From NCBI GenBank assembly GCA_035310145.1, contig DATGEL010000055.1, positions 1 to 45,098 of the forward strand: 45,098 nt of DNA, read 5' to 3'. Made by a program: the position numbers and the translations under genes. The DNA is from Dehalococcoidia bacterium (lineage in GTDB: Bacteria; Chloroflexota; Dehalococcoidia; CAUJGQ01). Of the stretch, positions 1-45,098 are shown piece after piece (within the stretch, counting starts at the first letter, position 1; every line of letters begins with the position of its first letter). Under the pieces are notes generated by a model that did no database searches, was not told where the DNA came from, and saw only the letters and a list, made by a program, of their open reading frames with translations.

Positions 1-140
1 GGAGTGCTGCCACAACCGGCTGAAGCAGTTCCGCGCCCTGGCCACCCGCTACGACAAGCGAGGCTGGAACTACCGCGCCATGGTGGTGATTGCCGCATTA
101 CTGCTGTGGCTCCCCAAGTGATTCACCAGACACGCCCTAG
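1..140 (+). mobile_element. Right end of an IS5-family insertion sequence
   Basis: The last codons of a DDE transposase run to a TGA at 119-121. They are followed by a short tail, 122-139, that reads on the minus strand as TAGGGCGTGTCTGGTGAAT, which looks like an IS terminal inverted repeat. The other end lies outside the window, so the repeat cannot be paired here. The minus-strand dioxygenase gene stops at 137-139, inside this putative repeat, so the element abuts or slightly truncates it. Family assignment rests on the transposase tail; the exact outer boundary (139 or 140) is inferred. Confidence 0.7.
2..121 (+). CDS. IS5-family transposase, C-terminal fragment
   Basis: Forty codons are visible, with the 5' part beyond the window edge. 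The reading begins [10 protein letters not shown] and continues with [18 protein letters not shown]. This is the typical end of IS5-family DDE transposases: the catalytic Glu, then a basic N-x-L-K-x-[FW] helix and an [IL]ATRYDK stretch. The leading Glu is most likely the third member of the DDE triad. The protein ends in a hydrophobic tail ([10 protein letters not shown]). Whether the gene is intact upstream cannot be told. It is convergent with, and 15 bp from, the dioxygenase gene. Confidence 0.85.
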
Positions 141-988
141 AAGCGGGGCCGCGGCGGCCCGCCGCCCGCACTGCCCGCACCAGAAGAAGACGGGGCGCTC
201 AGGTCGACGCCGACCTGGAAGGTCGCGCGGTAGCCCGCGCCGTCCTCCATCGGTTGCAGGTCGAGCACGAGCTGATCGCCGCCGCCGCGGTAGATGCCGT
301 CGTCGCTGTTGCGGGTGTCGCGCGTGCCCTTCGCCGCGTAGGGCGGCTGCGCGTGGACCGTATCCGTGAGCGCGTCGTCGTAGTAGAGCTGCGAGGTGAA
401 CTCGTAGCCCGTGGCCGCGTCTGGGTGGGTGCGCACTTTGAAATGCGTGTGTACGGCACGGCCGCGGTACCAGCCGGGATAGATGCTGACGAACTGCACG
501 GCGCCGTTCGCGTCCGTCGTCTGCGCGCCGCGCAAAAACTTCTGGCCCACGGTGCTGAAGCCGGGGTCGCTCACGTCCGAGTAGACGCCGAGCGCGTCGC
601 ACTGCCAGATGTCCACGACGGCGCCGGCAAGCGGACCGCAGCCGTTGGCATCGACCTGCGAGACGACGAGCTGCAGGTAGAGCGGCACGCCGTCCTTGAC
701 CTGGCCCGTGGCCGGGTCGGAGCGGATGTCGGAGCGGTTGAGCTGCTCGTCCACGAAGTACGGCCCTTCCGTCTCCTGCGGCGTCACCACGCAGGCCGGC
801 GCCGCCTGCTGCGTGCCTGCCACGCTCGCGGGCGCGGCACGGCCGCTCGCGGGCTGCAGCAGCCTGCGCGCGAGCGGCGCCAGCACCAGCAGGGGCGTGA
901 GCGCCAGCCCACCGCGCAGCAGCGTGCGCCGGTTGGTGCGCCGCCCGCTCTGCGAGTGCTCCGAGCCGAACGGTTGCGGCAGTGTCAT
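137..988 (-). CDS. Secreted intradiol ring-cleavage dioxygenase-like protein
   Basis: The 283-aa protein starts at an ATG preceded by GGGAGGAA. Residues 16-45 look like a Tat signal (RRTNRRTLLRGG, then a hydrophobic stretch), so export of a folded metalloprotein is likely. The catalytic domain spans about 65-260. It contains TEGPYF, then DALGVYSDV with Tyr136, and PGWYRGRAVHTHFKV with Tyr174, His180 and His182. These are the two Tyr and two His ligands of the non-haem Fe(III) in catechol/protocatechuate dioxygenases. Exported members of this superfamily are common, and their substrates are mostly unproven, so no substrate is assigned. The Gly/Ser/Pro-rich tail ends at a TAG that falls in the putative IS terminal repeat, so a few native residues may have been replaced. 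Confidence 0.88.
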   Translation of the reverse strand: MTLPQPFGSEHSQSGRRTNRRTLLRGGLALTPLLVLAPLARRLLQPASGRAAPASVAGTQQAAPACVVTPQETEGPYFVDEQLNRSDIRSDPATGQVKDGVPLYLQLVVSQVDANGCGPLAGAVVDIWQCDALGVYSDVSDPGFSTVGQKFLRGAQTTDANGAVQFVSIYPGWYRGRAVHTHFKVRTHPDAATGYEFTSQLYYDDALTDTVHAQPPYAAKGTRDTRNSDDGIYRGGGDQLVLDLQPMEDGAGYRATFQVGVDLSAPSSSGAGSAGGGPPRPRF

Positions 989-1151
989 GGCCTGTTCCTC
1001 CCGGTTGCGCGGCCTTCGCGGCGCCTCGCCCCCGGCCGCTGAGCCAAGGCTAGCGGCGGCGCATGAAAACGCGATTGGACCCGCGTGTGAAGGCGCACAT
1101 GCCGGCGACCGCGAGCACGCGGGCGCCGGCAACGATACGCTCACGCACGAA

Positions 1152-1183
1152 CGGCCCCGGCGCTCGCGTGGGCGCCGGGGCCG
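1152..1183 (-). terminator. Hairpin, probable terminator of the gene ending at 1213
   Basis: A perfect 12-bp GC stem (1152-1163 with 1172-1183) and 8-nt loop lie 30 bp past the stop of the minus-strand gene at 1213. There is no clear U-tract, so intrinsic termination is likely but not certain. The rest of the 989-1212 gap shows no gene. Confidence 0.5.
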
Positions 1184-1212
1184 GATCCTCGTCGGCGGGC
1201 GTCGGCGCCGGT

Positions 1213-2283
1213 TCAGCGGCCCTGCATGCGGTTGTAGATGATGCCGGCGTAGGCGATCGGGTTGAGCAGCGAGCCGGTCGGCGTGAAGTCGAGCGTCGAG
1301 ACCTGCGCCACGGTGAGGCCGCGACGGAGGATCTCAGTGTAGCTGTCGAACTGCACGCCGTGCGAGTTGGTGAGCAGGTAGTAGGAGGCAGCGTCTTCGT
1401 CGCCCAACCCCCTGGCGCCCTCATTGACGACGTTGCCGGCGGTGAGCGTGGTGCCGCTGTAGTCCGGGTTGAGCGCGTCGGCGGCGGCGGCCATAAAGCC
1501 CTGGTGCGCCAGCGCGGGCGTCGGATAGGTTTGCAGCACGTCGACAACCAGCAGCCGCGGGCTGCGGTCATTTTGATCGATCCAGTACCCCACGTAGCCG
1601 ACGGAGCCACCGCGCAGCGAGAGACGCAGATTGAGCTGACTGTTGCCGCTGGTGTAGCCGGGCAGATCGCTCTGCTGCAGCGCCACGCTCTGCAGGCCGG
1701 TGATCGTGGTCAGGTCGGGGCCGCTTGAAGCAGAGGCCGGCGCGGGCGTGGGTGCGGCCGCGGCGGCGGGCGTCGCGGCCGGCGTGGCTGTGACGCAGGC
1801 GCCGGGCGTGAGCGTGACGTTGCCTGCGCCCATCACCCAGGCGCCCTGGCCCACGCCGAGCGAGGTCGCCTCGACGTAGCCGCCGCTGGGTGTGTAGGCC
1901 AGCACGCTGTCGGCGCCGCTGACCGAGACGATGCAATCCGAGGTGGGGTTACCGACCATCGCCCAGGCGCCGGGTGTCAGCGTCACGCTGTACCCATTGC
2001 GGCTGCTGGGCGAGCTGACGCTGCCGCCGCCGGCAAAGAAGGCCCAGTAGCCCCAGCCGGCCTTGAGCGGACTGCCGGCGGGGAAGCTCTGGTAGGTCGT
2101 GTCGCCCGGCTGCAGCGAATAGATCAGCCCGCTGGCGCCGTTCAGCGTCGCGCCGTCGGCGCCGGCCACCAGGTTCCAGCCGGCAGGCAGCGTGGCGGCG
2201 CGGGCGGGCGCGGCGGGGTAGAAGCCGAGCAGCGCGAGGCCAGTAGCGGCGCTCACCGCGAGCAGCAGGATCCGTCTCTTCAT
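1213..2283 (-). CDS. Secreted two-domain protein of unknown function
   Basis: The 356-aa protein begins MKRRILLLAVSAATGLALLG, a clear Sec signal peptide; the ATG follows GGAGC. After cleavage, residues about 30-165 form a repeat-like all-beta region (LPAGWNLVAG, AGWGYWAFF, TPGAWAMVGNP, GVGQGAWVMG). Such 'GWNLV/GYWV' modules recur in surface proteins and may be carbohydrate or cell-wall binding. An Ala/Pro/Thr linker (about 166-190) leads to a C-terminal domain (about 195-356) that starts 'QQSDLPGYT' and carries no catalytic motif I recognise. It resembles the sensor-like domains that follow linkers in secreted Chloroflexota and actinobacterial proteins. The gene stands alone, divergent from the GMC oxidoreductase. 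Function unknown. Confidence 0.75.
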   Translation of the reverse strand: MKRRILLLAVSAATGLALLGFYPAAPARAATLPAGWNLVAGADGATLNGASGLIYSLQPGDTTYQSFPAGSPLKAGWGYWAFFAGGGSVSSPSSRNGYSVTLTPGAWAMVGNPTSDCIVSVSGADSVLAYTPSGGYVEATSLGVGQGAWVMGAGNVTLTPGACVTATPAATPAAAAAPTPAPASASSGPDLTTITGLQSVALQQSDLPGYTSGNSQLNLRLSLRGGSVGYVGYWIDQNDRSPRLLVVDVLQTYPTPALAHQGFMAAAADALNPDYSGTTLTAGNVVNEGARGLGDEDAASYYLLTNSHGVQFDSYTEILRRGLTVAQVSTLDFTPTGSLLNPIAYAGIIYNRMQGR

Positions 2284-2418
2284 GCGGGGCGCTCCTTCTC
2301 GGTGCCCGGCACCGAAACGTTTGCTGCAAATCTGTATCGCTGATTGTTGTCGAACTGTCAAGTATCTCAGTGGGAATGTTTGCGGCCGCCTATCCCTGGT
2401 TCCGCAAGCGAAACCTGT

Positions 2419-2439
2419 CCCTTTCCCACGAGGAAAGGG
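2419..2439. repeat. Intergenic C/T-rich hairpin, copy 1
   Basis: Perfect 8-bp inverted repeat CCCTTTCC / GGAAAGGG with a 5-nt loop. A near-identical hairpin follows 35 bp later, and related ones occur at 4169, 42857 and 44037, all outside genes. Confidence 0.65.
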
Positions 2440-2473
2440 TTATCAGAGGGCTACCGGACCTTCTCGAACCGCG

Positions 2474-2494
2474 CCCTTCCCGCGTCGGGAAGGG
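2474..2494. repeat. Intergenic C/T-rich hairpin, copy 2
   Basis: Perfect 8-bp inverted repeat CCCTTCCC / GGGAAGGG with a 5-nt loop, the same geometry as the copy at 2419-2439. Flanks are also similar (each is followed by a short AT-containing stretch). Confidence 0.65.
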
Positions 2495-2602
2495 ACATCC
2501 GAGCGCCTGCAGGAGGGAGGGATAGGCGGGCTTGCGCTACGCCGGCAGGCCCGCCACTCTGTCTTCGGCCGTGGCGCGATCGCGCCGGCGCTGGGAGGCA
2601 CC

Positions 2603-4129
2603 ATGCAGTACGACCAGGTCATCATCGGCGCCGGCTCCGCGGGGGCCGTGCTGGCGGCCCGCCTCTCGGAGAACCCGGACTGCGCCGTGCTGTTGCTGGA
2701 AGCCGGGCCGGACTACCCCGACCTGGAGCAACTGCCGCAAGACCTGACGGACGGCCTCACCGCCTCCACCGAGGCGCACGACTGGCACTGGCAGGGCAAC
2801 GCCGTGCCGGGCCGCGCCGTGCCCTACCCGCGCGGCAAAGTCGTGGGCGGCTCCTCCGCCGTCAACGGTGTCGTCGCCATCCGCGGCACGCCCGAGGACT
2901 ACGATGGCTGGGCCGCCGCCGGCAACGACGAGTGGGCGTGGGAGCGCTGCCTGCCCTATTTCCGCCGGCTGGAGGACGACCGCGACCACGGCGGCGATTA
3001 CCACGGCCAGGGCGGGCCGATCCCGATCGTGCGCTGGCGCCACGACGAGCTGACGCCGCTGCAACGCGCCTTCTTCGACGCCTGCCGCGCGGCGGGCTAC
3101 CCGGAATCGACCGACCACAACGTGCCGGACGCCACGGGCGTCGGCTCCTGGGCGATGAACCGCACGGGCACGCTGCGCGTCTCTACCGCGATCGGCTATC
3201 TGCAACCGGCGCGGCCGCGGCTGAACCTGACGATCCGGGCGCACTGCCACGTCAACCGCGTGCTGTTCGAGGGGCAGCGCGCCGTGGGCGTGGAGGTCGA
3301 GCACGGCGGCAGCGTGCAGACGGTCTACGGGCGCGAGATCGTGCTGGCGGCGGGGGCGCTGCACAGCCCGCCGATCCTGCTGCGCTCCGGCGTGGGGCCG
3401 CGGCGGCAGCTTGAAGCGTTCGGCATTCCCCTCGTGCGCGATCTGCCCGGTGTGGGCGAAAACCTGAAAGACCACCCTTCCGTCACGCTGCTGGCGACGC
3501 CGCGCGCCGGCGTCTCGGCCGCGGCCGACCCGCTGCAGCAGATCGGCCTGCGCTACACCGCCGCCGGCAGCGACCGGGCGAACGACATGCAGATGTACAT
3601 CTGGAGCTACCACGCCGAGCGCTCGCCGCAGTTGCGCTTCGCCGTGGCCGGCATCGACGCGCTGTTCGCCCTCTGCCCGACCTTGCAGCGGCCGCGATCG
3701 CTGGGGCATCTGCGGCTGGCGAGCGCCGATCCGCGGACGCAGCCGCTGATTGAGCTGAACCTGCTCGACGACGAGGAGGACATGGCGCGCATGCTGGACG
3801 GCGTGCGCCGCGCCTGGGCGCTGCTCACGTCTGACCCGATCGCGGCGCTGACCGAGCGGATCCTGCGTCCCGACGCCGCCACCGTTGCGGACGACGAGCG
3901 GCTGCGCGCCTACCTGCGGGAGAACGTCAGCCACCTGGTCCACCCCGTCGGCACCTGCAAGATGGGCGCCGCGGAAGACCCGCTGGCGGTGGTCGATCAG
4001 CAAGGCCGCGTGCACGGGCTGGAAGGGCTGCGCGTGGTAGACGCCTCGATCATGCCCGATCTGCCGCGGGCCAACACCAACCTGACCACGATCATGATCG
4101 GCGAACGCGTGGCGGAGTGGCTGCGGTAA
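2603..4129 (+). CDS. GMC-family FAD-dependent oxidoreductase (choline dehydrogenase-like)
   Basis: The 508-aa protein is of normal family length. The ATG at 2603 follows GGGAGGCACC; the open frame upstream has no such site. An FAD-binding GxGxxG (GAGSAG, residues 9-14) sits at the N-terminus. GMC signature 1 is PRGKVVGGSSAVNG (about 76-89) and signature 2 is GALHSPPILLRSGVGP (about 252-267). The C-terminus has HLVHPVGTCKMG with the catalytic His (about 447) and PRANTNLTT with the partner Asn (about 491). The family oxidises alcohols to aldehydes with FAD. Choline, other polyols and aromatic alcohols are all possible, and nothing nearby (no betB or transporter) fixes the substrate. No signal peptide; cytoplasmic. 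Confidence 0.93.
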   Translation: MQYDQVIIGAGSAGAVLAARLSENPDCAVLLLEAGPDYPDLEQLPQDLTDGLTASTEAHDWHWQGNAVPGRAVPYPRGKVVGGSSAVNGVVAIRGTPEDYDGWAAAGNDEWAWERCLPYFRRLEDDRDHGGDYHGQGGPIPIVRWRHDELTPLQRAFFDACRAAGYPESTDHNVPDATGVGSWAMNRTGTLRVSTAIGYLQPARPRLNLTIRAHCHVNRVLFEGQRAVGVEVEHGGSVQTVYGREIVLAAGALHSPPILLRSGVGPRRQLEAFGIPLVRDLPGVGENLKDHPSVTLLATPRAGVSAAADPLQQIGLRYTAAGSDRANDMQMYIWSYHAERSPQLRFAVAGIDALFALCPTLQRPRSLGHLRLASADPRTQPLIELNLLDDEEDMARMLDGVRRAWALLTSDPIAALTERILRPDAATVADDERLRAYLRENVSHLVHPVGTCKMGAAEDPLAVVDQQGRVHGLEGLRVVDASIMPDLPRANTNLTTIMIGERVAEWLR

Positions 4130-4168
4130 GTGCGGCCCTCAACCTCACCCCCGTGATCTTCCACTGGT

Positions 4169-4193
4169 CCTTCTCCCAATACTGGAGAGAAGG
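4169..4193. repeat. Intergenic C/T-rich hairpin, copy 3
   Basis: CCTTCTCCC pairs with GGAGAGAAGG (one bulge) around a 6-nt loop, 40 bp past the GMC stop codon. It may act as a terminator as well as being a member of the intergenic hairpin family. Confidence 0.55.
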
Positions 4194-4308
4194 AGAGGGA
4201 CGATCCGGAGGAGGAAGTTCCGGAATGGCGCTGGGTTAGCGCATTCGTGCAGGGGCGCGTGGCGGGCGGCCGTCGCGCTCGCAGGCGCGAGGGACGGGGC
4301 CGGGGCCA

Positions 4309-5037
4309 TCAGCCGCGCGGCCGGCCCCGCGCGAGGTGCAGTGTGAGGCCGCCGAGCAGGAGCAAGACGCCACCCACGGCAAGGCCGAGTTCGACCAGCG
4401 AGAGATCGTCGCCGTTCACGGGGAGCTGAGCGGGTGAGCGCGCCAGCGCCGTCGCCGCAGATATGGGTGCGGCCGCGACCGGGCGCGGCGCAGCGGCGAC
4501 TGCAGGAGCAGACGTGGCCGCGCTGACGCTGGCCGCCGGCACGGCAGGGGCGCGGGTGGCGGCTGCCGTAGGCGGTGTCGTGGCGACGGCGGATGCGGCC
4601 GCTGCCCTGCCGCTGGGTGTGCCGCTGGCGGCGGCAACCGGCACTGAGGACGCGGACGGCGAACCGGCGAACGCCGCCAGCGTTGCAGCAGCGGCGGTGC
4701 CCTGCGTTTGGCGCACCACGGCACGGTTGCCGGCGCTGCCTCCGGGCAGGCCCGCGCCCCGCACGACGAACACGATGGCTACCAGCGAGACGACCGCGAG
4801 CAGCGCCGCGCCGATCAGCGCCGGGCGCAGGCCGCCGCCCTGCAGCCAGGTCCAGAGCGCGGCCAGCCGCCCGCGCGGCGCACCCGCGGGCGCCATGAGC
4901 GGAGCGGCGGCGGCGGCGGCGCGAATGCGCGATTCGATGCCGGCCCAGGCGCCCGCGGGCGGGGTTGCCAACGGCAGCGCATGCGGCAGCAGACCGGCGG
5001 CCGCGCCGTACTCGGCCAGCAGGCGGCGGCTGAGCAC
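4309..5037 (-). CDS. Anti-sigma-like membrane protein lacking the zinc domain, with LPxTG-like tail
   Basis: The frame starts at a GTG only 3 nt after an in-frame TGA, giving 242 aa. Residues 1-45 (SRRLLAEYGAAAGLLPHALP then TPPAGAWAGIESRIR) match the segment that in RskA/ZAS anti-sigma factors follows the zinc-binding CxxC and precedes the membrane segment. The His-x3-Cys-x2-Cys domain itself is absent. One membrane helix (about 70-92) is followed by about 105 residues of Ala/Pro/Thr/Ser linker. The end reads LPVNGDD, then a hydrophobic helix and ARGRPRG, which is the layout of a sortase signal with Asn replacing Thr. No sigma factor gene is adjacent. It could be a decayed anti-sigma factor or a re-purposed wall-anchored protein. 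Confidence 0.6.
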   Translation of the reverse strand: MLSRRLLAEYGAAAGLLPHALPLATPPAGAWAGIESRIRAAAAAAPLMAPAGAPRGRLAALWTWLQGGGLRPALIGAALLAVVSLVAIVFVVRGAGLPGGSAGNRAVVRQTQGTAAAATLAAFAGSPSASSVPVAAASGTPSGRAAAASAVATTPPTAAATRAPAVPAASVSAATSAPAVAAAPRPVAAAPISAATALARSPAQLPVNGDDLSLVELGLAVGGVLLLLGGLTLHLARGRPRG

Positions 5038-5153
5038 GGTTCAGCCAGCCGGCACAATCTCCGTGGCTGTCACCATTCTGTCATCGGCCGATGGTACGTT
5101 CCCGGCGCTGCAGTGGTGGGTAGCCGGGCAGACACGCTGCACTCGGTGCGGAT

Positions 5154-5312
5154 ATGCCGCGCTTCTCCTCGCGCACTCGGCGGCACCGGCCGCCGGAGCC
5201 GGCCGATGGCTGGTACAGCCTGCATGGCCGTGCCGCGGCGCTGGCGCTGATCGCCGTGCTCGCGCTCGCAGCCTTGCTGGTGCTGCTGGTGGTCTTGTTG
5301 CCCGTGTTATGA
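5154..5312 (+). CDS. Small single-pass membrane protein (52 aa)
   Basis: ATG at 5154, TGA at 5310-5312. A basic N-terminus (MPRFSSRTRRHRPPEPADGW) is followed by a strongly hydrophobic stretch of about 26 residues made of Ala, Leu and Val, ending ...LLPVL. Charge distribution predicts an N-in single membrane helix. The ribosome binding site is weak (GGTGCGG). No homologue is recognised. It lies between divergent neighbours and is not explained by either. Coding status rests on the clean basic-then-hydrophobic pattern alone. Confidence 0.45.
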   Translation: MPRFSSRTRRHRPPEPADGWYSLHGRAAALALIAVLALAALLVLLVVLLPVL

Positions 5313-5424
5313 ACGCGGGCAGCGGGCAAAACGGCGCAGCGGCATCGGTTCGCCGCTCAGCCGCCGGCGCCGCGCCCGCCGTATGCTGAGCTGCACACAG
5401 CTTCGCCGCGAGGAGGCACGGCCG

Positions 5425-5892
5425 GTGCCCGCCAATGAGTATCGCTTCATCACGCGCTGGCGCCTGACGGGCGCGATCGAGGAGGTCGCCGCGATCCTGG
5501 GCGACCCGCTGGACCTGCCGCGCTGGTGGCCCGCGGTCTACCTGGCCGTGCACGAGCTGGCGCCGGGCGATGCGCGGGGCCTTGGCCGCGTGGTCGACCT
5601 CCACACCAGGGGCTGGCTGCCCTACACGCTGCGCTGGCGATTCCAGGTAACGGAGCTCGACCCGCCGCGCCGTATCGCCCTCGACGCGAGCGGTGATTTC
5701 GTCGGCCGCGGCGTCTGGACGCTGGAGCAGGACGGAGAGACGGCGTCGCGGCGACTGAAGGGGACGCCGAAGCAGCGCATTCCCCGATTCCCTATTCCCT
5801 ACCCGCCGGCGTGCGCGGGCGCGAAGACGACGAGCAACGCCAGTTCCTCGCTGATCGCCAGGAAGCGGTGCTCCACCCGCGCGGCCACGTAG
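5425..5892 (+). pseudogene. Truncated SRPBCC-family (polyketide cyclase/START-like) gene
   Basis: GTG start with AGGAGG 8 nt upstream. Residues 1-110 are a good SRPBCC N-terminal half: EYRFITRWRL, EVAAILGDPLDLPRWWPAVY, GWLPYTLRWRFQVTELDPPRRIAL, then GDFVGRGVWTLEQDGE. After about position 5757 the frame runs into low-complexity sequence (RIPRFPIPYPPACAG) and then through the 3' end of the convergent cupin gene in antisense. The C-terminal half, including the long helix that closes the ligand cavity, is missing. This looks like a deletion that fused the gene to its neighbour's 3' end. A short product could still be made but is unlikely to fold normally. Confidence 0.7.
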
Positions 5893-6122
5893 ATTGTGTC
5901 GCCGGGGCCGATCGGGCACTCTTCGCCGGCCACACGCACGCGGGCGCGGCCGCGCAGCACGTGATAGATCTCGTCCTCGGCGTGCGGCTGCTGGGGATCC
6001 TCGGCGCCGGCGGGCAGCACGTAGAGGCCGGCGCTCAGCGCCGGCACGCGCAGAAACTCGTGATAGAGACGGCCGCCCTGCCGCTGCGCGGCGTCCAGCT
6101 CCTCCGGGGGAAAGACCTCCAC
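5799..6122 (-). CDS. Small cupin-domain protein
   Basis: GTG start at 6122 with GAGGAG 7 nt upstream gives 107 aa (VEVFPPEELDA...), a typical single-cupin length. Motif 1 is PQQPHAEDEIYHVLRGRARV (about 44-63), with His and Glu metal ligands and a Tyr-His pair. Motif 2 is GPGDTIYVAARVEHRF (about 73-88), with Gly-Asp and the final His. It probably binds a divalent metal in a small beta-barrel. Substrate or signalling role cannot be told. Its 3' end overlaps the truncated SRPBCC frame by 94 bp on the other strand. Confidence 0.82.
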   Translation of the reverse strand: MEVFPPEELDAAQRQGGRLYHEFLRVPALSAGLYVLPAGAEDPQQPHAEDEIYHVLRGRARVRVAGEECPIGPGDTIYVAARVEHRFLAISEELALLVVFAPAHAGG

Positions 6123-6732
6123 GGCTTCGCTCCTCGTGCCGCCGGCTTGCGGGCCGGGGCAGCTTGCAGTATCGCACGCGGCCATAGACGCCAGGGAAAC
6201 GGTGGCAGTCAGGTTACAACTCGCTCCGATAGCTACAGAATTGACCGAAACTCCGTGCAAGATCCTTTACACGATGCCGTAACATCGAATTCGGTTCAGC
6301 GTTATAAACATGCCGAGCGCGCGCGTTCGGCGCCGCAGCCGCGAGCGCCGCTCGCCAGCGTCGCTCCGCGTCTGCTCAGCCTAGCCGGAAAGAGGCTTCG
6401 CGCCGTGCTTCTGCACGGCGCCCTGTCCCCGCGTAGCCGACCGGCAGAGAGCAATAGGCACGGCGCCGCCGTACCTCTTCGCCTCTGACGGCGAAGAGAT
6501 CGGAGGCGATGCCGGCCTCACGCCCCTCACAATCCGCGGCTGGTCCCCGCAGGTGCCTGCGCTATCCGGCGCCCGTTCATGCGCGCCCTGCCTGGCCATC
6601 TCCTGCGACGCTGTTCAGGCAGCGTGGGCGCTGTCCTTGCCCGTGCCGCGACGGCGCGGGAGCCAGCGTGTTCGGCGCCAGCTGGATCCGCACCAGACAT
6701 GCACACGGCATACACGCACAGGGAGAACCTCC
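6123..6732. other. 610-bp gap with no gene; AT-richer core and structured RNA-like segment
   Basis: No open frame with coding character is visible. Positions 6225-6312 are the least GC-rich part and contain TTGACC (about 6241) and TATAAA (6303-6308). These are probably promoter DNA for the cupin gene on one side and the secreted paralogs on the other, though the spacing between them is not canonical. From 6378 to 6498 there are three stem-loops (separate entry). From 6500 to 6720 the sequence is GC-rich without evident signals until GGGAG at 6721, the ribosome binding site of the next gene. Confidence 0.55.
6378..6498 (+). ncRNA. Candidate structured leader with mutually exclusive stems
   Basis: Three stem-loops occur in series. 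They are AGCCT/AGGCT (6378-6397), a perfect 9-bp GCGCCGTGC/GCACGGCGC with a TTCT loop (6400-6421), and a perfect 9-bp CTCTTCGCC/GGCGAAGAG with a 6-nt loop (6475-6498). The decamer GCACGGCGCC occurs twice, at 6413-6422 and 6458-6467, so 6400-6408 can pair with either copy. That is a switch-like layout. It does not match the cyclic-di-GMP, fluoride, TPP, SAM, cobalamin or glycine consensus as I know them. Strand and function are inferred from its position about 235 bp before the secreted-protein gene at 6733. Confidence 0.4.
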
Positions 6733-8283
6733 ATGAGACGCCTGTTCCTCGTCTGTGCGGCGCTCGCGCTCGTCTTCATGGCGCTGCCGCTGATCGCCGC
6801 CGACTCCCCTGCACGGGCGCAAACCCAGCCCACGGCGACTCCTCCACCTCCCACCACACCCGATCAGGAAGCGCTGCGGCAGCAGCTAGGCGGCTTCCTC
6901 AGCGGCCTGCAAGATGTCATCAATACCATGAAAGCGAACCCCGCCACGGCGCAGGCGCTGGTGGCCACGGGCAGCGACCCGAGCGGCCAGCTCACCGCCG
7001 CGCAGCAGCAGGTGCCGCAGCTCACCTCCACCGACCTGGCGGCGCTGCAGACGGCGGTTTCACAGAACCCAAACTGGCAGCAGATCCCAGGAGAGCTGAA
7101 GGCCGCCGTCAGCGTCGGCGGCCACGCCGGCGCGCTGCCGGCGCTGGGCGTGCCTGGGCTGCGCACGCTCGCCACGCGCGCGCCGGCGCCCGCCTCCGGG
7201 CCCTCTGTGCAGCGGTCGCGGTTCCTCGCCTTCGTGCGCAGCTACAACGGTGCGCCCGCGCCGGCCAACCGCGGGAGCGCGCTCGATGCCTTCAACCCGT
7301 TCCACCCCAACGCCGCGCCGACCACGCTGGACGACACGCAGGGCACCTTCGTCGACAGCTGCGAGAGTAGCACCGGCGGCACGGCGCCCAACTTCAAGGC
7401 CAGCGAGCTGTTCAACGACGCGTTCATCGCCAACCAGGTGCAGAGCGCGATCCAGGCGATCATGCTGGCCACACCGGGCGTGTTCGCCGCCTTCATCGGG
7501 GTGGACGTGCCCACCGGCGTGAAGATCGCCGAGGCCGCGGCCTGGGGCGTCGCCAACGTCGCCTTCCTCGTGCTCTCGCAGCTCGACGCGATCGCGCTCG
7601 ACTGCGCCCAGAATTACTTCCAGGGGATTCAGACCGCCACCTTCCCCACCGATCCGAACAACAGCAGCAGTGTCGTGGCCGGTTCGTCGGAACAGAGCGT
7701 GCTGGACCTGATCAACAAGGCCACCGGCACGCAGCAACAGATCACCAACGTGCAGAAGACGACCGACACGATCGAGAACTGCCAGATCCAGGGCAAGACC
7801 AGCGGTGCGCCGCAGGCGGGACCGAACTGCGCGCCGGGCTTGCTCGCGCAGGCTGACACGCTGAACAGCACACTGACCACGGACAACAGCCAGGTCGACG
7901 AGATCCAGGACGACACGCAGGTCACGCAGACCTACGTCAACGCGCTGGACAACACCGAAAACACGATCCTGACCAAGGCGAAGCAGGCGATCACCAACCT
8001 GAACGCCTTCCAGACGCTCCAGGTGCAGATGGAGATCGAGGCGAACCTGAGCCTGCACGGCAACAACCCGATCGGGCTGTTCGAGACGCCGAAGGCCCAG
8101 GGCGGCTACCTGGAGATCGTGCACGACATCGTCAAGACCGAGATCCAGAACGAGATCGCCACGGGCAAGGGCGTGTTCAACGCGCAGTCCTATCTCGCGC
8201 AGGGCGAGGCGGCGTTCGCCGCGGGCCAGTTCAAGACCGCGTACAGCGACTACGCCAAGGCCTATCAAGATGCCACGAAGTAA
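6733..8283 (+). CDS. Secreted helical protein of unknown family, tandem paralog 1
   Basis: The ATG follows GGGAG. The 516-aa protein has a Sec signal (MRRLFLVCAALALVFMALPL, cut near ADSPARA). A Pro/Thr linker follows, then a mostly helical body. Features shared with the next gene are LSGLQDVINTMKANP (about 56-70), a Cys-Glu-Ser near 210, a hydrophobic helical segment around 240-285 ending near a Cys (LDCAQNYF), FQTLQVQMEIEANL (about 425-440), GGYLEIVHDIV, and a C-terminal GQFKTAYSDYAKAYQDA that looks like half a TPR. An extra segment, ENCQIQGKTSGAPQAGPNCAPG, is absent from paralog 2. No enzyme motif is visible. The gene is 49 bp from its paralog, so one transcript is likely. Possibly a cell-surface scaffold; function unknown. 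Confidence 0.8.
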   Translation: MRRLFLVCAALALVFMALPLIAADSPARAQTQPTATPPPPTTPDQEALRQQLGGFLSGLQDVINTMKANPATAQALVATGSDPSGQLTAAQQQVPQLTSTDLAALQTAVSQNPNWQQIPGELKAAVSVGGHAGALPALGVPGLRTLATRAPAPASGPSVQRSRFLAFVRSYNGAPAPANRGSALDAFNPFHPNAAPTTLDDTQGTFVDSCESSTGGTAPNFKASELFNDAFIANQVQSAIQAIMLATPGVFAAFIGVDVPTGVKIAEAAAWGVANVAFLVLSQLDAIALDCAQNYFQGIQTATFPTDPNNSSSVVAGSSEQSVLDLINKATGTQQQITNVQKTTDTIENCQIQGKTSGAPQAGPNCAPGLLAQADTLNSTLTTDNSQVDEIQDDTQVTQTYVNALDNTENTILTKAKQAITNLNAFQTLQVQMEIEANLSLHGNNPIGLFETPKAQGGYLEIVHDIVKTEIQNEIATGKGVFNAQSYLAQGEAAFAAGQFKTAYSDYAKAYQDATK

Positions 8284-8332
8284 TACGCGACGCTTCGACG
8301 AGCAGGTCACCCGCGTGATCAGGAGAACAGCC

Positions 8333-9850
8333 ATGAGACGCTGGTTGGTTATCGTCGCGGCCGTCGCGCTGATCGGTGCCGCGCTGCCGCTGATCGCGGC
8401 CGATTCGCCCGCGGCGCAGGGCGCCGGTCCGAACGCCACGCCGCAGGCCGGGCGTGGCAACGGCAACAACGCCTCACCGCCGACGAACGGCGACGACGAA
8501 AACTTCCGCAAAGACCTGAAGACCTACTTCGCCGGCATGCAGGACGTCCTCAACGCCCTGCAACAGAACCCGAACACGAGCCACCACCTGGGCAAGAACA
8601 CGGTGCATGACCCCGGCTCGGCGATTAAAGTCGCGCAGCAGCACGTCGACACGCTCAATGCGAACGAGCTGCGCGAGTTGGAGAAGCGCTACGGCACGAA
8701 CCCGGCCTGGCGCGACCAGCCGGCCAAGCTGAAGGCGTTGATCGACAGCGTCGGACCGGGCAACGGCGCCCGACCCGGCGGCGGGCGGCGCAGCAGCGCG
8801 CTCCCGGGCAATGCGGGAGGCGGCGGCAACACCCTGGCCAGCGCCATCCCCGACTACTCGATGCCCGCCTCGCTGACCGCGCTGTTTGGCTCGTTGAGCG
8901 GCACGCCGCTGCGGGCCGATGCGCTGGCGGTGGAAGACGCGCTGGCGGTGACGCCGGCTGCCGGCTTCCCCGAGCCGTACCTGGCCCCGGACTGCAACAG
9001 CCCCGGCAATGCGAAGACCCTGTTCTACGCCTACTGGGCTGCGGCCGACGCGGCTGCCATCGCCAATGCCGTCGCCTCCGGCGCGCCGGACGGCGCCGAC
9101 TTCGCCGCGGTGACGATCATTGCCGGCGCGGCCTTCGGCGTGGCGAACGGTATCGCGATCGAGCTGCAGAAGGAGCTGACCTTCGCCACCGACTGCATCA
9201 CCTTCGCCTTCAACCAGCAGTTGGTCAGCACCTTCCCGCAGGACCCGAACAACCCGGGCAGCTTCATTCCGGCGTCCTCGCAGATCAGCGTGAACGCGCT
9301 CGCCGCGCTCTCCGGCCAGATTCAGACGATCCTCAACAACGTGCAGACCGACGTGAACCTGATCACCCAGGACCTGGCGAGCCTGATCATCAAGCTCGGC
9401 ACCGCGCAGGGCACGGCGACGCAGATCCACAACACGGCCACCACGCTGCAGGGGCAGACCGACACGCTGCAGAGCACCGTCGGCCAGCCCAACGACAACA
9501 CCGACAACACCTCCAACGGCCTGGCGAACGACATCAACGGGCACATGGACACGTTGCTCGGCAACATCTCCGCCTTCCAGGCGCTGAGCATCCAGATGGA
9601 GATCGAGCGCAACATGGCCGTCTCCTCGCAGCCGTCGCTGGCGATCTTCGCCCTGCCGGCAGCGAAGGGCGGCTATCTGGAAACGGCGCGCGCGATCGTG
9701 GCCGGCACCATCGCCAACCTCCAGGCGGCCGGCCAGGGTGTCGGCAACGCGCAGCAGTTCCTGGCGCAGGGCAACGCGGCAGCCGCCGGCGGCCAGTTCG
9801 AGACCGCGTACGAGGACTACGCCATGGCGTATCAGACGGCGGTGCAGTAG
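8333..9850 (+). CDS. Secreted helical protein of unknown family, tandem paralog 2
   Basis: ATG at 8333 with AGGAGA upstream; 505 aa. The signal peptide ends in the same ALPLIAADSPA as paralog 1. Matching blocks in the same order are YFAGMQDVLNALQQNP, a Cys-Asn-Ser near 222, TFATDCITFAFN, FQALSIQMEIERNM, KGGYLETARAIVAGTI and GQFETAYEDYAMAYQTA. Between them sequence identity is low, so the duplication is old and the conserved blocks are probably functional. A Gly/Asn-rich linker (about 38-55) replaces the Pro/Thr linker. A region of regularly spaced Thr/Gln/Asn (TATQIHNTATTLQGQTDTLQ) suggests coiled coil. Two conserved Cys may form a disulfide outside the cell. Function unknown. Confidence 0.8.
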   Translation: MRRWLVIVAAVALIGAALPLIAADSPAAQGAGPNATPQAGRGNGNNASPPTNGDDENFRKDLKTYFAGMQDVLNALQQNPNTSHHLGKNTVHDPGSAIKVAQQHVDTLNANELRELEKRYGTNPAWRDQPAKLKALIDSVGPGNGARPGGGRRSSALPGNAGGGGNTLASAIPDYSMPASLTALFGSLSGTPLRADALAVEDALAVTPAAGFPEPYLAPDCNSPGNAKTLFYAYWAAADAAAIANAVASGAPDGADFAAVTIIAGAAFGVANGIAIELQKELTFATDCITFAFNQQLVSTFPQDPNNPGSFIPASSQISVNALAALSGQIQTILNNVQTDVNLITQDLASLIIKLGTAQGTATQIHNTATTLQGQTDTLQSTVGQPNDNTDNTSNGLANDINGHMDTLLGNISAFQALSIQMEIERNMAVSSQPSLAIFALPAAKGGYLETARAIVAGTIANLQAAGQGVGNAQQFLAQGNAAAAGGQFETAYEDYAMAYQTAVQ

Positions 9851-9884
9851 GCGCCGTGCCGGCCGCTTTTCGGTCATGGTCGGC

Positions 9885-9918
9885 GGGCGGCGGGAGGGTA
9901 CTACACATCCCGCCGCCC
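9885..9918 (+). terminator. Hairpin between paralog 2 and the IPT protein gene
   Basis: Perfect 11-bp stem GGGCGGCGGGA / TCCCGCCGCCC with a 12-nt loop and no U-tract. It could attenuate read-through into the large downstream gene rather than stop it. Confidence 0.4.
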
Positions 9919-9943
9919 CCGAACCGGCAAAAGCGAGGATCGC

Positions 9944-12900
9944 GTGAGACACGAAAGAGAACGCACCCGCGGGGGGCGCGCCTGGCACGGCCGCTCCCGC
10001 TTCCTGCTGCTCGGCGCCCTGGCGCTCGCCGCGCTCACGCTGGCGCGCCCCGGCGGCCAGGCCGCCGCGGCCTGCAGCGTGAGCGTCAGCGGCATCAGCC
10101 CGGCGATCTCCTTTCAACCGGATACACCCGCGGCGACGATTACGGGCAGCTGCTTCCACAACAACGGCGACATTACCAGCGTGACCTTCGGCAGCACGGC
10201 CGCGGCGTTCAGCGTCACGGACGACGGCCACCTCGCCGTCACGGTGCCAGCGGGCACGACGGCGGGCGCGGTCACGGTCACGGCGTCGAACGGCTCCTCC
10301 TCGGGGACGACGAGCTACACCTACGCGCCGCTGCCGAGCGCCACGGGCATCACCCCGGCGCTGGTCTTCAACGACGTGGGCACGGCGGTGACGGTCAGCG
10401 GCTCCGGCTTCGCGCCGAGCACCGGCACGACCGCCCTCTCGATCAACGGCGGCGCCGTCTCCACGGGCACGATCACCAATACGTCGATCGCGGCGACGGC
10501 GCCGGCGGCGAACCTCACCGGCAACGTGCCGGTCAGCGCCGCCGTCACGCTCACGGGCGACACGCGGTCGGCGGACGTGCCCGGCGGCCTGACCTACGTC
10601 GCACATCCGGCCGTCAGCGGCGTGGTGCCGTCGAGCGGCCCGGAGAAGGGCGGCACCAACGTCCAGATCAGCGGCAGCGGCCTGAACCCGCCCGCCGGCG
10701 CGACCACCACGGTGAACTTCGGCACGCACGCGGCCGCGAGCGTCACCCCCGTCTCGGACACCGAGATCGACGCCGTCTCGCCGTCTGTGCCCGCGGCTAC
10801 CGGCACGGTGGACGTGACCGTCACGGTCACGCTGCCGGGCGGCGCCTCCGAGACGAGCGCGACGAGCACGGCGGACCAGTTCACCTTCGTGCCGGCGCCG
10901 ATCGTGACCAGCGTCACGCCGAGCACGGCGCCGCCCGGCTCGAACACGGATGTGACGATCGGCGGCCAGAACTTCCAGGACGGCGCGATCGTGCTGTTCG
11001 GCCCCTCCGATGGCTCAAACGGCTCGCCGAGCAACCCCTTCCCCAACGACCTTTCGGCCACGGCGGTCGATGTCCTGGGCGGCACGAGCATCCTGGCGAT
11101 CACGCCGGCCGGCCCGCCGGGCGCCACGAACGTTGTCGTGATCAATCCCGACGGCCAGTTCGGCGTGCTCAAGTCCGGCGACGCCAACCACTTCGCCTTC
11201 ACCGGATCGCCGCCGACGCTGGCCGCGACGCCGATCAGCCCGACCAGCGGCGGCACGCTGGGCGGCACAAGCGTGACGATCACGGGCGCCGGCTTCCAGT
11301 CGGGCGCAACTGTGACCTTCATCTTCCCCAGCCCGACGAGCGACCCCGGCGCCCGCGGCACGGCCACGAGCGTGAACGGTGCCGGCACGGCGATCACGAC
11401 CACGACGCCGATCCACACGGCCGGCGCGGTGAACGTCGTCGTGACCAACCCCGACGGCGGCAGCGTCACGGCCGCGAGCGGCTTCACCTTCACCAACTCG
11501 GCGGCGCCGACGATCGCCTCGCCGCTCAGCCCGGCCACGGGCAGCTCGACCGGCGGCACACAGGTGACGATCACCGGCACGGGCTTCGCGCCCGGCGCCG
11601 CGGTGACCTTCGGCGGCACGCAGGCGGCCTTCGCGACCGTCTCCGGCTCGACGAAGATCATCGTCAACACGCCCGCCCATGCGGCCGGCGCGGCCGACGT
11701 CTTCGTGACCAACCCGGACGGGCAGAACTCGAACACGCTGAGCGGCGCCTTCACCTACACCGCCGGCCCGGCGCCCACGCTGACCGGCTTCGCCGGCGGC
11801 AGCGCCACCAGCGGTCCGACCACGGGCGGCACACCGGTGCAGCTCAGCGGCAGCGGCTTCGTCGCCGGCGCGCATGTGACCTTCGGCGGCACGGCCGGCA
11901 GCAGTGCCAGCGTCAACGGCACCGGCACGCTGATCACCGTGACCACGCCGCCCCACGCGGCCGGTGCGGTCGACGTGATCGTGGTCAACCCGGACGGCCA
12001 GAGCTCAGGCACGCTGAGCGGTGGCTTTACCTACACGGCGCTGGCCGCGATCTCGCTCACGAAGCTCGACGTGACCACGGGCAGCACGCTGGGCAACACC
12101 GCGGTGAAGCTGACCGGCGCCGGCTTCGCGCCGGGCGCCAGCGTGGTGTTCGGCAGCACCGTCGCACCGGCGGCCTCGACTTCGGTGCCGAGCAGCACGG
12201 AGATCGACACGCTCACGCCGGCCGGTGTCTACGGCCTGGTGAGCGTCACCGTGATCAACCCGGACGACACGAGCGGGAGCCCCGACCGCGCCACGCTCGC
12301 CAACGCCTTCAACTTCACGCCAGCGCCGGCGCCGATGATCATGAGCATCAACCCGACGAGCGGCGCGAAGGGCACGGTGATCACGATCACCGGCACGGGC
12401 TTCGCCTTCGACAACCCGGCGAAGCTGGCCGACGGCACCGCCGATCCGTATGCCGGGGCGAACTCGACCGGCAACGCCTTCGTGACGATCGGCGGCGTGG
12501 CGCTGCAGCCGCTGCCGCCGGTAAGCCCGGCGATCGTCTCACCGCCGATCATCCAGAGCGCCACCACGATCAAGGGCGTCGTGCCGTCGCTGCCGGGAGG
12601 CCCGGCGGACATCACGATTACGAACCCCGACCACCAGGGCGTGATCCTGAAGGGCGCCGCCGATGCCAACGGTCCCGGCTTCTTCTACCCGACGGACACT
12701 ACGCCGCCGGCCACCACGGCCACGGCGTCAGCGCCGCCCGGCTACAGCTTCGGCACCTGGACCAACAAGAACGTGATCGTCGCGCTCAACGCCACGGACA
12801 ACCCCGGCGGCTCGGGCGTCAAGCAGATTACGATCAGCGCCGCGCCGGCCGGCGGCGGGCCGGGACAAACCATCCCGACGTCGACCACGCCGGTCAGCAG

Positions 12901-14188
12901 CACCACGGTGAACATCACCGTCGATGGCAAGACGAACCTGAACTTCTTCGCCACCGATAACGCCGGCAACGTCGAGGACAAGACGCAGCCGGGTAACACG
13001 GTGGCGATCTGGCTGGACAAGACGCCGCCGGTGATCGCGACGAGCGCGACGATTCCGAACGGCAGCGGCACCCAGCCGTACAACTTCGGGCAACCGACCA
13101 ACCAGGACGTGACCGTCACGTTCAGCTGCACCGACGGCGGCTCGGGCGTGAACACGCTGAGCTTCAGCACGGCCTCGTCGACCACGACGAGCGGCACGAA
13201 CCCGCTGGCGGTGACGGTGAACAGCCCCGGCAGCAACCAGTCGGTGACGGCCACCTGCACGGACGTGGCCGGGAACAGCGCCAGCTCGACCTTCAGCGGC
13301 ATCAACATCAACAAGAGCGCGCCGGTGATCACGGCGTCGGCCACGGCCGGCGGCCAGCCGTACACGCCGGGCACCTGGACCGACCAGGCGGTGACGGTGA
13401 CGTTCAGCTGTACGCCGATCGCCGGCGGCACGCAGATCGCCTTCGTCACGCAGCCGATCCTGATCAACACGGAGGTGCATAACGACCAGGTGAGCGGCAA
13501 CTGCACGGACGCCGCCGGCAACGGCGCGACGATCACGTTCCCGCCCGACCCGGCGAACGGCATCGACATCGACATGACGCTGCCCAGGGCCTCGGCCTCG
13601 GCAACGACGACGGACAACAACGGCCACACCGTGCCCTACACCGCCGGCGCCTGGACCAACCACGACGTGGTCGTGACGTTCAGCTGCCAGGACCAGGGCG
13701 CGGTGCAGTCGGGCGTGCCGCCGGTGGTCACCGACGAGCAGGCCTTCCTCAGCCCGCCGGTGACGGTCAGCGCGCAGGGCACGACGAGCTCGGTGACGGG
13801 CAACTGCAGCGACGCCGCCGGCAACGAGGCGAACCCGCCGGCCTTCTTCGGGCCGATCCTGATCGACAAGGCGCCGCCCGTGTGCAGCGTGGTCGTGAAT
13901 CCGAACCCGATCGGACCGGCCAACGGCAAGCTGGTGAGCGTCGTGGCCACGGTCACAGTCACCGATCAGTCGGGCCTCTCCGGGCCGAACGGCTTCCAGC
14001 TCGTCTCCGTGGCGAGCAACAACCCGGCCACGGCCGGCAGCGACATCGTCGGCTTCGCGCCGGGCTCGGCGGATACGACGGGCCAGCTGCGGGCCACGAA
14101 GGGCCGGAGCTACACGCTGACCTATAAGCCGTTCGACGTGGCCGGCAACGTCGGCGCCACCTGCAGCGTGCAGGTGACGGTCAAATGA
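9944..14188 (+). CDS. Large secreted IPT/TIG- and Ig-repeat surface protein
   Basis: GTG start preceded by GCGAGGA; 1414 aa. The signal peptide (RSRFLLLGALALAALTLA) is cut near GQAAAA. Residues about 44-910 hold roughly nine IPT/TIG-like beta-sandwich repeats, each with a 'P...G...GGT.V.I.G.GF..GA.V.FG' pattern and several with 'TNPDG'. From about 920 to the end there are four or five repeats of about 95 residues that start '[TK]xPPV' and contain 'PYxxGxWTNxxVxVTFSC' and 'GNCxDAAGN', with paired Cys. These resemble bacterial Ig-like/HYR modules. There is no C-terminal anchor or sorting signal. Such stacks form extended adhesive stalks. It follows the two secreted paralogs by 93 bp and may be their partner. 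Confidence 0.88.
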   Translation: MRHERERTRGGRAWHGRSRFLLLGALALAALTLARPGGQAAAACSVSVSGISPAISFQPDTPAATITGSCFHNNGDITSVTFGSTAAAFSVTDDGHLAVTVPAGTTAGAVTVTASNGSSSGTTSYTYAPLPSATGITPALVFNDVGTAVTVSGSGFAPSTGTTALSINGGAVSTGTITNTSIAATAPAANLTGNVPVSAAVTLTGDTRSADVPGGLTYVAHPAVSGVVPSSGPEKGGTNVQISGSGLNPPAGATTTVNFGTHAAASVTPVSDTEIDAVSPSVPAATGTVDVTVTVTLPGGASETSATSTADQFTFVPAPIVTSVTPSTAPPGSNTDVTIGGQNFQDGAIVLFGPSDGSNGSPSNPFPNDLSATAVDVLGGTSILAITPAGPPGATNVVVINPDGQFGVLKSGDANHFAFTGSPPTLAATPISPTSGGTLGGTSVTITGAGFQSGATVTFIFPSPTSDPGARGTATSVNGAGTAITTTTPIHTAGAVNVVVTNPDGGSVTAASGFTFTNSAAPTIASPLSPATGSSTGGTQVTITGTGFAPGAAVTFGGTQAAFATVSGSTKIIVNTPAHAAGAADVFVTNPDGQNSNTLSGAFTYTAGPAPTLTGFAGGSATSGPTTGGTPVQLSGSGFVAGAHVTFGGTAGSSASVNGTGTLITVTTPPHAAGAVDVIVVNPDGQSSGTLSGGFTYTALAAISLTKLDVTTGSTLGNTAVKLTGAGFAPGASVVFGSTVAPAASTSVPSSTEIDTLTPAGVYGLVSVTVINPDDTSGSPDRATLANAFNFTPAPAPMIMSINPTSGAKGTVITITGTGFAFDNPAKLADGTADPYAGANSTGNAFVTIGGVALQPLPPVSPAIVSPPIIQSATTIKGVVPSLPGGPADITITNPDHQGVILKGAADANGPGFFYPTDTTPPATTATASAPPGYSFGTWTNKNVIVALNATDNPGGSGVKQITISAAPAGGGPGQTIPTSTTPVSSTTVNITVDGKTNLNFFATDNAGNVEDKTQPGNTVAIWLDKTPPVIATSATIPNGSGTQPYNFGQPTNQDVTVTFSCTDGGSGVNTLSFSTASSTTTSGTNPLAVTVNSPGSNQSVTATCTDVAGNSASSTFSGININKSAPVITASATAGGQPYTPGTWTDQAVTVTFSCTPIAGGTQIAFVTQPILINTEVHNDQVSGNCTDAAGNGATITFPPDPANGIDIDMTLPRASASATTTDNNGHTVPYTAGAWTNHDVVVTFSCQDQGAVQSGVPPVVTDEQAFLSPPVTVSAQGTTSSVTGNCSDAAGNEANPPAFFGPILIDKAPPVCSVVVNPNPIGPANGKLVSVVATVTVTDQSGLSGPNGFQLVSVASNNPATAGSDIVGFAPGSADTTGQLRATKGRSYTLTYKPFDVAGNVGATCSVQVTVK

Positions 14189-14242
14189 GCGGCGGCTGAG
14201 CCGCCTCGCGTTGGCCAGCGCGGACGGCACGGCAGCAGGCGA

Positions 14243-14273
14243 GGGCGCAGCCGGACCCTCCGGCTGCGCCCTT
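14243..14273 (+). terminator. Intrinsic terminator after the IPT protein gene
   Basis: Perfect 13-bp stem (14243-14255 with 14259-14271) with a CCC loop followed by TT, 55 bp past the stop codon. It separates this unit from the riboswitch-controlled gene. Confidence 0.7.
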
Positions 14274-14338
14274 GCCGCCGGCAGCGGCAGGAGGCCGCGG
14301 CAACGTTACTGAAGCGTTACCACGGCTGTGCAAAGACA

Positions 14339-14367
14339 TTGCTTCACAGCCACGATATTGATATAAG
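14339..14367 (+). promoter_or_regulatory. Promoter of the riboswitch-CAP protein transcript
   Basis: TTGCTT (14339-14344), a 17-bp spacer and TATAAG (14362-14367) form a good sigma-70-type promoter in an otherwise GC-rich region. The predicted transcript starts near 14374, about 60 nt before the riboswitch core. Confidence 0.65.
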
Positions 14368-14432
14368 CCGGTGGTAGAGCGCCGCCGCGGCCCGGCGAGG
14401 CCGCGGCGATCGCCTTCCGAGTCTGATCCGGT

Positions 14433-14520
14433 TCGCACGCTGGACAAAGGCAAACCCGGCGAAAGGCGGGGGCGCAAAGTCTCGGGCCTACCTTCGCGTA
14501 CGGGCGCGCCCGGCGCGGAC
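14433..14520 (+). promoter_or_regulatory. Cyclic-di-GMP class I (GEMM-I) riboswitch
   Basis: The core matches the GEMM-I aptamer element by element. It has CGCACGC, then AAAGGCAAACC, a GAAA tetraloop closed by CCGGC/GGCGGG, then GGGCGCAAAG and CTCGGGCCTA, and a second GC-rich hairpin to about 14520. The conserved GGCAAACC, GAAA and CGCAAAG blocks are in the right order and spacing. It lies in the 5' leader of the CAP/SCP gene at 14647, after a good promoter. Whether binding raises or lowers expression cannot be read directly; the 120 nt after the aptamer hold GC-rich hairpins but no obvious U-tract. Confidence 0.9.
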
Positions 14521-14646
14521 ACGGCAGCCGGACCGCCGCAAGCCACTGCGAAGACGTTCCCGCACCGGGGACCGCGCTTCGAGCGGCCATCGCCTCGGTG
14601 TTCTCTCGTCGCCGCCGGGCGGCGATCGGAGAAAGGAACGTCTACG

Positions 14647-15216
14647 GTGACACCCAGCAGCACCTTCATCCGCACGTCGCGCAAGGCGCTCGCCATGGCG
14701 CTCGGCGCCACCCTGCTCGCCGCCGCGCTGCCCGCTGGCCTGCGCAGCACGGCGCCCGTCCACGCGGACGGCGCCACGGTCAACTGCGACGTGCCGGACA
14801 GCCAGCTCCAGATCGACCCCGAGGAGCAGGCGCTGCTCGATATGCTGAACGCCTACCGGGCGCAGTACGGGCTCGGTCCGCTGCAGTTCGATCCGCCGCT
14901 GCAGCGCGCGGCGGCATGGAAGGCCATGGATATGGCCAACAACCGCTACACCGCGCACGACGACAGCTTCCGCACCTGGGACCAGCGCTTTCGCGACTGC
15001 GGCTACACGGCGCCCTACGCCTTTATGGCGGAAAACATCTCCGGCGGCTTCGCCACGGCGGTGGAGACGCTGAACCAGTGGGAACACTCGCCGGTGCACA
15101 ACGCGAACCTGCTGGACCCGAACATGAACTACGTCGGCCTGGTGCGCTACCAGCCGACCAACCCCAACGCCCCGTACGGCTGGTACTGGGTGCTGGAGCT
15201 GGGCAGCGACGCCTGA
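14647..15216 (+). CDS. Secreted CAP/SCP-domain protein
   Basis: GTG start with GGAGAAAGGA upstream; 189 aa. The signal peptide runs to about residue 40 (ALAMALGATLLAAALPAG, then VHA). The CAP domain (about 58-187) begins with EEQALLDMLNAYRAQYGLGPLQ. It carries the cavity residues His104 (YTAHDD), Glu129 (AENISGG), Glu146-His147 and His151, and closes with NYVGLV and GWYWVLELG. CAP proteins are secreted and bind or cleave varied partners; biochemical role here unknown. It is monocistronic, with a cyclic-di-GMP riboswitch in front and a terminator behind. This links its production to surface/biofilm signalling. Confidence 0.9.
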   Translation: MTPSSTFIRTSRKALAMALGATLLAAALPAGLRSTAPVHADGATVNCDVPDSQLQIDPEEQALLDMLNAYRAQYGLGPLQFDPPLQRAAAWKAMDMANNRYTAHDDSFRTWDQRFRDCGYTAPYAFMAENISGGFATAVETLNQWEHSPVHNANLLDPNMNYVGLVRYQPTNPNAPYGWYWVLELGSDA

Positions 15217-15241
15217 GGGCCCTGTCTCGCCATCGGCTTCC

Positions 15242-15282
15242 CGGCCCGCCACCCCTTCGGAGAGGTGGCGGGCCGTCTTCGT
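15242..15282 (+). terminator. Intrinsic terminator after the CAP protein gene
   Basis: Perfect 12-bp stem (15242-15253 with 15264-15275), 10-nt loop, followed by a T-rich TCTTCGTT. It lies 25 bp past the stop codon. Confidence 0.8.
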
Positions 15283-15446
15283 TGCCAGCACCCGCGGGGC
15301 GGCGCCGCAACAAGCGGTTCAAGGCGCGGGCGTGTCCGCCCGCGGCGCCCGCCGCACCACGTATCCATGTATGATGAAGGCCAGGCGAACCGCGCGGCCC
15401 TGCCCGCCGTACCGGCGCAGCGCGCACAACTGGAGGAGAGCGAACG

Positions 15447-15998
15447 ATGGCCGAGGAGCGCCTGCTCAGCCAGCTTCCCCGCTTCCCGATGCCCCGCGAA
15501 GCCGTCGCCGAGGGGCAAGCAGAGCGGGCGCCTGCACGGCTGCGCGTCGACGGCCTGGTACGCACGCCGTTGGCGTTGGCGCTGGCGCAGGTGCTGGCGC
15601 TGCCCGTGGCCGAATTCACCGCCGATTTCGCCTGCGAAGAGGGCTGGCGCGTGCCGGGGCTGCGCTGGACGGGCACGCGGCTTGCCGACGTGCTGCGCCA
15701 GGCCGGGCCGCTGGCGGCGGCGCGCTACGTGGCCGTGGGCGCGGGTGCGTTCGTGAGCGTGCTGCCGCTCGCGCAGATCGGCGGCGAAGGGCCGCTGCTG
15801 GCCTACGAGCTGGACGGCGCGCCGTTGCCGCGGGAGCACGGCGGGCCGCTGCGCCTGATCGCAAGCTGGACCGCCTGCTACCAGAGCGTCAAGTGGGTGG
15901 ACCACCTTGAGCTGGTGGCCGACGAGCGGCTGGAGACGGCGAAGCCGATCGCGCTGGGCCGCATCGGCGCACCCGCGAAACCCGCCCCGCAACCCTGA
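15447..15998 (+). CDS. Short molybdopterin-binding (sulfite oxidase/YedY-type) protein
   Basis: ATG follows GGAGAGCGAACG; 183 aa. The recognisable core runs from LRVDGLVRTPLALALAQVLAL to DFACEEGWRVPGLRW (about 65-79; its Cys aligns with the conserved Cys of the oxidoreductase molybdopterin fold). It continues with GTRLADVLRQAGPL, YELDGAPLPREHGGPLRLI and YQSVKWVDHLEL (about 150-161). That is the typical SUOX/MsrP-like domain end. The protein is roughly half the length of full YedY or sulfite oxidase and lacks a signal peptide. It is one of the compact stand-alone versions whose reaction is not established. The gene is convergent with the MFS gene, 15 bp away. Confidence 0.75.
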   Translation: MAEERLLSQLPRFPMPREAVAEGQAERAPARLRVDGLVRTPLALALAQVLALPVAEFTADFACEEGWRVPGLRWTGTRLADVLRQAGPLAAARYVAVGAGAFVSVLPLAQIGGEGPLLAYELDGAPLPREHGGPLRLIASWTACYQSVKWVDHLELVADERLETAKPIALGRIGAPAKPAPQP

Positions 15999-16013
15999 TC
16001 CGTCTGCCGGGTC

Positions 16014-17303
16014 TCAGCCGGGGGCCGACTCGCCGGCCGTGGCTGCCACCATGGGCGCCTTCGTCTGACTGAGCAGATAGGCCACCGCCAGCGCCAGGCC
16101 GGCGCTCACGAGATAGGGCGCGGCGCGGTTGACGTCGAACAGCCAGCCGGCGGCGATCGGGCCGGCGGCGCGGGCGGCGGCCCCGGCGGCCTGTCCCAGG
16201 CCGAGCATGCTGCCCTGCTCGCCCGCGTGGCTCTCTCGCGACAGCAGGGCAGAGAGCGAGGGCGAGAGCAACCCCTGTCCGAGGGCGAGCGCCGCCAGGG
16301 CCGGCAGCGCCAGCCCGATACCGGGAGCGGCCGCGAGCGCCACGAACGCCAGGCAGAGAGCCGCGGCGCCGGCGGCGGCCAGGGCGCGCTCCTCGTAGCG
16401 CCGGCTCAAGCGGCCCACCAGGCCGCCCTGCACGCAGACGATCAGCAGGCCGAGGTAGGTGAAGACGATGCCGAACCCCGCCGGGCCGAGCCCGAACTGT
16501 TGCTGGCTGAACAGCGCGAAGGTCGCCTCCAGGCTGACGAAAGCGAAGGTCGCCAGGAAGATGCCGGCGAGCGTGCGGCCGGCGCCGGACCGGCGCGACC
16601 CCGCGAGCAGGCTCGCAAGGGAAGCGCGGGTGTGTCTGTTCCAGCCGCGATCGCCGTGGGACTCGGGCAGCCTGAGGCAGGCGAAGGCGAGGTTGGCGGC
16701 GGCCAGCCCGGCGGCGGCGAAGGCGGCCGCGCCGAAGCCCAACGGCGCCAGCCCGGCGCCGATGGCGGGGCCGAAGACGAAGCCGAGTCCGATCGCCGCG
16801 CCCAGCAGGCCCATGTATTTTGCGCGCTCGCGCGGCTCGGTCATGTCGGCGACGTAGGCCTGTGCCGTCGAGATGCTGCCGCCGAAGAGGCCGGCCAGAG
16901 CCCGGCCCGCCAGCAGCAGCACAAGCGAGTTCGCGACCCCCGTCAGGGCCAGCGATGCCGCCGAGCCCGCCAGGCTCAGCAACAACACCGGGCGACGGCC
17001 GACCCGATCGGAGAGCCGGCCGAGCAGGGGCGCGCTCACGCACTGCACGGCGGCGTAGGCGGTGAGCAGCGTCCCGACCCAGGCCCCCGTGGCGCCGAAG
17101 CGCTCGGCGTAGAAGGGCAGCAGGGGCAGGATGATGCTGAAGCCGAGCAGATCGATGAAGACCGTCAGGTAGACGATCGCCAGCGGCGAGCGTCGCAGCC
17201 GCCGCTCCCCTGCCTCGCGCACGTGCCCAGCCGCTGGAGCCGTGAGGACGGCGCCCGGTGTCATACCGCCGCGGCCTGCCGCTTCGACGGATTCAGCGCG
17301 CAT
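16014..17303 (-). CDS. MFS transporter, TetA/TCR-like drug:H+ antiporter type
   Basis: 429 aa if started at the ATG at 17303, which overlaps the last codons of resB (translational coupling); ATG 17264 is an alternative. Twelve membrane helices are expected from about residue 40. Motifs include FIDLLGFSIILPLLPFYAE (helix 1), GRLSDRVGRRPVLLLSLAG (motif A, loop 2-3), GRALAGLFGGSISTAQAYVAD (helix 4/5) and GAAIGLGFVFGPAIGAGL (motif C, typical of antiporters). Substrate unknown; tetracycline-like specificity should not be assumed. It ends the minus-strand cytochrome-biogenesis run, probably as a passenger. Confidence 0.85.
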   Translation of the reverse strand: MRAESVEAAGRGGMTPGAVLTAPAAGHVREAGERRLRRSPLAIVYLTVFIDLLGFSIILPLLPFYAERFGATGAWVGTLLTAYAAVQCVSAPLLGRLSDRVGRRPVLLLSLAGSAASLALTGVANSLVLLLAGRALAGLFGGSISTAQAYVADMTEPRERAKYMGLLGAAIGLGFVFGPAIGAGLAPLGFGAAAFAAAGLAAANLAFACLRLPESHGDRGWNRHTRASLASLLAGSRRSGAGRTLAGIFLATFAFVSLEATFALFSQQQFGLGPAGFGIVFTYLGLLIVCVQGGLVGRLSRRYEERALAAAGAAALCLAFVALAAAPGIGLALPALAALALGQGLLSPSLSALLSRESHAGEQGSMLGLGQAAGAAARAAGPIAAGWLFDVNRAAPYLVSAGLALAVAYLLSQTKAPMVAATAGESAPG

Positions 17304-19047
17304 GGATCTGCTCGTCCGCGGCCGCTGTGTCCGATGCGCCGGCCTCCGCTCCCAGCTCGTGCAGCTCCTTGCCGAAGTCCACCAGGTGCCCGGCGATACC
17401 CGCGACATACGTCCGTTGCGGCGTGATCTTCGCCCAGAGCCGCCGCCGCGGCACATGGAAGGTGATCGCCGTGCCACCGACCAGCAGCGCAATCGCGATC
17501 CACATGAACAGCGCGCCCTGGTCGCGCTTCACCTGAATGCCGGCGAAGGCGCGCTGGCCCAGGAAGGAGTATTCGAAGCCGTCGATGGAGACGGATTCGC
17601 CCTGCCGCAGCGCCGCCGGCTCCGTGCCGATGCCGCTGATGTAGAGGGTGGGCGGCCCGTTTACCGGCGCCACGGGCAGGGCGCGGCCCGACGACGACTC
17701 GCTTGAGCCGAAGATCGCGTTGGTCATTTGCAGCAGTACCGGCGCCTGTCCGCCGTCGGCGCTGCTCGACGGCGCGGCGGGGACGTCGCTCCGTGTGGCT
17801 GCCGGCAGCGCGGCCAGGCTGCTGAACTGGAAGTGCAGGCCGGACAGCGCGCCCTCCTGTCCGGGCACCAGCAGCAGCCGTGCCGCGGCTTCCTGGCCGC
17901 CGTCCGGCCGGCTCTCGAGCACGACCATCGACCAGCGGTGGTGGTCCTCGTCGGGCCGCACGCCGACCAGGAAGCTCCGATTCGTCTGCGGGACGGTCAC
18001 GCGCGAGAGGAAGGTGCCTGCCAGCGAGGTGCGCATCACCACCGTCTGATCGAGCAGCAGCCGGCCCGCGTCGTCGCGCACGGCCAGATGCGGCCCGGGC
18101 ATCTGGTCCTTCAGTTGCAGGACCTCGTCGTACACGACCCGGTTTGCCGTCAGGTCGCGCACCAGCAACTCGGCGCCGAAGCCGAAATAGGCGGCCTGTG
18201 AGAAGCGGAAGCCGCCGTACGAGCATGGGTCGTTGACCGTCGCCACGCAGCGCTTGACCTCGCGGCCGTTGCGGGAGAGCGTCAGCATAGAACGGTAGTC
18301 GAGCGGGCGCCCGCGCTGGTCAAACCGTCCCAGCGTGTCGTCGAGATGCACCTGGATCTGGTTGGGGTTGTTGACGGGGTAGATTGGGGCGTCCCAGCCT
18401 TTGGCGATGAAGAGCTGGGTCTCGTAGCCCGTGGCCACGCTGACGAGGCCGGCCACCATGAAGACGATCAGGGCCAGGTGCGAGGCGAAGGTGCCCAGTT
18501 GCGCCCACTGGAAGCGGTCGGCGAAGAGATACACCGCGCCGTTCTCTTCGAAGCGCTGCACGCGGTAGTGCCGGCGCGCAAGCACCCGCTCGAAGGCGCC
18601 GGCCTCCGCGGGCGTGGCGAACTCCGCGTGGTGGTGGGCGCGGCGCAGATAGCTGTCGGCGACGCGCTTCGGCGGGCGGCGGATCGTGCGCCAGATCGGC
18701 GGGAAGCGGTTGCCGACGCAGACCGCGATCGCGATCGCGAGCAGGCCGAGGCCCGCCTGAAACCAACGGGTGTCGAAGACGTCGAAGAGCCCCAGGCGGT
18801 GCATCGGCTCGGTGAAGACGCCGAACTTGCCCGATTCAAACTGCAGCCAGCCCGCCACCGCCGTCGCATCGCCGCGCATCGCCGGCGGCACCTGCGGGAT
18901 GAGGACGCCCAGCAGCCCGGAGAGGGCAACGAAGCCGATCAGCCAGAGGGCGAAGCGCACGGAGGTGAGCAACCGCCACAGCGCGTGCGGCAGATCGACG
19001 CGCCGGCCAGCACGGACGCGGCGGCGCACGACCGAGAGTCGAATCAT
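17293..19047 (-). CDS. resB: Cytochrome c biogenesis protein ResB (CcsB)
   Basis: The 584-aa protein has three N-terminal membrane segments: LLTSVRFALWLIGFVALSGLLGVLIPQ near 27-53, WFQAGLGLLAIAIAVCVGN near 97-115, and a third near 190-212 (LALIVFMVAGLVSVATGYE). A long extracytoplasmic domain follows, and a last helix sits near 522-540 (ALFMWIAIALLVGGTAITF). The N-terminal 'S.R.A..L' and 'P..P..' signatures and the C-terminal helix with following basic residues are typical of ResB. Together with ResC it transports haem and attaches it to CxxCH motifs (System II). Only 10 bp separate it from resA upstream, and it overlaps the MFS gene downstream. Confidence 0.9.
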   Translation of the reverse strand: MIRLSVVRRRVRAGRRVDLPHALWRLLTSVRFALWLIGFVALSGLLGVLIPQVPPAMRGDATAVAGWLQFESGKFGVFTEPMHRLGLFDVFDTRWFQAGLGLLAIAIAVCVGNRFPPIWRTIRRPPKRVADSYLRRAHHHAEFATPAEAGAFERVLARRHYRVQRFEENGAVYLFADRFQWAQLGTFASHLALIVFMVAGLVSVATGYETQLFIAKGWDAPIYPVNNPNQIQVHLDDTLGRFDQRGRPLDYRSMLTLSRNGREVKRCVATVNDPCSYGGFRFSQAAYFGFGAELLVRDLTANRVVYDEVLQLKDQMPGPHLAVRDDAGRLLLDQTVVMRTSLAGTFLSRVTVPQTNRSFLVGVRPDEDHHRWSMVVLESRPDGGQEAAARLLLVPGQEGALSGLHFQFSSLAALPAATRSDVPAAPSSSADGGQAPVLLQMTNAIFGSSESSSGRALPVAPVNGPPTLYISGIGTEPAALRQGESVSIDGFEYSFLGQRAFAGIQVKRDQGALFMWIAIALLVGGTAITFHVPRRRLWAKITPQRTYVAGIAGHLVDFGKELHELGAEAGASDTAAADEQIHAR

Positions 19048-19057
19048 GGCACCAGCC

Positions 19058-19735
19058 TTACAGGATCGCCGCCAGACCGTTCAGGATCGCCGTACGGTCT
19101 AGCTGCCCGGGGTGGATGCGTTTGATCACGCCGTCGCGGCCGACGAAGACGGTCAACGGCAGCCCGCCCACGTCGTAGCCCTGGCTCACCTGGCCCGTCG
19201 CGTCGAGCACGATCGGGAAGGTGAGGCTGAACTGCTTCGCCCAGTCTTTGACCTTGCCCGGGCTTTCCTGGACGTTGACGGCCAGCACCACCAGACCGCT
19301 GTCGCGCGCGGTGTCGTAGACCGTCTGGAACTCCGGCATCTCGGCGCGGCAGGGACCGCACCAGCTCGCCCAGAAGTTGAGCACCACCGGGTGGGAGCGC
19401 AGATCGCTCAAGCGGACCACGCCGCCGTCGGCGGTTTGCAGGACGAAGTCCGGCGCCGGCCTTCCCTCCCTGGCCGCCGGGCGCACACCCGCGGGACTCT
19501 TGTCCGTGGGCGCCGCGACGAGACCGAAGCCGCCGTTGCCGTGGACGGCGCCGCTGCCGCCGTGATGCGCTTGCACGCCGTAGATGGCCGCGGCAACGGC
19601 CGCGACCACGGCCAGCGGCAGCACGATGCTGCGCCAGGCTCCGTGCCACTCGCGCCGTTGCTGCGGGTTTTCCTCGATCCGCTCCGCCGGTGCGGTGTCG
19701 GAGCGGGGGGCGTTTCGCTGCGGTTCTATGTTCAT
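19058..19735 (-). CDS. resA: Membrane-anchored thiol-disulfide reductase (ResA/TlpA-like)
   Basis: ATG at 19735 (a GTG 6 bp upstream is in frame but lies in a tandem repeat); 225 aa. One membrane helix (about 36-54) anchors a thioredoxin fold outside the cytoplasm. NFWASWCGPCRAEMPEFQ carries the active site Cys126-Gly-Pro-Cys129. The cis-Pro loop is in GGLPLTVFVGRDG. ResA keeps the cysteines of apocytochrome CxxCH motifs reduced so that ResB/ResC can attach haem. Its place directly before resB supports that role over generic TlpA functions. The electron donor CcdA is not in the window. Confidence 0.88.
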   Translation of the reverse strand: MNIEPQRNAPRSDTAPAERIEENPQQRREWHGAWRSIVLPLAVVAAVAAAIYGVQAHHGGSGAVHGNGGFGLVAAPTDKSPAGVRPAAREGRPAPDFVLQTADGGVVRLSDLRSHPVVLNFWASWCGPCRAEMPEFQTVYDTARDSGLVVLAVNVQESPGKVKDWAKQFSLTFPIVLDATGQVSQGYDVGGLPLTVFVGRDGVIKRIHPGQLDRTAILNGLAAIL

Positions 19736-19740
19736 TGGCA

Positions 19741-19770
19741 CTCAGGCGCACTCAGGCGCACTCAGGCGCG
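19741..19770. repeat. Three tandem decamers upstream of resA
   Basis: CTCAGGCGCA, CTCAGGCGCA, CTCAGGCGCG, directly before the resA start. Ten-base spacing places each copy on the same face of the helix. Could be a slippage product or a binding site. Confidence 0.75.
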
Positions 19771-19793
19771 CTCCGGCCCGCGGCTGCGGGAAG

Positions 19794-20675
19794 CTATACG
19801 CCGGCGTAGCTGTGCAGGCCGCTGACCCAGAGGTTGACGGCAAAGTAGGTGAAGAGGACCGCGGCGTAGCCGCCGATCAGGATCCAGGTCGAGCGGTCGC
19901 CCCGCCAGCCGCGCAGGCCGCGCACGTGCAGGTAGCCGGCGTAGATCAGCCAGGTGACCAGCGCCGACGTTTCTTTCGGATCCCAGCCCCAGTAGCGGCC
20001 CCAGGCCGAATAGCCCCACCAGGCGCCCAGGCCGATGCCCAGCGCCAGCAGGGGCACGCCGACGGCGACCGAGCGGTAGGCGATCGTGTCGAGCAGCACC
20101 CGGCCCGGCAGCCGCGGAAAACGGGCGTTCGGCCCCTGCAGCAGGTACATGGCCGCGGCGCCGAAGGAGACGGTGAACGAGCTGTAGGCCAGGATCATGG
20201 TGCCGACGTGGATGGCGAGGATGCGGTTGGCCTGCAGCGCCGGCACCAGCGGCTGCACCTGCGCGGGGAAGAAGACCGCCGAGACGACGAACAGTGTCAG
20301 CGCGACGGGCAGCACGAAGGCGCCGAGCGTGCGCTGCCCGTAGTGCCACTCGAACAGGCCGTAGATCACCAGCGTCGTCCAGCCGAAGGCGACCTGGTAC
20401 TCCCACATATTGGTGTAGGGCGGGTGGCCGGTGGCGATCACGCGGCAGACGAGCGCGGCGGTGAGCAGCGCCGTCGCCAGCAGCCGCGTGCCGCTGGCCC
20501 AGCGGCCCAGCTCGGCCGGCAGGCGCACCATCACCGGGATCGTGATCTCGCCGGCGCTGGTCGCGGCCCGCCGGTAGCCGACCCAGGCGCCCATCGCGTG
20601 CAGCAGATAGAGCGCCGTTGCCACGGCCGTAACGCCGAGCCCGATATAGAAGAGGTCGATCGAAAGGCTGGCCAT
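19794..20675 (-). CDS. resC: Cytochrome c biogenesis protein ResC (CcsA)
   Basis: ATG at 20675 is preferred over an upstream TTG; 293 aa, about eight membrane helices. The haem-handling WWD motif reads WGRYWGWDPKETSALVTWL (about 232-250). Conserved His residues appear in ATGHPPYTNMWEY and in RILAIHVGTMILAYSSF, as expected for external haem ligands. With ResB it forms the System II haem lyase. The order ResC-ResA-ResB, all on the minus strand with short gaps, supports one operon serving the di-haem peroxidase upstream. Confidence 0.92.
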   Translation of the reverse strand: MASLSIDLFYIGLGVTAVATALYLLHAMGAWVGYRRAATSAGEITIPVMVRLPAELGRWASGTRLLATALLTAALVCRVIATGHPPYTNMWEYQVAFGWTTLVIYGLFEWHYGQRTLGAFVLPVALTLFVVSAVFFPAQVQPLVPALQANRILAIHVGTMILAYSSFTVSFGAAAMYLLQGPNARFPRLPGRVLLDTIAYRSVAVGVPLLALGIGLGAWWGYSAWGRYWGWDPKETSALVTWLIYAGYLHVRGLRGWRGDRSTWILIGGYAAVLFTYFAVNLWVSGLHSYAGV

Positions 20676-20816
20676 CGTCCGCTCCGCTGTTCCGTGGGAT
20701 GTGCCTTCCGGCAATGGGTTGGCGCGCCGGCGCTAAGTGAGGCAGGCCGGCCTGTCTCACTGCACCGCAGGCACCGCACACGGGCCACCGGGCCACACGC
20801 CTGACTGATGCCGGAG

Positions 20817-22169
20817 CTACAGCGACCTGAGGTACTCCACCAGGTCGTTCATCTCCTGATCGCTCAGCCCCAGGTGGAAGAAGTCGTTGTAGTGCTGCAC
20901 GACTTCGCGCAGGGTGGCGAAGCGCCCGTCGTGGTAGAAGCCGCCCTGCTGGTGCGTCCAGAGCCCTTTGAGGGGCGTGGTGCGGTAGTGCCCGTCCGGT
21001 GAGCGGCTGGCCTGGAAGTCATCGATGCCGATCTCGGCGGGCGTGTGCATATTCCAGCCGGGCTCGGTGAACAACGGCGGCACGTGACACTGGGCGCAGT
21101 TCGCCTTGTTCATGAAGAGGTCTTCGCCCCGTTTGGCCGCCACCGGATCGAAGCTTCCCCTGGGTGGCGCCGGCGCGGCGATCGCCAGCTGGTAGAACTG
21201 CAGGGCGGCGAGCTTCGCGGTGACCTGGTCCGGCTTGTTGCGCGTGTTGCCGAAACCGGCCCTGGCGGCAACCGGGAACTTCTGCGGATCGTTGAGGCGC
21301 GGATCGTAGAAGTTGCCCTGGCCGTGCATCTCCAAATTGGCGACGAAGGCGTTCCAGTAGGGCACGGAGCCCCAGCCGGTGTAGGTATGCAGGTTGACGC
21401 CGGCGAGGCCGAAGGCGGGCGGAATCAACACCGCCGCCGTCTTGCCGTCGGGGCGGAAGCCCTTGCCGTCGAGGAAGAGCTCGGCGTCGAACTTGCCCGG
21501 GCCCCAGGCGTTCAGCACCGTGTGCACCGTGGCCTCGTCCACACCAAGCAGCGTGGTGACGGTGGACAGGTCGGGCGCCAGGCCGATGATCGCGCCGACG
21601 TTCAGATCGCGGTTCGGCCAGCCGTCCAGCCGGTGGCCGATGCCCGGCGCGAAGGCGTTATCGACCGTGGAGTGGCAGAGGGCGCACTGGATGCCCAGCG
21701 ACTTGAGCTGGCCCGAGTCATCGAAGAAGCCGGTCAGCCCGACGACGGCGTTGAGCTTCAGCAGCGTCAGCGTCGTGGCCGGGTCGTCCAGGTTGACCTG
21801 ACCTGCCTGGATCGCCTTGACCACATTCGGCGGCAGCGCGTCCTGGTCGACTTTCAGACCGACGGAGAGCGCCGTCTTCGGACTGACGCCGGGGCCGACG
21901 CCTCCCAGGTTGGCGCCCTCGATCGCCTTGTGCAGCTTCAGCGCCTCGCCGAAGAACGCCTCCGAGCCGAAGGTGTCGAAGCGGAACGTCTGCCGTCCCT
22001 CTTCGATCATCCGCTCCGCGTTTTCGTCGACGCCGTGGTCGGCCGGTGCCGGGCGGTGGCCCTGGCCGTGCACGAACGGCTGGAAGCGCAGAAACGCGGT
22101 CAACGCCAGCGCGCCGGCGGCCGCGATCAGCACCCCCTTCATCGGGATAGTCCTTCTCTTGCGCGTCAC
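20817..22169 (-). CDS. Di-haem cytochrome c peroxidase family protein
   Basis: GTG at 22169 follows AAGGAGG with good spacing; an in-frame ATG at 22142 also has GAAGGA upstream. The 450-aa protein has an N-terminal anchor (VLIAAAGALALTAFL, about 13-27). Two haem-c sites are present: Cys162-x-x-Cys165-His166 (CALCH) and Cys358-x-x-Cys361-His362 (CAQCH), the bacterial cytochrome c peroxidase/MauG pattern. The C-terminus has TPLKGLWTHQQGGFYHDGRFATLREVV, as in this family. It either reduces H2O2 with electrons from small cytochromes or oxidises another partner as MauG does; these cannot be separated here. It heads the cytochrome-maturation group and is its likely client. Confidence 0.9.
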   Translation of the reverse strand: MTRKRRTIPMKGVLIAAAGALALTAFLRFQPFVHGQGHRPAPADHGVDENAERMIEEGRQTFRFDTFGSEAFFGEALKLHKAIEGANLGGVGPGVSPKTALSVGLKVDQDALPPNVVKAIQAGQVNLDDPATTLTLLKLNAVVGLTGFFDDSGQLKSLGIQCALCHSTVDNAFAPGIGHRLDGWPNRDLNVGAIIGLAPDLSTVTTLLGVDEATVHTVLNAWGPGKFDAELFLDGKGFRPDGKTAAVLIPPAFGLAGVNLHTYTGWGSVPYWNAFVANLEMHGQGNFYDPRLNDPQKFPVAARAGFGNTRNKPDQVTAKLAALQFYQLAIAAPAPPRGSFDPVAAKRGEDLFMNKANCAQCHVPPLFTEPGWNMHTPAEIGIDDFQASRSPDGHYRTTPLKGLWTHQQGGFYHDGRFATLREVVQHYNDFFHLGLSDQEMNDLVEYLRSL

Positions 22170-22407
22170 GAGGCTGCCTCCTTCTGCTCAGTGCCGCATC
22201 TGCCGCCTTCGCCGCCGCCATCCCGGCCCCGCCGGCCGGAGAACGATATTCGGTTAGTCGTCTGCCGCCGCCGCTTCCGTCGCTCGCGCTTCGGCAGCCG
22301 CCGGGCGAAGTTCTATCAGTCCAACCGCGGCGGCCCTCCCGGCCCGATGCCCGCAACAGGTCCGTCGTCTGTCCGCACGATTCCCGTTCTCTCCGGGCAT
22401 AGCGAAG

Positions 22408-22443
22408 CCCCCGCGCTTCCACACGTGTGGAAGCGCGGGGGCA
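22408..22443 (-). terminator. 36-bp perfect palindrome, probable terminator of the MMPL gene
   Basis: GCCCCCGCGCTTCCACAC is followed immediately by its exact reverse complement (22426-22443). It lies 22 bp past the mmpL stop. As RNA it forms a very stable hairpin followed on the minus strand by TTCGCTAT. The rest of the 22170-22464 gap shows no gene. Confidence 0.7.
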
Positions 22444-22464
22444 GGGGTTGAACGGTCGCCGGGG

Positions 22465-24675
22465 TTAGTCCGCCGCGGCCAGCTCCAGGCGCTCCTCGGC
22501 GTCCGCCGCCAGCGCCGCGCTGCCCTCGACCGAGATCTTCGGCAGCCAGCCCAGCCAGGACGGCATCCACCAGTTGTAGTTGCCCAGCAGCTGCATCGCC
22601 GCCGGCACGAGGATCGAGCGGATGATCGTCGCGTCCATGAACACGGCCACCGCCAGCCCGAAGCCCATCTGCTGCAGGCTCACCTGGCTGCTGCGGCTGA
22701 AGGCCGCAAACAGCGCCACCATGATGATCGCCGCGCTGGTGATCATGCCGGCCGTAGACTGCACGCCCTCGCGCACCGCCAGCGTGTTGTCGCCGGTGCG
22801 GTCGTACTCTTCCTTCACGCGGCTGAGCAGGAAGACGTGGTAGTCCATGCTCAGGCCAAAGAGAATGCTGAAGAGGAAGAGCGGCAGCCAGAACTCGACC
22901 TGGCTCGTGCGCTGGAAGCCGAGCTGGCTCGCCAGGAAGCCCTTCTGGAAGACCGCCACGATCAGCCCGTAGGCCGCGCCGACCGAGAGCAGGTTCATCA
23001 GGATCGCCTTGGCCGGGATCACCACGCTGCGGAAGACCATCAGCAGCAGCAGGAAGCTGAGACCGAGCACGAAGGTGAAGACCACCGGCACGGCCGAGTC
23101 GGTCTGGTTCTTCACATCGAAGAAGCCTGGCAGGTTGCCCGTCACGTAGGCCCTGGCGCCGCTGCCGTGGAAGGCCGAGTCCGTGTCGCTGCGCAGCTCG
23201 TTGACGAGCTGCCGCGAGGCGTTGCCGGTATCCACCGTGCTCGTCGAGACCTCGATCAGCGCCGTGCGGCCGGCCTGGTCGTTCTGCACGCCCAGCCACT
23301 GGAAGGACGGGTTCTGTCCCACCGTCTGCTGCAAGGACGTGATCGCGCTCTGCGTCGCCGCGCTCTTCACGTCGCCGTCGACCACGATGCGGATCGGGTC
23401 GTTGATGCCGGCGGAGAAGTCGCGCTCCAGCGCCTTGATGCCCTGGTAGGAATCGGTGTTGTGCGGCAGCGACTCCACGCCGTTGGAGCCGAGGTTGATC
23501 TGCGTCAGCGGCAGCGCCGCGGCGCCGAGCAGCGCCACGCTGCCGACCAGGAAGACCACCGGGCGGCGCTGCACGGCGTGCGTCACCATGCCCCAGAAGC
23601 GCTGGCCGAAGGCGGCCTTGCCCAGATACGGGATGCGCAGGGCATTGATCTTGCGGCCGAACAGGCTCAGCAGCGCCGGCAGCAGCGTCAGGCTGGCGGC
23701 CACCGCAACCAGCACGACGACCATGGCGCCGATGCCGATGCTGACGAAGATGTTGTTGCGCACGAAGAGCATGCCGGCCAGCGCCAGCAGCACCGTGATG
23801 CCGGAGAAGAAGACGGCGCGGCCGGAGCTGTCACTGGCGATCGCCAGCGCCTCGGCCGGCGTGCGGCCGCGCTTCAGCTCCTCGCGGTAGCGCCCGATGA
23901 TGAACAGCGAGTAGTCGATGCCGACCGCCAGGCCGATCATCGAGATGATATTGGTGACGAAGAAGCTGAGCGCGAACACCTTGCCGATCAGCGCCACGAT
24001 GCCCAGCGCCCCGCCGATCGCGGCGAAGCCGAGCAACAGCGGCACGCCCGCCGCCACGACGGTGCCGAAGGCGAGCAGCATCACGATCAGCGCGATCGGC
24101 AGACCGAACGTCTCGGCGCTGGAGAGATCTTTCTCCGAGAGCTTGTTCTGCTCATGCGCGGTCGAGGCGGGGCCGGTGAGGTGCAGCTCGTAGCCCGCGG
24201 GGTGCTGCGCACCCTTCACCGCGTCGACCACGGCCCCCACGTCCTTCTCGGCCGTCTTCTCATCGTTGGAGAGCGTCACGGCCGTCAGCGCGGCGTGGCG
24301 GTCGGCGGAGACCATGCTCGGGCTCTGCGTATCCAGATAGGTCTGGACGCTCTGCACGCCCTTGAGGCCGCGGAGCTGGCCCGCCAGGCCCGTCACCTGG
24401 CTTTGGAAGGCGGGAGAATCGACCGTGTCCGTGTTGCTGCGGACCACCAGCTCTTCGACGAAGGGCCGGGCGCCGAAGCGGTTGTCGATCAGGTCCTTGC
24501 CGACCCGCGAGTCAGAATGGCTGAGGTCGCGGAAGTCGGTGGTCAGGGTCGAGCCAAGGCCGGTTGAAAGTACACCGGCCGTCACCAGCAGCACCAGCCA
24601 GGCGCCGAGCACATACCACTTGTGCCGGAAGCTGAAGCTGGCGATGCGACTGGTGAAAGAGCGCTGCGATTGCAT
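22465..24675 (-). CDS. MMPL/RND-family transporter
   Basis: ATG at 24675 with GGAGGAAT upstream; 736 aa, the usual length for two-domain MMPL proteins. The protein has 12 membrane helices: one at 18-38, an external domain (about 45-195), helices near 200-370, a second external domain (about 415-555) and helices near 560-690. Typical RND/MMPL features include AVGIDYSLFIIGRYREELKRG (about 250-270), with the proton-relay Asp-Tyr, and the matching FGLSMDYHVFLLSRVKEEYDR (about 610-630). These proteins export lipids or hydrophobic drugs in mycobacteria and relatives. Substrate unknown. It is monocistronic with its own terminator and a CRP-like site upstream. Confidence 0.9.
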   Translation of the reverse strand: MQSQRSFTSRIASFSFRHKWYVLGAWLVLLVTAGVLSTGLGSTLTTDFRDLSHSDSRVGKDLIDNRFGARPFVEELVVRSNTDTVDSPAFQSQVTGLAGQLRGLKGVQSVQTYLDTQSPSMVSADRHAALTAVTLSNDEKTAEKDVGAVVDAVKGAQHPAGYELHLTGPASTAHEQNKLSEKDLSSAETFGLPIALIVMLLAFGTVVAAGVPLLLGFAAIGGALGIVALIGKVFALSFFVTNIISMIGLAVGIDYSLFIIGRYREELKRGRTPAEALAIASDSSGRAVFFSGITVLLALAGMLFVRNNIFVSIGIGAMVVVLVAVAASLTLLPALLSLFGRKINALRIPYLGKAAFGQRFWGMVTHAVQRRPVVFLVGSVALLGAAALPLTQINLGSNGVESLPHNTDSYQGIKALERDFSAGINDPIRIVVDGDVKSAATQSAITSLQQTVGQNPSFQWLGVQNDQAGRTALIEVSTSTVDTGNASRQLVNELRSDTDSAFHGSGARAYVTGNLPGFFDVKNQTDSAVPVVFTFVLGLSFLLLLMVFRSVVIPAKAILMNLLSVGAAYGLIVAVFQKGFLASQLGFQRTSQVEFWLPLFLFSILFGLSMDYHVFLLSRVKEEYDRTGDNTLAVREGVQSTAGMITSAAIIMVALFAAFSRSSQVSLQQMGFGLAVAVFMDATIIRSILVPAAMQLLGNYNWWMPSWLGWLPKISVEGSAALAADAEERLELAAAD

Positions 24676-24706
24676 CGCTGATTCCTCCTGGAGCGGTCGG
24701 TGCCAA

Positions 24707-24722
24707 TGTGACCTCGCTCACA
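24707..24722. promoter_or_regulatory. CRP/FNR-type palindrome upstream of the MMPL gene
   Basis: TGTGA-N6-TCACA, a perfect match to the core CRP half-sites with standard spacing, 32 bp upstream of the mmpL start codon. That position overlaps or borders the probable promoter. The regulator is not encoded in the window. Confidence 0.55.
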
Positions 24723-24784
24723 AGCACCAGTGTCGCAGCGGGGGCATGGGGGAGAGACCGTGCCACGGTTGCGAGCGCGCACCC

Positions 24785-25000
24785 GCAGATGGTCCGCCTA
24801 CCGACCGGTACCAGCGTACGGGTTGCACGTGCCCCCACGGCCGGTTTCGCGGCCGGTTCGGCGCACACCGAAGCGAGCCGATGGCCGCAGTTCCGGCAGC
24901 ACGTACCAGCATGGCGCTGAAGGCGTGGGGCCGCGGCGGCGACTAGCGCCCCTGCAGGCCCGGGCGGCCGGCGTGGTGCACGCGGTCCTCGGCCCGCGCC
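24785..25000. repeat. Direct repeat, copy A (left of vapBC)
   Basis: About 216 bp that are highly similar to 25872-26083. Both begin GCAGATGGTCCGCC and share ACCGGTACCAGCGTACGGGTTG and later GAAGGCGTGGGGCCGCGGCGG. The right part of copy A still encodes on the minus strand AEDRVHHAGRPGLQGR and a stop, i.e. the last residues of the DUF2231 protein. Copy A is therefore a detached duplicate of that gene's tail and downstream region. The rest of 24676-25077 has no gene. Confidence 0.85.
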
Positions 25001-25077
25001 GGACGTGGGCCGGCGGGACGCGATCGAGCGGCTCGTGCTGGCCTGCCCTTCGCTGTCAACCTCCCCACCGGCGAGCG

Positions 25078-25485
25078 CTACGGCTGCGCCACGCGTGGCA
25101 GCGGCAGCAGGGTCGAGCCGGATATGAGCATGGGAAAGTCGCGGACGTTGCCGGTCACCACCATCGCCCCGTGTTCCCGAGCGGTCGCGGCGATGAGGGC
25201 ATCGGTCATCGCCAGGGCAATGCCTTGTCGCGCAAACGTATAGCGCCACAGGCCCGCCTGGCGCGCGGCGTTACGTGAGGTCGGCAGGTAGATCAGGGAG
25301 TCCAGGAGCTGCTCACCCGCCGGCCGGTCCTGGGGATGCAGGCCGGAGCTGACCTCGCCCACGACTACACCGGTCGTGGCCAGGGTGTGCCCTGTGGCCC
25401 CGAGGCTCAGGATGAAGGCGACGGAGCTGGCGACCCCCTTGAGGTAGTCGATGATGCTGTCGGTATCAAGCACCTGATAGGTCAT
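25078..25485 (-). CDS. vapC: PIN-domain toxin of a VapBC-type module
   Basis: 135 aa, standard for VapC. Acidic residues of the PIN nuclease site are visible: Asp7 (VLDTDSIIDYLKG), Glu44 (VVGEVSSGL), Asp95 (AMTDALIAATA) and Asp116 (TGNVRDFPML), plus Asn113. VapC toxins cut specific RNAs such as initiator tRNA or 23S rRNA; the target here is unknown. The start overlaps the antitoxin stop by four bases (ATGA), so translation is coupled. The module sits exactly between two direct repeats, which suggests it arrived by recombination. Confidence 0.92.
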   Translation of the reverse strand: MTYQVLDTDSIIDYLKGVASSVAFILSLGATGHTLATTGVVVGEVSSGLHPQDRPAGEQLLDSLIYLPTSRNAARQAGLWRYTFARQGIALAMTDALIAATAREHGAMVVTGNVRDFPMLISGSTLLPLPRVAQP

Positions 25486-25769
25486 GCGCGGGAGCTGCCG
25501 CGCAGCTTCTCGCCGGTGTGCGCATCAGCGGCACGGCGCAGGTCATGCACCCACTGCGAGGTCTTTTCCGGCGTGGCCCACTCGGGGTAGTCGGCAGCAG
25601 CCAGCGCCCCGGCGGTGGCGGCCAGCGCTTCCTTCTGCCGTTCGCGCGCGAGCTTCTCGCGCAGAGCCTCGGTCACAAATTCGCTGCGCTTGCGCTTGCC
25701 CGCGACCCGGTCGATCGCCTCGACCAGGTCGCGCGGAACATGCACATGCGTGCGCATGGTTTCTTTCAT
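25482..25769 (-). CDS. vapB: Ribbon-helix-helix antitoxin of the VapBC-type module
   Basis: The start is ambiguous among four in-frame ATGs (25790, 25772, 25769, 25757); 25769 gives 95 aa. The N-terminal MRTHVHVPRDLVEAIDRVAG followed by KRKRSEFVTEALREKL is a typical RHH/CopG fold: a beta strand with TxVxVP, then two helices. The C-terminal half (YPEWATPEKTSQWVHDLRRAAD) should fold on the toxin groove. The RHH dimer usually represses its own promoter; a promoter and palindromes lie just upstream (25793-25839). Confidence 0.85.
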   Translation of the reverse strand: MKETMRTHVHVPRDLVEAIDRVAGKRKRSEFVTEALREKLARERQKEALAATAGALAAADYPEWATPEKTSQWVHDLRRAADAHTGEKLRGSSRA

Positions 25770-25792
25770 CATCGACTCGATTCCATTCATAG

Positions 25793-25839
25793 ACGTACAA
25801 TACGTGAGCACTATATCACACAGGTGTGTGCCGAGCCAA
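25793..25839 (-). promoter_or_regulatory. vapBC promoter with candidate operators
   Basis: On the minus strand TTGGCT (25834-25839), an 18-bp spacer and TATAGT (25810-25815) form a promoter with an extended -10 (TGATATAGT). Two palindromes flank the -10: CACAC-AG-GTGTG (25817-25828) between -35 and -10, and ACGTA-CAA-TACGT (25793-25805) at the transcript start. Either could be the antitoxin operator. Confidence 0.55.
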
Positions 25840-25871
25840 GTGACAGCAATGCCGGCTTGTGGAACCGCAAG

Positions 25872-26083
25872 GCAGATGGTCCGCCGCCGACCGGTACCAG
25901 CGTACGGGTTGCGCTTGCCCCCACGGCCGGTTTCGCGGCCGGTTCGGCGCGCACAGAGCCGGCCCGCCGGCCGCAGTTCCGGCAGCACGGACCAGCATGC
26001 CGCTGAAGGCGTGGGGCCGCGGCGGTCAGCGCCCCTGCAGGCCCGGGCGGCCGGCGTGGTGCACGCGGTCTTCGGCCTGCGCC
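25872..26083. repeat. Direct repeat, copy B (right of vapBC)
   Basis: About 212 bp matching copy A at 24785-25000 with scattered substitutions and small indels. Copy B includes the last 58 bp of the intact DUF2231 gene, so this is the parental copy. The divergence suggests the duplication is not recent. Confidence 0.85.
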
Positions 26084-26538
26084 AGTTCGGCGTCGTCGGG
26101 CACCATCGCCAGGTGATGGCGGTAGACCAGCTCGCCACCCAGCCAGCCGCTCAGCGCCAGCAGCCCCGTGCCCACCGCCTGCAGGACGATCACCGCGGCC
26201 TGCTTGCCGCCGCTGGTGGCGCCGGCGTTCAGCATCAGCGCCCAGGCGATGATGTACAGCACCACCACGCTCAGGTTCAGCGCCATGTGCGTGATCGCCA
26301 TCGTCTGCGCGTCGCTGCCGCGCGCCAGCGTGAAGAAGTCGCCGAAGCCGGGCAGCGCCGCCACCAGGGCGATGATCCAGGCGGCGAAGCTGGTCCAGAA
26401 GGCGATGTCGTACCAGCTGCGGCCGCCGCCGGCGGCATGCACGATCGACGCGATCAGCGCCCAGATAAACAGCCCGATCGGCAAGGAAACCAGAGCCGGA
26501 TGCAGCGGATGCCCGGCGATCGCGAACTTGCTGCGCAT
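26026..26538 (-). CDS. DUF2231-family membrane protein
   Basis: ATG at 26538 preceded by GAGGGAAAAC; 170 aa. The N-terminal AIAGHPLHPALVSLPIGLFIWALIAS is the hallmark of DUF2231 ('GHPlHP...lP'). Four membrane helices are expected (about 15-38, 50-72, 85-108 and 118-142). The cytoplasmic tail is acidic and ends AEDRVHHAGRPGLQGR. Family function is unknown; it is often found near oxidoreductases or haem proteins. A copy of its 3' end exists 1.1 kb downstream (copy A). Confidence 0.85.
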   Translation of the reverse strand: MRSKFAIAGHPLHPALVSLPIGLFIWALIASIVHAAGGGRSWYDIAFWTSFAAWIIALVAALPGFGDFFTLARGSDAQTMAITHMALNLSVVVLYIIAWALMLNAGATSGGKQAAVIVLQAVGTGLLALSGWLGGELVYRHHLAMVPDDAELAQAEDRVHHAGRPGLQGR

Positions 26539-26690
26539 GTTTTCCCTCGCATTCCATGGCCCGTAGGGGCGCGGCTCGCGGGGTACGGTTGGGACAAGTG
26601 TACGCCCGTGCATCGGCGCTGCAAATGCCTCGCCACGGGTTCCACTGGCCGGCGAACGTGGCCCCGAGCGGTATGGGCACGCCGTGCGGG

Positions 26691-26720
26691 CAGTGTTAAG
26701 CGGTGTTAAGCAGTGTTAAA
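26691..26720. repeat. Three tandem decamers upstream of the DUF72 gene
   Basis: CAGTGTTAAG, CGGTGTTAAG, CAGTGTTAAA. The last copy runs into TAAAAT (26717-26722), a plausible -10 exactly one helical step before the ATG at 26729, so the transcript could be leaderless. Confidence 0.75.
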
Positions 26721-26728
26721 ATGAACAT

Positions 26729-27724
26729 ATGAGCGAAAACGGACGGCACGACACGCTGGGGCGCATCCGTATCGGCACGGCCTCGTGGACGGACAAGAGC
26801 CTGATCGAGTGCGGCCGCTTCTATCCGCCGGAGGCGAAGACGGCCGAGGCGCGGCTGCAGTTCTACGCCAGCCAGTTTCCGATCGTGGAGGTCGATTCTT
26901 CCTACTACGCCATGCCCGCCGAGCACACGGCCGGCCTCTGGGTGGAGCGCACGCCGGACGGCTTCGTCTTCGACATCAAGGCCTACGCGCTCTTCACCCA
27001 GCACCCGACGCCGCCGCGCTCGCTGCCGAAGGATCTGCGCGAGGCGCTGCCCGACGAGCTGGGCGCGAAGCGCAACCTCTACTACCGCGACCTGCCGGCG
27101 AGCCTGCAAGACGAGCTCTGGCGCCGTTTCGCCGCGGCGCTGCTGCCGCTCGACAGCGCCGGCAAGCTGGGCGTGGTGCTCTTCCAGTTCCCCAAGTGGT
27201 TCCTGCCCGGCCGCGAAAGCCGTGCCTACCTCGCCGCCCTGCGCGAGCGGCTGCCGCAGTACACGCCCGCCGTCGAGTTCCGCAACCCGCTCTGGCTGGA
27301 CGCGGAGCACACGCCGGGCACCCTGGCGCTGCTGCGCGAGCACGGCTATCCCTTCGTCTGCGTGGATGAGCCGCAGGGCACGCCGGCCAGCGTGCCGCCG
27401 ATCGTGGCGGCCACGGCCGAGACGGCGGTGGTGCGCTTTCACGGCCGCAACGCCGCCACCTGGGCGGCGCGCGACGTGGGCGTCTCGGCGAAGTACGACT
27501 ACCAGTACACGGACGCCGAGCTGCAGGGCTGGCTGCCAGGCATCGAGCAACTGGCCGAGCAATCGAGCGATGTGCATGTGCTGATGAACAACTGCGTGGA
27601 AGACAAGGGCATCCGCAACGCGCAGGACCTGGCCCGCCTGCTGCGCGAGGCGCCGGACGTGGCGCCCGCCGTGGCGCCGCCGCGGGGCGAGGGCCAGCCG
27701 GCGCCGCAGCCCCGCCTGCTCTGA
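26729..27724 (+). CDS. DUF72-family protein
   Basis: 331 aa; no ribosome binding site before the ATG, consistent with a leaderless mRNA. The family signature is clear: IRIGTASWTDKSLIECGRFYPP at the start, then ASQFPIVEVDSSYYAMP (about 49-65), FDIKAYALFTQHPTPP, GVVLFQFPKWF, TPAVEFRNPLWL, and VHVLMNNCVEDKGIRNAQDL near the C-terminus. DUF72 (YecE-like) proteins form a TIM barrel. Their biochemical function is not firmly established, although the fold resembles endonuclease IV-like enzymes. The Pro-rich tail (VAPAVAPPRGEGQPAPQPR) is outside the domain. Confidence 0.9.
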   Translation: MSENGRHDTLGRIRIGTASWTDKSLIECGRFYPPEAKTAEARLQFYASQFPIVEVDSSYYAMPAEHTAGLWVERTPDGFVFDIKAYALFTQHPTPPRSLPKDLREALPDELGAKRNLYYRDLPASLQDELWRRFAAALLPLDSAGKLGVVLFQFPKWFLPGRESRAYLAALRERLPQYTPAVEFRNPLWLDAEHTPGTLALLREHGYPFVCVDEPQGTPASVPPIVAATAETAVVRFHGRNAATWAARDVGVSAKYDYQYTDAELQGWLPGIEQLAEQSSDVHVLMNNCVEDKGIRNAQDLARLLREAPDVAPAVAPPRGEGQPAPQPRLL

Positions 27725-27827
27725 AGCCGCCGCCATGCGACGTGCGACAACGGCGGGCAGAAGCGGGCCGCGCCATGGCCACCGCCCGCAAGCGCCGCGG
27801 TGCACGCATCTGTCCGGCGGCCCGATC

Positions 27828-27989
27828 GTGTTGCCCGACCTGATCGAGCTGGCGATCGGCGCCGGCGCGCGGCCGCGGCGCCAGGATTGGCGGGCCGCTG
27901 TCGTCGATTTGCGCGACGCGTTCGTGCAGGCATTCGTTGAGAAATACGGAAGGTCGGACCTCAGACGCGGTTGGGCGAGCGGCCGGTGA
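27828..27989 (+). CDS. Possible small protein, uncertain
   Basis: GTG start, 53 aa: VLPDLIELAIGAGARPRRQDW, then RAAVVDLRDAFVQAFVEKYG and a basic tail. Composition is protein-like (amphipathic helices, GC-rich third positions), but the ribosome binding site is poor and no family is recognised. It overlaps the 3' end of the small membrane protein gene on the other strand by 29 bp. It may be a remnant. The preceding 100 bp after the DUF72 gene hold nothing clear. Confidence 0.25.
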   Translation: MLPDLIELAIGAGARPRRQDWRAAVVDLRDAFVQAFVEKYGRSDLRRGWASGR

Positions 27990-28068
27990 TCACGAGCAGG
28001 ACCACGATCAGCGAGATCACGCCGGCGATGCCGAGCGCGATCAGAAACACGGCCAGCCCTTCGTCCAC
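27961..28068 (-). CDS. Very small membrane protein (35 aa)
   Basis: GTG start with GGGGAG five bases upstream. The protein begins VDEGLAVFLIALGIAGVISL, continues with IVVLLVI, and ends TGRSPNRV. It is almost entirely one membrane helix, with an acidic N-terminus and a basic C-terminus. It follows the zinc-ribbon membrane protein by 45 bp on the same strand, so they may share a transcript. No family recognised; such peptides often act as membrane-complex subunits. Confidence 0.6.
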   Translation of the reverse strand: MDEGLAVFLIALGIAGVISLIVVLLVITGRSPNRV

Positions 28069-28112
28069 GCCACTCCCCTGCCGTCCGCACGGTTGCCGCG
28101 GCGCCGCGCCGA

Positions 28113-28592
28113 TTAGACCTCGGGCGCCACGCCGTTGCGCCGGTCCTCAAGATAGCGCAGCCAGTAGTTGTCGCGCACACGCCGGCCCCAGTTGTAGCCC
28201 AGCGTGCCGCCCACGTTGTAGCCGAGCAGGTTGGCGAAGTACCAGCCCGCTGCTAGCAGCACCAGCAGCGCGATGATGCGCCAGTTGCCGATCAGGAAGA
28301 AGTAGATCACGCCCGACAGCACCACGGCCAGGAACAGGCCGAGGAAGGCGAAGGTGTTGACGAGGATCCCCTCGCGCCGCCGCTTCGCCAGATAGAGCCG
28401 CAGCACGTAGATCGGCACCTTGCTGACCGATGCGATCTCGCTCACGGCGCGGCGGCAGTGGCGGCAGACCGTTTCGCCATCGGGCAAGCGGCCGTAGCAG
28501 TAGCCGCAGAAGCGCCCCAGGTTGGGCGCCTGCTGCAGGCCCAGCTCCTCCATCTGCGGCTGCAGCTCGTCCAGGTAGGCCGTCTCGTCCAT
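28113..28592 (-). CDS. Zinc-ribbon membrane protein of unknown function
   Basis: 159 aa from the ATG at 28592 (a GTG at 28610 is an alternative; neither has a good ribosome binding site). Cys29-x2-Cys32 and Cys43-x2-Cys46 form a zinc ribbon (FCGYCYGRLPDGETVCRHC). Two membrane helices follow (about 79-100 and 103-125), and the C-terminal part is aromatic and Arg-rich (GYNWGRRVRDNYWLRYLEDRR). The gene is divergent from the fluoride riboswitch-crcB unit. Function unknown. Confidence 0.72.
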   Translation of the reverse strand: MDETAYLDELQPQMEELGLQQAPNLGRFCGYCYGRLPDGETVCRHCRRAVSEIASVSKVPIYVLRLYLAKRRREGILVNTFAFLGLFLAVVLSGVIYFFLIGNWRIIALLVLLAAGWYFANLLGYNVGGTLGYNWGRRVRDNYWLRYLEDRRNGVAPEV

Positions 28593-28690
28593 CGCGGTCG
28601 CCGTGCTCACGGCGGGATCGTAGCACCGGCGCGACGGCGGGGCCAGCAGCGCGGCCAACTGGCGCCAGGCGCGCCGCGCTGCTACGGTGA

Positions 28691-28758
28691 GGACGGGCGA
28701 TGAGGCTCGCCCGCCGGCCGCGCCGGCGAACCGCCCACGGGGCTGATAGCCTCTACCG
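28691..28758 (+). promoter_or_regulatory. Fluoride (crcB motif) riboswitch
   Basis: The sequence reads GGGCGATGAGGCTCGCCC, a variable GC-rich stem, AACCGCCC, GGGGCTGATAGCCTCTACC. This matches the fluoride aptamer: P1 with the GGCGATG bulge, the AACCGCC pseudoknot strand, and CUGAU-x-GCCUCUAC closing P1/P3. It is very close to the Thermotoga petrophila aptamer as I recall it. It lies 75 bp upstream of crcB, the usual target. In known cases fluoride binding turns expression on. Confidence 0.95.
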
Positions 28759-28833
28759 AATTCCTCATCGCGCTTGCGCGCGGTGTCTGGATCCCGGTAG
28801 GGGCGTTCGCTTGCGCTCCGGAAAGCAGGTGCG

Positions 28834-29211
28834 GTGAAGCTGCTGTTCGTACTGGCCGGCGGTGCGCTCGGCTCCGGCGCCCGCTACCTGGCCTCGACCT
28901 GGGCGGCCGATCGGTTCGGCGCCGCGTTTCCCTGGGGCACCCTCGGCGTCAACATCGTGGGCTGTTTCTGCATCGGCCTGCTTGCCACGCTGGCCGACGA
29001 AGCGGGCGCGATCGGGCCGAACGGCCGCGTCTTTCTCGTCGTCGGCGTGCTTGGCGGTTTCACGACGTTTTCCAGCTTTTCGCTCGATGCGCTGCGGCTG
29101 ACGGAGCATCATGAGACCGAGCGGGCGATCGCCTACCTGCTGGCGAGCGTGGGCGTCGGCCTCGCGGCGGCGCTGCTGGGCATCGCCCTGGCGCGCCTGC
29201 TCAGCCGTTAG
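28834..29211 (+). CDS. crcB: Fluoride channel CrcB/Fluc
   Basis: GTG start (AAGCAGG upstream); 125 aa, normal length. Four membrane helices. Motifs are GGALGSGARYLAST (about 6-19), GVNIVGCFCIGLLATL (about 36-51) with the channel-lining Asn, and the Phe-box GVLGGFTTFSSFSLDAL (about 72-88), which forms the fluoride path. It works as a dual-topology dimer that lets fluoride leave the cell. Single-gene Fluc normally homodimerises, and no second crcB is present here. Expression is evidently controlled by the riboswitch upstream; a DUF190 gene follows 26 bp later. Confidence 0.95.
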   Translation: MKLLFVLAGGALGSGARYLASTWAADRFGAAFPWGTLGVNIVGCFCIGLLATLADEAGAIGPNGRVFLVVGVLGGFTTFSSFSLDALRLTEHHETERAIAYLLASVGVGLAAALLGIALARLLSR

Positions 29212-29237
29212 GCCGGGCCGCGATGCGGGAGGCGACG

Positions 29238-29573
29238 ATGGATACGCCGTTGCAGGGCGTGCTGCTGCGCATCTTCGTGGGCGAATCGGACACCTGGCAC
29301 GGCAAGAGCCTGCACTCGGCGCTGGTGGAGGCGGCGAGGCGGCAGGGACTGGCCGGCGCCACCGTGCTGCGCGGCGTGGAAGGCTTCGGCGCGCACAGCC
29401 GCATCCACACCGCACGGCTGGTGGATATCGCTCCCGACCTGCCGATGGTGATCGAGATCGTGGACGAGGAGGCGAAGATCCAGGCCTTTTTGCCCACCGT
29501 GCACGACCTGGTGCAGGAAGGGCTGGTGACGTTGGAGCGCGTCAACGTGATCGTCTACCGCTCGCTCCGGTAG
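29238..29573 (+). CDS. DUF190-family protein, crcB partner
   Basis: The second of two in-frame ATGs is chosen because GGGAGG lies 5 nt before it; 111 aa. It begins MDTPLQGVLLRIFVGESDTW. Further on come KSLHSALVEAARRQGLAGATVLRGVEGFG (typical of DUF190: a PII-like ferredoxin fold) and VIEIVDEEAKIQAFLPTVHDLV. DUF190 genes are commonly next to crcB. The fold suggests a trimeric small-molecule or anion sensor, but the function is not established. Sharing the riboswitch leader makes a role in fluoride response likely. Confidence 0.88.
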   Translation: MDTPLQGVLLRIFVGESDTWHGKSLHSALVEAARRQGLAGATVLRGVEGFGAHSRIHTARLVDIAPDLPMVIEIVDEEAKIQAFLPTVHDLVQEGLVTLERVNVIVYRSLR

Positions 29574-29636
29574 CCGCGCCGCGCCCCACCTTCCGCGACG
29601 CGGGCTCGCGCATCGTCCTGCCGTCGCACACCGCCG

Positions 29637-31661
29637 TCAGCGCCGCGCGGCCGCCTCCGGCTCCGCGGCTGGTTGCTGCTGGGGCTGCAGGTGCGCGTGC
29701 ATCCAGTCGAGGATGAAGCCGAAGCGGTCGCGGCGGTGGCGCGGGCGGCCGGCGCGCGACATCTCGTGGTTCTCGTCGGGAAAGCGTACGAAGCGCACCT
29801 CGCGCCGCAGCTTCTTCAGCACCACGAACAGCTCTTCGCCCTGCTCGATCGGGCAGCGGATGTCGTTCTCTGCATGCAGGATCAGCAGCGGCGTGTGCAT
29901 GTTGGGCGCGTAGGTGAGCGGCGAGTGATCGATGAATCACTGCCGGTTCTCCCACGGCTGCACGCCGGCCTGTGTCTCGGAAAAGAAGAAGCCGATGTCG
30001 CTGGTGCCGAAGAGGGTATAGACGTTGTTCACCGCCCGCTCGGAGCAGGCCGCCTTGAAGCGATCGGTATGGCCGACGATCCAGCTCGTCATGAAGCCGC
30101 CGTAGCTGCCCCCCAGCACGCCCAGTCGCTCGGCATCGATGAAGTCACTCTGCGCCAGCGCCGCCTCGAGGCCGGCGATCACGTCCTCGTAGTCGCCGCC
30201 GCCCCAGTCGCCGCGCACGGCGCGGGTGAACTCCTCGCCGTAGCCCTGGCTGCCGCGCGGGTTGGTGAAGATCACGGCGAAGCCCGCGCCGGCCTGCACC
30301 TGGAACTCATCGAAGAAGGTGTAGCCGTACTGCGTGGCCGGGCCGCCGTGCACGTTGAGCAGCGCCGGGTAGCGCCGGCCCGGCTCGGCGCCCGCGGGCG
30401 GCATCACCCAGCCGTCGAGCGCCAGGCCTGCCCGCTCGTAGCGGATCGGCCGCGGCGCCACCAGCTCGACCTCTTCTCGGAAGACACGGTTCAGATCGGT
30501 GAGCTGCCGCTCGCCGGCCGCGTCGCAGAGGAAGACCTCGGCCGGGTGTGTCGGGTCCGTTGCGGTGAAGGCCAGGGCGCCGTTTGCCGCGATCGAGAGG
30601 CTGCTGATCTGCCGCTGGCCGGCGAGCAGGCGCTCCGGCTCACCGCCGTCGGGCGCCACGCGGTACACCGGCACCGTGCCCTGGTCTTCGGCGCCGAAAT
30701 AGACGAAGCGGGCGTCGGCCGACCAGAACGGCCCGATCGCGCCGGCGAAGGGCGAGCAGGTGCGGTCGAGGCGCTCCGTGAGGCAGCGCGGCTCGCCGCC
30801 CGCGGCCGGCACAACGTAGACGCGGGCGTTGCGGCCCATGTCCAGCGCGTACTCGTTGCCGGTGTAGGCGATCAGCCCGCCGTCCGGCGACCAGGCCGGG
30901 TTGGCGCTGGGACCGCGGCCGGGGGTGAGGCGCACGGGCTCGCCGCCATCCGCCGCGACCGACCAGATGTCGACCACCTGGTCGTAGTCGCGGTCTTCAT
31001 GGCGGGCGGCGGCGAAGGCCAGGCGCGTGCCGTCCGGCGACCATGACGGCTCGCCGTGGTCGAAGTCGCCCTCGCTGAGCTGGCGCGGCTCGCCGCCCTC
31101 GCGCGGGACGACGAAGATCTGGCGGCAGCGATCGTGGATAAAGCCCTCGCCGTTCGCCTTGTAGCGCAGCGTCTCGATCACGCGCGCCGGCTTCGAGGGA
31201 CGCTCGGCGGCGTCTTTGCCCTCATCCTCGTCCGCCTCTTCGGGTTCCACGCGCGCGGCGAAGGCGATGCGGCGGCTGTCCGGCGACCAGACCGGCTCGC
31301 CGGCGCCGCCCCGCAGGCCGCTGAGCCGCTGCGGCTCGCCGCCGTCGGCGGGCATCACGTAAAGCTGCGGCCGGCGGCGCTTCAGCCCTGACTGCGGGCG
31401 GTCGGACAAGAAGGCGAGCCAGCGGCCGTCCGGCGACCAGCGTGGGGCCGTGTCGCGGCGTGGGCCCGTGGTGAACTGGCGCGGCTCGCCGCCGGCCGCC
31501 GGCACGATCCAGATCGTGGAGAGGTAGCGGTCCTGTTCTTCGTCCATCCGCGTGCGCACGAAGGCCACGCGGGCGCCGTCCGGCGCGATCTGCGCATCGC
31601 TCACCAGCGCCAGGCGGAAGAGATCGGCCGGGGTCATGCCTCGGCGTGCGGATTGCGTCAT
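29637..31661 (-). pseudogene. S9-family acylaminoacyl/oligopeptidase with in-frame TGA
   Basis: The ATG at 31661 has GAGAGG upstream. The first 574 codons encode a PD40-type beta-propeller (repeats such as RWSPDGRWLAFLSDRP, VWSPDSRRIAFAAR, SWSPDGTRLAFAAAR) and most of the alpha/beta-hydrolase domain. This includes the nucleophile motif GGSYGGFMTSW. At 29937-29939 the frame has TGA in the sequence PWENRQ-stop-FIDHSPL, where the family normally has Trp. The same frame then continues intact for 99 codons, with HAENDIRCP (catalytic Asp) and DENHEMSR (catalytic His). A product ending at the TGA lacks two triad residues. Either a recent nonsense mutation (TGG to TGA), a sequencing error, or read-through. 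Confidence 0.85.
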
Positions 31662-31710
31662 CGCCAGCCTCTCGCAGGCGCGCCTGCATGCACGCCCGGT
31701 GCGCCCCATT

Positions 31711-31727
31711 GTAACCGGGTAACCGGT
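31711..31727. promoter_or_regulatory. Repeat in the divergent S9-GGDEF/EAL promoter region
   Basis: GTAACCGG occurs twice in direct tandem (31711-31726), and within it ACCGG-GTAA-CCGGT forms an inverted repeat. It lies between the two divergent genes and could be an operator. A 7-bp hairpin (31811-31830, GCGTCTG/CAGACGC) abuts the ribosome binding site of the GGDEF-EAL gene. Confidence 0.35.
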
Positions 31728-31840
31728 GTGACAGGGAACGGCTGCCTGGCAACAGGGCGGCTGGGCATGGATCTTAAGAACGGGCGTACGGCGCCGATAC
31801 TTATCCGAGTGCGTCTGAAACGGCAGACGCGAAGGGACGG

Positions 31841-34822
31841 ATGCGCCGGCAGTCGCTGTTGCTGTTTCTCAGCCGCCTGAGCCTGACCTGGCGCTTCGCC
31901 GTCGCCACGGCGGGGGTGATGGCGGTTGTCTTCGCCGTTTCCGTCTGGGCGCAGACGCATGCCGTGCAGCAGGGAGCGCTGCTCGACGCGAAGAGTGACG
32001 TGCAGCGGCTCGCGGCCAATCGCGTGCTACCGCGGCTCACTCGGGCCGATCTGGCCGCGCCCCTCCGCGGCGAGCGGCTGGACGGGTTCGACGCCTTCGT
32101 GCGCGACCAGATCCTGAGCGACGACGCCGAGCGCGTCGTGATCTTCGATCGCGCCGGCCGCCTGCTCTATTCCAGCGAAACCGCCGAGATCGGCCGGGTG
32201 TTCCCGCCCGATGCCGGGCGGCGCCGGGCCCTGGCCGGCAACAGCGCCGCCGGGGCGACGATGGGCGCCGATGCCTATCAGGTTGGCCGCCTGCCCGGTG
32301 CGCCGCCGCTGCTGGAGATCGACGTTCCCCTCGTCCTGCCCGGCGCCACGGAGATCGGCGCCGTTTTCGGCGTCTACCGCCCCTATGCGCCGCTCGCCGC
32401 CCGCATCGACGCGGCGCGCCGATCGACGGAACTGGCGCTGGCCATCGGGCTGGCGATCGTCTATCTGCTGCTGATCGCCATCGTCAACGGCGACGGCCGC
32501 ACGATCGAGCGGCAGCGCCGCGAGCTCGAACAGGGACTTGCTGAACAGGAACGGACGGACGAGGCCGTCCGCCAGCAGAACGCCTATCTCGCCGCGCTGC
32601 ACGAGGCGACCTTCGCGGTGATGCAGCGCCGCGAGCTGGCCGACGTGCTGCACACGATCGTCGTCCGCGCCGCGGCGCTGCTGAACACGTCCCACGGCTA
32701 CGCCTCCCTGCTCGATGCGGACGGGCAGGCGATGGTGATGGCCGTGGCGACGGGGGTCTTCAGCGCGCGCGTCGGCGCGGGCGTGGCCTACGGCGAAGGC
32801 ATGGGCGGCCGCGTCTGGAAGGCGCGCCGGCCCGTGGTGATCGAGGATTATGCGACCTGGGCAGGGCGTCTGACGGCCGCGGCGTACGACCATGTGCACG
32901 CGGCGGCGGGCGTGCCGATCGTCTCAGGAGGGCAGCCCGTCGGCGTGCTCTCGCTCGCGCTGGGCGAGCCGGGGCGCCGTTTCACCTCCGTTGAAGTCGC
33001 GGTGTTGAGCCAGTTCGCCGAACTGGCCTCCCTGGCGCTGGATAACGCCCGCCTGCTGGAGCAGACGCAGCAGGAGCTGGAAGAGCGCCGCCACGCCGAG
33101 GCCGCACTGGTGGAGAGCACCGCGACCTTCCGCCTGCTGTTCGCCGCCAATCCGCATCCGATGTGGGTGTACGACCTCGAGAGCTTCGAGATTCTCGAGG
33201 TAAACGAGGCGGCGATCGCCCACTACGGTTACACGCGCGCGGAATTCCTGCAGATGCGCATCGGCGATCTGCGCGACGACGACGTGCAGTCGCTGCTGGC
33301 GCCCGCGGGCGAGGAGGCGCCGGCGCTGGAGGCGTCGGGACCGTGGCGCCATTGCACCAGGGACGGGCGGCAGCTCGACGTCGAGATCATCTCGCACGCG
33401 CTCGAGTTCGGCCGGCGCGCGGCGGCGCTGGTGGTGGCGCAGGACGTGACCGAGCGCAAACGAACCGAGCGGGAACTGGTCTTCCTCGCCAGCCACGACC
33501 CGCTCACCGGGCTGTTCAACCGCCGTCGCTTCGCCGAGGAACTGGAGGAGCAGCTCGTGCAGGCGCGGCGCCACGGCACGGCCGGCGCCCTGCTTTACAT
33601 CGATCTCGACCAGTTCAAGTACATCAACGACACGCTTGGCCACCACGCCGGCGACGAGCTGCTGGTGAGCGTGGGGCGCGTGCTGCGGCAACGGCTGCGC
33701 GCGAGCGACATTCTTGCCCGGCTGGGCGGCGACGAGTTCGCCATTCTGCTGCCGCACACGGCCGAGAGCGAGGCGACGCGCCTCGCGGAGGAGCTGCTCG
33801 ACGCACTGCGCCATCACACGATTCCGCTCGGCGGCCAGGCGGTCGGTACCACGGCCAGCATCGGCCTGGTGCTCTATCCGCGGCACAGCGACTCGGCCTC
33901 CGAATTGCTGGCCTACGCCGACCTGGTGATGTACCAGGTGAAGGAAGAGGGCCGCAACGGCTTCGGCGTCTACGTGCCCGGCGATGCCCAGGCGCAGATC
34001 GCCGCCACGCTCACCTGGGAGCGGCGCATCCGCGAGGCGCTGGCGACGGACTGTTTCGTGCTCTACGCGCAGCCCATCCTTGACCTACGCGGCGACGTGC
34101 CGCACGGCGCCGCCGCCACCGTTGCTTCCGTTGCTTCCGTTGCTTCCGTTGCTTCCTATGAGCTGCTGCTGCGGCTGCACACGGAAGCGGGCGAGGTGGT
34201 GCTGCCGGGCGCCTTCCTCGATGTGGCGGAACGCTCGGGCCTGATCCGGGCGATCGACCGCTGGGTGGTGCGGCAGGCGATCGGCATCATCGCGGCCGAG
34301 ACGGCGGCGGGGCGGCAGATCACGTTGGAGGTCAACCTCTCCGGCAAGTCGATCACCGACCCGGAGCTGCTGCCGCTGATCGCACGCGAGCTGCACCAGA
34401 GCGGCATCGACCCCGCCGACCTGGTGTTCGAGATCACGGAGACGGCGGCGATCGCCGACATCGACGAGGCACGGCGCTTCATCACCACGCTGAAGCAACT
34501 GGGCTGCCGCTTCGCCATCGACGACTTCGGCGTCGGCTTCTCCTCCTTCTACTATCTGAAGCATCTGCCCGTGGACTATCTCAAGATCGACGGCAGCTTC
34601 GTCAGCAACCTGGCGCGCGACCTGGTGGACCAGCACCTGGTGAAGGCGATCGTCGAGGTGGCGCGCGGGCTGGGCAAGCAGACGATCGCCGAGTTCGTCG
34701 GCGACGACCAGACGGTGCGGCTGCTGCGCCAGTTCGGCGTGGACTTCGCGCAGGGCTATCACACCGGCCGGCCGCGCCCCGTGGCCGAATGGCTGGGTTC
34801 GCCGCACGAGGCCGCGGCCTAG
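31841..34822 (+). CDS. Membrane GAF-PAS-GGDEF-EAL cyclic-di-GMP protein
   Basis: ATG with GAAGGGA upstream; 993 aa. Two membrane helices (about 16-38 and 196-214) enclose an extracytoplasmic sensor domain. A short coiled region leads to GAF (about 255-400), PAS (about 427-540), GGDEF (about 550-715) and EAL (about 730-985). RLGGDEFAILL is intact (near 629), and RASD five residues before it is an inhibitory I-site. The EAL part keeps YELLLRL, EVNLSG, EITET, DDFGVGFSSFYYL, KIDGSF and IAEFVGDD. The usual Glu-Ala-Leu is Glu-Leu-Leu, with the Glu kept. Both diguanylate cyclase and phosphodiesterase activity are possible. It can feed the riboswitch at 14433. Confidence 0.93.
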   Translation: MRRQSLLLFLSRLSLTWRFAVATAGVMAVVFAVSVWAQTHAVQQGALLDAKSDVQRLAANRVLPRLTRADLAAPLRGERLDGFDAFVRDQILSDDAERVVIFDRAGRLLYSSETAEIGRVFPPDAGRRRALAGNSAAGATMGADAYQVGRLPGAPPLLEIDVPLVLPGATEIGAVFGVYRPYAPLAARIDAARRSTELALAIGLAIVYLLLIAIVNGDGRTIERQRRELEQGLAEQERTDEAVRQQNAYLAALHEATFAVMQRRELADVLHTIVVRAAALLNTSHGYASLLDADGQAMVMAVATGVFSARVGAGVAYGEGMGGRVWKARRPVVIEDYATWAGRLTAAAYDHVHAAAGVPIVSGGQPVGVLSLALGEPGRRFTSVEVAVLSQFAELASLALDNARLLEQTQQELEERRHAEAALVESTATFRLLFAANPHPMWVYDLESFEILEVNEAAIAHYGYTRAEFLQMRIGDLRDDDVQSLLAPAGEEAPALEASGPWRHCTRDGRQLDVEIISHALEFGRRAAALVVAQDVTERKRTERELVFLASHDPLTGLFNRRRFAEELEEQLVQARRHGTAGALLYIDLDQFKYINDTLGHHAGDELLVSVGRVLRQRLRASDILARLGGDEFAILLPHTAESEATRLAEELLDALRHHTIPLGGQAVGTTASIGLVLYPRHSDSASELLAYADLVMYQVKEEGRNGFGVYVPGDAQAQIAATLTWERRIREALATDCFVLYAQPILDLRGDVPHGAAATVASVASVASVASYELLLRLHTEAGEVVLPGAFLDVAERSGLIRAIDRWVVRQAIGIIAAETAAGRQITLEVNLSGKSITDPELLPLIARELHQSGIDPADLVFEITETAAIADIDEARRFITTLKQLGCRFAIDDFGVGFSSFYYLKHLPVDYLKIDGSFVSNLARDLVDQHLVKAIVEVARGLGKQTIAEFVGDDQTVRLLRQFGVDFAQGYHTGRPRPVAEWLGSPHEAAA
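34121..34156 (+). repeat. In-frame 9-bp tandem repeat inside the EAL domain
   Basis: GTTGCTTCC is repeated four times without mismatch, encoding (Val-Ala-Ser)4 at residues 761-772, immediately before the catalytic YELLLRL. Perfect repeats of this kind expand or contract by slippage while keeping the frame. The codons GTT/GCT/TCC are unlike the GC-ending codons around them. Confidence 0.9.
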
Positions 34823-35008
34823 CCGGCGTCTGGCCGGCGGGCAACGCCCCTTGTGAGCCGCTTCACGCGTTCCCCGTGGCCACCGCCACACGGCGCCGCA
34901 ACGGGCCCTGCCGCTCCCGCGTGTTTCCGGTAGCGGCGAAAGCGCCGCGGGTGCGGCCAGCGCCCAACACGCAGCAGGGTGTAGAAGATGCAGAAGGAGG
35001 ACCCGACG

Positions 35009-35122
35009 ATGTTGACGTTCATACCGCTCTCGCAGCCCGCCGGCCCGGTGCTCGCGCTCAATCCGCAGCCGCTGCCGCCCGGCCTGCACTTCGCCGACGG
35101 CAGCGTGCGCTTCGGCAGGTAG
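35009..35122 (+). CDS. 37-aa peptide with perfect ribosome binding site
   Basis: AAGGAGG lies 8 nt before the ATG, one of the best ribosome binding sites in the window. The product starts MLTFIPLSQPAGPVLALNPQ, continues PLPPGLHFADG and ends SVRFGR. From memory, the block ALNPQPLPPG recurs in small hypothetical bacterial proteins; I could not check this. No signal peptide or membrane helix. It lies between the GGDEF-EAL gene and lexA on the same strand; the 186 bp before it show no promoter I trust. Confidence 0.6.
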   Translation: MLTFIPLSQPAGPVLALNPQPLPPGLHFADGSVRFGR

Positions 35123-35211
35123 GCGGCGGACATCCGGGGCGGCCGGCGGCTCGTCGCGGCCGCCCCCGTGCAGCGCTTCTCGACCCTTCGCCGTGCGCCG
35201 CGCAACGCTTG

Positions 35212-35262
35212 TTGACACGTTCTGGAGCGAGTGGTACATTTGTGCGTCAGAACGGGTGTTCC
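35212..35262 (+). promoter_or_regulatory. lexA promoter with SOS box
   Basis: TTGACA (35212-35217), a 17-bp spacer and TACATT (35235-35240) form a near-consensus promoter. GAAC-GGGT-GTTC (35250-35261) overlaps the predicted transcript start. This is the GAACN4GTTC LexA box of Gram-positive-type bacteria, so lexA is autorepressed. Confidence 0.88.
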
Positions 35263-35320
35263 GATCTGGGCTTGGCGCGTGTGGCGTCGTGCCCGTGCGG
35301 AGGCCGGCAAGGGGGCGATG

Positions 35321-35962
35321 ATGCGGGGCAAGCTTTCGGTCAAGCAAGAGAAGATCCTGAACTTCATGCGGCAGTTCTTGGACGAGAATGCCTATCCGCC
35401 CAGCATCCGCGACATCCAGCACGGCTGCGGCATTAGCTCGACCTCCGTGGTCGATTACAACCTCAAAGCGCTGGAGAACATGGGCCTGATCCGCCGCGAC
35501 CGCGAGGTCTCGCGCGCGATCGAGGTGCTCGGCCACCGGCGCAACGGCAACGGCATCGTGTCGGTGCCCGTGGTCGGGCAGATCGCGGCCGGCGCGCCGA
35601 TCGACGTGCCCGAGTCCGGCGCCAGCGTGCCGGACAGCTCGGAGACGATCGAGGTCAGCGAGCGCCTGCTGTACGGGCGGGACAACGTCTTCGCCCTGCG
35701 CGTGAAGGGCACCTCGATGATCGACGCGCTGATCAACGACGGCGACATCGTCGTCTTCGAGCCGACCAACCACGCCGAAAACGGCGACATGGTGGCGGCC
35801 TGGCTGAAGCGCGAGGGCGAAACCACGCTGAAGAAGTACTACCTCGAAGGCGACCGCGTGCGCCTGCAGCCGATGAACACCACGATGGCGCCGATCTACA
35901 GCGCCGCGGACAACGTGCAGGTGCAAGGCCGCGTGCTCTACGTCACCCGCTCGATGGCCTGA
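35321..35962 (+). CDS. lexA: LexA repressor
   Basis: Two adjacent ATGs (35318, 35321) follow AAGGGGG; the second has better spacing and gives 213 aa. The N-terminal winged helix is KLSVKQEKILNFMRQFLDEN, then PPSIRDIQHGCGISSTSVVDYNLKALENMGLI. The C-terminal S24 domain has the self-cleavage site Ala90-Gly91 (QIAAGAPID), catalytic Ser132 (KGTSMIDALI) and Lys171 (TTLKKYY). RecA-bound DNA damage signals trigger cleavage and induce the SOS genes. The SOS box in its own promoter fits autoregulation. Confidence 0.96.
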   Translation: MRGKLSVKQEKILNFMRQFLDENAYPPSIRDIQHGCGISSTSVVDYNLKALENMGLIRRDREVSRAIEVLGHRRNGNGIVSVPVVGQIAAGAPIDVPESGASVPDSSETIEVSERLLYGRDNVFALRVKGTSMIDALINDGDIVVFEPTNHAENGDMVAAWLKREGETTLKKYYLEGDRVRLQPMNTTMAPIYSAADNVQVQGRVLYVTRSMA

Positions 35963-36045
35963 GCGGGATCTCGCCAATCCTGCCCACGCGGCAAACGGCG
36001 CTGCCACGCGGGTTCTTGATCGTCATAACGCGCTATACTCGTTGT

Positions 36046-36074
36046 ACAGAGCGGTAGGCAGACTACCGCTCTGT
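36046..36074 (+). promoter_or_regulatory. 12-bp hairpin at the transcript start of the ABC ATPase gene
   Basis: ACAGAGCGGTAG and CTACCGCTCTGT form a perfect stem with a 5-nt loop. TATACT (36034-36039) is a plausible -10 that would start the RNA at the hairpin base. It could stabilise the mRNA 5' end, end lexA transcription (no U-tract), or be a DNA operator. Confidence 0.5.
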
Positions 36075-36114
36075 GCGCGTTCTGAGCCGGCGCGAGCCAC
36101 GGGGCGGGGGCCGC

Positions 36115-37113
36115 ATGCCCGAGCCGATTCTCCAGGTGCACGACCTCAGCGTGGAGTTCGCCACGCGCGAGGGCGCCGTGCGCGCCGTCAACGGCGCTTC
36201 ACTCGCGCTGCACCCCGGCGAGATCGTGGCGCTGGTCGGCGAAAGCGGCTGCGGCAAGACGACCTTCGCGCTCTCGCTGCTGCGCCTGCTGCCGCTGCCG
36301 GGCCGCATCACCAGCGGCAGCGTGTTGTTCGACGGCGACGACCTCTGCCGCCTCTCCGACGACGCGCTGCGCCGCCTGCGCGGCCGCGCGATCTCGATGA
36401 TCTTTCAAGACCCGGTCACCGGTCTCAATCCGGTGCTGCCGGTCGGCAAGCAGGTCGAGGAGATCCTCGCCAGCCACCTGAGCCTCGACAAGAAGGAACG
36501 CAAGCGGCGCACGGTCGAGATCCTGCGCAGCGTGGGCCTGGCGGACGCCGAGCGCATCTTCGGCCAGTATCCGTTTCATCTCTCCGGCGGCATGTGCCAG
36601 CGGGTGATGATCGCGATGGCGACGGCGCTGAACCCGCAAGTGATCGTCGCCGACGAGCCAACCTCCTCGCTCGACGTGACGGTGCAGGCGCAGATCCTGG
36701 CCGAGCTGGAGATGCTGCGCCGCACGCGCAACACGGCGATCCTGCTGATTACCCACGACTTCGGCGTAGTGGCGCAGGCGGCGGACCGCGTGGCCGTGAT
36801 GTACGGCGGTGCGATCGTCGAGCAGGGCGACGTCCACACCGTCTTCGGCCGGCCGCGCCATCCCTACACCGCGGCGCTGCTCAACACGCTGCCGCGGGTG
36901 GACGGCCGCAACGGCCCGCTGCAGGCGATCCCCGGCTCGCCGCCCAGCTTGCTCAACCTGCCGCCCGAATGCAGCTTCGCCGCGCGCTGTACGAAGGCGC
37001 TCAACCGCTGCCGGCAAGAGCCGGCGCCGCCGCTCGAAGAGGCCACCCCCGGCCATTTCGTCGCCTGCTACAACCCGATGTTCCACGAGTGGGACGAAGA
37101 CGCGGCGGATTAG
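36115..37113 (+). CDS. Peptide/nickel ABC transporter ATP-binding protein (DppD/OppD-like)
   Basis: ATG at 36115 after CGGGGG; 332 aa, the normal size. Walker A GESGCGKTT (42-50), Q-loop IFQDPVTGLNP, signature LSGGMCQRVMIA (about 154-165), Walker B VIVADEPTSSLD (about 175-186) and switch His (LLITHDFG). The C-terminal oligopeptide/dipeptide domain is present (RHPYTAALLNTLPRVDG and the Cys cluster SFAARCTKALNRCRQ...FVACY, which in relatives binds an Fe-S cluster). It would drive peptide uptake together with a second ATPase, two permeases and a binding protein. None of these is adjacent, so the operon seems broken or the partners lie elsewhere. Confidence 0.9.
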   Translation: MPEPILQVHDLSVEFATREGAVRAVNGASLALHPGEIVALVGESGCGKTTFALSLLRLLPLPGRITSGSVLFDGDDLCRLSDDALRRLRGRAISMIFQDPVTGLNPVLPVGKQVEEILASHLSLDKKERKRRTVEILRSVGLADAERIFGQYPFHLSGGMCQRVMIAMATALNPQVIVADEPTSSLDVTVQAQILAELEMLRRTRNTAILLITHDFGVVAQAADRVAVMYGGAIVEQGDVHTVFGRPRHPYTAALLNTLPRVDGRNGPLQAIPGSPPSLLNLPPECSFAARCTKALNRCRQEPAPPLEEATPGHFVACYNPMFHEWDEDAAD

Positions 37114-37322
37114 GGCGTGCCCGATCGTGCGATCAGCGGCGATGGCTCGCGTCGGGTTACCACTCTCGGATGCCCCCGATGCAGAGCGCAGAGCAAGGGG
37201 GCGGGACATTCTGCAGTCCGCGAGGCAGGGTGTCGAAAGCGCCGGGTTGGAAGGCGAGGCTGCGGTTCAATGACTCGTTTTTGGCTGTTCTGATAGTGTA
37301 CAAGGCGTGCGCATAGGCGAGC

Positions 37323-37577
37323 ATGAGTCTGTTGCCTGCGCGCTGCTCGCCAGGTTCCCCGCCCGGACAGCATCCGCCGTGCCTTCTGGTCGTGGACGGC
37401 GACCACGGCCCCCGCGACTTCATGGCCGTCGTCCGCTACATCGTCCGCCAGAAGGGGGTACACCGTCGGCGCCGAGGGCGATGACCATGAGGCGCCTGAC
37501 CAGCTTGGACCAGGTTCGGCCTGGCCTTGTGCTGATCGGCCTCCAGATTCTGACGCGACGGGCAGACAGGATCGACG
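37323..37577 (+). pseudogene. Decayed response-regulator receiver domain
   Basis: In one frame from the ATG at 37323 the sequence PCLLVVDGDHGPRDFMAVVRY is followed by IVRQKG. This resembles the start of a receiver domain (LVVDDD...R). That frame stops at 37482. In another frame MTMRRLTSLDQVRPGLVLIGLQI follows (from 37481), resembling the receiver core 'ALRLLDQVRPDLVLLDLQMP' with the phospho-acceptor Asp replaced by Gly. One or more frameshifts and substitutions separate the pieces. It ends where the histidine kinase gene begins, so it is probably the kinase's former partner. 37114-37322 shows no gene. Confidence 0.55.
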
Positions 37578-38801
37578 ATGACGAACCAGGCGGACCCGGC
37601 GGATGTCGCAGGCCGGGCGGAGCAGATCGCCGCGGGCAGCGACCTCACCTGGGTAACCGCGCCGCTGGCCTCAGAGCGCGACCAGGTACTGGACCGCTGG
37701 ATGGTCGCGGCCAAAAGCCAATCCTTTCACGCGGCGCGGCCGGAGCAAGCGGTCGCCGACCATATCCCGGCCCTCTACGACGCCATCGTCGCCTTCCTCG
37801 CCCGGGGTGGAAGCTCGCGGACGGCGACGGGCGCGGTGCTGGACGACCCCGCCATCCTCGCCGCCGCGCAGCAGCATGCGGACGCCCGCTTCCAGCAAGG
37901 ACTGCAGCCCGTCGATATCGCCGTGGAGTTCCGGCTCTTGCGTCAGGAACTCGTCAAAACCCTGCGCGACCATCTGCCCGATACCGTGCCGGTGAGCGAT
38001 GTCCTGGGCGCCGAGCTTCTGGTGCATGATGCGCTCGATGGGGCGGTCGCCGTGGCGTTGCGGGCGCTGGCGGACCTCGTCGAGACGGTCCGCGAGGACT
38101 TCCTGGCCGGCACCGTGCACGACGTGCGCGGACCCCTCACGCTCATGCGGGCGGCGGCGCAGCTTGCGGATCGACACCTGGCCGCAGCCCCGGCGGATAT
38201 CGCCCGCGCCCGGGACGACCTGGCCCGCATCGTGGCCGCGTCCGCCCGGATGGAGGCGCTGCTGGACGAACTGGTCGATGCTTCCCGCGTCGCGCTCCAC
38301 CGGCTGGATCTGCGGCCCGAGCCGGTGGATCTCGTCGCCCTCACGCAGCGGGTGGTCGGCCAGTGCGGGCCAGAGATCCGAGCCCGGATCCGCCTGGTGG
38401 TGGCGCCGGGCACCGACCCGCAGGGAACCTGGGACCCGGTGCGGCTGGAACGGGTGGTGACCAACCTGCTCTCGAACGCGGCCAAGTACGCCCCGGGGAC
38501 CAGCCCCATCACCGTGACGGTGGCGGGGGCGGGAGAGACGGTCACGCTGCTGGTCAGCGATGAGGGCGTTGGTGTCGCGCCCGAGGAGCTGCCGCGCCTG
38601 TTTCAGCGCTACACGCGGACGGCAGACGTCGAGGCCCGGGGTATCCCGGGTCTGGGTCTGGGCCTCTTCGTCTGCCGCGGCATCGTGGAGGCGCACGGCG
38701 GGCGCATCGGGCTGACCTCGGCGGGACGGGGCCAGGGGTCAACGGTAAAGGTCGTCCTGCCCCGCACCGCACCGGCCGCACCCACCGCGCCTGCCCGCTA
38801 G
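37578..38801 (+). CDS. Soluble histidine kinase with RsbRD-like N-terminus
   Basis: 407 aa from the ATG at 37578; no membrane helix. Residues about 30-170 resemble the RsbRD-type helical sensor domain (VLDRWMVAAKSQSF ... GLQPVDIAVEFRLLRQELVK). The HisKA H-box is FLAGTVHDVRGPLTLMRAAAQ with His181. The ATPase domain has N-box NLLSNAAKYAP, G1 DEGVGVAPEELPRLFQRY and G2 GLGLGLFVCRGIVEAHGG. All catalytic boxes are present, so it should autophosphorylate. Its response regulator is not intact next to it (see 37323). Signal unknown. Confidence 0.9.
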   Translation: MTNQADPADVAGRAEQIAAGSDLTWVTAPLASERDQVLDRWMVAAKSQSFHAARPEQAVADHIPALYDAIVAFLARGGSSRTATGAVLDDPAILAAAQQHADARFQQGLQPVDIAVEFRLLRQELVKTLRDHLPDTVPVSDVLGAELLVHDALDGAVAVALRALADLVETVREDFLAGTVHDVRGPLTLMRAAAQLADRHLAAAPADIARARDDLARIVAASARMEALLDELVDASRVALHRLDLRPEPVDLVALTQRVVGQCGPEIRARIRLVVAPGTDPQGTWDPVRLERVVTNLLSNAAKYAPGTSPITVTVAGAGETVTLLVSDEGVGVAPEELPRLFQRYTRTADVEARGIPGLGLGLFVCRGIVEAHGGRIGLTSAGRGQGSTVKVVLPRTAPAAPTAPAR

Positions 38802-38935
38802 CCAACCGCCGGGCGGGCCGTCCTCGGGTAATCCCCGTTAGCTGGAGATGGACGGCGCCCGAGGCATAATTTAGGTGGGTAGCGCGTCGCGTATCGGATA
38901 CTACATAGCCCTCAACGAGGCCGACGAGGCGATCG

Positions 38936-40195
38936 ATGCGGCGCCTGCTGATCCTGCATCCGCTGCGCCACCGGCCCTTTCGCCTGCTGTTTGCCGGCCA
39001 GGCCGTCTCCGACCTGGGCGACTGGCTCGATCTGCTGGCGCTGCTCTTTCTCATCGCCTTCCGCTGGCGGCTCGGACCGGCGGCGCTCTCGGCGCTTGTC
39101 CTCGCGCAACTGCTGCCCTTCGCCCTAATCGGCTCCTTCGCCGGCGTCCTGGCCGACCGCTGGCCGCGCCGCGCCACGCTCGTCGGCTGCGACCTTGCCC
39201 GTGCCGCGATCGTGCTGGGCCTGCTCTGGGCGCCGAACCTGCCGGCGCTGCTGCTGCTCGTCGCCGCGAAGCTTACGCTCAGCACGCTGTTCGGCCCCGC
39301 GCGGCAGGCAACGATCCGCGCCACCGTGCCGGAGGCGGATCTGCTCTCGGCAAACGCGCTCAGCCGGCTTTCGTTTCAGTCGAGCAAGGTGATCGGCCCG
39401 AGCCTCGGCGGCGTGCTGGTGGCCGTCGTCGGCGCCCGCGCCGCCTTCGCCGTCGATGCCGCGACCTTTCTCGCCTCCGCCGCCTTCCTCGCGCGGCTGC
39501 CGGCACTGCCGCGTTTGCCCGATGAGGCGGCGCAGGCGGCGCCGGCCTTCCGGCGCGAGCTGCGCGCGGGCTTCGGCTACATCCGGCGCAGCCGCGCCCT
39601 GCGCCTGCTGGTCGGCGCCATGACGGCGGAGTATATCCTCGTCGCCGGCAGCGACAGCTCCTCCGTGCTCGTGCTGCAACGGCTGGCGTTGAACGAGGCG
39701 GCGATTGGGCGGGCGATCGGCTGCGCCGGCCTCGGCAATATCCTGGCTTCGATCGCGATCGGGCAGTGGGGCCACCGCCACAACGCTTTCACGATGCTCG
39801 CCGCCGGGCTGATGCTCGCCGGTTTCATCGGCGTGATCACCGGCGGCGCGGCGGCGGCAAGCATCGCTGCCGTGCCGGCGGTGTGGCTCGTGGTTAGCGG
39901 CATCACGGGCGTGGCGTTCGCCGCGATCTGGACGCCGTACGCCTTCCTCATCCAGCGCGAGACGGAGCCGGCGCTGATGGGGCGTGTCTCGGCCTCGGCG
40001 CTGGCGCTCTGCTCGGCCGGCGGTTTGGCCGGGCCGCCGCTGGGCGCGGCGCTGGCAAAGCTGTGGAGCGTCGGCGCCACGTACGCCGCGCTGTACGGCG
40101 TGCTCGTGCTGGTGGGCATCACCGTCTTCGGGCTGATCCCGCGCCCGCGGGCCGCCGCAATCGTCGCCCTCGCCGGCGCACAGGGCGAAGGATAG
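38936..40195 (+). CDS. MFS transporter, EntS/MFS_3-like exporter
   Basis: ATG preceded by GAGG; 419 aa, 12 membrane helices. The start (HPLRHRPFRLLFAGQAVSDLGDWLDLLALLFL) is the typical 'F..L..gq..S.lGd.l' of this exporter group. LIGSFAGVLADRWPRRATLVGCDLARA is motif A, and VPEADLLSANALSRLSFQSSKVIGPSLGGVLV spans helix 5. Relatives export siderophores or macrolides; substrate unknown. A small palindrome GTATC-G-GATAC (38891-38901) lies 35 bp upstream and could bind a repressor. Confidence 0.88.
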   Translation: MRRLLILHPLRHRPFRLLFAGQAVSDLGDWLDLLALLFLIAFRWRLGPAALSALVLAQLLPFALIGSFAGVLADRWPRRATLVGCDLARAAIVLGLLWAPNLPALLLLVAAKLTLSTLFGPARQATIRATVPEADLLSANALSRLSFQSSKVIGPSLGGVLVAVVGARAAFAVDAATFLASAAFLARLPALPRLPDEAAQAAPAFRRELRAGFGYIRRSRALRLLVGAMTAEYILVAGSDSSSVLVLQRLALNEAAIGRAIGCAGLGNILASIAIGQWGHRHNAFTMLAAGLMLAGFIGVITGGAAAASIAAVPAVWLVVSGITGVAFAAIWTPYAFLIQRETEPALMGRVSASALALCSAGGLAGPPLGAALAKLWSVGATYAALYGVLVLVGITVFGLIPRPRAAAIVALAGAQGEG

Positions 40196-40238
40196 GCGGA
40201 CGGGCGCAGGGCCGAACCGGACCGGAGACGAACTCGCG

Positions 40239-40754
40239 TCAATCGAACGCGGCGAACACGGGCACGCCGTCACCGCGGTCGGCGGCCAGCGCGTTGGCGG
40301 CGCAGCGGCGGTAGAAGGGCGGCAGCTCGGCGACGGGAAGGTAGCGCCATTCGGTGTGCTCCTCGCTGAGGCGGATGGCGCCCGGCGCCGGCTCGGCGCG
40401 GAAGAGGCCGTGCAGGCCGCGGCCGGAGGTGTCGCGCTGCAGCGCCACCAGCCGCAGATCGCGCAGCGCCAGGCCGGTCTCTTCCCGCGCCTCGCGGCGC
40501 ATCGCCCGTTCCAGGCTCTCGCCGTAGCCCACGCCGCCGCCCGGCAACTGCCAGAGGCGCGAGTAGGCCGAGCGCAGCGCCAGCACGCGGCCCTGCGCGT
40601 CCGTGATCGTGACGTGCACACCAAGCGCGTAGCGCGGCGAGAGCGCCCAGATCAGCCAGCGCTTCGCACGCCAGGAGAGCGGCGTGCGCCGTAGCAGAAC
40701 GATGCGCCACTCGCGCAGCCGCCGTTGCGCTCGCTCCCGCACCGCAGCCGTCAC
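40239..40754 (-). CDS. NUDIX hydrolase
   Basis: GTG at 40754 with GAAGGA close upstream gives 171 aa; the longer frame has no better start. The Nudix box GGVGYGESLERAMRREAREETGL fits GX5EX7REUXEEXGU exactly. It is preceded by VHVTITDAQGRVLALRSAYSRLWQLPG. A basic, Trp-rich N-terminal helix (LSWRAKRWLIWALSPRYALG) is extra to the domain. Nudix enzymes cleave nucleoside diphosphates linked to another group; the substrate cannot be inferred. Convergent with the MFS gene, divergent from the aldehyde oxidoreductase gene. Confidence 0.88.
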   Translation of the reverse strand: MTAAVRERAQRRLREWRIVLLRRTPLSWRAKRWLIWALSPRYALGVHVTITDAQGRVLALRSAYSRLWQLPGGGVGYGESLERAMRREAREETGLALRDLRLVALQRDTSGRGLHGLFRAEPAPGAIRLSEEHTEWRYLPVAELPPFYRRCAANALAADRGDGVPVFAAFD

Positions 40755-40847
40755 CGTCCTTCGTCCCGAGACCGCCCCCACACGCCTCGTCTGCGGAGAA
40801 GAGGGGAGGCAGGAGGGCGGCTGGAGCCTGCGTCGCGAACAAGCGTT

Positions 40848-40863
40848 ATGCTGAGCGCAGCAT
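40848..40863. promoter_or_regulatory. Inverted repeat between NUDIX and aldehyde oxidoreductase genes
   Basis: ATGCTG-AGCG-CAGCAT, with perfect 6-bp arms, in the 217-bp divergent promoter region. It is a candidate operator; no regulator gene is adjacent. Confidence 0.35.
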
Positions 40864-40971
40864 ATTGCTCTGCGCCACGGGCTGCTCGAACATAACCGCA
40901 GCGTACGCCCACCGACCCCGCGCCGTGCAGCCGCGCGCCGGTGGGCGTCGATCGCGCGAAGGGAGACCGCA

Positions 40972-42837
40972 ATGACCACGGGCCAGACCGAGCGGGCCTT
41001 CAACGGCAAGATCCTCAACGTCAACCTCAGCACGGGCGAGATCAAGGCGGAGCACCTGCCCGATGAGATGTACCGCAAGTATCTGGGCGGCTACGGCCTC
41101 GGCGCCCGCATGCTGCTGGACCGCGTGCCCAGGGGCGCCGATCCGCTCGGCCCGGAGAACATGCTCGGCATCTTCCCCGGCCTGATGACCGGCACGCCGC
41201 TCTTCGGCCAGCGCTATCAGGCCGTGTGCAAGTCGCCGCTCACCGGCGGCTGGGGCGACGCCAACTGCGGCGGCAACACGGGGCCGTATCTCAAGCATGC
41301 CGGCTGGGACGGGGTCATGTTCTTCGGCGCGTCCGAGAAGCCGGTCTACCTGCTGATCAAGGACGACGAGGTCTCGATCGAGGACGCCTCGGATCTCTGG
41401 GGCACGGACGCGATCGAGAGCGAGAAGCTGCTGATGGAGCGGCACGGCAAGAAGTCGAGCGTGGCCGATATCGGCCCGGCGGGCGAGACGCTGTCGCTGA
41501 TCTCCGGCATCTGCAACGACCACGGCCGACTGGCGGCACGCAGCGGCGTGGGCGCGGTGATGGGCTCGAAGAAGCTCAAGGCGATCGTGATCGTGCCCTC
41601 GCGCAACATCATGGTGCAGAACAAAGAGACGCTGGCCGAGGTGAAGCAGGGGCTGCAGGACTTCGTCAAGCCCACGGCCGACTTCTTCCGGACGTACGGC
41701 ACCACCGGCATCACCAGCCGCTCGGCGCACAGCGGCGACTCGCCGGTGAAGAACTGGGGCGGCGTCGGCATCGTCGACTTCCCCAACGTCGAGACGATCA
41801 CCGGCGACGTGGTCAACGCCACGATGGAGAAGCACTACGCCTGCTGGCACTGCCCGCTCGCCTGTGGCGCCGAGTCCAAAGAGTCGGAGAACGCCGAGTA
41901 CCCGTATCCGCGCCACACGCACCGGCCCGAGTACGAGACGATGGCCACCTTCGGGACGATGAACCTGAACAACAACCTCGACTCGCTGACCTACGCCAAC
42001 CACCTCTGCAACGCCTACGGCTTCGACTCGATCTCGGCCGGCGCCACGGTCTCCTTCGCGATCGAGTGCTACGAGAACGGCATTCTCACCAAAGAGGACA
42101 CCGACGGCCTGGAGCTGCACTGGGGCGACGACAAGGCGATCATCAAGCTGCTGGAGATGATGGGCACGCGCCAGGGCATCGGCGCCGTGCTGGCGGACGG
42201 CGTCAAGGTCGCCTCCGAGAAGATCGGCCGCGGCTCGGAGAAGTTCGCCATGCATGTGGCCGGGCAGGAGCTGCCGATGCACGACCCGAAGCTCCAGCCC
42301 GAGTACCACACGACCTACAAGCTCGACCCGACGCCGGCGCGGCACACGCAGTACGAGGGCAACCGCCGCTTCGGCCTGATCCCCGCGGCGCAGCGCGACC
42401 GCACGGTGTCCGAGGGCCGCGGCCCGCACCACAAGGGCGCCTCGGAGTACATGCACGTCGTCAACGCCGCGGGCCACTGCCAGTTCGTGATGATGGCCGC
42501 GAACACGGCCAACATCCCGCAGTGGATCAACATGACCACCGGCTTCGACATGACGCGCGAGGAGCTGCTGGAGGTGGGCGAGCGCATCGCCAACATGCGC
42601 ATGGCCTTTGAGGTACGCGAGGGCGGCAACCCGCGCAAGCGCCAGGTGCCGGAGCGCATGTCCGGCGCGGTCTACAGCGAAGGGCCGCACAAGGACTTCG
42701 GCCTCGACACCGAGACGCTGGAGAAGGAGTACCTGCAGGCCTGCGACTGGGACACGGAGACGTGCAAGCCCAGCGCCGCCAAGCTGCAGTCGCTCGGCCT
42801 GGCCGACGTCGTGCCCATGGTGCACGGCGGGGCGTAG
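40972..42837 (+). CDS. aor: Aldehyde ferredoxin oxidoreductase (tungsten-pterin)
   Basis: ATG with GAAGGGAGA upstream; 621 aa, full family length. N-terminal GKILNVNLSTGEIK and YLGGYGLGARML match AOR. The [4Fe-4S] ligands are Cys-x2-Cys-x3-Cys at about 291-298 (CWHCPLAC) and Cys near 503 (GHCQF), the same spacing as in the archaeal enzyme. Pterin/tungsten-binding segments include LCNAYGFDSISAG. It oxidises aldehydes to acids with ferredoxin, or runs in reverse, and needs W or Mo with bispyranopterin. No ferredoxin, MoaD-like or tungstate transport gene is adjacent. AOR in such genomes may act in amino-acid catabolism or acid reduction. Oxygen-sensitive family. Confidence 0.94.
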   Translation: MTTGQTERAFNGKILNVNLSTGEIKAEHLPDEMYRKYLGGYGLGARMLLDRVPRGADPLGPENMLGIFPGLMTGTPLFGQRYQAVCKSPLTGGWGDANCGGNTGPYLKHAGWDGVMFFGASEKPVYLLIKDDEVSIEDASDLWGTDAIESEKLLMERHGKKSSVADIGPAGETLSLISGICNDHGRLAARSGVGAVMGSKKLKAIVIVPSRNIMVQNKETLAEVKQGLQDFVKPTADFFRTYGTTGITSRSAHSGDSPVKNWGGVGIVDFPNVETITGDVVNATMEKHYACWHCPLACGAESKESENAEYPYPRHTHRPEYETMATFGTMNLNNNLDSLTYANHLCNAYGFDSISAGATVSFAIECYENGILTKEDTDGLELHWGDDKAIIKLLEMMGTRQGIGAVLADGVKVASEKIGRGSEKFAMHVAGQELPMHDPKLQPEYHTTYKLDPTPARHTQYEGNRRFGLIPAAQRDRTVSEGRGPHHKGASEYMHVVNAAGHCQFVMMAANTANIPQWINMTTGFDMTREELLEVGERIANMRMAFEVREGGNPRKRQVPERMSGAVYSEGPHKDFGLDTETLEKEYLQACDWDTETCKPSAAKLQSLGLADVVPMVHGGA

Positions 42838-42856
42838 GCGCCCTCACTCCCCCGTT

Positions 42857-42922
42857 CCCCTCTCGCCCATACACAAGCGGCGGGAGATCCGCCCCCTGCG
42901 CCGAGCGTATGGGAGAGAGGGG
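42857..42922. repeat. Long intergenic C/T-rich inverted repeat, copy 4
   Basis: CCCCTCTCGCCCATAC pairs with GTATGGGAGAGAGGGG (42907-42922) with one mismatch; the intervening 34 bp hold a smaller GC hairpin. It lies between the aldehyde oxidoreductase stop and the hydrolase gene and could also terminate transcription. Confidence 0.65.
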
Positions 42923-42985
42923 TGAGCCTGGCTGAAGCGTTCCGGACGCGATCGGGCCATCCGGCGCGGCCGGGAGGGTACGGCG

Positions 42986-43861
42986 ATGCAGACGCGAGAA
43001 GGCACTTTCGACGCGGCGGGCGGCCTGCGCCTGTTCGAGCACGCCTGGCTGCCGGAGGGCGAGCCGCGGGCGGCGGTTGCCCTTGTGCACGGCTACGCCG
43101 AGCACAGCGGGCGCTACGAGCACGTCGGCCAGGCGCTCGCTTCCGCCGGCTACGCCGTCGAGGCGCTCGACCTGCGCGGCCACGGCCGCTCTGAGGGCGA
43201 GCGGGCCACGGTGCGCACCTTCGGCCTGTACCTGAACGATCTGCGGCGCTTTCTGCGGCGGGTCCGCGAGCGCCATCCCGGCAAGCCGCTCTTTCTGCTC
43301 GGGCACAGCATGGGCGGCACGATCGCCGCGCTCCACACCATCCAATTCCAGCCGGAGCTGGCTGGGCTCGTGCTCAGCGGCCCCGCCCTCACGGCCCGCG
43401 ACCGCGCCCAGCGCCTCACCGCGCCGGTCTTCTCCGTGCTCGGGCGGCTCGTTCCCGGCCTGCCGCTCGCCCGGCTCAAGGCCGAGACGGTTTCGCGAGA
43501 TCCGGCGGTCGCGGCGGCCTACGACGCGGATCCGCTGGTCTACCGCGGCAGGATGCGCGCCGGCATGCTGCGGGCCTTCGTCGACGCATTGAACCGCATC
43601 GATCGAGGAATGGAGACGATCGCCGTGCCGCTGCTGATCGTGCACGGCACCGCCGACGAGTTGGCCAATCCCGACGGCAGCCGCCAGCTCTACGCGCGCG
43701 CCAGCTCCACCGACAAGCGCCTGCGCCTGTACGACGGGCTGGCGCACGAGGTGCTGAACGAGCCGGAGAAGGACGAGGTCATCGCCGAGCTGTGCGGCTG
43801 GCTGGACGAGCGCGCGACACCCGGCGCGGCGGCCGGCGCTGCCGCGCGGCGCGGCGCCTGA
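42986..43861 (+). CDS. Alpha/beta hydrolase, monoacylglycerol lipase-like
   Basis: ATG with GGGAGGG upstream; 291 aa. LVHGYAEHSGRYEHVGQALASAGY (oxyanion hole region) and LDLRGHGRSEGERATV are typical of the monoglyceride lipase/lysophospholipase group. The nucleophile elbow is GHSMGG (Ser near 108), the acid is in VHGTADELANP (Asp near 223), and the His is in GLAHEVLNEPEKDEV (near 254). It likely hydrolyses monoacylglycerols or other carboxyl esters in the cytoplasm. The low-complexity Ala/Arg tail (TPGAAAGAAARRGA) is outside the fold. Confidence 0.9.
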   Translation: MQTREGTFDAAGGLRLFEHAWLPEGEPRAAVALVHGYAEHSGRYEHVGQALASAGYAVEALDLRGHGRSEGERATVRTFGLYLNDLRRFLRRVRERHPGKPLFLLGHSMGGTIAALHTIQFQPELAGLVLSGPALTARDRAQRLTAPVFSVLGRLVPGLPLARLKAETVSRDPAVAAAYDADPLVYRGRMRAGMLRAFVDALNRIDRGMETIAVPLLIVHGTADELANPDGSRQLYARASSTDKRLRLYDGLAHEVLNEPEKDEVIAELCGWLDERATPGAAAGAAARRGA

Positions 43862-44036
43862 TCGCGGCCAGCTCACGCTGCATCGATATGGCCGACCCGC
43901 CGCGCCTGCGGCCCTCGCATGAGCGGCGGGCACGGCCGTTTGAGCTGGCTGCTCCCCGCCATGGGTCCGCAGGTACGGCCCACAGGTGGCGGCAGCGCCG
44001 CACCTTCAGCCCCAGAGCCCCGCTTGCAGATCTCCC

Positions 44037-44058
44037 CTTCCCCTGGAATCGGGGGAAG
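44037..44058. repeat. Intergenic C/T-rich hairpin, copy 5
   Basis: CTTCCCC / GGGGAAG, 7-bp stem and 8-nt loop, 30 bp downstream of the protease gene's stop on the minus strand. The remainder of 43862-44088 shows no gene. Confidence 0.5.
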
Positions 44059-44088
44059 AGGCATGAAGCGGGGGATGAGGGCCACCGC

Positions 44089-45098
44089 TCAGCCCGCCGG
44101 CAGCTGCCCGAGGGTGACCTTCACCTGCATGCTCTGGCCGCCGCGCAGCACGGTCAGCGTCACCGTGTCGCCCGGCTTGCGCGGATTGATCGCCTCCGCC
44201 AGGCCCGAGTCGCCTTGTAGCTGCTGGCCGTCCACCTGGCTGATCACGTCGCCGCGCTGCAGGCCGGCGCCGGCGGCCGGGCCGCCGGGCTGCACGCGCA
44301 ACACCACGGCGCCTTGCTTCGCGTTTACGCCAAGCTGCGCGGCGATCGCCGGGTTCAGCGGCACGTAGCCGATGCCCAGCGAGGGATGCACGACCTGGCC
44401 AGAGCTGACGAGCTGATCGGCGACCGGCTTGGCCGTGTGGATCGCGATCGAGAAGCCGATGCCCTGCGCCTGCACGCCCGGCTCCGCCTGGCCCGCGGCC
44501 AGCGTATTGATGCCCACGACCTTGCCGCCGAGGTCCACGAGCGGGCCGCCGGAGTTGCCGGGATTGATCGGCGCGTCGGTCTGGATGAAGTTCTGGAAGC
44601 CGCGTCCGCCGAGGCCCGTGCGGTTCACGCCCGAGACCATGCCGCCGGTGGCGGACTGGCCGACGCCGAACGGATCGCCGACCGCGACCACGAAATCGCC
44701 CATGCGCACCTTGCTCGAATCGGCGAGCGCGATCTGCGTCAGGTTTTCCGCCGGCACCTGGATCACGGCGACGTCGGTGTCGGGATCGGTGCCGACCAGT
44801 TTCGCCGCCAGCGTGCGGCCGTCGTGCAGCGTGACGGAGATGTCGTCGGCGCCGTCGACGACGTGGTTGTTCGTCACCACGTAGCCTTTGGACGCATCGA
44901 TCACGACGCCCGAGCCGAGCGACTGCTCGATGCGTTCGCGCGGCGCGTTCTGCATGCCGAAAAACTGCTGGAAGAACGGATCCTGCATGAACGGGTTGCG
45001 CACGCGCACGCGGGTCTTGGAATTGATGTTCACCACCGCCGGCGTGACGCGTTCGAGCATCGGCGCGAGCGACGGCATCGGCTGGCCGTCGACGCTCG
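44089..45098 (-). CDS. DegP/HtrA-type serine protease, 5' end outside the window
   Basis: The frame is open to the window edge (…SVDGQPMPSLAPMLERVTPAVV), so the ATG at 45078 is probably internal and the signal peptide lies beyond. The trypsin-like domain has LGSGVVIDASKGYVVTNNHVVDGAD (His), GTDPDTDVAVIQV (Asp) and TDAPINPGNSGGPLVDLGG (Ser). One PDZ domain closes the protein (LGVNAKQGAVVLRVQPGGPAAGAGLQRGDVISQVDG); there is no second PDZ. It is a periplasmic or extracytoplasmic quality-control protease. The PSLAPMLERVTPAVV opening and FQQFFGM segment look like the proteobacterial Deg type, which may indicate transfer; uncertain. Confidence 0.92.
   Translation of the reverse strand, partial: SVDGQPMPSLAPMLERVTPAVVNINSKTRVRVRNPFMQDPFFQQFFGMQNAPRERIEQSLGSGVVIDASKGYVVTNNHVVDGADDISVTLHDGRTLAAKLVGTDPDTDVAVIQVPAENLTQIALADSSKVRMGDFVVAVGDPFGVGQSATGGMVSGVNRTGLGGRGFQNFIQTDAPINPGNSGGPLVDLGGKVVGINTLAAGQAEPGVQAQGIGFSIAIHTAKPVADQLVSSGQVVHPSLGIGYVPLNPAIAAQLGVNAKQGAVVLRVQPGGPAAGAGLQRGDVISQVDGQQLQGDSGLAEAINPRKPGDTVTLTVLRGGQSMQVKVTLGQLPAG

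Follow-up and report, generated by a model that had tools for sequence, protein, structure and literature searches.

The question raised by this locus is whether two adjacent genes for secreted paralogs and the giant gene that follows them together encode a surface structure, as had been proposed in a first-pass annotation. The window, namely the whole stretch of 45,098 nucleotides analysed here from a contig of a Dehalococcoidia bacterium, carries the three open reading frames (ORFs) on the plus strand at the places given in that annotation:

6733-8283, plus strand: W1 (paralog 1), 516 aa, ATG start, an apparently exported, all-helical protein
8333-9850, plus strand: W2 (paralog 2), 505 aa, ATG start, with the architecture of W1
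9944-14188, plus strand: giant repeat protein (IPT gene), 1414 aa, GTG start

The third-position G+C content of these ORFs (0.89-0.95) fits real genes of the host genome. W1 and W2 are separated by 49 bases, and no sigma-70 promoter-like site was found in the region.

W1 and W2 are beyond doubt true paralogs, aligning end to end with 34% identity over 546 columns (E-value 6e-57) and with a local score of 586, where shuffled sequences (n=200) average 52 and reach at most 78. Identity is unevenly distributed, being about 0.55-0.6 at both ends and 0.15-0.25 around residues 145-240, which bears out the earlier description of conserved blocks amid drifted sequence. The blocks QDV(I/L)NxxxxNP, FQxLxxQMEIExN and GQFxTAYxDYAxAYQ are common to both proteins, with the one correction that the leading leucine assigned to the first block is methionine in W2, and the two cysteines said to be shared are C210 and C291 in W1 numbering. 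The statement that the pair belongs to no recognised family also stands, with no match to either protein in Pfam, NCBIfam, PHROGs or PDB sequences. Both paralogs are apparently exported, as had been suggested, each possessing a signal peptide as read by eye; neither has a terminal anchor. An 11-residue stretch, ALPLIAADSPA, is identical at the signal-peptide ends of W1 (6780-6815) and W2 (8380-8415), despite several synonymous differences in the underlying DNA and the drift of much of the protein.

The full-length family is rare and patchy. In the 5.3-Mb genome of the window the paralogs occur once, as the W1/W2 pair, and they are absent from the only other genome of the same family. When 400 genomes of the phylum were searched with a profile, one further tandem pair emerged, in genome G506, and the class of G506 adds G765 (three copies), G852 (two) and G817 (two), giving 11 full-length sequences from five genomes. 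These four genomes belong to one order in another class of the same phylum, in which four of seven genomes are positive. Among 392 other genomes of the window's own class there were four weak matches, of which only an N-terminal one in G233 is real. No full-length carrier other than the window was seen in that class, a distribution that suggests transfer or numerous losses. Matches in G576 and G635 were rejected as chance, being signal-peptide stretches of sugar-binding ABC-type proteins, as was one in G897 that falls at the beginning of an ORF for an exported protein within a transporter operon, and weak matches in G464, G434, G306, G207, G157 and G581 were not accepted as relatives. Neither a single paralog nor the alignment of the pair, used as query against GTDB genome contigs, gave a confirmed relative, and none was found in viral contigs, plasmids or phages.

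All five genomes with the full-length family carry it in tandem (two or three copies). In the tree W1 joins W2 and the two G817 copies join each other (support 100/100 and 100/98), so that either the tandem sets originated on more than one occasion or their copies were homogenised in the distant past. With about 1.1-1.9 changes per site between them, the copies of a set are old and have been kept apart, a divergence that would fit distinct or hetero-oligomeric roles.

The N-terminal domain has a wider spread than the tandem family. Single-copy proteins in G233, of the window's class, and in G416, from elsewhere in the phylum, share a homologous N-terminal domain (shuffle z 8-9) but differ from the paralogs in their C-terminal part and in having no giant repeat gene seen alongside. 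A profile built from these two type II proteins alone finds both window paralogs, with E-values of 1e-9 (W1) and 5e-9, from which the wider distribution follows. They probably also have the Cys-flanked helical segment in common with the paralogs. The C-terminal part of the type II proteins (L013:3588-4784 and L014:7175-8494) carries an LDTTxExxxxHxQ...PGGR motif and matches no known family.

W1 consists of a signal peptide, an N-terminal domain, a Cys-bounded apolar segment, a helical/coiled-coil region and a C-terminal TPR-like module, with the following parts located in the two genes:

6853-7122, plus strand: W1 N-terminal domain, aa 41-130, common to the type II proteins of G233 and G416
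7360-7605, plus strand: W1 inter-Cys segment (C210-C291), from alignments, with an apolar stretch at aa 238-261 by hydropathy
7912-8280, plus strand: W1 C-terminal module, aa 394-516, a long helix and a three-helix bundle with a TPR-like hairpin
8993-9196, plus strand: W2 segment between its two conserved cysteines, from the alignment
9509-9847, plus strand: W2 C-terminal module, 46% identical to that of W1

The central segment is moderately apolar in most family members (19-residue hydropathy 1.6-2.1). Together with the apparent export, the all-helical make-up and the two or three tandem paralogs, this would be in keeping with multi-component alpha-helical membrane-active proteins in which a central apolar hairpin inserts into membranes. 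Such a role is highly unlikely, as no Pfam model of these families was matched, the segment makes a weak candidate for a membrane helix, and it is the C-terminal module rather than the hairpin that is best conserved in the alignment of the 11 sequences. In all five genomes the tandem sets carry the same C-terminal signature, consisting in order of IExNL, LFxLP, GxLExVRDxV and V-NA...GxxKxAYxxYxxAY (more loosely, IExN...LFxLP...GxLE...V.NA...GxxKxAYxxYxxAY).

The AlphaFold model of full-length W1, made with two sequences in the alignment, is all-helical and of low confidence (pLDDT 37), and fold searches were for this reason limited to the C-terminal module. Modelled alone on the two window sequences (pLDDT 76, pTM 0.67), the module forms a 47-residue helix followed by three helices at pLDDT of about 85-95, the last two of which make a TPR-like hairpin. 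Its fold neighbours are the DUF4398 protein PA2901 (4fm3; Z 8.1, 59 residues, 1.0 A, 20% identity) and DUF357 (AF1782, 2oo2; Z 6.9), both with scores in the range below about 13 where, for helical bundles, Z may reflect a common arrangement. No Foldseek match at an E-value of 0.001 was found for the module in PDB or viral models, and the DUF4398 and DUF357 models gave no significant sequence match to the family. Sub-threshold PDB sequence matches of the family profile at the module include a designed TPR protein (E-value 0.14). Among the models listed for the family at E-values up to 5 there was no TPR profile, only ANAPC3 (E-value 0.088, in one member), while by a simple count 5-7 of the seven TPR consensus positions are present at the C-terminus in the 11 members. 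The module may resemble DUF4398, DUF357 and TPR proteins in shape, with three helices of which the last two form the hairpin, but differs from these in that a single hairpin, and no repeat array, stands at the end of an exported protein of some 500 aa. The long predicted helices and repeated duplication could also belong to structural subunits of a filament or sheath, in line with the polymer interface that had been suggested earlier; this is quite unlikely, given that no pilin, sheath or S-layer family was matched and that nothing in the data points to self-polymerisation.

The third gene encodes the IPT/Ig-repeat protein that the first-pass annotation described. Pfam and NCBIfam scans identified nine TIG/IPT domains (E-value 2.3e-57) followed by OmpL47-type Ig-like repeats towards the C-terminus. 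TIG is treated as a stalk domain (PMC9210967), and DUF11 repeats, found in the related loci below, form the stalks of fibrillar adhesins (PMC12617251); since both are described stalk domains, the 1414-aa protein is a giant of a known kind. In its large size and tandem stalk domains it agrees with fibrillar-adhesin-like proteins, and the setting resembles fibrillar-adhesin loci in that a giant protein is built of Ig-like repeats in tandem, as is the hallmark of stalks (PMC9210967, PMC12617251). It differs from these in that no recognised adhesive domain was found in the protein by the Pfam and NCBIfam scans, and among recognisable anchor types its C-terminus has neither an LPxTG-type motif nor an apolar 19-mer. 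No description was found of a helical paralog family adjacent to fibrillar-adhesin genes, and the family is undescribed in the libraries searched. A search of the literature for TIG-domain proteins in Chloroflexota found no papers.

The surroundings of the IPT gene include two hairpins and a further gene:

9878-9925, no strand assigned: strong stem-loop, 18-nt arms 83% complementary, fold z -3.0
14238-14276, no strand assigned: near-perfect hairpin, 18-nt arms, 94%, 50 bases past the IPT gene
14704-15216, plus strand: CAP/SCP-domain protein, start uncertain with the ORF open from 14371, Pfam CAP E-value 1e-14

The first stem-loop, which has no T run, lies within the 93 bases that separate W2 from the IPT gene and is a possible terminator or attenuator, while the second hairpin likely marks a transcription end. 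With a strong hairpin between them, the pair and the IPT gene may not be co-transcribed, and the stem-loops before and just after the latter caution against assuming one operon. The CAP gene (domain at 14836-15195) is the next gene on the same strand, and only four CAP genes are present in the window genome.

A giant exported Ig-like-repeat gene adjoins the tandem set in all five genomes with the full-length family. It is of the TIG type in the window, where it lies downstream on the same strand; in the other order it is divergent, being of the DUF11 type in G506 (2454 aa shown) and G765 and of the Big_3_5 plus DUF11 type in G852 (1438 aa) and G817 (627 aa), each divergently upstream of the set. 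Downstream of the set, G506 and G765 also have an FG-GAP/Thr-Pro-rich giant followed by a CAP gene, with an exonuclease gene intervening in this stretch of G765 and with the CAP match of G506 just under the Pfam cut-off in one scan and above it in another. The order of tandem set, giant repeat protein and CAP gene is consequently common to the window, G506 and G765, a match that rests on two sister genomes and one outsider, the intervening giant being of the TIG type in the window and of the FG-GAP type in the two sisters. As four of the genomes share one order, the neighbourhood amounts to two independent lineages and not five; chance adjacency to such a giant is roughly 1% per independent lineage, as a post hoc estimate.

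What is not supported is the IPT protein as the specific partner of the pair. No TIG domain was found in G506, G765, G852 or G817, whose giants are DUF11 or Big_3_5, so that the IPT gene is no fixed partner, and of the six TIG ORFs in the window genome about five others stand at loci without paralogs. The occurrence of the paralogs widely without the IPT gene had been named in advance as evidence against the proposal; the paralogs are indeed found without it, though in a family that is rare and not widespread, and a giant Ig-like stalk adjoins every set. The part of the original reading that holds is an undescribed, apparently exported, tandem family with a giant Ig-like neighbour.

Several giants of the other order end in similar short tails, RILLPIAAK in L012 (G506:C59), RIHLPIALEGG in L026 (G765:C101), HQLYLPFARR in L027 (G852:C50) and HRLFLRLVVR in L028 (G817:C159), which may represent a lineage-specific C-terminal sorting signal; the window IPT protein has no such tail. 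Directly downstream of the pair in G852 (L027:7231-8892) lies a gene for a 553-aa protein in which a Peptidase_S74 (endosialidase-chaperone) domain is combined with a coiled coil. The S74 domain is typical of trimeric fibre proteins.

The change of partner type between genomes, with TIG absent outside the window, can also be read as a sign that the paralogs are independent secreted proteins, for example binding a ligand or matrix, which lie near surface-repeat genes through clustering in variable islands. The hairpin separating the pair from the IPT gene, the several giant repeat genes on the G852 contig, which has the look of an island, and the unrelated genes around the N-terminal-domain relatives in G233 and G416 are all consistent with this. 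Such an independent role is a substantial if somewhat doubtful possibility, since, scarce as such genes are in each genome (about five DUF11 ORFs in G506 among the matches listed), a neighbour of the same kind stands beside the set in all five, and two classes share the gene order that includes a CAP gene.

In the safest terms, W1 and W2 represent an undescribed, apparently exported, helical and tandemly duplicated family with a TPR-like end, whose genes are associated in the genome with those of giant Ig-like surface-type proteins. Because it is found beside a giant Ig-like gene wherever it was seen, the family is probably part of a surface machinery, and we tentatively favour, at a little under even confidence, mostly alpha-helical, exported accessory or adaptor subunits of a cell-surface assembly. 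From the established features, namely the family, its outline architecture, its tandem recurrence and its neighbourhood, we infer that the paralogs would act outside the membrane, where their long helices, probably coiled-coil, may pair copies with themselves or with each other. The conserved C-terminal face would then dock a shared partner through the TPR-like end, that partner most likely being part of a surface apparatus which includes the giant Ig-like stalks (TIG in the window, DUF11 or Big_3_5 elsewhere) and the CAP protein.

A more specific form of this reading is unlikely, namely a surface assembly of a kind not seen before, in which the duplicated coiled-coil proteins would use their TPR-like end as exchangeable adaptors and so attach to cells giant Ig-like stalks of different families that have no recognisable anchor of their own. 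The adaptor idea is the part worth testing. A paralog family that stands beside giants in two classes is a concrete candidate for holding Ig-like giants without a recognisable anchor on cells. Were the link coincidental, there would still be a protein family, undescribed so far and clearly marked by its C-terminal signature.

Elsewhere in the window, a cytochrome c-domain gene is present at 20817-22169 and an aldehyde:ferredoxin oxidoreductase gene at 40972-42837 (AFOR_N E-value 5e-72, AFOR_C E-value 1.5e-99). The ORF at 2282-4129 has the appearance of a GMC-type oxidoreductase gene; its frame stays open at the N-terminal end for about 100 further codons that look non-coding, and the true start is therefore probably near 2600.
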